A stretch of 46,386 bases of DNA from Candidatus Roizmanbacteria bacterium RIFCSPHIGHO2_12_FULL_37_23 (GTDB taxonomy: Bacteria; Patescibacteriota; Microgenomatia; UBA1406; HO2-37-13b). Location: the NCBI GenBank assembly GCA_001788095.1, contig MFZX01000002.1, positions 1-46,386 on the forward strand. The letters are read 5' to 3'. The position numbers and the translations under genes are program-made. Below are positions 1-46,386 of the stretch, one piece after another. A model generated the notes under the pieces. That model worked only from the letters and a program-made list of their open reading frames with translations. It searched no databases and was not told where the DNA came from. Position 1 is the stretch's first letter. Every line of letters starts with the position of its first letter.

Positions 1-1570
1 AACCTACTTTCACGACATTGGTGAATTGATCTGCAACAGGGCAAGAACTATCCTGAGGAGGTTGTCCTGCTCCCTTGAAAGTAAAGGTTCCATATTTTGG
101 TGAATTTCCTTCAGATTGAAAAACAGATGGTTGTGGTTTGAAATTAGTTGGAGCAGGGGTTGGTGTGAAACCAGCTTGCACGAGCGTTGTTGATAAGCCA
201 AGAATATCACCAAAATCACATCGGGGATCATCTACCGCTCTTAACGCATGGATAAATTTTCCACCATATCCTGTTTGCATTTCACCAAAAGAACGAGTCA
301 GCCAAAATGGGCATAAATATGGGGTAGCAACATGCGGTATAACATTGTATGCGAGAACAAAGTCCGTAATTTCAGCTGATTGTGCTTGAGCGATATTGTT
401 TGCAAATACAGTGCGTAGATCAATAAATCCCTCTCCAGTTGGTGTAGCAAAAGCAAATTCAGATTGTTGGTTGTTAAGATCTGCCAGTGCTTGTTGCGGT
501 GTAATAATACGTTCACTGCTAAGTGAGGATACACCTTCGATAGGTTGGAAGTTCGAGCTTACTCCTAAAATATTTCCTGTGGCTTGGTCAATTTTGACAA
601 TTATAGAATTGAAGTCTGTGGGTTGTTTTTGTAAAGAATCGTTTGATGAAAATGCTATGTCTCCATGCTCGGGAGTGTCAGGATCAATTTCGCCAAGTTG
701 CACCTGCGTGAGTGCTCGGTTGTCAGGTAAGTTAAGCATGCCGAGCGAACTCAAAATAGGTAATCCTATGGTTTGCCAATCACAATGAAGGACGACATAT
801 TCACTATCAGGTTGGGATGTTTTTTCGTATCCAGAAACTGGGCGTAAACACTCGTGATTTATGCCGATTGTTGTTAAAAATGTTTGCGCAATATCATTTC
901 CGTTTGATGTTATAGTATCTACAGGAATGCCTTTCTCTGAAAGAAATACAAACGTTCCATCTTTACGATTAAACCCAAGATAAAGTTGTTTTTTGAAATC
1001 ATAAATCTGAGTAAGTTTACTACCTTTTTCAAGGACTGCGTTTTGACCATCAATAGGACTAAATCCAAGTCGAGAAGCGAATGTTTCTACCTCTTCATCT
1101 GTATAGTTAGTTTTTAAGGAGTAAATATTAACACTCTCCGGAACTTGTGGAAGCGTTGTTTTTAATACATATTCATCAACATCGACCTTGGGCATAGGAA
1201 GGGCTTCTTTTTGGATTTTTTCATAGATAATTTTAGCTTGTTGTTCGTCTGGTAATTGTGCTTGCGGGCTCTGTTTGCCCCCTCCGGTTGTTCCATCTTT
1301 ATCTGTACCTTGTCCTCCTCCTGCTGTTTTTTGTCTTCCTGATATCGCAGAAATGATCCTATCGATTGGTGAAAAAGGTGTTTGTGAGCGAGAGGAGCCT
1401 TGTTGTTCTTGTCCTACTTGAGATCGTAGTTTATCCAGAGGAGGATTGTTGCTTTGGTAAGCCAAAAGTGCAAAAACGAGCGCTGTTAAAAATGCAAAAA
1501 AGATAACAGCAATGAAAGGAAAATATTTTTTATGTGTTAGCTCTCGAAGCTTTTCTGGCAAATCTTCCAT
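1..1570 (-). CDS. Membrane-anchored hypothetical protein (3' end outside window)
   Basis: An uninterrupted minus-strand frame of 523 codons starts at ATG 1570 and runs off the left edge, so the C-terminus is missing. The first ~16 residues are charged, followed by one strong membrane helix (about 17-38) and a Q/G/S-rich linker (about 40-110). The remainder is a presumably extracytoplasmic domain with several cysteines. No family is recognised. The adjacent VirB6/TrbL-like gene, divergently oriented beyond a methyltransferase, suggests an envelope or secretion setting, but that is inference from proximity. The frame itself is certain because no other long frame exists here. Confidence 0.8.
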   Translation of the reverse strand, partial: MEDLPEKLRELTHKKYFPFIAVIFFAFLTALVFALLAYQSNNPPLDKLRSQVGQEQQGSSRSQTPFSPIDRIISAISGRQKTAGGGQGTDKDGTTGGGKQSPQAQLPDEQQAKIIYEKIQKEALPMPKVDVDEYVLKTTLPQVPESVNIYSLKTNYTDEEVETFASRLGFSPIDGQNAVLEKGSKLTQIYDFKKQLYLGFNRKDGTFVFLSEKGIPVDTITSNGNDIAQTFLTTIGINHECLRPVSGYEKTSQPDSEYVVLHCDWQTIGLPILSSLGMLNLPDNRALTQVQLGEIDPDTPEHGDIAFSSNDSLQKQPTDFNSIIVKIDQATGNILGVSSNFQPIEGVSSLSSERIITPQQALADLNNQQSEFAFATPTGEGFIDLRTVFANNIAQAQSAEITDFVLAYNVIPHVATPYLCPFWLTRSFGEMQTGYGGKFIHALRAVDDPRCDFGDILGLSTTLVQAGFTPTPAPTNFKPQPSVFQSEGNSPKYGTFTFKGAGQPPQDSSCPVADQFTNVVKVG

Positions 1571-1590
1571 TATAGTTCTTTATAACGGAT

Positions 1591-2130
1591 TTATATGTTG
1601 GTTGTCAAGCGTTGGTCCGCATAATATGCCACGATCGCTGTAGCAACGATTACATTTAATGAGGTATTAATTCCATGCATAGGAATATCCACAATAGCGT
1701 CACACATATTAAGTACTTCTTTTGAAACACCATCCGTTTCATGTCCCACTACAAATGCCAAGGGAGTGGTGTAGGTGAATTCGGTGTAAGGAATTGCCTT
1801 TTTGTCCTGCTCAATAGCGACGAGCTGAAGATTGGAAATTTGAAATTTGAGATTGGAAAGTAATACAGTTGTTTTTTTGTGATATTCCCATGGAACCACT
1901 TTATATGTTCCAATAGAAGCTTTTTGTATTTTGTGATTGGGAGGTGTATCTGATTTTCCACAAATATAAAGTTTGGAAACTGCGAGTGCATCGGCAAGTC
2001 GAAAGAGTCCTCCTATATTGTAGGTATCATATATGTTGTCGAGAATAAAATAGAGAGGACGACGGTCGATTTTATCTGCTATGCCCTCGTCGCGAAGTGC
2101 GCGTAGCTGTTTGGCGTTAAGTTTAGTCAT
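1591..2130 (-). CDS. SpoU/TrmH-family RNA 2'-O-methyltransferase
   Basis: 179 residues, the size of a minimal SPOUT catalytic domain. Three SpoU motifs are visible: DNIYDTYNIGGLFRLADAL (motif 1 with conserved N and R), FVVGHETDGVS (motif 2) and VDIPMHGINTSLNVIVATAI (motif 3, cofactor knot). The family transfers methyl groups from SAM to the ribose of tRNA or rRNA; the target base cannot be told from sequence. The segment LSNLKFQISNLQL (about residues 91-103) is encoded by a low-complexity repeat also found in two other genes of the window and probably forms a surface loop. The gene ends 20 nt upstream of the start of the minus-strand anchored-protein gene. Confidence 0.9.
   Translation of the reverse strand: MTKLNAKQLRALRDEGIADKIDRRPLYFILDNIYDTYNIGGLFRLADALAVSKLYICGKSDTPPNHKIQKASIGTYKVVPWEYHKKTTVLLSNLKFQISNLQLVAIEQDKKAIPYTEFTYTTPLAFVVGHETDGVSKEVLNMCDAIVDIPMHGINTSLNVIVATAIVAYYADQRLTTNI
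1827..1860 (-). repeat. In-frame repeat insertion inside the SpoU methyltransferase gene
   Basis: A GATTGGAAATTTGAAATTT-type low-complexity repeat lies within the coding frame and encodes about LSNLKFQISNL. Relatives occur at 12270-12302 and 23559-23593, each in frame inside an unrelated gene and in different orientations relative to coding. Confidence 0.6.
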
Positions 2131-2188
2131 GTGATTGCAAAACTTTACAAACTTCCTTATGATAAATAGTAAGTTAGTCTAACTGGTC

Positions 2189-4897
2189 ATGCGTATTATA
2201 CGATACTTAACTATTATTTTCGTTGTCTTATCGCTGTTCCTATTTTACCTCTCGTCTACTGTCTCAGCACAATTTTACCCTATTCCCGGATCATCATTGA
2301 TTACGCCCATGGTGACACCGGAACCGTGTGCGAGTGGCCAGGGTCATATTCCAAAGCCCCAACGTCAACCTTCGTATTGTCCAGACCTTGCGGCCAGTGA
2401 TGATAAAGTAAGTTCAGAAGATTCGCAAGCATATACAAGAAATTGCGCAACGAGTTTTGAAGCATGGCTTGCTGATAAAGAAAAGAATTTCTGGGTAGAA
2501 GATCCAGAAGTAACAGCTCTTGGTCAGCAAGGAGAACGTTCCCGTCAATTTTTGCTGTGGACACTTACACACCAATCGATTGATGATATTCCAAGTCTTT
2601 TAAGTGTATGGGAGCTCTCTCGTAACGTTGCAATGTTTTTGATCTTACTGGTTGTCATTATTATGGGAATAGGTATCATTGTAAGCCAGCGAAATAATTT
2701 CAACCTAAGCATAGAGGTATCACCACTTATCATACGTGTTGCATTGCTTTTATTGTTCCTTGTGTTTTCAGCACGGATTGTTCTCATACTGATTCAAACT
2801 GCTGATATTATGATGGAATTCTTTATCAGAAACCTCAATGTTCGCGAACTTTTTAATCTTTTCCTCGTTGATGATCCGTCTAAAGACGTGTTGCAGGTAA
2901 GCGAACGAGCGTATCGTGAATTCGTAGGTTGTACAAACTGGAGTACGCGTGCAGTAGATTCTGCAAGAACTTCCAAATTCCTTGTTCGCTTCACAAACAT
3001 GACGTATTACTTTATAGGAATCATGATGATTCTGAGAAAAGTTGTACTGTGGTTCCTACTTGTTGTTTCTCCATTTTTAGTCATTCTCGCACCGTTTGTA
3101 TTTATACGAAATATAGGGTGGATATGGATTGGTGTGTTCTTTCAGTGGGCATTTTATGGACCTTTGATGGCACTTTTTTTGGGGACTTTAGCTCAAATCT
3201 GGAATACTGTTCCTGTCCATATTCCTTATGTCTTTGATTTTTCACGTATAAACCGTCTTAATCAGGTTGTATATCCAACATCGACAAATATATTGTATGG
3301 GGGACCAGCGCAGACTTTAGGAATTCTCAACACCTCAAACTACGTTGATACCTTTGCTGAGTATGTGATATCTCTTATTATGTTGTGGACGGTTATTATT
3401 CTGCCGTGGTGGCTCTTGAGAATATTTAGAGACTACTGTTGCGATGGCATCTATTCGATGAAGAATATTCTTCTATCTATGTACGATACCATGAGAACAG
3501 GTCCAACACCTCCACCAAGCGGTGGACCAACAACACCCAGGCCAACTGGCACAGCAAGTACTGCGCTCAAGATGCCAAAGAAAATCGATTCAGAAGTTAC
3601 CACAAAAGTGAAGCTCGAAACAGCACAAGATATACAACGTGCGACGACAGACAAAATAGTCCAATCAATAGAAATTAGAGCATCAAATATAGCTGAGGTT
3701 GCCCAGATGGAAACTAATGACAGAGCTCGTGAAAACGCTGCCAGAAATCTTGATAGGATACAAAATCCATTTAAAGCAGAGACACCCACCGAGCGACAAA
3801 AGCTCATGAATCTTAGAGATGAGATCCAAACACGAGCACAAAAGGGTGATGACATGGCTAGAAATCTTTCAGCTATCACATCCCGATCAAGTGTGCAGCA
3901 GCAGATTGCCAAACAAAAGATATTGCAAACCATGCCGAAGATGATTCCGGTTATTCACACCATATCTATCAAATTCAATCTGCCGCAGGAAAAAGCACGA
4001 AATATTGTGAGGAGCATCTTTAACGCGATTTCTAACGACGAACAAGTTGTTACAAATATTGCTAGTGAAACGAAACTTTCTACGGATGTGACAAGAAAAG
4101 TTTTACAGACTGTTGCACGAGGAGATAGGCTTGAGCGACCTACCGACGTTCTCATACGAGAAACTGCTAAAGAAACTGACGTAGAAGAGAATCAGGTAAA
4201 ACAAGTTATTGCAAAAACGGTTGTTGCAGTTAAGGAAAAGAAAGATATCGCTAAGAAAGTTGCGCAACAAGAAGAAGTAGAACAAGAAACTGTAGAAAAG
4301 GTCGTCCAAGAACATCTTCCCGCTGTTTCTGAACCAGAAAAACATATTGAAACGCAGATTCCTGCTTCAGAAAAAGTATCCATTGAGGATTATGAGGAAG
4401 TTAAAGGTATGTGGGTACAACAGTATGAGAAGGGAGAAGTTCCTGTCACTGAAAATGTTAAGACGCGCCCTGAGTGGGTAGAGAAGGATGTTGTTCGAAT
4501 AAGTAATATTTTAAACAAAGTACTCTCATCAGATAAGAAACTGCAGGAACAAGGCCTTGATGAAGTCGGTTATATCCTTCCTATTTTCATGGTGAATAAC
4601 CTTTCAGGTGAGGAGTTGCTTGTGTATCTCAAGGCAAAACTTGAAGCAGCAAAACAAGTGCAACAAGCCATGGTGAAGGAGCAAGAAATGCGTGCAAAGA
4701 TTAAAGAGGAAGAAGAAGTAGTTGAAATAGAGACTCCACAAAAGAAACAAGCAGCAAAAGAGCAAGTTTTATCAAGAGGGCTCGAAATCGACGGAGAAGA
4801 AAAAGGAGAAACTAAGGAGGAAGATAAAAATCAACAGACTGAAATGAGTGAGATAAAAAAGAAGATTGAGGATGAGCTGGAAAAATCTGCAAAATAA
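2189..4897 (+). CDS. VirB6/TrbL-like polytopic membrane protein with long cytoplasmic helical tail
   Basis: 902 residues. A signal-like N-terminus (1-28) precedes a short extracytoplasmic region with several Cys (C47, C64, C86). Membrane helices follow at about 147-167, 178-205, 271-305, 309-337 and 389-413. A proline-rich hinge (about 438-452) leads to a very long charged helical or coiled region (about 460-902, rich in K/E/Q). This hydrophobic-core architecture resembles the VirB6/TrbL inner-membrane channel proteins of type IV secretion-like systems found in CPR genomes. No VirB4 or VirD4 ATPase is in the window, so a working secretion system cannot be claimed. The start is the first in-frame ATG; there is no clear Shine-Dalgarno. 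Confidence 0.65.
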   Translation: MRIIRYLTIIFVVLSLFLFYLSSTVSAQFYPIPGSSLITPMVTPEPCASGQGHIPKPQRQPSYCPDLAASDDKVSSEDSQAYTRNCATSFEAWLADKEKNFWVEDPEVTALGQQGERSRQFLLWTLTHQSIDDIPSLLSVWELSRNVAMFLILLVVIIMGIGIIVSQRNNFNLSIEVSPLIIRVALLLLFLVFSARIVLILIQTADIMMEFFIRNLNVRELFNLFLVDDPSKDVLQVSERAYREFVGCTNWSTRAVDSARTSKFLVRFTNMTYYFIGIMMILRKVVLWFLLVVSPFLVILAPFVFIRNIGWIWIGVFFQWAFYGPLMALFLGTLAQIWNTVPVHIPYVFDFSRINRLNQVVYPTSTNILYGGPAQTLGILNTSNYVDTFAEYVISLIMLWTVIILPWWLLRIFRDYCCDGIYSMKNILLSMYDTMRTGPTPPPSGGPTTPRPTGTASTALKMPKKIDSEVTTKVKLETAQDIQRATTDKIVQSIEIRASNIAEVAQMETNDRARENAARNLDRIQNPFKAETPTERQKLMNLRDEIQTRAQKGDDMARNLSAITSRSSVQQQIAKQKILQTMPKMIPVIHTISIKFNLPQEKARNIVRSIFNAISNDEQVVTNIASETKLSTDVTRKVLQTVARGDRLERPTDVLIRETAKETDVEENQVKQVIAKTVVAVKEKKDIAKKVAQQEEVEQETVEKVVQEHLPAVSEPEKHIETQIPASEKVSIEDYEEVKGMWVQQYEKGEVPVTENVKTRPEWVEKDVVRISNILNKVLSSDKKLQEQGLDEVGYILPIFMVNNLSGEELLVYLKAKLEAAKQVQQAMVKEQEMRAKIKEEEEVVEIETPQKKQAAKEQVLSRGLEIDGEEKGETKEEDKNQQTEMSEIKKKIEDELEKSAK

Positions 4898-4911
4898 TCT
4901 ATAATAGGCCT

Positions 4912-5124
4912 ATGGCACGCCCCGAGCTATGCGGACAATGTATCCAGGATGGAAGACGGACATGCTGGTTTCAAGACGAAGCAGATGAAATCGCTCAAGA
5001 AGCAAATAATGGCGAATTAGATCCAGGAGCTGCAGTAAACATTATCGCGAGCGATCGTGAAATTGCGCATTATAGATACTGTCTTTACGTCAACGAAGTA
5101 AGCCCGTATATAAAAGGACTTTAA
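4912..5124 (+). CDS. Small Cys-containing hypothetical protein
   Basis: 70 residues starting MARPELCGQC, with a CxxC at residues 7-10 and further Cys at 18 and 57, then an acidic helical middle. It is compatible with a small metal-binding or redox protein, but no family is recognised. It lies 14 nt after the VirB6-like gene. A TATAAT at 4900-4905 sits only 6 nt before the ATG, so it may be transcribed separately as a leaderless mRNA. A strong hairpin follows directly. Confidence 0.6.
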   Translation: MARPELCGQCIQDGRRTCWFQDEADEIAQEANNGELDPGAAVNIIASDREIAHYRYCLYVNEVSPYIKGL

Positions 5125-5126
5125 TT

Positions 5127-5169
5127 TTTAGCCTCAAATCCCACCTCGGGAGTGGGATTTGAGGCTAAA
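5127..5169. terminator. Long perfect hairpin between convergent genes (copy 1 of a repeated palindrome)
   Basis: An 18-bp perfect stem (TTTAGCCTCAAATCCCAC and its complement) with a 7-nt loop (145-151) lies between the plus-strand small protein and the minus-strand M24 peptidase. A/T runs flank it on both sides, so it can act as a bidirectional terminator. A near-identical copy with inverted loop is at 11777-11813. Confidence 0.75.
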
Positions 5170-5179
5170 TTGCGCAATT

Positions 5180-6295
5180 TTAATGAATAATTAACAATTC
5201 TTTAGGTGTATTAGTAAGAATTTCAGGTTGTTTCTGGTCATTGATATACAAAGTATCTTCGATTCGGATTCCAAATCTACCTTTTATATATACGCCGGGC
5301 TCGATAGTAACCACATGACCGGATTTAATAGTATCTTTAGATTTTGGAGCAATCTTAGGATTTTCATGAACTTCAAGACCAAGCCCATGGCCGGTTGAGT
5401 GTGGATATGAAGGGTAATTATTTTGCGTTATGAAGTTCCTTGTTGCTTTATCTATGTCTTTATATTCACTTTTTGTCTCCAAAAGTTTCAGTGCTTGTTC
5501 TTGAGCTTTTTGCACGATCTCATACGCTTTGATATATTCATCTAATGGTTTACCTACAAAAATCATTCGCGTAATGTCGGACATATAATTATTGTAGAGC
5601 GCACCAAAATCAATAAGAATAATTGAACCAGCTGTAACTTTTGTCGTACCGTTACTCTTTGTATCATAGTGGGGGATAGCTGAATTTTGATCTATAGCAA
5701 CAATAGGAGAAAAAGCCAGGTCGCTGTCATGTTTTTTGAGCCAAAATTCTATAGTAAAGGCAATTTCTTTTTCCGTTTGCCCTGGTGATATAGTTTGGAA
5801 AATTTCTTTCAAACATTGATCAGCAACTTCACACGACTTTTTAACCATTTCAATCTCGTGTTTATCCTTTTGTATACGCAGTAATCCAATAATATTTCGT
5901 GTCTCCTGAAATGTGGTATGGACGTGTTTTTTAAAGTATGTATATTCATGATACGAGAGATCTTCAGCCTCAAACCCTATAATATTAATTTGCTCGTTAT
6001 TAATAATTGTAGAAAGGATTTTTTTAAGAGGATTTTCTGGAGTAAGCTCTTGCATTTTTATAGCTAACTCAGATTTCTGGATACTATCTACATACCGCCC
6101 ATCTGTAATCAAATATGTATTTTTTTTCGTAATAAAGACCCATGCTTCACGTTCGTCTGTACTCAAGCCCTTAAAACCAGTGAGATACAAAATATTATTG
6201 TGGTTGGAAACCAAAAGCGCATCAATTTTTTCAGTATTTAGATGTTGTCGAAGCAGTTCAATTCGAGATAGTCCAATATGAGATATTATTGGCAT
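5180..6295 (-). CDS. Xaa-Pro aminopeptidase/dipeptidase (M24 family)
   Basis: 371 residues, normal length for two-domain M24 prolidase-type enzymes that cleave X-Pro bonds in the cytoplasm. The creatinase N-terminal domain covers about 1-140 (note LLVSNHNNILYLTGF). The pita-bread catalytic domain contains all five expected metal ligands: D229 and D240 (LIDFGALYNNYMSD), H303 (HSTGHGLGLEVHE), E332 (TIEPGVY) and E346 (RIEDTLY). It has its own promoter region shared divergently with the LysM lipoprotein gene: the -10-like TACTAT on the minus strand is one base from the TTGACA used on the plus strand. Confidence 0.93.
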   Translation of the reverse strand: MPIISHIGLSRIELLRQHLNTEKIDALLVSNHNNILYLTGFKGLSTDEREAWVFITKKNTYLITDGRYVDSIQKSELAIKMQELTPENPLKKILSTIINNEQINIIGFEAEDLSYHEYTYFKKHVHTTFQETRNIIGLLRIQKDKHEIEMVKKSCEVADQCLKEIFQTISPGQTEKEIAFTIEFWLKKHDSDLAFSPIVAIDQNSAIPHYDTKSNGTTKVTAGSIILIDFGALYNNYMSDITRMIFVGKPLDEYIKAYEIVQKAQEQALKLLETKSEYKDIDKATRNFITQNNYPSYPHSTGHGLGLEVHENPKIAPKSKDTIKSGHVVTIEPGVYIKGRFGIRIEDTLYINDQKQPEILTNTPKELLIIH

Positions 6296-6345
6296 GTGTG
6301 AAGTATATCACACACCGCGTGTGTGATATACCGATATGTGTCACA

Positions 6346-6387
6346 TATCCTATAGTACTTGACATACGGTTTTAGATATTGTAGTCT
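6346..6387. promoter_or_regulatory. Compact bidirectional promoter (M24 peptidase / LysM lipoprotein)
   Basis: Plus strand: TTGACA (6359-6364), 17-bp spacer, TAGTCT (6382-6387), then 6 nt to the ATG at 6394, which predicts a leaderless mRNA. Minus strand: TACTAT (complement of 6352-6357) within TATCCTATAGTA (6346-6357). An almost identical 19-bp arrangement recurs at 18332-18350. Confidence 0.7.
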
Positions 6388-6393
6388 TTTTAT

Positions 6394-7209
6394 ATGGGAC
6401 CAGACTTAGGTGAAATTACACATTATGTAGCAAGGGGATCTGCAGTAGGACTAATGACTTTAGCCTTAGGCTGTAGTTCGATTGATCGAGAGCCTACTCA
6501 AACAATTGAACCAACACCTCTAACAACGCCTGCTACAGACCCTAATTGTTTAGTGACTATAAGATCAGGCGATACTTTATGGGAAATTCAGGAAACACAG
6601 CGTGCTCAAGGCAATGATGTTACTTGGCAGGAAATTGCTCAAGCAAATGATGTCAGTGATCCAAAAGACGTTAAAATTGGAACAGTTTTAAATGTATGCG
6701 TTCGTAGAGATATTCCTGGGACCATGGAATATCATGGCCCAGTCGAAACTGCTCCATCAGGACAACCTACAGAAGAAGGAACATCAGGAAGATTGAATCA
6801 TGAACCTCTGCCTGATGATATTGTATCAAGAGCGGATTTAGCGAGTCAATATAGAACAAGTATTAGAGATCTCCCTGATGTGAGACTTCATATTAGAGCC
6901 GGTGCACTTGAAAATGAACCTGCTTTTAATGAACTTAAAGCAAATCCTTCACATTCGCTTACTATTGTCCTCTTGGATAGTTCATATATTGGATGGGAAT
7001 TTATACCTGACGACTTAAAAAAAGAGCTTTTACCTTTTGAATCGACCATATTGGAAAGTATGCGACAAACGGAAGAAAAAGGAGCTGCGAGTTATCTACA
7101 ACGCAAGGATGCAGTGTTAGCTAAACATGATCGAATGGTGGCTCAATTTGCACAAGATCTTCAAGACAGGAAGATCACACAGGAACAATATAGTAATATT
7201 GTTGGTTAG
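6394..7209 (+). CDS. LysM-domain lipoprotein
   Basis: 271 residues. The N-terminus carries a hydrophobic stretch ending in a lipobox-like LALGC (lipidated Cys27), followed by a T/P-rich linker. A LysM peptidoglycan-binding domain spans about 54-102 (VTIRSGDTLWEIQ, then ...IAQANDV...KIGTVLNV). The remaining ~165 residues are unrecognised and mostly helical near the end. It is expected to be anchored on the outer face of the membrane and bound to cell wall. The next gene, encoding a HExxH protein, starts immediately after its stop, implying translational coupling and a joint envelope function. Lgt, needed for lipidation, is encoded at 25568. Confidence 0.8.
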   Translation: MGPDLGEITHYVARGSAVGLMTLALGCSSIDREPTQTIEPTPLTTPATDPNCLVTIRSGDTLWEIQETQRAQGNDVTWQEIAQANDVSDPKDVKIGTVLNVCVRRDIPGTMEYHGPVETAPSGQPTEEGTSGRLNHEPLPDDIVSRADLASQYRTSIRDLPDVRLHIRAGALENEPAFNELKANPSHSLTIVLLDSSYIGWEFIPDDLKKELLPFESTILESMRQTEEKGAASYLQRKDAVLAKHDRMVAQFAQDLQDRKITQEQYSNIVG

Positions 7210-7818
7210 TTGAATATTATAAATGAACCATTTTTACGAACGCTAACTCAAGAAGAGTTGAGATTAAGAATAGGTCATAAAGGATTGCATATTTCTCCAG
7301 AAATCCCACAGAGTGATGGAACAATAAAAAAAGACACAATAATTTTTCTTGCAGTAAGAAACGACTACGTGCAAGAAGCAGAATTTCAATTTAGACAATT
7401 TGTTGAAGGTGCTGGATACAGGCTGGTCGGGGATAATTATATTTCAGCAGCTGCTCCAATTGTTGAACATTCACACCCTGATCCTTCCTTGTTATCACGT
7501 GTAGATAATCCGAATGCGGAATATCTAATTGCGGGTAGTACTGCAGGCACAGTATTACGACATGAGTTAAAACATTTTGTAGCTGATCATCCCACGACAG
7601 ATATTCTATTACTGCAAGACTTACTAAAAGCATTTGATCAATATCAAAAAGGGGACGATTCCGGTTATTATTATGTATTTGAAACCCCTGAAGGAAATGT
7701 TCTAACTTTAAATGTTGACGAACAGCAAAGAATTAATCCTGCTGCAAGATCTCATAATATTAAAGGACATTCGATACAAGCATTTAAGGCTCGCGCAGCA
7801 GCAAGAGCACGTGTGTGA
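7210..7818 (+). CDS. Putative zinc metallopeptidase-like protein (HELKH motif)
   Basis: 202 residues from a TTG directly abutting the preceding stop codon; a downstream ATG is possible. The sequence VLRHELKHFVADH (from about 116) gives a HExxH zinc-binding/catalytic motif, H118-E119-x-x-H122, with D126/H127 as potential third ligands. No clear signal peptide is visible, so the location is uncertain. No named peptidase family is recognised outside the motif. Coupling to the LysM lipoprotein suggests that the two act together on cell wall or surface proteins; this is inference. A small hairpin overlaps its stop codon. Confidence 0.6.
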   Translation: MNIINEPFLRTLTQEELRLRIGHKGLHISPEIPQSDGTIKKDTIIFLAVRNDYVQEAEFQFRQFVEGAGYRLVGDNYISAAAPIVEHSHPDPSLLSRVDNPNAEYLIAGSTAGTVLRHELKHFVADHPTTDILLLQDLLKAFDQYQKGDDSGYYYVFETPEGNVLTLNVDEQQRINPAARSHNIKGHSIQAFKARAAARARV

Positions 7819-7848
7819 TGAGGCTCACACATCCCTTTACACATTCTT

Positions 7849-7877
7849 TTGACTTCACGGTTTGATTTTGCTATCCT
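7849..7877 (+). promoter_or_regulatory. Promoter of the MBL-fold/dnaB pair
   Basis: TTGACT (7849-7854), exactly 17 bp, then TATCCT (7872-7877). Only 9 nt separate the -10 box from the ATG at 7887, so the mRNA leader would be about 0-3 nt. Confidence 0.65.
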
Positions 7878-7886
7878 ATCTGCACT

Positions 7887-8540
7887 ATGGATATCAAATA
7901 TTTAGGTCATTCTTCTTTTTTTATCCGCGGCCAGAAGGGTAAAGTTGTTACCGATCCATATGATCCAGCTATGATGGCGAGAAAATTTCCAAAGGTTGAA
8001 GCAGATATCGTAACCATCTCACACGAACACCAGGACCATAACGCAGCCCGACTGATTGAAGGCAATCCTTTAGTAGTGAATCTTCCTGGAGAGTATGAAA
8101 AAAACGGCGTCCGAATTTATGGATTTGATACTTATCACGACAAGAACCAAGGATCTGAACGGGGCATAAACACACTCTATAAAATCGAAATTGATGATAT
8201 TTCCATATTACACTGCGGTGATCTTGGCCATGTCCTGAGCAATGAACTTATTGAGCAAATTGATGGAGTTGATATACTGATGATTCCTGTGGGAGGTTTC
8301 TACACCATTGGTCCAGATGAAGCAAGCGATATTGTATCAAAAATAGAACCAGCAGTCGTAATACCTATGCACTATAAAACAGATATCGGCTTCACCAAAA
8401 ATATTATGGACAAGCTATCTCCAGTTAGTGATTTTATCCAAGCGGTCGGTGTATCCGGCATAGAACCTGTCAATAAGTTTTCAATCAAAAAACAAGATAT
8501 TGGAGAAGAAATGAGCGTGGTTGTCATGGAAGTAGCGTAA
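7887..8540 (+). CDS. Metallo-beta-lactamase-fold hydrolase
   Basis: 217 residues. The zinc-site motif HEHQDH (H46, H48, D50, H51) is followed by a conserved His-Gly-Asp-type segment (LHCGDLGH, about 110) and PMHYK (about 153). This is the short form of the MBL fold seen in UlaG/UPF0173-like proteins, which hydrolyse small substrates; the actual substrate is unknown. It ends 3 nt before dnaB and is probably co-transcribed with it. Confidence 0.88.
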   Translation: MDIKYLGHSSFFIRGQKGKVVTDPYDPAMMARKFPKVEADIVTISHEHQDHNAARLIEGNPLVVNLPGEYEKNGVRIYGFDTYHDKNQGSERGINTLYKIEIDDISILHCGDLGHVLSNELIEQIDGVDILMIPVGGFYTIGPDEASDIVSKIEPAVVIPMHYKTDIGFTKNIMDKLSPVSDFIQAVGVSGIEPVNKFSIKKQDIGEEMSVVVMEVA

Positions 8541-8543
8541 AAC

Positions 8544-9890
8544 ATGGCCAAGGAAAAACAGTCTGCACCGGCTTCGCGCGTACCCCCGCATGATAGTGTT
8601 GCCGAGAAATCCGTTCTTGGAGGTATACTCATTGATTCATCTGCAGTAAATACGGTTGCTGAGATTCTTCAACCCCGCCATTTTTATTTTGATGAACATA
8701 GAAATATTTTTACCGCTATTCTCATGCTGTTTGAGAAAGGTAAACCAATTGATGCTGTTACGTTAACAGCTCAGTTAAAAGAAGAAGGGAGTCTTAAGAG
8801 AATTGGAGGAGCAGAATATCTGGCAAATCTTATTGAAACAGTTCCAACCTCTGCTTATGTGAAGCATTACGCAGAGATTGTGAAAAATACGTATATCAAG
8901 CGTTCGTTGATATCTCTCGCATCAGAACTCGTTGAAAAATCTTTTGACGAATCAGGAGATGTTAAAGATTTGCTTAATACTGCTGAATCGCAGATTTTTG
9001 GTCTTTCTCAGGCTTTCCTTCACAGGGATTTTATAGAACTAAAGGAAATTCTTGCAGAGAGCTTTGAGCGACTCGAAGTGTTTATGAAGTCGGGTACAGG
9101 AATACGAGGAGTTCCTACAGGTTTTTCAGGACTTGATAGAAAACTTGCTGGTTTTCAGGATTCTAATCTTATCATTCTTGCTGCAAGACCAGGTATTGGA
9201 AAAACAACCATGGCACTTAACATAGCTATGCATGTGGCTTTGCATCAAAAAATACCAGTGGGGTTTTTCTCACTTGAAATGAGCAAAGAAGAATTGGTTG
9301 ATCGTTTGCTTGTGGCACAAGCTGATATTGATGCATGGAAATTGAAAACTGGTAAGTTGAGTGATCAGGATTATACAAAACTGACGCAAGCGATGGGGGA
9401 ACTCTCTGAAGCCCCAATATATATTGATGATACACCAGGCGCTTCGGTGCTTGAGATGCGTACAAAAGCCCGAAAACTGATCATTGAAAAGGGATTAAAA
9501 ATGTTGGTTGTTGATTATTTGCAGCTTGCGACATCAGGTCGAAGAATGGAAAGTCGTGTGGTTGAAGTTTCATTTATTTCACAGAGTTTGAAAAATATGG
9601 CTCGAGAATTAAAAATTCCTGTTTTGGCAATTTCACAGCTCTCTCGAGCAATAGAACACAGGGGTGAGAAGAAGCCTCAGCTTGCCGATCTTCGTGAATC
9701 AGGATCTATTGAACAGGATGCTGACGTAGTGATGTTTTTATACGGTCAGGAGGAATCAGAAGATCTTCTGGATGAATCAAAAAGAATTCTTAAACTTCTT
9801 ATTGCGAAACACAGAAATGGACCTACAGGAGAAATAGAGATGATGTTTCGTGCTGATAGAGTACGGTTTTTTGGTGTAGAAAAGGGCTGA
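8544..9890 (+). CDS. dnaB: Replicative DNA helicase DnaB
   Basis: 448 residues, full family length. The N-terminal helical domain begins after the typical PPHDSVAEKSVLGGIL segment. The RecA-like ATPase domain starts near residue 185 (GVPTGFSGLDRKLAGF) with Walker A ARPGIGKTT (214-222) and Walker B LVVDYLQL (about 324-331). The DLRESGSIEQDADVVMFLYG signature follows. No intein is present. The enzyme unwinds the fork ahead of DNA polymerase III. It is the second gene of a short operon after the MBL-fold gene. Confidence 0.97.
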   Translation: MAKEKQSAPASRVPPHDSVAEKSVLGGILIDSSAVNTVAEILQPRHFYFDEHRNIFTAILMLFEKGKPIDAVTLTAQLKEEGSLKRIGGAEYLANLIETVPTSAYVKHYAEIVKNTYIKRSLISLASELVEKSFDESGDVKDLLNTAESQIFGLSQAFLHRDFIELKEILAESFERLEVFMKSGTGIRGVPTGFSGLDRKLAGFQDSNLIILAARPGIGKTTMALNIAMHVALHQKIPVGFFSLEMSKEELVDRLLVAQADIDAWKLKTGKLSDQDYTKLTQAMGELSEAPIYIDDTPGASVLEMRTKARKLIIEKGLKMLVVDYLQLATSGRRMESRVVEVSFISQSLKNMARELKIPVLAISQLSRAIEHRGEKKPQLADLRESGSIEQDADVVMFLYGQEESEDLLDESKRILKLLIAKHRNGPTGEIEMMFRADRVRFFGVEKG

Positions 9891-9901
9891 GATCACCTAT
9901 T

Positions 9902-10003
9902 TTACTTTTGTTTTTCGACTCTTTTACTTCTTTGTTCAACCATCATAAACGCAATAAAAATAAGAAGGACACAGATGAGTAACAGTGCTCCGAGTATCTC
10001 CAT
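9902..10003 (-). CDS. 33-residue single-helix membrane protein
   Basis: A small frame from ATG 10003 to TAA 9902 encodes a hydrophobic helix (MEILGALLLICVLLIFIAF...) followed by a basic tail (RSKRVEKQK), the layout of a small membrane protein with a cytoplasmic C-terminus. It lies 13 nt after the next minus-strand membrane gene and tail-to-tail with dnaB. No homology can be judged at this length; the positive-inside composition is the main support. Confidence 0.45.
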   Translation of the reverse strand: MEILGALLLICVLLIFIAFMMVEQRSKRVEKQK

Positions 10004-10016
10004 TTGAGTAAGAGCC

Positions 10017-10214
10017 TCAGATTTTATAATCATGTATTAAATGTTTATCTAATAAAACAGCAACTGCAAAATAGAGAATACTAAAAAAGATAATGCCAAT
10101 CAACTCCTCAAAATTGAAATTTTTATTGAAAGGCAAGATTAAAGCAATTCCAAGCCACCCAGCAGAAATATCACTTATGATGTCTTTTAATATACGAATC
10201 ATAGAGCTGATCAT
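10017..10214 (-). CDS. Small two-helix membrane protein
   Basis: 65 residues if started at ATG 10214 (MISSMIRILK); ATG 10232 is an alternative. Two membrane helices are visible (about DISAGWLGIALILPF and LIGIIFFSILYFAVAVLL), joined by a short polar loop, with a basic C-terminus. The frame stays open upstream into GC-rich island 1, but that part is not coding-like and is taken up by the island's terminal hairpin. It probably forms a unit with the 33-residue gene downstream. Function unknown. Confidence 0.55.
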   Translation of the reverse strand: MISSMIRILKDIISDISAGWLGIALILPFNKNFNFEELIGIIFFSILYFAVAVLLDKHLIHDYKI

Positions 10215-10291
10215 ACGGAGAGGATAGCACATGAATATTAAATTGTTCTTAACTGGCGGAGACCGATAGAAATTTGGAGGTACTGATGCGG

Positions 10292-10402
10292 GTGGAAGGA
10301 GCCGGGACTGGCGAGGTGTTGATTGCTTGGGGATTGTTGACACCGGAGTGTCGACTCTCGCGTCAAGCGCACAAACACCAGGCACAGCCCGGCTCCTTCC
10401 AC
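10292..10402. repeat. Terminal long hairpin of GC-rich island 1
   Basis: A perfect 15-bp outer stem (10292-10306 with 10388-10402) encloses nested helices: GGTGTT/AACACC (10315-10320 with 10374-10379), GCTTG/CAAGC (10325-10329 with 10364-10368) and an 8-bp stem with one wobble around a CGGA loop (10336-10355). An 8x8 internal loop separates the outer and inner stems. It lies 121 nt after the last island gene and marks the change back to AT-rich DNA. There is no U-run on either side. It could be a U-less terminator or a recombination/processing hairpin. Confidence 0.7.
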
Positions 10403-10523
10403 GCCGCTACCGCCTGCGGGGGGAACGGCGAATGATCGCTCATCCGGCGTAAACCGCGGGCGGGGGGGAGTCCCGTCACACCACCAAGGCGGCGTGCCGA
10501 GACAAGAGTTCAGGTCGTCAAGC

Positions 10524-10787
10524 CTAGTACCAGGGTACCTCCAGCGTCTCCCAGCAGCTCATGGCCTCTGGCGACATGCCGGGGCTCACGAAGCCGCCGT
10601 TGGCGTCCCAGAACGCGTGGACCGGAGCGCACGTGTAACCCGTTATGCGCCAGGTCGAGCGGGGGACATTGGAGTAGCCGTAGTAGCCGTAGCCGCCCTG
10701 CGCGCTGACGATGCCTGGCACGGCGAATCCTACCGCGACGGCGAGGACGAGGATGAGAAGGACGACGATCCTTGAACGCGTTCGCAT
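10524..10787 (-). CDS. Small secreted Gly/Tyr/Trp-rich protein (island 1)
   Basis: 87 residues from ATG 10787, which follows the previous stop by 4 nt. The signal peptide (about MRTRSRIVVLLILVLAVAVG to VSA) is followed by QGGYGYYGYSN and a short aromatic-rich domain with two Cys (GYTC, MSC) ending EVPWY. A longer upstream extension of the same frame is only a shadow of the preceding gene. Codons are strongly GC-biased, unlike neighbouring non-island genes. No family is recognised; the pair of small secreted proteins may form a surface structure. Confidence 0.75.
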   Translation of the reverse strand: MRTRSRIVVLLILVLAVAVGFAVPGIVSAQGGYGYYGYSNVPRSTWRITGYTCAPVHAFWDANGGFVSPGMSPEAMSCWETLEVPWY

Positions 10788-10791
10788 CGTC

Positions 10792-11217
10792 CTACCGCCA
10801 GTAGTAGTCGTAGTACGACTGCGGCACCAACGCGTCGTTGTAGGCGTCGTAATAGCCCCCGGCACCCCAGTAGAAGTTCTCCTGGTACAACGGCAGGTAG
10901 CTCGGGAGCTGGTCGGTGTACGAGTCGTACGGCAGGTTCTGCCAGGACTGACCGTACGGGTCGGTGAACGTGTAGGTCGTGTCGGGCTTCTGCCACGACG
11001 GGGGCTGCGTTGGCTGGCAGTACGACCAGTCGACGTAACCATCCTGGTTGTCGTCCACGTTGACGGCGATGCTCGGACCGAGGCCGGCGGACTGGCTCGT
11101 CACCGTGCAGCTGGCGTTGGTGAGGTAGTTGCTGCCCTGGGCGTTGGTCGTGCCGGCGAAGCCGAGGATGCTGACGACCAGTGTCAGCGTGATGATGAGA
11201 CGTCGTGTGGGGGTCAT
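10792..11217 (-). CDS. Secreted Tyr-rich protein (island 1)
   Basis: 141 residues. The signal peptide runs from MTPTRRLIITLTLVVSILGF to TNAQ. The mature part has two Cys (ASC, SYC), a DDNQDGYVDW segment resembling a short Ca-binding loop (D-x-N/D-x-D-G), and a very Tyr-rich C-terminus ending YYDYYWR. Start ATG 11217 is preceded by AAAGGA at good spacing. It is the middle gene of a three-gene GC-rich operon and is coupled to the 87-residue secreted protein. The Ca-binding suggestion is weak; function unknown. Confidence 0.75.
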   Translation of the reverse strand: MTPTRRLIITLTLVVSILGFAGTTNAQGSNYLTNASCTVTSQSAGLGPSIAVNVDDNQDGYVDWSYCQPTQPPSWQKPDTTYTFTDPYGQSWQNLPYDSYTDQLPSYLPLYQENFYWGAGGYYDAYNDALVPQSYYDYYWR

Positions 11218-11304
11218 GCTCGAGTCCTTTCGGTTCGGGTTCGGATACGCTTGAGCTTCGTACTTATTCAGTTGTGTTGTTTCGGTTCACCTCCTTGTGT
11301 GGAC

Positions 11305-11475
11305 CTAGCGGATGTTGATGATGCCGAGCGACAGCGCGAGCACAAAGAGGATGGCCAGGGCGGCCAACCAGTTCGTGCCTACGCGTACGCGTTCGGCGTG
11401 GAGCCTGGGCTCCTGGCGTCGCTGCAGGGCGGCGCTGTGAAGCCGGCGTGTTACTTCAGTAACTGTCGGGTTCAA
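11305..11475 (-). CDS. 56-residue tail-anchored membrane protein (island 1)
   Basis: The reading frame starts at TTG 11475 after a textbook AAGGAGGTGA and ends at TAG 11305. The product begins MNPTVTEVTRRLHSA, has an Arg-rich cytoplasmic part, and ends in one membrane helix (NWLAALAILFVLALSLGII). It is the first gene of the island 1 operon; 18 nt later the same ACAAGGAGGTGA sequence recurs in front of the next gene. The coding is strongly GC-rich. The precise ribosome-binding site makes this short gene credible. Function unknown. Confidence 0.65.
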   Translation of the reverse strand: MNPTVTEVTRRLHSAALQRRQEPRLHAERVRVGTNWLAALAILFVLALSLGIINIR

Positions 11476-11494
11476 GTACTCACCTCCTTGTGTA

Positions 11495-11655
11495 ATCTCA
11501 TCCCAGTGATGAGATCAAGGGGGAAGACTATTGAAACTTACCAATGAATTTCAACTTTCTTCTCCCTCGATCTCTTGTGAGATGAGCTAACCTGAATCCC
11601 GCTTTTTAAGCGGGACAGATACCTGTAATCCTAAAAATAGGGAAACAGCTATCTG
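11495..11655 (-). promoter_or_regulatory. Structured leader of island 1 with alternative hairpins
   Basis: Read on the minus strand, four segments can pair 1:2, 2:3 or 3:4. These are ATCTC (11579-11583), GAGATC (11569-11574), GATCTCATC (11508-11516) and GATGAGAT (11495-11502). The 2:3 option is a 64-nt hairpin (11511-11574) and the 3:4 option sits just before AAGGAGGTGA. Upstream are two more hairpins: 11597-11615 (8-bp perfect) and 11616-11655 (11-bp stem, one mismatch). The arrangement resembles an attenuator or switch. No riboswitch class is recognised. Beyond 11655 up to the promoter nothing else is seen. Confidence 0.5.
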
Positions 11656-11731
11656 CTCATTTTTTCAAGGTGCGAATGCAATTACCGCCCACGCAAATAG
11701 ACGGCTTTGAATTCACCTATATATATCCTAT

Positions 11732-11759
11732 AGTTTAACATATAGTTTTAAAAAATCAA
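11732..11759 (-). promoter_or_regulatory. Promoter of GC-rich island 1
   Basis: Minus strand: TTGATT (11754-11759), 16 bp, TAAACT (11732-11737), followed by ATAGGATAT. This is the same post--10 extension as at other promoters in the window. It predicts a leader of about 250 nt before the TTG at 11475. Confidence 0.5.
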
Positions 11760-11776
11760 TTAACAAACACAGATTC

Positions 11777-11813
11777 AGCCTCGAATCCCACTCCCGAGGT
11801 GGGATTTGAGGCT
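11777..11813. terminator. Long hairpin (copy 2 of the repeated palindrome)
   Basis: 15-bp arms (11777-11791 and 11799-11813, one mismatch) with loop TCCCGAG, the reverse complement of the loop at 5127-5169. In both places the hairpin has the same orientation relative to the gene it follows. Here it provides part of the methyltransferase stop codon region. Confidence 0.65.
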
Positions 11814-12444
11814 ATCTTGAACCTAGCGATATACGTAAACCTAGCTGATATACGTATATGGAATGTTGACCTGACTTAGTTGTTTTTAGCCTCTTTTCCC
11901 ACCCTGGGATTTTATACATGTATGAGACCACTTTTGTGCCGGTGGGAAATTGAGATAGCATTTTTTTGACCTTGGTGTCTTCTAGATTACCTACATAGAG
12001 GTAGATAGTATTGAGATTTGGATCCGCCGATTGGCAGAGAGATTTGAGAATGTAATTCCTATCTATATTAAACATATCAGCCCTTACTATATTAATGGCT
12101 TTTCTATGAGGGTGAAAAAGTCGACGAAGATGCATGATAAAAACCAGAAAAGGATTTACTTCTACAGCAACAAACGTAGTTTTTAAACCTCTCCGATAAG
12201 CCTCCAGAGTAGCTGGGAAAATCACGGTCCCGGTTCCCGCACCCAGATCGATAATCGTATGTTTTTCTGAATTCTCCAATCTCAAATCTCCATTCTCCAA
12301 TATAGTAGCAACGATAGCTGGTACATCTTTCCAATTGCTTGGGAAGTAAGGGATCGGGGATAGGCGGGGAGAGAGAAAATAAACCAACGATATTATTATG
12401 GCTAAAGAAAAGATGCCAACGATTATATAAAAAACGAATACCAT
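11812..12444 (-). CDS. Membrane-anchored class I SAM methyltransferase
   Basis: 210 residues. One N-terminal membrane helix (about 2-24) precedes a Rossmann methyltransferase with motif I IIDLGAGTGTV (about 64-74) and an acidic motif II (VAVEVNPF). Small anchored methyltransferases of this layout are common in CPR genomes; the substrate is unknown. The stretch ENGDLRLEN (about 50-58) is encoded by the low-complexity repeat also seen in the SpoU and truB genes. The stop codon overlaps a repeated palindrome. Confidence 0.8.
   Translation of the reverse strand: MVFVFYIIVGIFSLAIIISLVYFLSPRLSPIPYFPSNWKDVPAIVATILENGDLRLENSEKHTIIDLGAGTGTVIFPATLEAYRRGLKTTFVAVEVNPFLVFIMHLRRLFHPHRKAINIVRADMFNIDRNYILKSLCQSADPNLNTIYLYVGNLEDTKVKKMLSQFPTGTKVVSYMYKIPGWEKRLKTTKSGQHSIYVYQLGLRISLGSR
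12270..12302 (-). repeat. In-frame repeat insertion in the anchored methyltransferase gene
   Basis: The coding strand reads GGAGAATGGAGATTTGAGAT and so on, encoding LENGDLRLENSE just before methyltransferase motif I. It matches the low-complexity repeats at 1827-1860 and 23559-23593. Confidence 0.55.
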
Positions 12445-12466
12445 GTGTTTTGTATGCTCGTATCAA

Positions 12467-13156
12467 TTATCCACACATCGGGTCTCCACGGAACAGTTCG
12501 TCGATCTCATCTTGGGGGAGAATTAATGTTCCATCCCAGTGCTTTAGTGTCTCTGAGTGTTCGTATACCCGACCAGACCGTACATAATAACTCATGAAAT
12601 GTACAAGCCCATCATGTGGATCTGCAACAAGTGGATCAAGTGAAACGGCCAATACGCGACCGACACCATCAATAGTGTGTTCAAATCTACAATGGTCAAA
12701 TCTAGTTTGTCCATCAACTTCTCGTGGTGATGTATAGCTAACAGCAACTCTTTCAGCACCTTCCGGAGTATTGAATGTTGAGCGAGCGTAAAATAAAGAA
12801 TTTCCATTACTGTCTAATCTGACTTCTCTATGTATTTTTGTCGGACGACCCTCACCAACATCTACTAAGACTGATCTTTGTGCATATGACCCACGATGTT
12901 GGCCAGAAACTACTCCATGGGGAAACGCCATATGGAATAGAAATGCATAATCGTCACCCGTAGTTGCGACTTCGTTATTCCACCACGCAAGCGTATCCCA
13001 ATTAGTAGTAAGATCTCTCGCAACACGTTGCCGTAAACGATCATATACAACAATTTCAGCGGGGCGACCATCTCCAGACACTAAGGGCTCCCGACCGTCT
13101 GAAGGTTTTAATACTCGTGCCAATCTTGACAATAGACCCGTTTCTTTAGTTATCAT
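12467..13156 (-). CDS. Hypothetical Arg-rich soluble protein
   Basis: 229 residues, no signal peptide or membrane helix. Predicted mixed alpha/beta with several strand-like stretches (RSVLVDVGEG, ERVAVSYTSP, VLAVSLDP). It is rich in R, D and G but poor in K, unlike the K/I-rich housekeeping proteins nearby, although its DNA is AT-rich. No family is recognised. It is co-oriented with the CBS-methyltransferase genes upstream, 18 nt after them, so co-transcription is likely. A perfect DnaA-box-like TTATCCACA (12467-12475) overlaps its stop and is probably fortuitous. Confidence 0.7.
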   Translation of the reverse strand: MITKETGLLSRLARVLKPSDGREPLVSGDGRPAEIVVYDRLRQRVARDLTTNWDTLAWWNNEVATTGDDYAFLFHMAFPHGVVSGQHRGSYAQRSVLVDVGEGRPTKIHREVRLDSNGNSLFYARSTFNTPEGAERVAVSYTSPREVDGQTRFDHCRFEHTIDGVGRVLAVSLDPLVADPHDGLVHFMSYYVRSGRVYEHSETLKHWDGTLILPQDEIDELFRGDPMCG

Positions 13157-13174
13157 TTTTGAAAATTTTGAAAG

Positions 13175-14443
13175 TTATCTTGTAGCTACGACATTAAGCC
13201 AGTCATGCTTAAGAGGTATAAATTTTTGTTTAAAAATAGGTTCAAGAAACCTGCTCCCATACGTTTTAATATCTCTAAATCCATGTGTTTTGAGAAGTTT
13301 GATAATTGACTTTTCTGTGATATGCGCTATAGGGGTGCTGTTCATACCTACATTGTGCCATCTATTTTGACCGTACTTATAGATAGAAACATTAAGTGTT
13401 ACATGAGCGCCTTTATGAACAGGAGGATCATAGAATTCAAGAAATCCATATCTCACATTATCTGAGAGTTTCGAAGAAGACACGGTAAAGTTTTGAAACT
13501 GTTTGTCCACAGTAAATATTTTCTCAAAATTTGCTAACTGCAGCATTATAACTGCATTTTTTCGTGCAAGACTTTTACTTGTGTTTGCTAATAATCTTTT
13601 ATAGGTAGTGGGATGATGGGCGAGTTCATTATCCATAAGGAGTGCAGCATCAAAATCTTCCTTTTTATCTTTCAGAAACTCATTATACTGAGTGAGTATG
13701 AATTCTGGTTTGTTGTGACTGTGTTTTGGGAAATTAGCTTTCTCTTCTAAAGCTTTTCGATGAAAATATTCGTACCGATTTAATCCTGTGACGTTATACC
13801 CTTTACGTGCTAAAGCAACAGCTCTACTACCATCTGCGCTGAAAATATCGAGAACACGGAAAACATTTCGCTTTTCAAATATGTTCTCCAAGCCAGGAAT
13901 ATCCATACGAACTTTTTCCACCATAGAGATGATTTGATCATAATAGTAGGAAGTCCATTGATGGAAATCTTCGTGTGTATCATAAGGGATCTCATGACCT
14001 GCTAGAGCATGGAAAACATCACTTTGGGAAACGATTCCAACAACATGACCTTGTGCATCCACAACGGGAAGTCGGTTAAATTTATGTCGAAGCATAATTG
14101 ATTGTGCTCTAAGAAGAGGTGTGTCGAGTGATACGGTGATTGGGGGAGATTGCATCACATTTTTTACAGGCTGTGTAAGAAATGCTGGCAATCTTCGCTC
14201 AATTGCTTCGTATGATTCATGAGATGTTTCTAATTCTTTAATATATTCCTTAACTGAGGGAAGTAGTTTTTCAAGAACATCATATTGTGTTAAAATGCCA
14301 ACAATTTTTTTATTCCTATGCTTATGTTTTACTATTGGAACTATACTCACACCTACATTAAAAATGATCTTTATAGCTGTGCTTACAGGTTCTTCTTGAT
14401 CTATTGTTATTGGTTTTCTAAAAATATAGTCTCGAACAACCAT
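13175..14443 (-). CDS. CBS-CBS-methyltransferase fusion, degenerate cofactor loop
   Basis: 422 residues, paralogous along its full length to the next gene upstream. Two CBS motifs form a Bateman module (about 1-60 and 92-148, ending VGIVSQSDVF). A helical linker with HQWTSYYYDQI leads to a methyltransferase-like domain from about 185. Motif I here reads LDIFSADGSRA (198-208) instead of the glycine-rich GTGTG of the paralogue, so SAM binding may be altered or lost. CBS pairs usually sense adenine nucleotides or SAM, so a regulatory subunit for the active paralogue is a reasonable inference. It starts 1 nt after its paralogue's stop. Confidence 0.8.
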   Translation of the reverse strand: MVVRDYIFRKPITIDQEEPVSTAIKIIFNVGVSIVPIVKHKHRNKKIVGILTQYDVLEKLLPSVKEYIKELETSHESYEAIERRLPAFLTQPVKNVMQSPPITVSLDTPLLRAQSIMLRHKFNRLPVVDAQGHVVGIVSQSDVFHALAGHEIPYDTHEDFHQWTSYYYDQIISMVEKVRMDIPGLENIFEKRNVFRVLDIFSADGSRAVALARKGYNVTGLNRYEYFHRKALEEKANFPKHSHNKPEFILTQYNEFLKDKKEDFDAALLMDNELAHHPTTYKRLLANTSKSLARKNAVIMLQLANFEKIFTVDKQFQNFTVSSSKLSDNVRYGFLEFYDPPVHKGAHVTLNVSIYKYGQNRWHNVGMNSTPIAHITEKSIIKLLKTHGFRDIKTYGSRFLEPIFKQKFIPLKHDWLNVVATR

Positions 14444-14444
14444 G

Positions 14445-15695
14445 TTATATGTGTGCTTCTACATTGAGCCAAAGATGTTCCTCTGGCTTGTAGATATTAA
14501 ATAACTTTTCACCATAATTGCTTCCATAAAAACGGATGTGTTTGAAACCACATTTTTTAAGCTCTCTCTGGAGTGCATTTTGGTCAAGATATGCAATCGG
14601 TAGACTATTTATAGATTTTTGACTCCAGCGAAGCCCATCATGGCCCATTACTGCGATACTGAGAAGAAGGTCGCCTGCAGATCCGTATGGATCATCATAA
14701 AAACTGAGAAACGCATATTTTTGTCGTCTAGTTATCTTTGAGTGAGTTATATTAAGTCGTACTACTTTTTTTCTAGTAGTAAGAATACTTTCAAAATTGG
14801 TCATCTGAAGAAAGAGCGTACCACCCTTTGTGAGAATATGAGGTATGAGAGCAAGTATTTTTTTCCAATCTTTGGGATAATGCGCAAGCATATTTCCCAT
14901 CAAAATCACAGCATCATACGAGTTTTTTTTCTTTTTAAGCTCACTAAGGTAATCACCGTGAATGAACGTGATTCTTTTTTGGAGTGTGTCTGGTAGTCTG
15001 AAGCGTTTTTTTAATGCCTTTTTTAAAATATGCTCACTGCGCTCGATTCCCGTGGCATACAATCCTTGTCGGGCAAGGGCAATGACATGTTCACCAGTTC
15101 CAGTGCCAATATCAATAATCGATTTAGCCCCATTTTTTTTGAAAAGGCTTGTTAAACTTGGGATTTCTCCTTTGAGTCTGGTATCCCATGTTTGAACTAA
15201 ATCATAGTGGCTTGCCGCCCAATTATGAAATTCTGCACTATCATCATGTGGGATCTCTATACCTAAAAGACGTTTAAATATATCTCCTTGAGATATAATT
15301 CCTACAAATTTTCCGTTATTGTCAACCACAGGGAGGTGACTAATCTCGTTATTCATCATCAGTGTCTGAGCATGGAGGATTGAGGAGTCTGGACGAATAG
15401 CACGTTTAACATAACTAGTGTTCATTATTGTTTTAATTTTTTTTGGAAGTAAATCATGCATATTTTGTTCCATATCTTCAAAATTATGCGCAAATGAACC
15501 ACTCATGAAATCCTGAATAGAAGGGTATACATTATGGAGAATATCTTCTTCAGCTATTGAGCCAACGTACGTATCATTTTTACAAACAGGAAGACCATCA
15601 ACGGCGAGGCTTAGCATCAGTCTCATTGCCGTTTTCACGGTGTCGTTTGGCGACACTTTCGCGATCGGTTTATGCATGAAATCTGATACCTGCAT
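14445..15695 (-). CDS. CBS-CBS-methyltransferase fusion, intact SAM motif
   Basis: 416 residues. CBS repeats occupy about 1-55 and 88-145 (SHLPVVDNNGKFVGIISQGDIF). A linker with FHNWAASHYD leads to a class I methyltransferase with intact motif I IDIGTGTGEHV (194-204), IEARS-type acidic position (GIERSE) and a later LMGNMLAHYPKDW segment. The CBS module probably gates methylation by sensing AMP/ATP or SAM, which is inference. The substrate is unknown. It is a tandem duplicate with the following degenerate copy and likely forms one operon with it. There is no evident Shine-Dalgarno; a TATGAT lies about 20 nt before the ATG. Confidence 0.85.
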   Translation of the reverse strand: MQVSDFMHKPIAKVSPNDTVKTAMRLMLSLAVDGLPVCKNDTYVGSIAEEDILHNVYPSIQDFMSGSFAHNFEDMEQNMHDLLPKKIKTIMNTSYVKRAIRPDSSILHAQTLMMNNEISHLPVVDNNGKFVGIISQGDIFKRLLGIEIPHDDSAEFHNWAASHYDLVQTWDTRLKGEIPSLTSLFKKNGAKSIIDIGTGTGEHVIALARQGLYATGIERSEHILKKALKKRFRLPDTLQKRITFIHGDYLSELKKKKNSYDAVILMGNMLAHYPKDWKKILALIPHILTKGGTLFLQMTNFESILTTRKKVVRLNITHSKITRRQKYAFLSFYDDPYGSAGDLLLSIAVMGHDGLRWSQKSINSLPIAYLDQNALQRELKKCGFKHIRFYGSNYGEKLFNIYKPEEHLWLNVEAHI

Positions 15696-15751
15696 ATAAA
15701 AATTATTACATCATAGCAAAAAGGAGGTAGAAAAGCAAAGCAGATGTAATG

Positions 15752-16621
15752 TCAAGGGGTGCTTTCTCTATAGCGTGGAAAACGAAGGATAGGAGTTCTT
15801 GTCCGTGCCGCCTCTTGTTGTCCATTGATCCATTGTTCCATTTCTAGAAATTGCTGGATATGTTCTCGGAAATATGTTTCCATAATGGGAGGAACTGGTA
15901 TGGCTTTTAATGTTTCGTATTCTTGTTGTATTCTTTTATAGATATACAATAAAAATGGCCAGTGATATTCTATACCGGGATAATCTGTTTGAGACCTAAC
16001 GCCATTTGTTCCATCTCTGAATAGTGTTACAAGATTTGTGTAACCAAATCGTGGCATAAGACCAAGACTTATGCAGAGTTCATTCACTCTATCCCATCCA
16101 TGTACATTACCTAGCGTACGAAGCCAATACGCAGAAACAGCCTTGCCCTGTTCGAGATATCTTTTCTCAAACTCCTCATACGCAACTAGTTCTACCATTT
16201 GTCTACCAATACCAGGACGCTCACCAGGCTTGCGTCTTGCTTGTCTTTCTAATCCCGGCCAAACTGCTCCATAAAGAAACGAGTTCATCGCAATATGAAT
16301 TTCCACACCATCTGTTACGCGAATACGTGCTGGTGGACTTGCTGCAGTGGTTGTTCCAATAACCTCGTCACTTGGATTAAGTGCCACATATAATCGTGTC
16401 TCAGGATTAGTAATAAGACCTTCAACAAAAGACCCATCAACATCGTCGACAACCATATGTTCAAGAACAGAGGGATCACTTAGAATACTGAGAACATCAC
16501 GAGCATGGCGATCTACATCTGGAGTGTCTGGTGTTAGCACTACTACGCGTTCAACAGTTGTTCGTTGTTCAAGCTCTGTAAGTGTTCTATGTTCGTCAAC
16601 TGGATCTTCTGGCCTTGGCAT
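15752..16621 (-). CDS. GNAT-like acetyltransferase
   Basis: 289 residues. The central segment KPGERPGIGRQMVELVAYEEF (about residues 131-151) fits the acetyl-CoA pyrophosphate-binding loop of GNAT enzymes (R/Q-x-x-G-x-G/A followed by a helix). It is preceded by strand-like VALNPSDEVIGTTTAAS. The C-terminal ~110 residues are helical and unassigned. The acceptor substrate is unknown. Protein composition is Arg-rich although the DNA is AT-rich. A TATAAT on the minus strand near 16661-16666 could drive it. Confidence 0.55.
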   Translation of the reverse strand: MPRPEDPVDEHRTLTELEQRTTVERVVVLTPDTPDVDRHARDVLSILSDPSVLEHMVVDDVDGSFVEGLITNPETRLYVALNPSDEVIGTTTAASPPARIRVTDGVEIHIAMNSFLYGAVWPGLERQARRKPGERPGIGRQMVELVAYEEFEKRYLEQGKAVSAYWLRTLGNVHGWDRVNELCISLGLMPRFGYTNLVTLFRDGTNGVRSQTDYPGIEYHWPFLLYIYKRIQQEYETLKAIPVPPIMETYFREHIQQFLEMEQWINGQQEAARTRTPILRFPRYRESTP

Positions 16622-16710
16622 ACATGTATATAAAATAATTTCCGAGAAAGTGGAAGATTATAGCACGGATTTGAGTGGAAAGCAACAAAAATCAAAGAAT
16701 AAAACATTTT

Positions 16711-17577
16711 TTATTTTACTACTCGTCCCGTAACTATATGCATAGGGATGACTGCGACAAATAATCCTCTTCTATCCATATCTTCAAGATGTTGGAGCCA
16801 TGCTTCGGCTTCATCTATTGAAAGTGGATCGCGTGCTTCTGAGGAAATTGCATGTTGAGCAAGTTCTCTCAATCGTAATATAGCGAGCCCATCCTCATAA
16901 GATTGGACAATAAGAGGGACTTGTACTTCGTTTCTAACATCTATACCTGCTTCTTTAAATAATCTTCTAAGATCTAGACCTACCATGGGATGACGCATAA
17001 CTCTCGCTTGTATAAAACTTTTAAGAACTCGGTGGGTAGTTGTCGCGAAGCGTGGATCGGTATTGATGACAATGCTACTCGAATCTGGTTCGCAGGCTTG
17101 AATTAATCCCGAGGGTTTTGTTACACGTCTAAGTTCAGCAAGCACACGAGCTGGAGCCTCATCATCATATCCTGTTGCTCCAGCATGTTGCAGTGTTCTA
17201 TCGATATGTGTTCGATCAAAAGTATCTGATTTTAATCCGCTCAAATGCAATAGATCACCAACCTGAAATTCAACATTTGCAGGGCTTCCTCGCTCAAGAT
17301 GAGTTGTGCGAGCTGCTTGTAACATTGTAGGATCTCTGTCGACACCAACAACATGTCCCTCTCTACCAACTAATTGAGCTAAATTAAATACGTCTAATCC
17401 TGCACCACAACCAGCATCTAAGATAGTTTCTCCAGGTTGGGGCTGTAATAACCGAAGTGCCACAGATTTATATGGTCCAAAAATAGGATGAGCGAGATAT
17501 TCAACGTGATGCGCTCCTGTTTCACCATAAGAAAATATTGCTGCGTCTTGGGAATCTCGGTCAGGAGCACCTGTCAT
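16711..17577 (-). CDS. Class I SAM-dependent methyltransferase (UbiE-like)
   Basis: 288 residues. Motif I ILDAGCGAGLDV (about 52-63), an acidic motif II VVGVDRDPTML, motif III VEFQVGDLLHL and a post-motif LAELRRVTKPSGLI form a complete small-molecule methyltransferase core. The C-terminal extension is helical. Substrate unknown. On the minus strand a TATAAT (17588-17593) is 10 nt before the ATG, giving a nearly leaderless mRNA. A CCTATAGTA word (17610-17618) lies further upstream. Confidence 0.85.
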   Translation of the reverse strand: MTGAPDRDSQDAAIFSYGETGAHHVEYLAHPIFGPYKSVALRLLQPQPGETILDAGCGAGLDVFNLAQLVGREGHVVGVDRDPTMLQAARTTHLERGSPANVEFQVGDLLHLSGLKSDTFDRTHIDRTLQHAGATGYDDEAPARVLAELRRVTKPSGLIQACEPDSSSIVINTDPRFATTTHRVLKSFIQARVMRHPMVGLDLRRLFKEAGIDVRNEVQVPLIVQSYEDGLAILRLRELAQHAISSEARDPLSIDEAEAWLQHLEDMDRRGLFVAVIPMHIVTGRVVK

Positions 17578-17647
17578 AGTGGTGTTTATTATATCATATA
17601 TGGATTGTTCCTATAGTATTGTTTATACTTCCTACTGACATCCATTT

Positions 17648-17679
17648 CCAACACCGAGGGTTATAACCCTCGGTGTTGG
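17648..17679. repeat. REP-like element copy 1 (perfect 32-bp palindrome)
   Basis: CCAACACCGAGGGTTA followed by its exact reverse complement. The right half plus the flank GGATGAAC is shared with the three copies around the RAYT gene (38052, 38804, 40047), where the left half is in direct rather than inverted orientation. The right flank runs into the maf 3' end. It may also serve as a terminator, but it has no T-run. Confidence 0.75.
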
Positions 17680-17690
17680 ATGAACTTAGT

Positions 17691-18263
17691 TTAGAAATTT
17701 TTAATCCCGAACTGCTGCAGGATGTATATCAATTTTGAGATGGGTAATCCCACTACATTAAAGTAGTCTCCTTCGATTTTCTTCACAAATTTCGCTCCGC
17801 GTTCTTGTATACCATATGCCCCAGCTTTATCGAGTGGTTCACCAGTTTGCACATATGCTTTAATTTCTGCGTCACTAAGGACGCGAAAAGTAACACGTGT
17901 TTGCTCCGTTTCAGAAATCATTTTCCCAGTCTTAGTATTAATAACGGTTATACCAGAGATTATCATATGAGTTTTCCCGCTGAATTTTTTTAAAATTTCA
18001 AACGCGTGTGTTTTATCCTGAGGTTTACCAATAATCTCATTATGAAATACTACAAACGTATCGGCGCCGACAATAAGAGCATTTTTATATCGACGAGCAA
18101 CGTCTTCTGCTTTTTTTCGTGATAAGTATACTGCGAGTTCTTCTGGTGTCATTTTTTTATCTATTATTTCATCATACGTACTTGGATCTACAGAGAAGGG
18201 GAGACCGATCTGCTTGAGCAGCTTCTTACGTCGGGGTGATTGAGACGCCAAGATGATGCGCAT
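17691..18263 (-). CDS. maf: Maf-family nucleotide pyrophosphatase
   Basis: 190 residues from ATG 18263, chosen because Maf proteins start with the strand and loop IILASQSPRRKKLL. Other signatures are GADTFVVFHNEIIGKP and GEPLDKAGAYGIQERGA. The family hydrolyses non-canonical or pyrimidine nucleoside triphosphates (dTTP/UTP, m7GTP) to monophosphates, acting in house-cleaning or division control. The coding end runs into the flank of REP-like copy 1, so the last residues (NF) may derive from the repeat. It is transcribed divergently from the gene at 18416. Confidence 0.93.
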   Translation of the reverse strand: MRIILASQSPRRKKLLKQIGLPFSVDPSTYDEIIDKKMTPEELAVYLSRKKAEDVARRYKNALIVGADTFVVFHNEIIGKPQDKTHAFEILKKFSGKTHMIISGITVINTKTGKMISETEQTRVTFRVLSDAEIKAYVQTGEPLDKAGAYGIQERGAKFVKKIEGDYFNVVGLPISKLIYILQQFGIKNF

Positions 18264-18331
18264 ATGGTAAGTATACAACAGATAATTTTTCCTAAGTAAG
18301 ATTTCTGCATCCTAAGTATTTTAAACAATAC

Positions 18332-18373
18332 TATCCGATAGTACTTGACAAGCGGATATTTTTATGCTACTTT
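18332..18373. promoter_or_regulatory. Compact bidirectional promoter (maf / hypothetical)
   Basis: Plus strand: TTGACA (18345-18350), 17 bp, TACTTT (18368-18373). Minus strand: TACTAT (complement of 18338-18343). The 19 bases TATCCGATAGTACTTGACA differ at one position from those at 6346-6364, including the one-base gap between the two opposed promoter elements. Confidence 0.7.
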
Positions 18374-18415
18374 AATTATATATAGATAAAATTATTAAAA
18401 CTTATAGTATTAAAT

Positions 18416-19258
18416 ATGCAACCTGAATTAATTGAAGCTACACACTTACTTCCTCATGATCGACCTCCTACGTTTGGTGAATTTCAAGATGTCGCCCATA
18501 TTCTTAATGGTCCTCCTGAAATCCATAGAAGAGAGTTGGGTTCTGTTCTTGATAATCTTGAAGCCTCTTCGCACGTATTCGATCTTGCCGCACAACAGGA
18601 ACTTTCCGTATTTAATGGTGATTCAGTACATATACGAAACGCAGATCCAGGAAGAATATTTGTCCGAGCATATGCACAATATCTCGCACATGCTTTGCGA
18701 TTATGGGGTGATCTCGATGAAGATCCCGAAAGTGCACGAAATTTTGTGCGAATGCTTAGTGCAAAAATTCAAAAACGTGATGATAGATATCTAGAAGGTG
18801 AGGCTTCGTCAGCAGACATAGAGCCAACGCTTGGAGGACTTTTTGCAAATGTAGCTGCATTTGACGCGCAGGCGCATAAGAGTCTCGATAGCGTACTTTT
18901 GAAATTACGTGAAGAGATAGCAGAACTTCATGAAGCCCTTGGCAATTTACCACTTGAGTTGCAACAACTCCGCGTACCTCTGCGCAGAAGGCCCCCTATC
19001 CAAGCATGGTTGAGCTCAAGATCACCAGCGGAGACTGCGCGATTAGAGAAAAAAGATCCGATTATTGGTGTACTTGGTGAGATAGGTGATATCACGATTA
19101 TTGGAGCTTCTCTTGCTCGTCTTTTTGGCCCTTCGGCAGAAATACATCTTCGTAATGCATTACGAGAAATTGAGTTACAAGTTCAAAAAAAACACCATGA
19201 AAAGGGGACCTTAATGTCACCACAACCAAACTTTGGAGCGTTATCAGTTACTGCTTAA
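18416..19258 (+). CDS. Hypothetical helical protein
   Basis: 280 residues, no signal peptide or membrane segment. It appears largely alpha-helical with an Arg/Leu/Glu-rich middle (EEIAELHEALGNLPLELQQL, about 165-185). It is Arg-rich in composition on AT-rich DNA, like several other unassigned genes in this window. No family is recognised. It ends 4 nt before the convergent pyrB stop. It has a good TTGACA promoter and a leader of about 35 nt. Confidence 0.7.
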   Translation: MQPELIEATHLLPHDRPPTFGEFQDVAHILNGPPEIHRRELGSVLDNLEASSHVFDLAAQQELSVFNGDSVHIRNADPGRIFVRAYAQYLAHALRLWGDLDEDPESARNFVRMLSAKIQKRDDRYLEGEASSADIEPTLGGLFANVAAFDAQAHKSLDSVLLKLREEIAELHEALGNLPLELQQLRVPLRRRPPIQAWLSSRSPAETARLEKKDPIIGVLGEIGDITIIGASLARLFGPSAEIHLRNALREIELQVQKKHHEKGTLMSPQPNFGALSVTA

Positions 19259-19262
19259 TTTT

Positions 19263-20222
19263 TTATGGGAGCAGAATACTATGTAGCAGAGCCATGCGGA
19301 TGTAGAGACCCGACCGCATCTGTCTAAAATAAAACGCACGAGGATTATCGTCCACTTCCTGGAGGATTTCACCGACTCTAGGAAGTGGATGCATTATAAT
19401 TGCATCCTTGTTCATTTTTCGAACAAGTTCCAAATCCATTATAAATTTCAACTTAAGCCTTTCATATTCATCCACTTTACCTTCCTTCTCAAACCACTCT
19501 TTTTGTACTCGTGTCATATAAATCACATCAACATCATTTATGGATTGTCCAAAGACCGATTTTTGAGAAACTTCTGCTTTTTCCCTGAGTGTTTTCACGA
19601 GTTCTTTTGGAGCTTTGAGTTCTTTTGGAGACACAAATGTGATGTGTATATTTTTACCAATTTTAACAAGGAGTTTTGCTAATGATTTAATCGTTCTACC
19701 ATACAAAAGATCTCCAACCATCATTATATGGAGGTTATCCAGTCGTTTAAACTTCTCATAAATTGTATATAAATCAAGAAGTGCTTGAGTAGGATGTTCT
19801 TTTTTTCCACTCCCACCATTTATTACTGGAACGTAGCTTGCCGATTCGGCGAGTTCTCCTGAATTGTCTTCAGGATGGCGTAAAACAATGGCGTTAGCAC
19901 CAGTTGTCTGGTGAATAGATTTGATGGTGTCTTCAAGTGTTTCACCTTTCACAGCAGAACTAAAGCTATCCATTTCGTGAATATCAATAACATATGCGCC
20001 AAGTCGTTTAGCAGCGCCAACAAATGAGGTAAACGTGCGTGTGCTTGGTTGATAAAAGAGCACTGCTACGGTTTTTCCTTTGAGGGGTTCAAAGTGTTTA
20101 TTTTTTTCAACAACATATTTCATCTTATCTGCTACCTTGAAGATAAAATCAACGTCTGCTTTTGATGATATTTGGTCTATCGAAATGAAACTTTTGTTGA
20201 AAAAAGGGTTGTTTTTAGTCAT
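19263..20222 (-). CDS. pyrB: Aspartate carbamoyltransferase catalytic chain
   Basis: 319 residues, normal length. The carbamoyl-phosphate loop is YQPSTRTFTSF (about 57-67). SSAVKGETLEDT carries the lysine donated to the neighbouring subunit, and HPTQALLDLYTI and HPLPRVGEI complete the family set. These favour aspartate over ornithine as acceptor; the OTC-type HCLP motif is absent here. It makes carbamoyl-aspartate in pyrimidine synthesis. Its ATG overlaps the argF stop by 4 nt. No carbamoyl-phosphate synthase or pyrI is in the window. Confidence 0.92.
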   Translation of the reverse strand: MTKNNPFFNKSFISIDQISSKADVDFIFKVADKMKYVVEKNKHFEPLKGKTVAVLFYQPSTRTFTSFVGAAKRLGAYVIDIHEMDSFSSAVKGETLEDTIKSIHQTTGANAIVLRHPEDNSGELAESASYVPVINGGSGKKEHPTQALLDLYTIYEKFKRLDNLHIMMVGDLLYGRTIKSLAKLLVKIGKNIHITFVSPKELKAPKELVKTLREKAEVSQKSVFGQSINDVDVIYMTRVQKEWFEKEGKVDEYERLKLKFIMDLELVRKMNKDAIIMHPLPRVGEILQEVDDNPRAFYFRQMRSGLYIRMALLHSILLP

Positions 20223-21157
20223 GGTTGGTTAAGTAAAAACGCCATTAATCCTTTTTGAGCATGTAATCGATTTTCTGCTTCTTGAAAAACAACCGATCGC
20301 GCTGAGTCAATCACATCAGATGAAACTTCATTTCCTCGATACGCGGGGAGACAATGTAAAAAAATAGCTTTTTTGTGGGCCAATTTCATAAGACTGCTAT
20401 TTACTTGGTATGGCTTAAAGATTTTTAATCTCTTTTTTTTCTCTTTTTCATCACCCATGCTAACCCATGTGTCTGTTATGACAACATCGGCGCCTTTCAC
20501 CGCTTCTTGGGGCTTTGTAGTCTGTTTGATTGAGACGTTTGTTTTTTTTGCGAGGGCTTGAGACTTATTAAAAATTGCTGCATCCATCCAGTAACCCTTA
20601 GGTGCTCCTACATAAAAATGCATGCCTAACAAACCGCATCCTAATGCAAGGGAATGTGTAACATTATTTTCTGCGTCGCCTACATAAGCCAGTCTAAGTC
20701 CTTCTAATTTTCCTTTAACTTCCCAAATAGTCATGAAATCAGCTAAAATTTGACAAGGATGTTCTATGTTAGAAAGAGCATTAATGACTGGCACAGTAGC
20801 GTGTTGTGCAAGATTTTCGATTGTTGTATGTTTAAACGTACGAGCCATAATAATATCCGACATGCTTGAAGAAACAATTGCAACGTCCCTCGGCTCTTCA
20901 CGAGAACCCATACCAATATCAGAAGGTCCAAGATAGATAGCATGACCACCTACATGAGTCATTCCTGCTTCAAAAGAAATCCTAGTACGAAGTGATGGTT
21001 TTTCAAAAATCATAATGAGTGTTTTGTTTGGAAAGATCTCTTTATTAGCACCTTTTCTTTTATGTTCGGTTTTAAGTTTTTTGGAGAGTTGCATAACCTG
21101 CCAAAATTCCTTTGGAGATAAATCTGTTATGGAGAGAAAATGTCTGATTTTCTTCAT
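20219..21157 (-). CDS. argF: Ornithine carbamoyltransferase
   Basis: 312 residues. FEKPSLRTRISFEAG is the carbamoyl-phosphate loop, HPCQILADFMTI the second phosphate-side motif, DTWVSMGDE the ornithine-side SMG motif, and FLHCLPAYRGNEV contains the catalytic Cys. It converts ornithine and carbamoyl phosphate to citrulline, or runs in reverse in arginine deiminase catabolism. It is the first gene of a two-gene unit with pyrB (4-nt overlap). Its own promoter lies at 21221-21249. No other arginine gene is visible. Confidence 0.92.
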   Translation of the reverse strand: MKKIRHFLSITDLSPKEFWQVMQLSKKLKTEHKRKGANKEIFPNKTLIMIFEKPSLRTRISFEAGMTHVGGHAIYLGPSDIGMGSREEPRDVAIVSSSMSDIIMARTFKHTTIENLAQHATVPVINALSNIEHPCQILADFMTIWEVKGKLEGLRLAYVGDAENNVTHSLALGCGLLGMHFYVGAPKGYWMDAAIFNKSQALAKKTNVSIKQTTKPQEAVKGADVVITDTWVSMGDEKEKKKRLKIFKPYQVNSSLMKLAHKKAIFLHCLPAYRGNEVSSDVIDSARSVVFQEAENRLHAQKGLMAFLLNQP

Positions 21158-21220
21158 TTTTTCCTAAAAAAACCAGTTTTTTATGGAAAATTATACTTTT
21201 TTGTAAAAAACCCAAAAGGA

Positions 21221-21249
21221 ATGATAGTTCTTTCAAACATGTTTGTCAA
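21221..21249 (-). promoter_or_regulatory. Promoter of argF-pyrB
   Basis: Minus strand: TTGACA (complement of 21244-21249), 17 bp, TATCAT (complement of 21221-21226), leaving a leader of roughly 55-60 nt. Upstream, at about 21301-21372, lies a short GC-rich, hairpin-prone block of unknown role. No gene is seen in it. Confidence 0.6.
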
Positions 21250-21418
21250 GTGGAAAGATGATTTATGTAATTTATCAGAAGGTGCAGTATTCTTGAATTA
21301 GTGCGAACGCATTTCGGGGAAAAAGTCCCTCCGCGAAAATTCGGAAAGGCGACGGAGCCGCACCGCTGACAATTTCAAGTTTTTCTTTGGCGGCAATTAT
21401 ATTACAAATGCAAGAGAA

Positions 21419-21829
21419 TTATTTTCTTAAAATTAATTTGATAGCGATACCTAGAATAATGATGGGGAAAATAACCGATAGAATACCGACAACAGGATTT
21501 TGTAATCCAGCGGGCCCCGATGTTGCACCAACAATTACACCGAGAACGATCGAAAAAATAAAATCAAAAATAGAAAGTGATGGTAACCATAATGCAACTT
21601 TTTCTATTTTCTTATTAATTATCAATATGAACATCACTATCTCAAATACAAACCATGCGAGAACGACCGGACCCCACAGTGCGAGAATGGGCAATACTAG
21701 CCCAGGAACTAGAAAAATTATTCCTGTTAGGATTGTTATCGAGGAATATATTATCGATAAAACAAGATACCATTTCCAAACCTTTTTTTGTGTTAAGGGA
21801 CCTGTTGAGATGCTGTTGATTGTGTCCAT
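21419..21829 (-). CDS. Small four-helix membrane protein
   Basis: 136 residues with four hydrophobic segments (about 20-43, 46-72, 82-102, 110-133) and short loops; the termini are charged. No catalytic motif or family is recognised. It lies downstream of tRNA-Leu on the same strand with about 130 nt between them. Function unknown. Confidence 0.65.
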   Translation of the reverse strand: MDTINSISTGPLTQKKVWKWYLVLSIIYSSITILTGIIFLVPGLVLPILALWGPVVLAWFVFEIVMFILIINKKIEKVALWLPSLSIFDFIFSIVLGVIVGATSGPAGLQNPVVGILSVIFPIIILGIAIKLILRK

Positions 21830-21956
21830 AATATTTTATTACTTGATTAATTTAACTTTCGACTTTATTTTTAAAAAATTTTCTCCCCCCAAAATTGAAT
21901 ACAAATTAGTCGCCGAGCGAAGCGAGGCGAACCCCACTCGCTTGCAATTTCCTACG

Positions 21957-22042
21957 TGGTGCCGGGGGTGGGAGTCGAACCCACATGAAGTTGCCCTCAT
22001 AGGTTTTTGAGACCTACGCGTCTGCCATTCCGCCACCCCGGC
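21957..22042 (-). tRNA. tRNA-Leu (anticodon CAA)
   Basis: The minus strand folds into a complete class II tRNA. The acceptor GCCGGGG pairs with the 3' side; the D arm contains TGGC; the anticodon stem TAGGT/ACCTA encloses loop CTCAAAA (anticodon CAA, reads UUG). A long variable arm and the T arm GTGGGTTCGACTCCCAC follow. The 3' CCA is encoded (21957-21959). The long variable arm and CAA anticodon support leucine. Confidence 0.95.
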
Positions 22043-22191
22043 AAATTACAAGTATTATAACAATTCATTGAGACCAAAGCGAATAAAAGTAGTTAAGATT
22101 CTATGTACAAATTATTTATACAATATTATAACCACGATCTTACAAAATAGGCAAATACAACTTGTTTTCATGTTTCCACACCCTCGGGTGC

Positions 22192-22219
22192 TTGCATAAT
22201 TTAGAGAGCATGTTATAAT
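22192..22219 (+). promoter_or_regulatory. Strong extended -10 promoter of the CBS/truB operon; decides the start
   Basis: TTGCAT (22192-22197), 16 bp, TGTTATAAT with TATAAT at 22214-22219. The ATG at 22218 lies inside the -10 box and cannot be used from this promoter. The next in-frame ATG at 22227 sits at the expected transcription start, so a leaderless mRNA is predicted. Confidence 0.7.
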
Positions 22220-22226
22220 GAAAATA

Positions 22227-23297
22227 ATGAAGGTACGAGATTTTGTCAAAACCGACAATATCATCAAAATCTCTCCACAAGAATCATTAACTTCTGCGCT
22301 AGGCTTATTATCTTCCTCACACGATGCAGCATTTATTTTTCAGGATGACGAGTTTCTTGGTGTTATTAATCCTTATTTCTGCCTGATTAAAAAGTCATAT
22401 CCAGCACATACACACATCAACACCGCGCTTGTTAAACCCCCGAGAGTCAAGGGAAGCGATTCATTAGAGGAAGCTGCGCGACTTATGATGGAATCAAAAA
22501 TTCATTATTTACCCGTTTTTGAAAATGATATTTTTATTGGAATTATCTCGGCTCGACGAATTCTATCATGTATTAAAGATGACGAGCGGTTTCAAATGAG
22601 CATCGGTGATTTTTCAGGGAATCGGAACTTCATAACAATCCACGAAGACGATTATGTTTCAAAAGCAATGTCACTTTTTAAGGATTATAAGATATCGAAA
22701 CTCGTCGTGATTTCTCCTACAAGAAAATTGCTTGGTGTATTGACTTATTACGATGTTATTAATTACGTTTCAGTCCCTCGAGAAAGACAAAACTACGCTT
22801 CTCGTGAAGGTAATAAAGATGCAATAATGCAAAAAGCTGTGAAGAATTTTTATAAGCACAATGTACTCACACTCACAAAGCAAGACACTTTATTTGATGT
22901 TATTAAACTTATTCTTGATAAGCAAATAGGCAGTGTTGTTATTATAGAGCCTAAAATGAAACCAGTAGGTATCGTAACAACAAAAGATATTTTAAAGATA
23001 TTTGTAGGTAAACCGATTTTTGCTCCTTTTGAGCTCTACACACGAAATCTTTCGCAGACAAGTGCGCAAATGGTAGGCGCGTTTTCGCAGAGACTAGGAA
23101 GTATTTTAAATATCCGTAAAGGTGTTCGCAAAGCAGAATTGACTATTACTGAGAAGAAACAGGGTGGAGTGTTTGAGGGAGTTCTTTCAATATTTCAAAA
23201 AGGAAAACAGATGCAGATTGTACGAATAGAAACAAAGGATTTAAAGAAACTTTTAAAAGATCTTAAAAGAAGAGGGAAGAGGTTGCTGTCAAGATGA
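22227..23297 (+). CDS. Four-CBS-domain protein with a C-terminal basic alpha/beta module
   Basis: 356 residues from ATG 22227. Four CBS repeats are recognisable, e.g. HYLPVFENDIFIGIISARRI, SKLVVISPTRKLLGVLTYYD and GSVVIIEPKMKPVGIVTTKD, making two Bateman modules that normally bind adenosine ligands. The last ~90 residues (AELTITEKKQGGVFEGVLSI, then QIVRIETKDLKKLLKDLKRRG) resemble, weakly, the strand-then-basic-helix layout of ribosome hibernation factors. This raises the possibility of a nucleotide-controlled ribosome- or RNA-binding protein, and that part is inference. The stop overlaps the truB start by 4 nt (ATGA), so the two are coupled. Confidence 0.75.
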   Translation: MKVRDFVKTDNIIKISPQESLTSALGLLSSSHDAAFIFQDDEFLGVINPYFCLIKKSYPAHTHINTALVKPPRVKGSDSLEEAARLMMESKIHYLPVFENDIFIGIISARRILSCIKDDERFQMSIGDFSGNRNFITIHEDDYVSKAMSLFKDYKISKLVVISPTRKLLGVLTYYDVINYVSVPRERQNYASREGNKDAIMQKAVKNFYKHNVLTLTKQDTLFDVIKLILDKQIGSVVIIEPKMKPVGIVTTKDILKIFVGKPIFAPFELYTRNLSQTSAQMVGAFSQRLGSILNIRKGVRKAELTITEKKQGGVFEGVLSIFQKGKQMQIVRIETKDLKKLLKDLKRRGKRLLSR

Positions 23298-23938
23298 AAA
23301 ATATTTTCCCCGTTTATAAGCCTCCCGGCATATCTTCTTATGACGTCATACGGAAATTGAAGCAAAAATATCCTGGGCAGAAAATTGGCCATGGAGGGAC
23401 ACTGGACCCCCTTGCTGAAGGATTATTAATTATTGGTGTAGGACGGGAAGCTACAAAACAACTTCAATCTATATTAAAAAATACCAAAAAAGTTTATGAA
23501 GTTGAAATTGAATTAGGAAAAGTGTCGGAGACGGACGATGCAGAAGGGCCGATTAGCGTGAATGGAGATTTGAAATTTGAAAGTGGAGAATTGACAAGAA
23601 AAAGGATCGAAGAAGTCCTGAGTGGATTTATAGGTGAGATTGGTCAGACACCTCCAAGATATTCCGCGATAAAAGTTAACGGTGTTCCTGCATATAAGAG
23701 GGCGAGAAGGGGAGAGGAGTTTGTTCTGAAGCCTCGCAGAGTTATCATTAATGATATTTCAATTCTCGAATATTCCTACCCCTTTTTGAAGTTGAAAATC
23801 ACATGCGGTTCAGGAGTTTATATACGATCTCTTGCTCGAGATATAGGGGAAAAATTGGGGACGGGAGGTTATGTCAAGACACTTAGGAGGAGTGAAGTTG
23901 GTCAATACTCGCTTCTTCACGTGCAGCAGCTTCCATGA
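23294..23938 (+). CDS. truB: tRNA pseudouridine-55 synthase TruB (short form)
   Basis: 214 residues. VYKPPGISSYDVI at the start, IGHGGTLDPLAEGLLIIGVG with the catalytic Asp, and PPRYSAIKVNGVPAYKRARRG are diagnostic. The enzyme isomerises U55 in the T loop of tRNA. The C-terminal PUA-like extension of larger TruB proteins is absent. Residues VNGDLKFESGELTRK (about 89-103) are encoded by the low-complexity repeat found also in two methyltransferase genes. The 3' end overlaps the convergent 520-residue gene by 56 bp. It is coupled to the CBS gene upstream. Confidence 0.93.
   Translation: MKNIFPVYKPPGISSYDVIRKLKQKYPGQKIGHGGTLDPLAEGLLIIGVGREATKQLQSILKNTKKVYEVEIELGKVSETDDAEGPISVNGDLKFESGELTRKRIEEVLSGFIGEIGQTPPRYSAIKVNGVPAYKRARRGEEFVLKPRRVIINDISILEYSYPFLKLKITCGSGVYIRSLARDIGEKLGTGGYVKTLRRSEVGQYSLLHVQQLP
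23559..23593 (+). repeat. In-frame repeat insertion in truB
   Basis: AATGGAGATTTGAAATTTGA and following bases form a low-complexity repeat matching those at 1827-1860 and 12270-12302, in frame and apparently in a surface loop. Confidence 0.55.
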
Positions 23939-25445
23939 TTCTATTAAAAACATCCTTAACATCAACACTTTCCGCCTCTTCGATATCAATATCAAGTTGA
24001 GTAAATCGTATGAGATGTCGTAAAAATCGAGTAAATGCTGGATCTCTTAAATAATCCCGATGTGATTTTTTTAATAATATATCACGTGCTTTTAGAATTT
24101 CTCCAAGTGATAATTCAGTTGACGCAGCTGCATCTTGCGGGATTATGTGAGGAAGTTCTTGGGGACCTATCGCAAGCTGGTCCAGTAACCACAGAATTTG
24201 TCCTTCGTATTGGGGAAGACTTGTGTTGGGCATTATATATAACAATCTGTCAATCCTTCGCCTAATACATGATGATTGAAGCATGCCGGCAATCAAGCGA
24301 GAAGGACCGCCTTTTGTATCTGCTGGCTCAGTATTAAATCCTGCATCGTGCCAAGATTGAAACGAATCTCGAGGATCCATTTCGATTAGTTCTTTAACAA
24401 TTATAGGAAAATCAAGTCGGAGATTCCTACCTGGTTTTTTAAGAGGTAGATTGCTGTAATAGTCATTTAGTTCATCATCACCCATAATATAGCTATCGGA
24501 AATATGGAGCGTACCTTTAGCTGTTAGTAATTCTTGTTGAAGAGCCTCTGGTATTCGGAATCTGTAGCCTAATGTTTTATCGCCATGTATTATCTTCGAT
24601 ATTTTTCTGAGATTTTGGTTTAAAGCAAATTGAGTTACTTCTTCTTCCATTCGTCCAACAACAGCGGGACCGCTTACAGATCTCCAAAAGCCATTTCGTT
24701 CATAACCTGCCATTGTGCCAATAAGATAAGCCAACCTTCTTCTTAAGGTGGGTGTAACAGTATCTTGAGTACCATCATCGTATTCAATAATGAGGGCTTC
24801 ATTAAGATATTGAATTTCCACAGGGGATGTAATGGGACTGACTTCAGGACTAGGCCTACCTGATCTCGCTGGAGCAGGTCTTTGTGCTCTTGCTGGCTTT
24901 GGAACAGGGTGTGCGATCGGAGCAGAATCATCTTCTTCTCCAAAAACGGCATATAAAAGATCTAGGTTTTCTGGGTGTCCAGCTGTAGTTTGCATAAGAA
25001 ATCCCAAAGCATGCATCTGAACATTATCTGTAGAAGGATCAAGCTCTGTTTTGTAAACAGAATTTACTGCTCCTGATAATCCTTGTGCTAGGGTACGCAC
25101 ATGTAGGGCGGTTTCTGCTGCATAATCTGCATCATCGGGTATACGAGGTTCTTGTAGATGAAGATTTTTTAGTACAGAAACAGCTTCAACAGCTCTCTGT
25201 TGTTGTTCTCCAACATATGCTTGTCTAGTTGAAGGTGGTTGGAGTTCTCGGACGGACCGCGAAAACGTGTCAACTGCTCGAAGTAAATTTGCCAAAACAA
25301 TAGCTCCCTCAACTTCATCATTAGTATGTGGTAAAGCCCCAGTTATTTCATGACGCATCCTGCTAGCATCCTCAAGTAGAGTGGGGCTTGCTGCTGGGAA
25401 ATGGGCAATAATATCAAAAGCGTCGGTGTGTATTTCTGTTGGCAT
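23883..25445 (-). CDS. Large hypothetical protein with a winged-helix-like segment
   Basis: 520 residues, soluble. The N-terminal ~170 residues are helical. A P/A/R-rich linker (about 178-205, HPVPKPARAQRPAPARSG) follows. The middle (about 205-310) contains TPTLRRRLAYLIGTMAGYE and ISKIIHGDKTLGYRFRIPE, reminiscent of the winged-helix DNA-binding domains that end in a GYRF strand. The C-terminal ~200 residues are helical. A DNA-binding regulator is a guess. The protein is Arg-rich on AT-rich DNA, and its 3' end overlaps truB antisense by 56 bp. The promoter region is shared with lgt through an ATAGTA-C-TTAATA arrangement (25537-25549). Confidence 0.7.
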   Translation of the reverse strand: MPTEIHTDAFDIIAHFPAASPTLLEDASRMRHEITGALPHTNDEVEGAIVLANLLRAVDTFSRSVRELQPPSTRQAYVGEQQQRAVEAVSVLKNLHLQEPRIPDDADYAAETALHVRTLAQGLSGAVNSVYKTELDPSTDNVQMHALGFLMQTTAGHPENLDLLYAVFGEEDDSAPIAHPVPKPARAQRPAPARSGRPSPEVSPITSPVEIQYLNEALIIEYDDGTQDTVTPTLRRRLAYLIGTMAGYERNGFWRSVSGPAVVGRMEEEVTQFALNQNLRKISKIIHGDKTLGYRFRIPEALQQELLTAKGTLHISDSYIMGDDELNDYYSNLPLKKPGRNLRLDFPIIVKELIEMDPRDSFQSWHDAGFNTEPADTKGGPSRLIAGMLQSSCIRRRIDRLLYIMPNTSLPQYEGQILWLLDQLAIGPQELPHIIPQDAAASTELSLGEILKARDILLKKSHRDYLRDPAFTRFLRHLIRFTQLDIDIEEAESVDVKDVFNRIMEAAAREEASIDQLHSS

Positions 25446-25567
25446 ATGTGAGCTTAAGTAGTGGCTAGTATATCACCTATAGGTTAGAAATTCAAAATAT
25501 GTTACTATGACAACACGACGATGCCATACTGGATACATAGTACTTAATACGGTATACTATTGCAATT

Positions 25568-26389
25568 ATGCTTCCAATTTTGCTTGATCTTAAAATAATT
25601 CGTATATACACAATTGGTGTTTTCTTTGTCCTAGCATTCTTTTGGGGAGCCTATATTTTGTGGCGAAACATAAAACTAACTTCATTCAAAGAAGAAGATA
25701 TATTTGATTGTTTATTTGTTACACTGTTTGGCGCATTATTTACAGCACGACTTTTTTTTGTACTATTAAATTTCGAGGATTTTGGATTTAGTATCCTCAG
25801 ATTTATTTTGATAAACGGATTTCCAGGACTCTCCTTAACTGGGGGACTTATTGGAGGATTCACAACCTTTTTCATATACACATACATTAAAAAACTATCT
25901 GTAATTGAGATTTCAGATTATGCAACAGGACCACTATTACTTGCTCTTGCTATTGGCAAGATTGGAAGTTTTTTCGCAGGAAGCGATGTAGGTTCAGTCA
26001 CGACGTTTCTTTTAAGAGTAACGTATATTGGTTATGAGGGAACAAGACACATTACTGCATTATATGAAGCATTTCTATTTTTTGTTGGTTTTTATATTGC
26101 GCAAAAAATACTTTATAGAATACGACGCGAAGGCGCTCCTCAAGGATCATCACTTAATTTTTTTCTCATATTTTATCCTTTGACGCAAATTATCCTTGAC
26201 AATTTTAAAGACAATCGTTTATACTTTGCGAATTTGCCGTTTGATATTATAGCTGCTGGAATAGTTTTCATTGTTGCAACAGGCTATTTTACATTTAATA
26301 ATAAAAAGAACATTTTGAGAGAGAGTAAAAACCTCGTATCTCGAGTTCGAAAATATGGTAAAAAAACACCTCACAAAAAAACAACTTGA
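25568..26389 (+). CDS. lgt: Prolipoprotein diacylglyceryl transferase (divergent Lgt)
   Basis: 273 residues, seven or so membrane helices. Family landmarks are GLSLTGGLIGGF, the signature region LALAIGKIGSFFAGSDVG (usual form GRxGNFxNxExxG, so partly degenerate) and HITALYEAFLFF (usual HPtqLYE). It transfers diacylglycerol to the lipobox Cys of prolipoproteins; the LysM protein at 6394 is a possible substrate. TATACT (25553-25558) lies 9 nt before the ATG. The 3' end overlaps the DksA-like gene by 35 bp. Confidence 0.85.
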   Translation: MLPILLDLKIIRIYTIGVFFVLAFFWGAYILWRNIKLTSFKEEDIFDCLFVTLFGALFTARLFFVLLNFEDFGFSILRFILINGFPGLSLTGGLIGGFTTFFIYTYIKKLSVIEISDYATGPLLLALAIGKIGSFFAGSDVGSVTTFLLRVTYIGYEGTRHITALYEAFLFFVGFYIAQKILYRIRREGAPQGSSLNFFLIFYPLTQIILDNFKDNRLYFANLPFDIIAAGIVFIVATGYFTFNNKKNILRESKNLVSRVRKYGKKTPHKKTT

Positions 26390-26723
26390 TGATCTAAGAG
26401 CCCAACTCATCAAAGAAGAAAAGAAGATGGAAAGCACAATCGTGCGGTTAAAAGAAAACGATCCTTTTAACGATCCTGATCATGCGACAGACAACGCTGC
26501 CGTCGATACTGATGTGCGCGAACAGCTTGGTCATGACACAGTCGAAGCTCAGATGAAAGAAGTACAAAAAGAACTTATTTTAGTAAGAGGCGCTCTTGAG
26601 AAGATGCATAAAGGAACATATGGGTTTTGTGACCGATGTAAGGAACCAATTGTATTAGCGCGGCTAAAATATGTTCCTCAGACAAAATATTGTATTAACT
26701 GCGAGAAAATCCTGCGAAAGTAG
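26355..26723 (+). CDS. DksA/TraR-type zinc-finger protein
   Basis: 122 residues. A long N-terminal coiled coil (about 1-85, K/E-rich) is followed by a four-Cys zinc finger FCDRC...YCINC (about 92-116), the DksA/TraR layout. Such proteins enter the RNA polymerase secondary channel and alter initiation. The acidic DxxDxA tip motif typical of E. coli DksA is not clearly present, so the exact effect on RNA polymerase is uncertain. It overlaps the lgt 3' end by 35 bp in a different frame and is co-transcribed with it. Confidence 0.88.
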   Translation: MVKKHLTKKQLDDLRAQLIKEEKKMESTIVRLKENDPFNDPDHATDNAAVDTDVREQLGHDTVEAQMKEVQKELILVRGALEKMHKGTYGFCDRCKEPIVLARLKYVPQTKYCINCEKILRK

Positions 26724-26758
26724 ACTCTAAAAGCTTTTCCTGTTATCATGGATCTTAT

Positions 26759-28480
26759 ATGACCGAACTATCGCTCCCTTTGATTTTTAATCTTATCATT
26801 TTCGTAGCGCTTCCATTTCTTGGCGGAGCCCTTGCAACAAGATTTAGATTACCACGTATGGTTGGTTACATCCTTTCTGGTATTGTTCTTGGTGCATTTA
26901 TTCATGGACAATCAGCTGAATTTCTACCGATATTTGCAAATGTAGGACTTATTCTATTGTTATTTACCGTAGGTCTTGAAGTTAATTTAGAAAATTTTAG
27001 ACGATTCGGAAAGGTTGTAAGTCTCATTGGGTTACTGCAGATTTTTATTGCAACAGGTATATTTCTTATTTTTACACGAATTTTTGGAATTTCTTTCATC
27101 GAGTCTCTTATCATTTCTTTTGCATTTTCACTCTCATCGACGGCCATTGTATCAAAAGTGATTCAAGATAGAGGAGAAGAGAATTCTTTGGTCGGTGGTA
27201 TGACTTTAGGAATTCTTATTCTTCAAGATATTGCCGTGATACCTTTTATGATTCTACTTACCTCACTCGATCAAGGTGCAGGAGTATTTGCACTCCTTTC
27301 GAATATTGTAATCTCATTTGTACGAACAGGAATCATTCTTTGGATCATATATGTTATTGCTCATAAATTCATTCCTTACCTCTTTAGTAGGGTTGCGAAT
27401 CTTGGAAGAGAATTATTAAATCTTTTAACCATACTCACTATTTTTATTGCAGTGTTTATTTTTTCCTTTTTGGGACTATCTCCTGCAATAGCTGCATTCG
27501 TTGCGGGCATGCTCATAAGTGGGACACTCCAACATTATCAAATTTTTTCACAGATGCGACCACTGAGAGACATTTTTACCATTCTTTTTTTTGTTTTCCT
27601 TGGTGCGACAATAGACGTTACACAGATTTTACCAAGTCTTCATATAAGCCTATTTTTTGCCGTACTTATTATCCTGTTTAAATTTTTTCTTGTTACTGGT
27701 TTGTATTTATATTTTAGATTTCATTCAAAAACAGCCTTTGGAAGCGCAATTCTCCTGGCGCAAGTTGGTGAATTTGCATTTATTGTGTTGCATCAAGCTC
27801 AAGCGTCGCATATTATGAGTGAAGAAACATATTATTTTGGGATTACTGTTACTTTATTGACCATAGCTTTATCACCGATATTAATGGATCGGCGAGATAA
27901 ACTGTACATTTCGATACGAAAATTACTGAAAAATCACTTACCACAGCTTGATAAATATATCTCGTATGGCGTAGATAGAGAACCGGCTCATATTGATGCA
28001 CTAGCTATTAAGAATCATGTGATTCTTTGTGGATATGGTAGAGTGGGGAATTATATAGGCAGAGCTCTTACCATGGCTAACGTTCCTTTTATTGCTGTTG
28101 ATTACAATTATCAAATTGTCGAAAAAGAACGGAAAAGAGGCATAAACATCATTTATGGTGATCCGACCGACATTGACATTCTCGATTTTGCTCAATGTGA
28201 ATATGCCTCAACTATCATCTCTGCAGTTCCTGATGCATTTTCTCAAGAAATGATTATTTTGAATTCAAAAATGTTAAATTCTAAAATAAGAATTTTGACG
28301 CGTGTTGGGCTTGAGATGCAACAAAGAAGAATGAAAGATCTTGGAGCAGAAATAGTTATTCAACCAGAATTTGAAGCAGCGTTATCAATTGTTCGTAAAG
28401 TTCTCCTTGAGTACAATCTTACGAAAAAAGATATTGTAGGGAAAATAAAACGATTGAAATTGGAGCATGGAATGGCGTGA
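26759..28480 (+). CDS. CPA2-family cation/proton antiporter with RCK domain (KefB/YbaL-like)
   Basis: 573 residues. About 12 membrane helices span 5-385, including GLEVNLENFRRFGK and the SFAFSLSSTAIVSKVI segment of CPA2 exchangers. A cytosolic TrkA-N/RCK Rossmann domain starts at about 416 (HVILCGYGRVGNYIGRAL) with the acidic end of the second strand (AVDYN). It should exchange K+ or Na+ for H+ under nucleotide control. TATCAT (26744-26749, extended TG) is 9 nt before the ATG. Its stop overlaps the next start by 3 nt. Confidence 0.9.
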   Translation: MTELSLPLIFNLIIFVALPFLGGALATRFRLPRMVGYILSGIVLGAFIHGQSAEFLPIFANVGLILLLFTVGLEVNLENFRRFGKVVSLIGLLQIFIATGIFLIFTRIFGISFIESLIISFAFSLSSTAIVSKVIQDRGEENSLVGGMTLGILILQDIAVIPFMILLTSLDQGAGVFALLSNIVISFVRTGIILWIIYVIAHKFIPYLFSRVANLGRELLNLLTILTIFIAVFIFSFLGLSPAIAAFVAGMLISGTLQHYQIFSQMRPLRDIFTILFFVFLGATIDVTQILPSLHISLFFAVLIILFKFFLVTGLYLYFRFHSKTAFGSAILLAQVGEFAFIVLHQAQASHIMSEETYYFGITVTLLTIALSPILMDRRDKLYISIRKLLKNHLPQLDKYISYGVDREPAHIDALAIKNHVILCGYGRVGNYIGRALTMANVPFIAVDYNYQIVEKERKRGINIIYGDPTDIDILDFAQCEYASTIISAVPDAFSQEMIILNSKMLNSKIRILTRVGLEMQQRRMKDLGAEIVIQPEFEAALSIVRKVLLEYNLTKKDIVGKIKRLKLEHGMA

Positions 28481-29406
28481 GAAATAAGAGTAAAATGCCG
28501 AAACAATTAGGAAGACGAAATAAGATTATTATTACGCTATTTCTAGGTTTTTTGATAGTGTATTGCATAATCCTTGCTATCCGTTCGATTCAGGCGTCTG
28601 CATTTTTTGATAAGCAGAACAGAATAAATATCCTGTTCTATAGCGACCAACCAGTACTTTTATCATTCGGCTTAACAGATGATGTAAACTACATCGTAAG
28701 TTTTACACACGAAGATCGTGTTGACGTTCCAGGTGGGTATGACCGCTATGCTGTTGGAGCTTTAGGAAGACTATCTGATGTTGAAAATGATAGGTATATA
28801 CTCCAGCGAGCATTTTCTTCTATGACGTCTGCATATATCGATTATTTTGTTGCTCCCAAAAAAAATAAAGTCTATGATGAGAGTGATTTCAGAGAGCCCC
28901 AATATAAAAAATTAGTTCTTATTCGATCTCTTTTTTCTCCTCAAAAACATACAAACGCAAATATTTTCGACAAAATATACCTTTTGTGGCTTATTATTCG
29001 TAAACGCGAAGGAGATTTTGTTGTACTTAAGAGTGCGACTATCCACGATGAGATAAGCGACCAAACTTTTTTTTCAGAACAAGGGTTTCAAAAAAAATAC
29101 AAAGGATTCTTTTACCATCAGGCATTACGAGAAGAGGGAAGAGAGTTGCAAATTCTGTATAGGAATTACAATAGTGCTTATGTATTATCAAGGGTAATTG
29201 AGGGTCAGGGAATTCGTGTTGTTGATCTGTCACAATATGATGATCAAGTTAAAGAGCGATGTGTTATTAAGCATAATATTGACAAGAAAAGTAAAACAAT
29301 TCTTTTTTTGCAACGAAGATTTCAATGCGAAGTAAAAAAAGCAAATATAGAGGGTTCTGATATAATATTCTTATTAGGTAATGGGTTAGAAAAAGAATGG
29401 GAATAA
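28477..29406 (+). CDS. Membrane-anchored hypothetical protein
   Basis: 309 residues from GTG 28477, which overlaps the antiporter stop; ATG 28495 is an alternative. A basic N-terminus and one membrane helix (about 17-37) anchor a large extracytoplasmic alpha/beta domain. The end of this domain (IRVVDLSQYDDQVKERCVI) vaguely resembles LytR C-terminal modules. It is translationally coupled to the antiporter and followed by a 63-residue membrane protein. No enzyme motif is seen. Confidence 0.65.
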   Translation: MRNKSKMPKQLGRRNKIIITLFLGFLIVYCIILAIRSIQASAFFDKQNRINILFYSDQPVLLSFGLTDDVNYIVSFTHEDRVDVPGGYDRYAVGALGRLSDVENDRYILQRAFSSMTSAYIDYFVAPKKNKVYDESDFREPQYKKLVLIRSLFSPQKHTNANIFDKIYLLWLIIRKREGDFVVLKSATIHDEISDQTFFSEQGFQKKYKGFFYHQALREEGRELQILYRNYNSAYVLSRVIEGQGIRVVDLSQYDDQVKERCVIKHNIDKKSKTILFLQRRFQCEVKKANIEGSDIIFLLGNGLEKEWE

Positions 29407-29413
29407 TAGTGCA

Positions 29414-29605
29414 ATGAATATTACTTTTGTATCAATCATATTACTTGTCATCTCTTTGATTCTCGCTTTTCGTTCGATGAAAGATCTTGATTTTTCAAAG
29501 GAGATTGAAAAGATGCTACACAGGCATAAAATGAAAGGGACAATAGTCTTTTTTAAAGATAAGATAGAGCATTTTACTCCTCATAATCATCAACACCTAC
29601 ATTAA
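29414..29605 (+). CDS. Small single-helix membrane protein
   Basis: 63 residues: N-terminal membrane helix (about 3-21), then a charged amphipathic region and a His-rich end (HFTPHNHQHLH). It lies 7 nt after the previous anchored protein and overlaps the convergent TPR gene by 32 bp. The terminal His cluster arises within that overlap and may be a by-product. Function unknown. Confidence 0.55.
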   Translation: MNITFVSIILLVISLILAFRSMKDLDFSKEIEKMLHRHKMKGTIVFFKDKIEHFTPHNHQHLH

Positions 29606-30401
29606 GGTCATCAAACCGGTCTTTTGTTTCATCGACTTCATTGGCAAGCTCTTCTATGTCCTCAACGATTTCATCATCCTCGTCATCTTCATGATGCATA
29701 TAATCATCTTCATGGTCGTCTTTGTCATCATCCATTTTATTTATAAATTTTTTAAGATCGTCCTGGATGTTATCAGGGAAAGATTCATAATTGAGAACTT
29801 TTTTGCCGCGTTTATCCTCTCGAATAAAAATATCAACGGAGTTTTTTGTTGCTTCCTTAACAAATGAAGTATATTTGCTTTTAGCTTCTAAGAAATAGAT
29901 TAATCGCTTAGAAATATCATCAGGAAGACAACCAATATATTCTTCTTTTTTATTACGTACTTCTATACGTCTCTTCTTTAATTTAAGAAAGACTTTTTCT
30001 CCTATTTTGAGTTTGACTAACACATCGCTTTGACCAATATTTAGTAGTGTTACGACTTTTGTTTTTCCACGTACGTTTATGAATGTATTTGGGTCTAGCG
30101 AAACATCTCTTTTATTAAATTTTTCTGGAAGATCTCCTTTTTTACTCAAGATAGTTATTTTTTCAAGATTGTTTCGTGCTATTTGATTAGTTGCATCATA
30201 TTTTAAGGCTTTACGATAATATTTTTTTGCTTCTGCTAAGTCTCCTTTTTGAAGATACGCAAAAGCAAGTCCTAGACAGGCATCAACATTCTCATTTTCG
30301 ACAGCAACTATTTCTTTATTAAGTCTAATAGCTTTATCCCAATTATTATCGAGAGCAGCATCGACTGCTTGTTTGTGAAGTCTTTCCATCTGAAGTTCCA
30401 T
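29574..30401 (-). CDS. TPR protein with very acidic C-terminal tail
   Basis: 275 residues. Two tetratricopeptide repeats lie at about 8-80 (WDKAIRLNKEIVAVENEN, then GDLAEAKKYYRKALKYDATN). A middle basic alpha/beta region (about 100-220) follows. The tail of about 50 residues is mostly D/E with some H (about 222-275). TPR repeats mediate protein contacts; the tail could bind metal or basic partners. No enzyme function. The start is separated from yebC (divergent) by 59 nt. Confidence 0.75.
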   Translation of the reverse strand: MELQMERLHKQAVDAALDNNWDKAIRLNKEIVAVENENVDACLGLAFAYLQKGDLAEAKKYYRKALKYDATNQIARNNLEKITILSKKGDLPEKFNKRDVSLDPNTFINVRGKTKVVTLLNIGQSDVLVKLKIGEKVFLKLKKRRIEVRNKKEEYIGCLPDDISKRLIYFLEAKSKYTSFVKEATKNSVDIFIREDKRGKKVLNYESFPDNIQDDLKKFINKMDDDKDDHEDDYMHHEDDEDDEIVEDIEELANEVDETKDRFDDLNVGVDDYEE

Positions 30402-30460
30402 GAGATGACGGATGTAGTATAATGAGTCATTGCAGAATTTTCAAGTCGATTTACTATAGC

Positions 30461-31171
30461 ATGTCAGGTCACTCAAAATGGTCAACAATTAAGCGAAAAA
30501 AAGGTATAAAAGATCAACAGAGAAGTAGTGTATTTTCGAAAATGGCTCGACTCATAACTACAGCAGTGCATGAGGGAGGAGGAGTAACTGATCCAGAGAA
30601 TAACTTCAAACTTCGTTTGGCAATTGAAAGAGCAAAAAGTGTGAACATGCCTCGAGATACTATCGATAGGGCTATAGAGAAAGCTGGGGGTGGAGAAGGT
30701 CAGCAATTAAAAGAAATTTTGTATGAGGGTTTTGGGCCGGGGGGAGTTGCTTTACTTATATCAGTAATAACAGACAATACGAACCGTACACACGCGGATG
30801 TCAAGCAAGCCCTGGAAAAACAAGGAGGAAAAATGGGTGGACACAACGCTGTAGCGTATCTGTTTCAAAAATGTGGAGTTGTTGTTTTTAATGCCTCTTC
30901 TGCTTCAGAAGAGAAAATTTTCGCATTTGCAGATAAGATTGGGGCTCTAGATATAGAAGAGGAAAGTGAGCGTTATGTCATATATGTTCCTTTTGAAAAC
31001 ATAGGGAAGGTAAAAGAATTAAGTTCTGACATACAAGCTCAAGAGATCGATGTTTTCTACCGTCCTTTAACAACAGTTGATCCCAAAGGGCTACAAGACA
31101 AGATAGAAACACTTATAGATAGACTTGAGGATCTCGAAGAAGTGCATACTGTATATACTAATGTACGTTAG
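30461..31171 (+). CDS. yebC: YebC/PmpR-family protein
   Basis: 236 residues from ATG 30461, chosen because the family begins MSGHSKWSTIKRKKG; an in-frame upstream ATG at 30422 overlaps the promoter region. Other family blocks are FSKMARLITTAVHEGGG, NNFKLRLAIERAKSVNMPRD and YEGFGPGGVALLI. Members were described as transcription regulators and, more recently, as translation factors easing ribosome stalling at proline stretches. A TATAAT at about 30417-30422 gives a leader of roughly 30 nt. Confidence 0.93.
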   Translation: MSGHSKWSTIKRKKGIKDQQRSSVFSKMARLITTAVHEGGGVTDPENNFKLRLAIERAKSVNMPRDTIDRAIEKAGGGEGQQLKEILYEGFGPGGVALLISVITDNTNRTHADVKQALEKQGGKMGGHNAVAYLFQKCGVVVFNASSASEEKIFAFADKIGALDIEEESERYVIYVPFENIGKVKELSSDIQAQEIDVFYRPLTTVDPKGLQDKIETLIDRLEDLEEVHTVYTNVR

Positions 31172-31197
31172 TTGTATTAATCCGAGCTTGTTTGAAT

Positions 31198-32022
31198 ATG
31201 CTTCAAAGAATAAAAAGAATTAATACATACAATTTTTTATTCAAGATATTCTCGAGAGTAGAGAAGAGACAGCGATTTATTATCTCGACATTTTTTTTAA
31301 CACTCCTCTTTCTTTCTTCAACCTTTTTTAGTTTTGAGCAGATTTATCTCTTTATTCCTCTTATCATCGTAGTTGTCTTCGCTTTGACATTCTTTTCTAT
31401 ACTTGAAGGTATATCTGGTCATGAATGGTACACGCTCTTCGTTCATCCAATTTATTTTTCAATTGTATTTTATCTCTTTTATTTTTTTGTACCTCAACGT
31501 TGGTTGACGAGACTGCCTTTCGTTGTGATCTATACGATCGCTATATATGCCATACTTTTATCACAGAATATATTTAATGTAGGAGCCTCCAAGAGCTTAC
31601 AGTTATTTAGAGCTGCATTTTCAGTAAACTACCTTTTTGTTACGTTGAGCGCCTTTCTGAGCTTTAGCCTCATTATTTCTCTTCGTATGAATTTTATATT
31701 TAACTTTTTCGCAGTATTACTTGCATGTTTACCGTTAACTATCCAATTACTTTGGAGTGTTGCACCAAGCGATAAAATAAAACGCGAACTATGGAAATAT
31801 GCCTTTATTATCGCTTTAATCATTGCTGAAGCAAGTGTCGTGTTTTCATTTATCCCATTGAATCAGTCAATTTTTGCCCTCATACTTACGGCGATTTTTT
31901 ACAGCCTCGTTGGATTGGTTCAAGTCTACCTCCAAGAAGCTCTTTTCAAAGAACGCATTCGAGAGTACCTTATTGTACTCGGTTTTACCACAATAATCTT
32001 TATACTATCACTTCGGTGGTAG
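31198..32022 (+). CDS. Polytopic membrane protein of unknown function
   Basis: 274 residues from ATG 31198; TTG 31192 is an alternative start. After a basic N-terminus, seven to eight membrane helices fill the chain, with short loops and no conserved catalytic motif that can be seen. It starts 26 nt after yebC and probably shares its transcript. Similar yebC-linked membrane proteins may be lineage-specific, but this cannot be checked here. Confidence 0.7.
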   Translation: MLQRIKRINTYNFLFKIFSRVEKRQRFIISTFFLTLLFLSSTFFSFEQIYLFIPLIIVVVFALTFFSILEGISGHEWYTLFVHPIYFSIVFYLFYFFVPQRWLTRLPFVVIYTIAIYAILLSQNIFNVGASKSLQLFRAAFSVNYLFVTLSAFLSFSLIISLRMNFIFNFFAVLLACLPLTIQLLWSVAPSDKIKRELWKYAFIIALIIAEASVVFSFIPLNQSIFALILTAIFYSLVGLVQVYLQEALFKERIREYLIVLGFTTIIFILSLRW

Positions 32023-32114
32023 CACAATAATCAAATAATCCAGATATCTAAGAAAATAGATACATATCAAGGCAGGGAAGAGGGGAGGAGCAAATTTCAC
32101 GGACGTGTATTTTA

Positions 32115-32144
32115 TATCCTATAGTATGTAAATATCCTATAGTA
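32115..32144. promoter_or_regulatory. Tandem TATCCTATAGTA words
   Basis: Two identical 12-mers start at 32115 and 32133, 18 bp apart. The same word is found at 6346, with close variants at 11724 and 18332. On the minus strand it reads TACTATAGGATA, containing a -10-like TACTAT; on the plus strand TATAGT is also -10-like, so direction is unclear. Confidence 0.5.
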
Positions 32145-32280
32145 TTTTTGTAGTATTACATATTTTGGAATTAAAGTCCAGTAAATTTTTAATAACATGT
32201 TCATGCTCGTTGAGCTCATGTATCACTCTCATGCTACCTCCGCTACTCTTACTGTAGGTGGTATGTATTTTGTGGATAAC

Positions 32281-32588
32281 TTTAGCCTCAGAAGTCTTCG
32301 ATTAGATCGTTATACAGGTCCGAACTAAATAGTGATATGAATGTTATTACGTATGAATTTAGCCTCAAAAATAGTAATTTGGAATGTCAGGATGCTCTAA
32401 AATTGAACACTATTCGACGTAAGAGGAGTGAACATTTAGCCTTAAAAGTTTTAATCCGGATCGTCTTGATAGTCTAAACTGAAGGAGTGCGATGATGCAG
32501 CTTTCTATAATTCTAGCCTCAATTATTTCTATTTGGAACTATGTAACAGTCTAAAATCAAACGTTATTCCTCGAAGCGATAGAAGTGT
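32281..32588. repeat. Four 77-bp degenerate tandem units
   Basis: Units start at exactly 32281, 32358, 32435 and 32512. Each opens with TTTAGCCTCA or a one-base variant. Further shared columns are TnnGGA near unit position 21-26 and TCTAAA near 39-44, while the rest differs. 77 is not a multiple of three and no frame stays open, so this is not a coding repeat. The spacing is too long and the conserved part too short for CRISPR. Confidence 0.7.
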
Positions 32589-32760
32589 AAATAAGATATC
32601 TCTGCATGCATTATAAGGAGGAGATATAACAACTCAATGGTATAAAATATGTAGAAATGAGAGGCGTCTCGTAGTAGGGGTACTCTTTTGAGGATGTCTA
32701 CTTATATTTAAGAGGCGCCATGGTATTGGGGGCGTATACGGCTGCGGGGAATAAAGCTTA

Positions 32761-32826
32761 CATAACGTCGTAAATTGTATCTTTTACGACGTTATGTACT
32801 TCAACTATCGGAGAAGTATAGGTTTT
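32761..32826 (+). terminator. Perfect 14-bp hairpin followed by terminator-like hairpin and T-runs
   Basis: CATAACGTCGTAAA (32761-32774) pairs perfectly with 32783-32796 around an 8-nt loop. Directly after it, TACTTC/GAAGTA forms a second hairpin (32797-32819) followed by TAGG and two T6 runs. This would end a plus-strand transcript covering the 77-bp array. Confidence 0.55.
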
Positions 32827-33040
32827 TTAGTTTTTTATTTTCTGTCAATATTTTTCTATTTTTATCTTTTGGTGCTATGACTGATCTTATTTCCCCCACA
32901 ATAATACCCTCCATATGTCCCAGCGCTGATCTTGTGTATATATATGCTATAGGATATATTGTGATATAGTTTTAGAGCGTTATAAAGGGACCTTAATGCC
33001 ACTTCTCTAACCTTTCTAGTGGTAGGTGAAGGGTATGCAG

Positions 33041-33847
33041 TTAAAAATTATTGTACAAAAACGGCAAAATGACACTCTTATTCTTAGGATGACATGCAAG
33101 AATAGGATATCCCTTTTGCGGATCTGAAAAATCAAGAACTATTTCTTTGTTGTCCCAATCAACGACAGTTCCGCCAGATTCTTTAACAATGCAATATCCG
33201 GCAGCGAAATCCCATATAAAAGGTTTTCCAATGACAAAAGAAAAACGATTCAATGCTACATAACAAAGATCAAGTTCGAATGCACCGAGCCATCTGACAT
33301 TGTGGGTTAATGGTACAAGATCTTGTGCAATGGTAAACCATTGTGTCAATGAGGATTTTTTTGGATAAAAGCCCATGACGGCAAGGCTGTGGGCAAGTGG
33401 AGCATGCTGTATATGAAGCTTTTTTGTCTGTGTACTGGAAATCATATTTGCACCCTTTCCTTGTTCTGCGAGAAACATAGTATCGCGAACAGGATCATAA
33501 ATCACTCCTGCAATAAGTTCTGAGTTTTTAGCGAGCCCAATTGAAACACAAAAATAGTCAATGCCTGCAGCGAAATTACTTGTGCCGTCAAGCGGATCGA
33601 TAATAAAGGTATATGTACCTGATTTGTGTAATCCTTCCTCACCAATGAATCCGATCTGATCTACGGGAATTCCCTTTTTTTTCATCTCGCGGAGAATATG
33701 ATTTTCAATAGCTTTTTCGCATACTTTATCAGCTTCAGTAACTATTTGATGCGCATCATCTTTGTGTTCAATCCGAAGCTCTTTTTGGTAATAACTGAGC
33801 AAAATTGTGCCAGCTTCTCGTGCAGCAGATTCAAGGATATTGATCAT
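33041..33847 (-). CDS. suhB: Inositol monophosphatase family protein
   Basis: 268 residues from ATG 33847, preferred over ATG 33877 because family members start shortly before AAREAGTILL and this avoids overlap with the permease gene. Metal-site motifs are present: GEEG (about 80), IIDPLDGTSNF (about 93-103) and the C-terminal WDFAAGYCIVKESGG. The family dephosphorylates inositol phosphate or related sugar or nucleotide phosphates with Mg2+. It is the third gene of an ABC transporter operon. Confidence 0.9.
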   Translation of the reverse strand: MINILESAAREAGTILLSYYQKELRIEHKDDAHQIVTEADKVCEKAIENHILREMKKKGIPVDQIGFIGEEGLHKSGTYTFIIDPLDGTSNFAAGIDYFCVSIGLAKNSELIAGVIYDPVRDTMFLAEQGKGANMISSTQTKKLHIQHAPLAHSLAVMGFYPKKSSLTQWFTIAQDLVPLTHNVRWLGAFELDLCYVALNRFSFVIGKPFIWDFAAGYCIVKESGGTVVDWDNKEIVLDFSDPQKGYPILACHPKNKSVILPFLYNNF

Positions 33848-33857
33848 ATTGAGCTTA

Positions 33858-34640
33858 TTAAGCTTCGAGTCGGGCAAACATACCAGACTCCCGGGCTCGC
33901 TTAAACATTTTTATAAAATAGATATAAGCAATAACGAAGTAAATTATATTACCAACTATAGCGATGAGAATATAATCTACATTAGTAACACCAGTGAACA
34001 ATTTTTGACGAGCTCCTTCAAAGACATATGTTAAAGGCAACAAGAGTGCTATTTTTTGCATAAACTTTGGCATTACTTCTATTGGGTAAAAGACAGCAGC
34101 AACGGGCTGGAGAAGAAAAAATAAGCTCCATGCGAAAGCCTGAATTTTATTTCCATATCTAAAAATAAGTGCGGTAATGACCATCCCAGCAGACCAAGAA
34201 AATACGAGGAGATTTATAAAATGTATTGGAAGCTCAAGTCCAAGCCGATAAATTGAAAAATCATATACAACAAAGGCAATGACTGAAATGATGATAAACA
34301 CTGAAAATGATTTTAAGAAACCCACAATCATTTGCGCTGCAAGAAATTCCCCTACAGATAATGGTGTGGTGAAAAGGTTGCTTAGGTTGCGGGACCACAC
34401 ATCGCGCAATACACCAAGCGAAATTGATAATTGCGCAACACGAGGAATTTCCCAAAATAAAATACCTAATAAGATAATCTGAGTCTTAACTGCTTCATTT
34501 TGAGCAAAATAAAGCGCAATAAGCCCAAAGACTACAATAGCGATGGTTGACCACCAAAAAACGTCGACCCACGCTTCAAGGCTTCGTTTTTGATAATACC
34601 AATTGTGCCACAGCAGGCTTTTAATCCTTATGAAAGACAT
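33858..34640 (-). CDS. ABC-2 type transporter permease
   Basis: 260 residues from ATG 34640 (MSFIRIKSLLWHNWYYQKRS). Six membrane helices with the ABC-2 layout: a long amphipathic N-terminus, paired helices at about 29-73, then four more. The segment RNLSNLFTTPLSVGEFLAAQ is typical of the coupling region. It pairs with the ATPase encoded immediately upstream (20-bp overlap) to form an exporter, possibly for glycans, lipids or drugs; the substrate is unknown. Confidence 0.85.
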   Translation of the reverse strand: MSFIRIKSLLWHNWYYQKRSLEAWVDVFWWSTIAIVVFGLIALYFAQNEAVKTQIILLGILFWEIPRVAQLSISLGVLRDVWSRNLSNLFTTPLSVGEFLAAQMIVGFLKSFSVFIIISVIAFVVYDFSIYRLGLELPIHFINLLVFSWSAGMVITALIFRYGNKIQAFAWSLFFLLQPVAAVFYPIEVMPKFMQKIALLLPLTYVFEGARQKLFTGVTNVDYILIAIVGNIIYFVIAYIYFIKMFKRARESGMFARLEA

Positions 34641-35556
34641 ATTTTCCTTTTCGAGCAACTTCTAAAAAAACGTCTTCAAGGTTTGGTTTCTTAATATCTA
34701 TATCAGTAATCCATATTTTGCGTTTACTAAAACCAAAAAGGACTTTTGGAATGAGTTCTTCATCAACTTCAATGTGTACGACTTCTTTGCGAGGAAATGA
34801 GAATTTTATATTGTGCTCATTAAGATACGAAGCAATATCCTGTTGCTGCGCGTCAAACGTGAGAGTGATAATAGACGTTTTGATATGTTTTGTAAGACCA
34901 AGTGGTGTGTCCATGGCAATAATATTTCCATGGTCGAGAAATATAACTCGGTCACATATATGGGATACTTCATTCATATCATGACTTGTGAAAAGTATTG
35001 ACACGCCCTTTTCCTTACGTAGCTCGTCTATAAAGTCTAAAACTTTATCAGCGATATCAGGATCAAGAGATGCGGTTGGTTCATCCATCAAAATAAGCTG
35101 TGGATCATTAATAAATGATTTAACAAGATTAACCCGCGTCTTTTCACCTGATGAAAGGCCCCAATATTGTTTATAGATAACGTTTTCGATCTCGAGCCTC
35201 TGTACAAGTTCTTGAATCTTTTGTTCAAGGTTTGGTACTGCATAAAGTCCCCCAAAAACTTTTAAATTTTCATGTACGGTGATTCTCCCTTGAAGAGAAC
35301 CGTACGCGGTTGTGAAATTGATTTTTTGTAAACTTTCTTGCCGATGTTGTGCAAAGTCTTTTCCAAAATAGAATATCGAACCGCTCGTCTGTTCTGTAAT
35401 ACCCAAAAGCATTTGGATTGTGGTGGTCTTCCCTGCTCCATTCGCTCCTAAAAGTCCGACAACTTCTCCTTTTTCAATAGAAAAACTTATGCCGTTAACG
35501 GCAGTAAACTCGCCATATTTTTTTACCACATTGTGTACATCAAGAACTGGATGCAT
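34621..35556 (-). CDS. ABC transporter ATP-binding protein
   Basis: 311 residues. Walker A GANGAGKTT (about 38-46), ABC signature LSSGEKTR, Walker B LILMDEPTASLDP and switch His (FTSHDMNEV) are all intact. A C-terminal ~80-residue extension is typical of DrrA/NatA-type exporters. It powers the ABC-2 permease encoded next in the operon. The start ATG 35556 is preceded by AT-rich DNA that separates it from the terminal hairpin of island 2. Confidence 0.95.
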   Translation of the reverse strand: MHPVLDVHNVVKKYGEFTAVNGISFSIEKGEVVGLLGANGAGKTTTIQMLLGITEQTSGSIFYFGKDFAQHRQESLQKINFTTAYGSLQGRITVHENLKVFGGLYAVPNLEQKIQELVQRLEIENVIYKQYWGLSSGEKTRVNLVKSFINDPQLILMDEPTASLDPDIADKVLDFIDELRKEKGVSILFTSHDMNEVSHICDRVIFLDHGNIIAMDTPLGLTKHIKTSIITLTFDAQQQDIASYLNEHNIKFSFPRKEVVHIEVDEELIPKVLFGFSKRKIWITDIDIKKPNLEDVFLEVARKGKYVFHKD

Positions 35557-35605
35557 AGGTACAAGTATAGCGTATAAGGGACCTCGTGTGTAGGTTGTGA
35601 AGTTG

Positions 35606-35676
35606 TCTATATTTGCAGGGCGCGTGCCTTGTGGTGACGTCGGGTTGACGTCAGGTACGCGCCCTGCAAATGTAGA
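35606..35676. repeat. Terminal long hairpin of GC-rich island 2
   Basis: A 20-bp outer stem (35606-35625 with 35657-35676, 19 of 20 paired, one T/G) encloses CCT/AGG and GACGTC/GACGTC around a GGGTT loop. It lies 22 nt after the island gene's stop; a small GCTAGC hairpin (35683-35699) lies in between. There is no U-run. Past it the sequence is AT-rich again. Confidence 0.7.
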
Positions 35677-35698
35677 GATCCTGCTAGCTGTGGGCTAG

Positions 35699-37558
35699 CT
35701 ACCGTTGGAGGAGAGGGAGGAACAGCTGTGTTCGAGTAGCGGAGCCAACGGAGAAGCCGAGGAGGCCCATCTCTTCATTGGCAACGATCAGATCGCCGCC
35801 AGCGAAACACATGGTCCTAATGTCGGCCTTCAGCTTCGTGTAACTCGTTCGCTCGCCGCTTGTGATGTCGAAGCTTGCGACTCTGTTCCAGAAGCCCAGG
35901 TACACGGTCTTCCCGTCACTGGCTGGGATGACTTCGACTGGTACGTCTGAATCAGACGGGAACCACTCCCTGTGATCGATTCTACCGATTTCCTTCGGCG
36001 AGGCAGGATCGGTCACATCGAAGACCCAGAAGAAATTCTCGCCCACCGTGAGGAGTCGACTGTCAGGTAGCAGCGAGAATCCAGCTACACTCTGGTGATC
36101 CGGGCTTTCGACCTTGCCAATCTCCCGTGGCTTCCTCACGTTAGAGACATCGAAGATGTGAACGCTGGACCATCTGCTCGAGACGTAGAGGACCTTCCCA
36201 TCCTCGGACAGCTTCGCTCCCGATGCCAGCATGTTGATCCACGACCACAGCCGTAGTGTGTTAGGATCGTAGAGGTAGACTTTCTTCAGACCCGTTACGA
36301 TGAGTAACTGGTCGCTGGCTTCGATGTTGATTGCCCAATAGTGCTCATCGAGCTCCATGTTGTCGATGAGCTCACCGCCCTCAAAGACGTAGAGCGTTGG
36401 GTTCCAGTCTGTGACGAAGACCCTTCTTGAGTTCTGTGCCACGTGATCTAGGCCGTACTCCTCGTCGACCTCGGTGTGGCGGATCCCCCTGGTCTTTGGG
36501 TTGATGGTCCAGAGGCCGTTGTTGCTGGTCACCTCCAGATCGGTCCCGCACGAGACGCCCCTGGCGAAGCCGATCGGTACAGTATAGGTGCCGAGGAGAC
36601 TGAGTCCGTCGTTGAGCGTCACGAAACCGTCGGACCCGTCTAGTAGGACGTAGCCATCTTCGAACTTGCGGACTACGCGGTTTTCGCCCTGGTGGGCCTT
36701 CTGCACAGGGGGTTCACTCAGGTTCCTCAGGTTGTAACGGACGACTCCCTGGTAGCTGGTAACAAACAGCTCTTCATCGGCGATCTCGAGTCCGTTGATT
36801 CCTTCCTCGAAGACTCGCTCGAGCACGACTGTAGGGTTATCGATTTCGTTGGTATCGAAAACCCGCAGTATCGTGTTTCCTTCTAAGGAGGGAGTGATGA
36901 TTGTGCTTGCCAGCACTCTCCCTTCCTTGGAAGTCGCCACTCGTACGTATTGTCCGGGAGTGGTCTCCCCGAAAGCCGAGATCTGCTTCGGCTGCGCAGG
37001 GTTCTCGAGCGTATACACCTCGATCGCAGACCCCGCTGGCTGGAACAGGTACTTTTCGGCCACTGCGAGTTCGTACTCGTCCCATGGTGACTCGCTGTAG
37101 ACGAGCTTCGGTTCGGTCGGGTCGCTAAGGTCCACGACGGCGACCCCGATACCACTGCCCGCTATGTAGGCGTAACTACCTTGGACGACGATCTTGTAAC
37201 CATTGAGCTCGAGCAGCTTGCCGACCACCTTCAGCTCGGTCGGGTTGGCGATGTCCAGAACGACCAGATCGCGGCTGGTGAGGACGTAGGCGAACTTGCC
37301 TTCTACGTCCACGTAGCCCACGAGTCGATCGAACGGTTGGCTCTTGCCGATCAGTTTCGGCGTGGTTGGGTCGCTGAGGTCGAAGACCTGAAGTCGGTCC
37401 CCGACACCTACGTAGGCGAGTTCACCCTGAGCGTCGAGAGCAGACGGGTGTCCCCCGATCTGCCAGGATTGGGTGAGCTCCTGCCCTTGTGCCGTTACCG
37501 GCGCAGGCAGAAAGCTCAAGCTGAGGATGATGGTCAGGACAGCAAGTAGCCGGTACAT
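35699..37558 (-). CDS. Secreted LVIVD-type beta-propeller protein (island 2)
   Basis: 619 residues. Signal peptide 1-23 (ending APVTAQ). The mature chain consists of repeated ~40-residue blocks of the kind AYVGVGDRLQVFDLSDPTTP, AYVLTSRDLVVLDIANPTE and VSSRWSSVHIFDVSNVRKP, the LVIVD/YVTN-like propeller pattern. It ends in TRTQLFLPLLQR, matching the short YLPLxxR-type segments common in secreted Chloroflexi proteins, which may be a sorting or processing tag. ATG 37558 follows GGGGAGG. Coding is about 55-60% GC by eye, against AT-rich neighbours. It probably acts in surface binding. Confidence 0.85.
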   Translation of the reverse strand: MYRLLAVLTIILSLSFLPAPVTAQGQELTQSWQIGGHPSALDAQGELAYVGVGDRLQVFDLSDPTTPKLIGKSQPFDRLVGYVDVEGKFAYVLTSRDLVVLDIANPTELKVVGKLLELNGYKIVVQGSYAYIAGSGIGVAVVDLSDPTEPKLVYSESPWDEYELAVAEKYLFQPAGSAIEVYTLENPAQPKQISAFGETTPGQYVRVATSKEGRVLASTIITPSLEGNTILRVFDTNEIDNPTVVLERVFEEGINGLEIADEELFVTSYQGVVRYNLRNLSEPPVQKAHQGENRVVRKFEDGYVLLDGSDGFVTLNDGLSLLGTYTVPIGFARGVSCGTDLEVTSNNGLWTINPKTRGIRHTEVDEEYGLDHVAQNSRRVFVTDWNPTLYVFEGGELIDNMELDEHYWAINIEASDQLLIVTGLKKVYLYDPNTLRLWSWINMLASGAKLSEDGKVLYVSSRWSSVHIFDVSNVRKPREIGKVESPDHQSVAGFSLLPDSRLLTVGENFFWVFDVTDPASPKEIGRIDHREWFPSDSDVPVEVIPASDGKTVYLGFWNRVASFDITSGERTSYTKLKADIRTMCFAGGDLIVANEEMGLLGFSVGSATRTQLFLPLLQR

Positions 37559-37585
37559 GGGTTTTCCTCCCCTGTGAATGTGATA

Positions 37586-37641
37586 CCACTTTAGGACTTT
37601 CTATTAAGTATGTAAATAATTAACAGGAAGCCCTAAAGTGG
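37586..37641. promoter_or_regulatory. Leader hairpin upstream of island 2
   Basis: CCACTTTAGG (37586-37595) pairs perfectly with 37632-37641, extended by imperfect pairs inward, around an AT-rich loop. It sits in the 5' region of the propeller gene. A TTGACA lies just upstream on the minus strand (about 37656-37661), but no convincing -10 is seen at 17 bp. Confidence 0.45.
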
Positions 37642-37803
37642 AGGATCTCTACATGTCAAAGAGCTCGTTGATATTTTAACCTGCCTTCATGCAATAAAAA
37701 AGCCAATAGAATATCAACTTCTATCTTAATTAGTATGCTATTATACTATAGGATTCTTAATGTTACAACCGACGTCCTTGGTGAGAATTATTTTAGGTAT
37801 ATA

Positions 37804-38019
37804 ATGAATGTATCAATGGATGCACAAGAACTCCCTACCCAACCTGAATTACCTCCAACATTACAAGATTTTATTGTTAATTATGTTAAAGAAAATGGAC
37901 ACTCACCTTCAGGAAGAGAAGTGGTAGATTTTGTAATGTGGCTCCAAGCGACAGAATTAATCATGAGAGATCCTGGGGCGTTTGAGGAAGATCTAGCTAA
38001 CACGATGGATCCGTTATAA
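37804..38019 (+). CDS. Small hypothetical protein
   Basis: 71 residues from ATG 37804 (MNVSMDAQELPTQPELP); ATG 37816 is an alternative. A Pro/Glu-rich N-terminus is followed by a helical part (LQDFIVNYVKENGHSPSGRE VVDF...) that resembles short helix-turn-helix-like folds, without a clear family. A TATACT (37742-37747) followed by ATAGGAT lies about 57 nt upstream and is the likely promoter; the frame's earlier ATG at 37735 precedes that promoter and is rejected. It sits just before the RAYT locus. Confidence 0.55.
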   Translation: MNVSMDAQELPTQPELPPTLQDFIVNYVKENGHSPSGREVVDFVMWLQATELIMRDPGAFEEDLANTMDPL

Positions 38020-38051
38020 CAATTCTTTGCTATTCTTCTTGTGTAGTTTTT

Positions 38052-38100
38052 TCTAACCCTCGGTGTTATAACCCTCGGGGTTGGATGAACGTATCTTAGA
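38052..38100 (+). repeat. REP-like element copy 2 (left flank of RAYT)
   Basis: TCTAACCCTCGGTGTTAT followed by ATAACCCTCGGGGTTGG (one base variant) and the shared flank GGATGAACGTATCTTAGA. The 13-base unit AACCCTCGGTGTT is present twice in direct orientation. TCTAA at the left can pair with TTAGA at the right. Confidence 0.75.
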
Positions 38101-38133
38101 GAAATTTAATCTTTCTATGGTATCGTACTTGTT

Positions 38134-38799
38134 ATGACATATAGAAAAATAACATTTGGAGACAATAAGTTTTACCATGTATTTAATAGGTCGGTCGCAG
38201 ATGAAAAGATATTTTATGGAATTGAGGAACTTGAGCGCGCTATATCTCTTATCCAGTTTTATCGTTATAAACCGCTTATGAGCTACTCAGTATTCAAGAG
38301 GATAAGTTCTGAGGAGCAACATCGATACATTGAGCATATAAGTAGATACCAGGCGCTTATTAATATACACGCATTTTCCTTAATGCCTAATCACCATCAT
38401 TTTTTACTCGAACAAAAGCAAGACGATGGAGTCTCTCAGTTTGTAAGTAATCTGCAAAATAGCTTTGCTAAGTACTTTAATAAAAAAAATAGTAGAAGAG
38501 GATCATTGTTCTGCGAAATGTTTAAGGCGGTTCATATAAAGACACAAGAGCAATATGTCCATGTTTCTCGATACATTCATCTAAACCATGTAACTTCAGG
38601 ACTTATTTCCCTAGATGACTTAGATTTTTATCCCTACTCTTCTTTTAGTTGTTATATGGAAAATAACAAAATGGAATTTGTTTATAAAGATATGATTTTA
38701 GCAATATTTGGAGGTAAGGAAAGATATAGGGCGTTTGTTCGAAACCATGCGGATTATCAGAAAAGTCTGCATATTATCAAAAAACTTACTCTTGATTAG
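38134..38799 (+). CDS. REP-associated tyrosine transposase (RAYT, HUH family)
   Basis: 221 residues, the usual RAYT size. The HUH metal-binding motif is in SLMPNHHHFLLE (H87 and H89). GSLFCEMFKAVHI is the conserved pre-catalytic block, and SRYIHLNHV carries the candidate catalytic Tyr147 (usual form YIHLNPV). Y1 transposases nick and join single-stranded DNA at hairpin-containing sites. Copies of a REP-like repeat sit at 38052 and 38804, directly flanking the gene, with more at 40047 and 17648. It is intact, so the system may still be active. A -10-like TATCGT lies 7 nt before the ATG. Confidence 0.88.
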   Translation: MTYRKITFGDNKFYHVFNRSVADEKIFYGIEELERAISLIQFYRYKPLMSYSVFKRISSEEQHRYIEHISRYQALINIHAFSLMPNHHHFLLEQKQDDGVSQFVSNLQNSFAKYFNKKNSRRGSLFCEMFKAVHIKTQEQYVHVSRYIHLNHVTSGLISLDDLDFYPYSSFSCYMENNKMEFVYKDMILAIFGGKERYRAFVRNHADYQKSLHIIKKLTLD

Positions 38800-38803
38800 A
38801 TCT

Positions 38804-38836
38804 TCTAACCCTCGGTGTTATAACCCTCGGTGTTGG
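38804..38836 (+). repeat. REP-like element copy 3 (right flank of RAYT)
   Basis: TCTAACCCTCGGTGTTAT plus ATAACCCTCGGTGTTGG; the right-hand flank is truncated (GGAGGC instead of GGATGAAC). On the minus strand it encodes the last residues SNTEGYNTEG and the stop of the hydrolase-like gene. Confidence 0.75.
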
Positions 38837-40034
38837 AGGCTTCTGCCATTTTTAGTGCTGTAACGAGTGACTCTGGCCTAAAGTACCACGATGCGTGCAT
38901 AGTGAGTTCCAAAACAGTCACATCTGAAGCGAGATCATGTGGTATGTCTTGAACATTAAAAAATCCATCGTATTCAGGGACAAAAAATCGTATCCGAGCA
39001 CCCTTCTCTTGTAGTTCTCGTACTCTTTGAAGTGGTTTCATATCATGAATATCTTTTGCCATTGACGCAACTCCCAAAAGTGCCTGGCCAAGCTGTCTTG
39101 CCCTCTGGGAAAGACCACTCTGAACCTCTCCGTCTTCATTTGTTTGGGGTGGCTCGGTTTCAGCAAATTTTCCAGCAAATGCGCTATCAAGGTAAGGAGC
39201 AAGAAGTTTTCCCCTATCAGAAACAAGCCTTTTAATATCTCGTCGTTTATTTCGAAGCGTATCAATGGCGATTTGATCTCCTTGACTGAGAAGATCAAGT
39301 TCGAATACTATTTCTATTTTTTTTAGCTCTTCATCAATTATGTGTAATCTATCACTATCTCTGGGGTTTAAAGCTCCACGGTAATCAATAGTTGGATCAA
39401 ACCCTGCTAATCTAATGGTATCATCCTGCTGTGAAATATCTGGGAAAACCTGGCGAAGTCTTTCGGCAAAAGTAGGTCTTTGTTCAAGTGGTTCATCTGC
39501 GGGAAGCCTTTCGCCTATAGGGACAAGTGCAAGCGAATCGATACCCCTTTCAAAACTGGGAATTTCTCTTACGTGAGGCATCGTAAGTGTTTTGAAAACA
39601 CCTTTCCAAAACCTGTGAATGAGCGCCACATCTCTTGTTGGTCCTTGGAGAAATCCAACAGGACTTACTAGTATGAGGTCTAGATTGGAGAGATAATTTG
39701 CAAGCTCTGGATCTTCTACAAGGGCTTGTGACATGCGCCGATCAAAGCGCGAAGTACCAATCGAGTGAGCAATGACTCTTAGTGGACCATCTTTTAAATG
39801 CGTTTTTAATTCATCGATCTGCAGTCGCTCGTTTTCCTGTTGTTGTTCCCTGGTTGTGGATAGATCTGATGACCATAGATGTAGGTCCTGACCGAACTCA
39901 TGGGAATAGATTTGCTTGAGACTTCCTGCCATTTCAGGTCCATGGGCTAATCCCTGCACAAAAATAGTGTAAGGATGCTGTGTGAATTCTCGTTCAGGAC
40001 TCTGAATTGAAATTCCAGCCGGTGCTTCTTCCAT
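38805..40034 (-). CDS. Alpha/beta-hydrolase-like protein with repeat-derived C-terminal tail
   Basis: 409 residues. The N-terminal part YTIFVQGLAHGPEMAGS followed later by LRVIAHSIGTSRFD (about 84-97) has the strand-nucleophile-helix pattern with Ser in HSIGT. Near the end, VPEYDGFFNV and LTMHASWYFRPE could provide the acid and His of a triad. A long inserted helical region (about 130-330) acts as a possible cap. The substrate is unknown. The last ten residues (SNTEGYNTEG) come from REP-like copy 3. The protein is Arg/Glu-rich on AT-rich DNA. Confidence 0.65.
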   Translation of the reverse strand: MEEAPAGISIQSPEREFTQHPYTIFVQGLAHGPEMAGSLKQIYSHEFGQDLHLWSSDLSTTREQQQENERLQIDELKTHLKDGPLRVIAHSIGTSRFDRRMSQALVEDPELANYLSNLDLILVSPVGFLQGPTRDVALIHRFWKGVFKTLTMPHVREIPSFERGIDSLALVPIGERLPADEPLEQRPTFAERLRQVFPDISQQDDTIRLAGFDPTIDYRGALNPRDSDRLHIIDEELKKIEIVFELDLLSQGDQIAIDTLRNKRRDIKRLVSDRGKLLAPYLDSAFAGKFAETEPPQTNEDGEVQSGLSQRARQLGQALLGVASMAKDIHDMKPLQRVRELQEKGARIRFFVPEYDGFFNVQDIPHDLASDVTVLELTMHASWYFRPESLVTALKMAEASNTEGYNTEG

Positions 40035-40046
40035 GTTTTCTAGATT

Positions 40047-40096
40047 TCTAACCCTCGGTGTTATAACCCTCGGTGTTGGATGAACGTGGTTTAGAT
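40047..40096 (+). repeat. REP-like element copy 4
   Basis: TCTAACCCTCGGTGTTAT, ATAACCCTCGGTGTTGG, then GGATGAACGTGGTTTAGA and a T-run. It lies between the hydrolase-like gene's start and the AlkD-like gene and encodes the latter's final residues RSSNTEGYNTEG on the minus strand. Confidence 0.75.
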
Positions 40097-40779
40097 TTTT
40101 TTAATAAACGTTTTCTAACTTGGTCACTTTTTAGTTCACGAAGTGCGTCGCGCGCTATCCATCGGGCTGATGAAGATTTTGGATGGAGTTTTATAATGTC
40201 TTCAGCTGTTTTAATGGCTTGAATGTTTAATGTCTTGTTTCTTTTTCCGATTTGCCGCAAAGCCCAGTTTACCGCTTTTTTAACAAAATTCCGTTCGTCA
40301 ACGGCATACTTTATTATTATGGGAAAAAACTTTATGAACTGTTTATCATGTGCCTTTTTGTCATGTACTGACAACGCAGCCATCAGGGCAAAACCAGCTC
40401 TTCGTATAAATTCCTGCTCTGCCCCACTCCACTCTTTGGCTTTTGAAAAACTATATGGTGTTTTGTCAAATAATCCTGAACATACTTGGTCGCATATGTC
40501 CCATGAATTGAAATCTTTGACCCATAAATCCATCTGTTTTTCATGCACTTGAGCGGGATCGTCAATAAAGGCCGCTAACAGGCGAGCTTCATGAATACGC
40601 GAATCCCATAACCGACATGCAAGGTCATGGTTTTTCCCGATGTGCTTTGCTATTTTTCTCAATTCAACAATCGAAATTCCAAGTATATTATCACCCTGTA
40701 TACCAAATCGCTGCATACCCTTGACATTTTTGGGGTTTGCTTTCGAGTGCAGCTCCGCAATTATGTCCTTATAGTTCAC
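40048..40779 (-). CDS. AlkD-like DNA alkylation repair protein
   Basis: 243 residues of alpha-helical HEAT-like repeats. Family landmarks include GVSIVELRKIAK-like GISIVELRKIAKHIG, LWDSRIHEARLLAAFI, WVKDFNSWDICDQVC and FVKKAVNWALRQIGKRN. AlkC/AlkD proteins remove bulky alkylated purines by a HEAT-repeat glycosylase mechanism. The C-terminal SSNTEGYNTEG is derived from REP-like copy 4 and is not part of the family. It is transcribed divergently from the LCP gene. Confidence 0.88.
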   Translation of the reverse strand: MNYKDIIAELHSKANPKNVKGMQRFGIQGDNILGISIVELRKIAKHIGKNHDLACRLWDSRIHEARLLAAFIDDPAQVHEKQMDLWVKDFNSWDICDQVCSGLFDKTPYSFSKAKEWSGAEQEFIRRAGFALMAALSVHDKKAHDKQFIKFFPIIIKYAVDERNFVKKAVNWALRQIGKRNKTLNIQAIKTAEDIIKLHPKSSSARWIARDALRELKSDQVRKRLLKKSKPRSSNTEGYNTEG

Positions 40780-40818
40780 GTTTCCATTTTATCACCTCTT
40801 ACGATAAAATATACAGGT

Positions 40819-41943
40819 ATGGATAAAAGAAAACGGGCAATTTTGGCTGTAGGATCAGTTCTATTGATTTTTGCCGCTTTGTTTGTTGTACGTCTGGGTA
40901 ATTTATATTCTTCGATAAATACGCAAAAGGAAACCTGGGCCCAGCGAATCCCGAAAAAGAAAAATGACTTTACTATTCTTATGATGGGATACGGTGGTAC
41001 TGGCCATGAAGGAGCCTATTTGACTGACACCATGATGGTACTGCGTGTTGATTTTGAAAAAAAGTCTACACTCCTTGTTTCAATTCCTCGTGATGTTTGG
41101 GTAGAAGTTCCTACACAGTCTGGAGATGAATTTTTTAGAAAAATAAATTCCGTATATCAAATGGGTTTGTTCCCCAAAAATTACCCTGATCTTAAACGAG
41201 AATATAAAGGGGAGCAAGGCGCTGGAGATCTTATCAAGAGCGTGGTGGGAAATATTACCGGTTTTCCCATAGATTATTATGTTGCAATTGATTTTAGTGG
41301 ATTCAAGCAAGCGATTGATACGCTGGGCGGAGTTGATGTGTATGTGAAGCAGAGTTTTACTGACCCTCTCTACCCCAAAGATGGCAAAGAGAAGGATTTA
41401 TGCGATGTTGATGGGAATGATTTGGAAAAGCTTGAAGAGCTTTTTGCTATTGCTACAGAAAGCCCTCAACTTGCATTTCCGTGTAGGTATGAAACACTTC
41501 ATTTTGACACAGGTATACAGCATATGGATGGAGCAACAGCTCTTAAGTTTGTCCGTTCGCGCCAGGCACCAGAAGACGGTGGGGATTTCGGACGAGCTCA
41601 CAGACAGCAATTATTTTTAGAAGCGGTAAAAGATAAAGTTTTATCAGTTGGGTTTATTCCAAAAGTCATTCCCCTATTAAATGATCTGGAAGGAAATTTG
41701 AAAACTGATATTCCTATTGATCTTGTAAATAAATTTCTTAAGGAAGTGCCAGATGCAGAGCAATATGACGTCACTCAAATAGTTTTAACTACGGATAATT
41801 ATCTTCAGAGCTCATATTCAGCTGACGGACAATATATTCTTATTGCAAAAGATGGTGAAGGAGTTTGGCGAAGTCTTCATAAAGATCTCACTAATGTCAT
41901 CAAAGGTATCTCTTTAACTCCAAGCCCTAAACCTTCATTGTAG
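40819..41943 (+). CDS. LytR-CpsA-Psr (LCP) family cell-wall ligase
   Basis: 374 residues from ATG 40819; the longer open frame upstream overlaps the AlkD-like gene and is not coding. An N-terminal membrane helix (about 7-27) precedes the LCP domain: TDTMMVLRVDFEKKS, LVSIPRDVWVEVP, KINSVYQMG, LGGVDVYV and FVRSRQAPEDGGDFGRAHRQ with the conserved Arg residues. LCP enzymes attach glycopolymers to peptidoglycan or proteins outside the membrane. A TAAAAT about 9 nt before the ATG suggests a short leader. Confidence 0.93.
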   Translation: MDKRKRAILAVGSVLLIFAALFVVRLGNLYSSINTQKETWAQRIPKKKNDFTILMMGYGGTGHEGAYLTDTMMVLRVDFEKKSTLLVSIPRDVWVEVPTQSGDEFFRKINSVYQMGLFPKNYPDLKREYKGEQGAGDLIKSVVGNITGFPIDYYVAIDFSGFKQAIDTLGGVDVYVKQSFTDPLYPKDGKEKDLCDVDGNDLEKLEELFAIATESPQLAFPCRYETLHFDTGIQHMDGATALKFVRSRQAPEDGGDFGRAHRQQLFLEAVKDKVLSVGFIPKVIPLLNDLEGNLKTDIPIDLVNKFLKEVPDAEQYDVTQIVLTTDNYLQSSYSADGQYILIAKDGEGVWRSLHKDLTNVIKGISLTPSPKPSL

Positions 41944-41961
41944 TGTATAATAGTAACTCTT

Positions 41962-42477
41962 ATGGGAGCCGAGGATTTTTCTGAAGAAAGACCGCGATTA
42001 GAGTTTCCCCGCCGTATCGAAGTGCGACTTGGGGATAGTGCACTATTAAGAGATGAAGCAGGTGATGTTGATCCGCGTCGTTTTGTTGTTGTTAGTGTAG
42101 GAATGCGGTCACCTATAGTGTCTGTTGCCGAAGTTGTATTGATCGACCCATCAGAAGAGATACAAGGTGTGTTTGGTAGGTTTGGAATATCAACAGAAGA
42201 GCATGATATGCGTATTGAAACACTTCGCCATCCTCAGCCAGTAAGTCTTGATAGACTTTATATAGATATACGCTCTGGACAGGAATGGACTCATACAAGA
42301 GTTTGGAGAGGTATCAGACAAGGACTTATTTCTGAAATGGGAGATGATGTCGATCCAGATGCAAGACATGACCAATTGAAAGATGCCTTCAAAGAATTTA
42401 TGAATAAAAGAAGAAAAAAAAGTTGGCGTCTCGTACCATTTACAACTTCTGATTCACCGGTGTTACCCGTGGTATAA
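41962..42477 (+). CDS. Hypothetical protein
   Basis: 171 residues, soluble, Arg/Glu/Asp-rich on AT-rich DNA. The middle has beta-type segments (FVVVSVGMRSPIVSVAEVVLI) and the C-terminus is helical and basic (EFMNKRRKKSWRL). No family is recognised. TATAAT (41946-41951) is 10 nt before the ATG, predicting a nearly leaderless transcript. It is followed 12 nt later by the PanE-like gene, which has its own TATAAT. Confidence 0.65.
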   Translation: MGAEDFSEERPRLEFPRRIEVRLGDSALLRDEAGDVDPRRFVVVSVGMRSPIVSVAEVVLIDPSEEIQGVFGRFGISTEEHDMRIETLRHPQPVSLDRLYIDIRSGQEWTHTRVWRGIRQGLISEMGDDVDPDARHDQLKDAFKEFMNKRRKKSWRLVPFTTSDSPVLPVV

Positions 42478-42489
42478 TACGCAGACACT

Positions 42490-43623
42490 ATGAGCGAACG
42501 TGAGAGACCTACTGAAGTACTTCAACCGCATTCTTCTGTTGCCATAATAAGTATGGGGCAAACAGGTAGCTATTTTGCCCATGAGATCTTACTACATTCC
42601 GGAGTTCCTGTACATGGAGTTGTAAGAGCCTTACCTGAACAACGACCTCGTCATATTGATGAGTCTGTTATGCTTTCGGACAGTCTAACTGATGTTTTGG
42701 GTAATGATCAACCTCCTGAACTCATTATAGTTGCCACACCTATTCATAAAACACAAGAAGTACTTACATCGCTTGCTGATGCTAATTATAATGAGCCCGT
42801 CACAGTGCTATTAACACAAAATGGAGTGGGCATAGGAGATAAAGCGATTGATACTTTGCAGGGTCATGACAATTTTCGTATTGTCCGGGGAAGTTTATTT
42901 GCGAGTGTAAGTTTTGATCCTGCTGGGAGGCTCAGATATGATAGAGACCATCGAAGAATTGCTTTTGCCCCAGTTGTTATTTCTGAACAGGACCCTGATG
43001 AGGTATATGAAGAGACGCTGAGAGTGCAACGATTTTTCGATGCACTCGGCCATGAAACACATGTAGTAGAAGATGATATCGCTATGGAATGGACAAAGCT
43101 TCTCGGCAATTCTTTTGGGCGTTCGATGGTTATCTATGGCGGAATACCTTCTGAAGTATTAAATGATCCTACCTTATACCAACTGGAAGTAGAGTCTTTT
43201 CTTGCACGAGCTAACGCTATGCATAAGGCAGGGATTCCGATCGTTCGGTTCCCTTGGCTTAATCTTAGGAGTATGGAAAGGAAATTGCGTCTGACGCGCA
43301 TAGCAACAATTGATAGAAGATCTCCATTTGGACGCTGGGTCCGTAACAAAGCAGCAGAAACATATATTCGCGGGCGTGGTGATGTTCCACCTGCTGCAGC
43401 TCGTAAGCTGGATGATGAAGGAATATTAGATCCTGAAATTCCAGAATATGCAGGACCGTTTGTTGAACTTGCCCAACGCCATGGATGTCCGGTCCCTGTT
43501 TTGGATTTTGAAATGCTCAAATTTTATTATCAGCATGAAGGCACAGGTCCTATTCAACCGCAGTATGGTTTGATGCTTGAAGATGTTCTCCCCGAAGATC
43601 CATATCCAGATAGTGCCGAATAA
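42490..43623 (+). CDS. PanE/ApbA-like ketopantoate reductase family protein
   Basis: 377 residues, longer than typical PanE (~300). The N-terminal Rossmann part starts SVAIISMGQTGSYFAHEIL (GxGxxG replaced by GQTGS), and includes LIIVATPIHKTQEVL and VLLTQNGVGIGDKAI, the family's QNG motif. The C-terminal helical domain contains EWTKLLGNSFGRSM. The divergent dinucleotide loop and extra C-terminal ~60 residues make the substrate uncertain. TATAAT (42473-42478) is 11 nt before the ATG. The 3' end overlaps the convergent kinase-like gene by 74 bp. Confidence 0.75.
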   Translation: MSERERPTEVLQPHSSVAIISMGQTGSYFAHEILLHSGVPVHGVVRALPEQRPRHIDESVMLSDSLTDVLGNDQPPELIIVATPIHKTQEVLTSLADANYNEPVTVLLTQNGVGIGDKAIDTLQGHDNFRIVRGSLFASVSFDPAGRLRYDRDHRRIAFAPVVISEQDPDEVYEETLRVQRFFDALGHETHVVEDDIAMEWTKLLGNSFGRSMVIYGGIPSEVLNDPTLYQLEVESFLARANAMHKAGIPIVRFPWLNLRSMERKLRLTRIATIDRRSPFGRWVRNKAAETYIRGRGDVPPAAARKLDDEGILDPEIPEYAGPFVELAQRHGCPVPVLDFEMLKFYYQHEGTGPIQPQYGLMLEDVLPEDPYPDSAE

Positions 43624-44263
43624 GTACCTGAGAGAGTCCGAATAACAAAAGACTCAAAGCTTGATAATTTCTTCCATCATGAGCTTCTAGTGTGTACAAG
43701 CCAATATCAGGAATAAGTAAATGAGGTTCCCCGGGAGTTCTTCTATCTACTACAATATTTGCAAGTACTAAATCTGTAGGGTGATCACCACGTAAGCGAG
43801 ATACTGCAGTCCTCCAAAAACCTTCACCACCGACAGGTTCAAGAGAAAAACCTGTATCAGTAATCAGCTGTCCGTTGCTGTCGAGCATATCGTGAAACTG
43901 GTCCTTCACTTCAGGAAGCACTCTTGATGTTAATGGTTCATAAACCCGTAAGTATTCTTGCACAAGACAATAGGTTGAATCGACTTGGTAAACTTCTGTT
44001 GGCATCATGTAGTCGGGAAAGTATTGTTGTAGTAAAGCCACATTGCGTTGTGCTGCTTGAGGGGTTTTTATAGCAAAAGGGAGGCCATTTGGCAATTTTA
44101 AAACCATGTCTGAGCCGTATCGTACAACGGTATGTTGACCACCACGAGATACGAGATCACCGATGTGTGTGGGATCAAAATATGGGAATGCTTCAAGTAG
44201 TTTTCTTTCTTTTGGACTCAGTTCTTTTTCGTGGGAAAAGTGTTCTCGAATAGTATGGATCAT
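43550..44263 (-). CDS. Protein-kinase-like fold, probably atypical or inactive
   Basis: 237 residues. LVSRGGQHTVVRYGSDMVLKLP (first 20 residues from about 37) looks like a glycine loop, with K56 as the ATP lysine. LVLANIVVDRR (about 167) aligns with the catalytic-loop Asn region and LIPDIGLY with the DFG-like metal-binding Asp, but no clear HRD Asp is seen. It could be a pseudokinase or a small-molecule phosphotransferase. It shares 74 bp of its 3' end with the PanE-like gene on the other strand. No family assignment is certain. Confidence 0.5.
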   Translation of the reverse strand: MIHTIREHFSHEKELSPKERKLLEAFPYFDPTHIGDLVSRGGQHTVVRYGSDMVLKLPNGLPFAIKTPQAAQRNVALLQQYFPDYMMPTEVYQVDSTYCLVQEYLRVYEPLTSRVLPEVKDQFHDMLDSNGQLITDTGFSLEPVGGEGFWRTAVSRLRGDHPTDLVLANIVVDRRTPGEPHLLIPDIGLYTLEAHDGRNYQALSLLLFGLSQVLIRHYLDMDLRGEHLQASNHTAVE

Positions 44264-44331
44264 TATGAATGTATATGAATAATGAATATAGGATTATATA
44301 TGTTATACGTGTTGTAATGTATTGGAACTTC

Positions 44332-44409
44332 GAAACAAGGGCGGCGATACTGGCCGGGGGCGTGCACGCGGGGCGTGCGCGTCATACGGCGGTTCGCCGC
44401 CCTTGTTTC
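44332..44409. repeat. Terminal long hairpin of GC-rich island 3
   Basis: A perfect 15-bp outer stem (GAAACAAGGGCGGCG at 44332-44346 with 44395-44409) encloses GCCG/CGGC (44353-44356 with 44387-44390) and an 11-bp inner stem with wobbles (44359-44369 with 44373-44383, loop GGG). A smaller CACCGC/GCGGTG hairpin (44421-44435) lies between it and the gene. There is no U-run; left of it the DNA is AT-rich. Confidence 0.7.
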
Positions 44410-44461
44410 ATGGTGTCCGTCACCGCGGGGCGGTGTCAGACGTGGCTTCAAGGATGGTGTG

Positions 44462-45370
44462 CTAGGGGCACGGGACCGTGGGTACCGGCGGGACGGTTGG
44501 GACCGGGGTCCCTCCTGGCACCGTCGGAATCGGCGGCACGGTTGGTGGCTGTGGGCAGCCGGGCGTGTTGGTGGGACCCGTAGGGGTTGTGGCGCTGGGC
44601 GTCGGTGTGGGTGGCGGTGTGTGCGTCAGTGTCGGTGACGGTCCGCTGGTCGAGGTCTGGGTTGTCGTGGCGGTGGCGCACTCGCTGTCGCTTTCAACAA
44701 GCGATAGTACGCTAAGCCCGACTACGTAAGCTGGCAACGACCCCCCGAGCGGGCAACACGTCCTTCGACCGAAGACTGTTACCGTCTTGCCTTCTAGTGC
44801 CTGGAAGAAACTCCAGCCGTTCGGATGGCTCAACTGTGTGATCATGTTGTCGCAGTCGCGGACGACCGCAACGAAGTCTCCACAGCCCTCGTACTGCTGA
44901 AGCACCCCGTTCGCTACACGGAGTTGTCCTTCTCCTACGCAGAGAGTGGGTGTCAACGTCGGTGTTGGCGTAGGAGGTTGCTGTGCCTGCCTCAGTACCA
45001 ACGGCAGGTACAGCTTCCGGATACAATCCAGGCAGATCACCTCGAGGAGCGTCCGCACCTGCACGGTGCTTCCGTCGCGCTTCACGCAGTTGCTCATGAC
45101 GAGCATGATGGCCACGCGGTGGCCGATCAGGCTCTCCAACTGCTGACGTTGCGTCTCGGTCATGTGCTGGAACGAGATGATCATGTCGTCGACCCGTACT
45201 GCCCACGTGGCGCAGTCGCCGCCGAGCTTGGCGAGACTACCCACAAAGAACTCAGCTTGCTGGGGAGCCTGCGGCTCCGGGACTGGCGCGGCGTGCGCGT
45301 TACCGACGCACATGCTCGCATAGACGATGAGGGCGACGATGATCAACGACAGGATGCGGATGGGGTTCAT
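44462..45370 (-). CDS. Secreted two-domain protein with Pro/Thr-rich linkers (island 3)
   Basis: 302 residues. Signal peptide about 1-28 (ending NAHA). Two related ~70-residue domains occupy about 45-115 and 147-226: VRVDDMIISFQH aligns with VRDCDNMITQLSH, and LIGHRVAIMLVMSNC with LEGKTVTVFGRRTCC. Both look OB-fold-like and Cys-containing. Between them is LYLPLVLR plus PTPTPT; the C-terminus is a PT-rich tail ending PTVPPVPTVPCP. These PT linkers and YLPL segments are typical of Chloroflexi secreted proteins. ATG 45370 follows AAAGGAG. Coding is strongly GC-rich. Confidence 0.82.
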   Translation of the reverse strand: MNPIRILSLIIVALIVYASMCVGNAHAAPVPEPQAPQQAEFFVGSLAKLGGDCATWAVRVDDMIISFQHMTETQRQQLESLIGHRVAIMLVMSNCVKRDGSTVQVRTLLEVICLDCIRKLYLPLVLRQAQQPPTPTPTLTPTLCVGEGQLRVANGVLQQYEGCGDFVAVVRDCDNMITQLSHPNGWSFFQALEGKTVTVFGRRTCCPLGGSLPAYVVGLSVLSLVESDSECATATTTQTSTSGPSPTLTHTPPPTPTPSATTPTGPTNTPGCPQPPTVPPIPTVPGGTPVPTVPPVPTVPCP

Positions 45371-45494
45371 GAGCGTGTCTCCTTTGGTTGGTGAAGCGGG
45401 TATCCCTTTCCGCCACGTGGCAGATCGGGAAGAAAGTACTATTGTTAACAGGCCACCATCGCCTGCTTGTTCCCATTCCCCTATTCTTTTCTAC

Positions 45495-45626
45495 TACCTG
45501 GAGAAATATCTACGCATAAAAAATTTAAGTGGGTGGTTTGCCCGGGAGGGCTCCGATTTAATCGGAGGAGGGCAAAGCAGGCCCTACTCGATCATAAGTT
45601 TTTATACATACATACTTCTCCAGGTA
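45495..45626 (-). ncRNA. Structured RNA-like element A in the island 3 leader
   Basis: 132 nt bounded by TACCTGGAGAA (45495-45505) and its complement (45616-45626), with further imperfect pairing inward that includes G-U wobbles only in the minus-sense RNA. The inner 54-nt core (45531-45584) has a CTCCGAT/ATCGGAG hairpin and a TTTGCCC/GGGCAAA helix. It lies between the island 3 promoter and start codon, so it would be in the 5' UTR. No known RNA family is recognised. The rest of 45371-45720 holds only small hairpins and the AAAGGAG site. Confidence 0.55.
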
Positions 45627-45720
45627 TCCTTTCTCTTTCCTTGAAGCCTAATTCTAAACGCGCGAAAGCACACTGCTCCAAGCTTTTAGGAACGGGCTTT
45701 CTCAACGTAAGTGAACCTAT

Positions 45721-45749
45721 AGTATAGCAGAATCTTTCCTCTTTTTCAA
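45721..45749 (-). promoter_or_regulatory. Promoter of GC-rich island 3
   Basis: Minus strand: TTGAAA (complement of 45744-45749), exactly 17 bp, TATACT (complement of 45721-45726), followed by ATAGG. It gives a leader of about 340 nt containing element A. Confidence 0.65.
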
Positions 45750-45773
45750 TCAGGTTTCGGCATCGACTAGGTT

Positions 45774-45869
45774 TTCAAAGCCACCTTAAATGCGGGTGGT
45801 TTACCCGGAAGGGCTCCGATTTAATCGGAGGAGGGCAAAGCAGGCCCCGCAATATCATTTGGCTTTGAA
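45774..45869 (-). ncRNA. Structured RNA-like element B (second copy of the core)
   Basis: 96 nt bounded by TTCAAAGCCA (45774-45783) and its complement (45860-45869). The core 45794-45847 matches that of element A at 52 of 54 positions; one change turns a G-C pair into G-U in the minus-sense RNA. The outer stem has a wholly different but still complementary sequence. It starts 6 nt after the stop of the HD gene and lies upstream of the island 3 promoter. Confidence 0.55.
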
Positions 45870-45875
45870 GTATTC

Positions 45876-46385
45876 CTACTTCACATCATTAAACTTTTTC
45901 AGATTTCTCCACCAGTCTGAAGAATGAACCCTTTCGAGCTCTTGTAGTAATTGTCGAGCTGATTTTGTATACAACCTCTTTTTTGTATTATGAATCATAT
46001 CCATCGCTTCCTCATAGCCTCGATCAACATATTCTTTTGCAGTTACTGCAAGTTCTAATAAATCTGCATCCCGAGCAATTTTTCCAGCTTTAGTTTTCTG
46101 ATATTCTCCTTGTTTCCACACTTTCATAAGATTCTCCCCCATCTTTGCAAGTGGCTGGAGTTGATGGTGAACCACTTTCTCTTCATTTACTTCGATATAT
46201 CTTTGAGCTACTTTATGCAAATCACCTATACGACACTCCCCTATTTGATGAAAAAGTACAATAGTACACACTTCATAGGGATCTTTATATTTTTCTAGAT
46301 GAGCGAGGAAGTATCCTATTTGTGCAGCTCTCAGTGTATGTTCTGCTACACTTTCGGGTTGTTCAACTGCGGCAAAACGCCAACC
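45876..46385 (-). CDS. HD-domain (YfbR/HDDC2-like) protein, 5' end outside window
   Basis: At least 170 codons, open at the right edge; a GTG at 46271 is internal, because the upstream frame reads GWRFAAVEQPESVAEHTLRAA, a conserved family block. The expected HD doublet is HQ here (LFHQIGECRIGDLHKVA, usual VHDxxEAxxGDI). The later Asp (KIARDADLLE) is kept. YfbR/HDDC2 enzymes are 5'-deoxynucleotidases; the D-to-Q change suggests altered metal binding or lost activity. It ends next to RNA-like element B. Confidence 0.75.
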   Translation of the reverse strand, partial: GWRFAAVEQPESVAEHTLRAAQIGYFLAHLEKYKDPYEVCTIVLFHQIGECRIGDLHKVAQRYIEVNEEKVVHHQLQPLAKMGENLMKVWKQGEYQKTKAGKIARDADLLELAVTAKEYVDRGYEEAMDMIHNTKKRLYTKSARQLLQELERVHSSDWWRNLKKFNDVK

Positions 46386-46386
46386 T

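Follow-up and report, generated by a model that had tools for sequence, protein, structure and literature searches.

The window is the whole stretch of 46,386 nt that was analysed, and it makes up an entire contig (C2) of an AT-rich genome of 1.09 Mb in 45 contigs that looks like that of an ultra-small, CPR-type bacterium. The enolase of this genome gave its best hit, with 58% identity, in a Patescibacteria MAG. The focal island (island 3) at 44332-45749 holds a promoter, a leader strand (x), a leader hairpin (H5), an open reading frame, a trailer strand (x') and a 3' hairpin (H3). The z-scores of the 3' hairpins given here and below are relative to dinucleotide shuffles.

Features of island 3:
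45721-45749, minus strand: sigma-70-like promoter TTGAAA-N17-TATACT, assigned by consensus match only
45638-45648, minus strand: strand x, GGCTTCAAGGA, 11-bp exact pairing with x'
45495-45626, minus strand: leader hairpin H5, z -6.7; the loop holds a repeated palindromic element (45531-45584)
44462-45370, minus strand: ORF P0003, 302 aa, with a signal-peptide-like N-terminus, the motif LYLPLVLR and a PT-rich tail
44444-44454, minus strand: strand x', 8 nt past the stop codon
44332-44409, minus strand: 3' hairpin H3, 16-bp perfect outer stem, no T-tract, z -7.5

P0003 matched no Pfam or NCBIfam family and had no homologue in viral contigs. The palindromic element in the H5 loop, GGGTGG...CAGGCCC, was observed in 54- and 89-nt forms in about six copies (window 45531-45584 and 45794-45847; L031 4763-4851; L033 11370-11423; L040 5164-5252; L111 ~18157); three of them lie in H5 loops, in either orientation, and the element had no Rfam match. 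Palindromic repeats of the type GTCATCC...GGATC were also seen in H5 or H3 loops. A further dispersed palindromic repeat, CCTCAAATCCCAC(TCCCGAG)GTGGGATTTGAGG, occurs at window 5127-5169 and 11777-11813 and at L028 5751, L031 1749 and L034 7248. The end of the window (46000-46386) and that of contig C28 (C28:21138-21524) share 94% identity, as if variation between strains had broken the assembly there.

The GC-rich islands of the window

Two more islands are present in the window. In these, boxA sites were assigned by motif match, and the promoter elements were read from the sequence.

Features of island 2:
37740-37745, minus strand: -10 element TATAAT
37667-37718, minus strand: leader hairpin H0 (GTTGATATT/AATATCAAC), upstream of boxA
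37654-37664, minus strand: boxA, GCTCTTTGACA
37642-37654, minus strand: strand x, ATGTAGAGATCCT, 13-bp exact pairing; begins 10 nt after the boxA start and overlaps boxA
37586-37641, minus strand: leader hairpin H5, z -5.9
35699-37558, minus strand: ORF P0002, 619 aa, secreted LVIVD-repeat protein with C-terminal LFLPLLQR
35670-35682, minus strand: strand x', AGGATCTCTACAT, 17 nt past the stop codon; overlaps the outer 7 nt of H3
35606-35676, minus strand: 3' hairpin H3, z -9.7

Features of island 1:
11732-11759, minus strand: promoter-like TTGATT...TAAACT
11662-11673, minus strand: boxA, GCACCTTGAAAA
11511-11574, minus strand: leader hairpin H5
10524-11475, minus strand: small ORFs (11305-11475, 10792-11217 and one ending at 10524)
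10292-10402, minus strand: 3' hairpin H3, z -5.8

Because x' of island 2 overlaps the outer 7 nt of H3, the x:x' helix and the foot of H3 are mutually exclusive there. For P0002 no homologue was found in genome contigs, and among 144 genomes one relative gave a weak repeat match. The leader and trailer comparisons of island 1 yielded no convincing x:x' pair, and in the leader of island 3 no boxA scoring above background was found (GCGCGTTTAGAA at 45652-45663 has a spacing that fits boxA, with a score of only 0.5). Among the islands of the window the full set of elements is therefore present in island 2 only, and the design has to be regarded as a strong trend over many units and not as invariant.

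A sequence-only reading of the window had described three GC-rich islands on the minus strand, with signal-peptide proteins, strong Shine-Dalgarno (SD) sites and a long hairpin lacking a U-tract after the last stop codon. The islands are real, with peaks of 62-71% GC in 300-nt windows against a window mean of 40% (other sampled stretches mostly had about 36%) and GC-rich extents of ~10151-11650, 35501-37675 and 44226-45575. SD sites and signal-peptide-like N-termini were confirmed in the window's islands, and all three 3' hairpins were present. No T-run follows H3 in these islands, so the hairpin with U-tract of an intrinsic terminator was not found at their 3' ends; the L110a island, unlike them, has a T9 after its 3' hairpin. 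It had also been observed correctly that the hairpins share an architecture and have unrelated sequences. The leader hairpins H5 of the three islands had been missed. The orientation on the minus strand held for the window and not in general; it is a coincidence of this contig, since other islands occupy the plus strand.

Spread, hairpins and cargo of the islands

In the 986 kb of the genome that were surveyed, in stretches, we found 16 GC-rich gene islands: three in the window, three on C27 (L031), three in L111, two in L110 and one each in L034, L043, L053, L118 and L120. An assembly chimera was considered and is unlikely, because the 16 islands are spread across many contigs, amid AT-rich genes, and have host-like leaders. 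In the sense strand the order of elements is sigma-70-like promoter, leader hairpin, boxA, strand x, H5, SD site with ORF(s), strand x' and H3. The coding part often reaches a GC3 of 0.75-0.85; the leaders and H5 share the AT-richness of the host.

The hairpins were not a general feature of ordinary AT-rich genes, as they might have been under the objection raised with the sequence-only reading. A stem score of at least 13 within 200 nt downstream was reached by 6% of 594 AT-rich genes and 46% of 13 islands (p = 1e-4); within 200 nt upstream it was reached by 4% of 574 genes and 62% of islands (p = 4e-8). An Rfam search of the window returned tRNA only, with nothing in the islands, and at a permissive threshold L031 gave chance matches only. 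The island ORFs themselves folded more strongly than synonymous shuffles (mean z -2.1) when compared with AT-rich genes (-0.3, p = 0.01) and GC-rich enolases (-0.5, p = 0.055), a weak hint in favour of the mode of action proposed below.

The cargo consists of LVIVD and VWA-domain proteins, PT-rich proteins, small proteins and a PlsY. That the islands encode secreted proteins was right for most members; the PlsY of this genome and a leucyl aminopeptidase in a relative do not fit. A short motif, [YF]LP[LVRY], is common to six island proteins and possibly serves as a surface-anchoring or sorting signal; such motifs we take to be present in secreted proteins of Chloroflexota.

Carriers of the motif:
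P0003: LYLPLVLR
P0002: LFLPLLQR
L031 vWA protein: IYLPRTY
L110 963-aa protein: FLPLVH
L118 protein: FLPVMLK
L043 286-aa protein: LFLPYV

BoxA, end-to-end pairing and the 16S operon

The pairing was discovered before the boxA. A comparison of flank against flank, which used no model, revealed in four islands exact inverted repeats 11-13 nt long. Their first copy stands just upstream of H5, their second after the stop codon, either ahead of H3 or at its foot. Upon reading the leaders, a boxA-like motif was noticed immediately before x. The typical distance from the start of boxA to that of x is 10-13 nt, and x pairs over 8-16 bp with x' just past the stop codon.

Three further examples, in the sense strand:
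L031, island of the 671-aa protein: boxA GCACTTTGAAAA, x TCAGGGTTTAGGAT, x' ATCCTAAACCCTGA
L043: boxA GCACTTTAACAAC, x AAGGTTCAGGAC, x' GTCCTGAACCTT
L118: boxA GCACATTAACAA, x TTGGCTTTTTGGTTAC, x' GTAACCAAGAAGCCAA

A boxA match or near-match was found in 15 of the 16 islands, island 3 being the exception, and it resembles the published boxA of NusB/S10. In leave-one-out scoring each island site ranked within about the top 120 of ~2 million positions, with a matrix whose training set was picked after the motif had been seen. Strict matches numbered only 44 genome-wide, and ten of these lie in island leaders (L031:7793 included); other boxA-like matches fall in AT-rich coding sequence.

The pairing proved specific for the two ends of the same island. 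Across 14 islands the mean x:x' score was 12.7 for own pairs and 8.7 for swapped pairs, and none of 200,000 permutations reached the observed total. When the best complement of the trailer was searched without constraint in 700 nt upstream, its start lay 10-13 nt past the beginning of boxA in 7 of 12 own pairs; in the swapped control, using the same search, it fell within 8-15 nt of the boxA start in 4 of 132 (p = 1e-6). In L120, an eighth island, boxA itself is part of the helix. Folding of leader and trailer joined by a linker gave a minimum free energy structure containing x:x' in all ten islands that could be judged, three others being left out. Altogether a boxA-adjacent leader strand complementary to the trailer was present in about 12 of the 15 islands with both ends, and was weak or absent in the rest. 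Mismatches in the helices were G-U in 33 cases and A-C in 13, which favours the mRNA sense; this is only suggestive, since the scoring was partly biased towards G-U and one helix had been put out of register.

The genome's own 16S rRNA gene (C9:25355-26871, minus strand) can be compared directly. Its operon has a promoter, a hairpin, a boxA-like site (GCTCGTTGACAA) and a leader strand starting within this site; the leader-trailer helix is 28 bp long and has GCTCGTTGACAA at its foot. This is the known arrangement of a leader-trailer helix next to boxA (PMC10250234), and judged from these elements the 16S operon and the islands are built to the same design. In E. coli the antitermination complex needs boxA, which suffices to form or recruit it; inserting sequence between boxA and the helix has the same effect as losing boxA, and tethering of boxA by NusB has been proposed to promote the leader-trailer helix (PMC10250234). 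The tight spacing of boxA and x in the islands fits this tethering mechanism. The E. coli 16S helix requires 17 bp (PMC10250234), and the island helices are shorter with their 8-16 bp.

NusB, Rho, RNase III and a single NusG are encoded in the genome, and no second gene of the NusG family was found there. An inositol-monophosphatase family gene lies at window 33041-33877; this family includes SuhB of the E. coli rrn antitermination complex, and we have no evidence here that the window gene has the role of SuhB.

The design recurs around GC-rich units in two other genera of the family (G006 and G004). In G006 a leucyl aminopeptidase unit (L128) has boxA ACACTTTTACAA, a 14-bp exact x:x' helix and an H5 (TCCAGCAAG/CTTGCTGGA), and L145 is a less clear instance; in G004 (L103) boxA GCACCTTGACAAT goes with a helix of 12 bp with one G-U, x' lying just inside the last ORF. 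L080 of G006 has boxA and no clear helix. This GC-rich island (L080 12876-14900) carries several similar-looking small ORFs of ~85-95 aa, and its leader boxA is GCACTTTGACA. Small samples (120 kb) of two genomes outside the family contained no GC islands.

Probable function of the islands and alternative explanations

We concluded, with a probability of about two in three, that the islands are autonomous transcription units with the layout of an rRNA operon and a GC-rich cargo of mostly secreted proteins. This layout suggests that island mRNAs are made and protected in the fashion of rRNA. From a sigma-70-like promoter, transcription would run into the leader with its hairpin and then boxA, where NusB-S10 and other Nus factors would be loaded onto RNA polymerase to give a processive, antiterminated and Rho-resistant complex. 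Such a polymerase could cross the GC-rich, strongly folding and probably slowly translated genes. With its start about 10-13 nt past that of boxA, x would be held at the polymerase throughout transcription of the ORF. As x' emerges just past the stop codon it would be captured by x (8-16 bp), closing the mRNA end to end in a manner resembling pre-rRNA, with H5 inside the closed loop and H3 capping the 3' side. The outcome may be a complete, nuclease-resistant and long-lived mRNA for surface-protein genes of a composition foreign to the host.

The islands share with the rRNA operon leader (boxB-boxA, NusB/S10; PMC10250234) the promoter, leader hairpin, boxA and a leader strand pairing with a trailer beyond the gene, as well as a GC-rich product in an AT-rich genome. 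They would work like such a leader, yet they are not rRNA operons: no rRNA was found within them, they enclose protein genes, their closing helix has 8-16 bp compared to 28 bp, and they have an additional H5 between x and the ORF and H3 after x'. A boxA in the 5' UTR of a protein gene is known from mRNA leaders such as suhB (PMC5725501), where it is no more than ~50 nt away from the start codon and acts as a repressor of translation. The island boxA, in contrast, is typically 106-330 nt upstream of the start codon (604 nt in one island) and is followed by a strand pairing with the 3' UTR. CRISPR arrays likewise carry an rrn-type complex on Rho-prone non-rRNA transcripts; they are untranslated repeats, and in the part of the source consulted no leader-trailer helix is described for them (PMC12691694). 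Processive antitermination of the LoaP or RfaH type also involves a leader hairpin in particular gene clusters, but requires a NusG paralogue (PMC12691694). In open-licence full text we found no description of protein genes or mRNAs with boxA and a leader-trailer helix. While boxA on mRNAs (PMC5725501) and rrn-type antitermination of CRISPR arrays (PMC12691694) are already known, this combination on protein genes would be new.

The structures could instead merely protect the mRNA, with H5, H3 and x:x' blocking nucleases and setting the mRNA ends, perhaps together with RNase III, which is encoded, and with boxA-like sites that do not antiterminate. The helices are the most constant feature and occur even in island 3, which lacks boxA; the strong enrichment of boxA in island leaders at a fixed spacing to x nevertheless makes this explanation rather unlikely. 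Another possibility was that GC-rich genes had been imported along with their own strong U-less terminators, the leader features being incidental. GC-rich coding with a GC3 often of 0.75-0.85 and the [YF]LP motifs, presumably of Chloroflexota type, speak for such an import, which we regard as very improbable given that leaders and H5 have the AT-rich composition of the host and that own-pair x:x' specificity and boxA spacing stay unexplained. The part of the idea that concerns H3 stands better, as H3 may well be a U-less 3'-end structure.

The sequence-only reading had also proposed mobile gene cassettes whose hairpins are structure-recognised recombination sites, be it of the integron, IS200/IS605 or another single-stranded DNA type. 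Their host-foreign GC content, scattered single-gene units and hairpins at both ends would suit this, and the genome has Y1 transposases and two tyrosine recombinases. The search for a recombinase found an IS200-like Y1 transposase gene near the window's islands (38134-38799) and no other recombinase beside them; neither tyrosine recombinase, found without an IntI-specific model, is next to these islands. The two other Y1 (RAYT-like) genes are at C10:7832-8059 and C38:32871-33107, the former lying between GAGGTTGGAGTA...AACCAAC palindromes of which the genome has further copies at other places. One of the tyrosine recombinase genes (C31:60868-61326, L034) was observed about 0.5 kb from the PlsY island (L034 2126-3100). 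With integron cassettes (attC) the islands have in common that a single-gene unit precedes a long hairpin whose sequence varies while its architecture is kept. Unlike them, they have uninterrupted outer stems of 15-16 bp, hairpins on both sides, scattered single units, boxA and end-to-end pairing, and the core sites RYYYAAC/GTTRRRY with unpaired spacer were absent, read by eye, from the ends of the three H3, whose outer stems are perfect. The identical ends of all copies expected for IS200/IS605 were not found, the sequences of hairpins and inverted repeats being different in every island; a transposon reading was rejected for this reason and for the lack of direct repeats at the island ends. 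H5 lies in an ordinary leader downstream of the promoter and mostly of boxA. The hairpins do not delimit the unit, since promoter, boxA and x are all situated outside H5, and the long-range pairing joins 5' UTR to 3' UTR, anchored to boxA, which is a signal in RNA. The 16S gene has the same layout, and a DNA search of 96 genomes (95 relatives) detected no related island that could serve as donor or empty site. We consider mobile cassettes very unlikely.

Returning to units laid out like rRNA operons, we tentatively propose that this CPR lineage may make one class of mRNA by a dedicated route resembling rRNA biogenesis. These mRNAs would be boxA-tethered, closed end to end and internally structured, and their high GC might be kept by selection for RNA structure and not be the trace of a recent transfer. 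Antitermination by boxA and leader-trailer helices are regarded as rRNA machinery, and their systematic use by protein genes would be a new expression strategy. If true, it would give AT-rich, reduced genomes a means of expressing surface genes that are GC-rich and look foreign, and would provide a legible signature by which to find such genes in uncultured CPR bacteria. The islands also make it testable whether boxA tethering drives the 5'-3' closure of any RNA, beyond rRNA.
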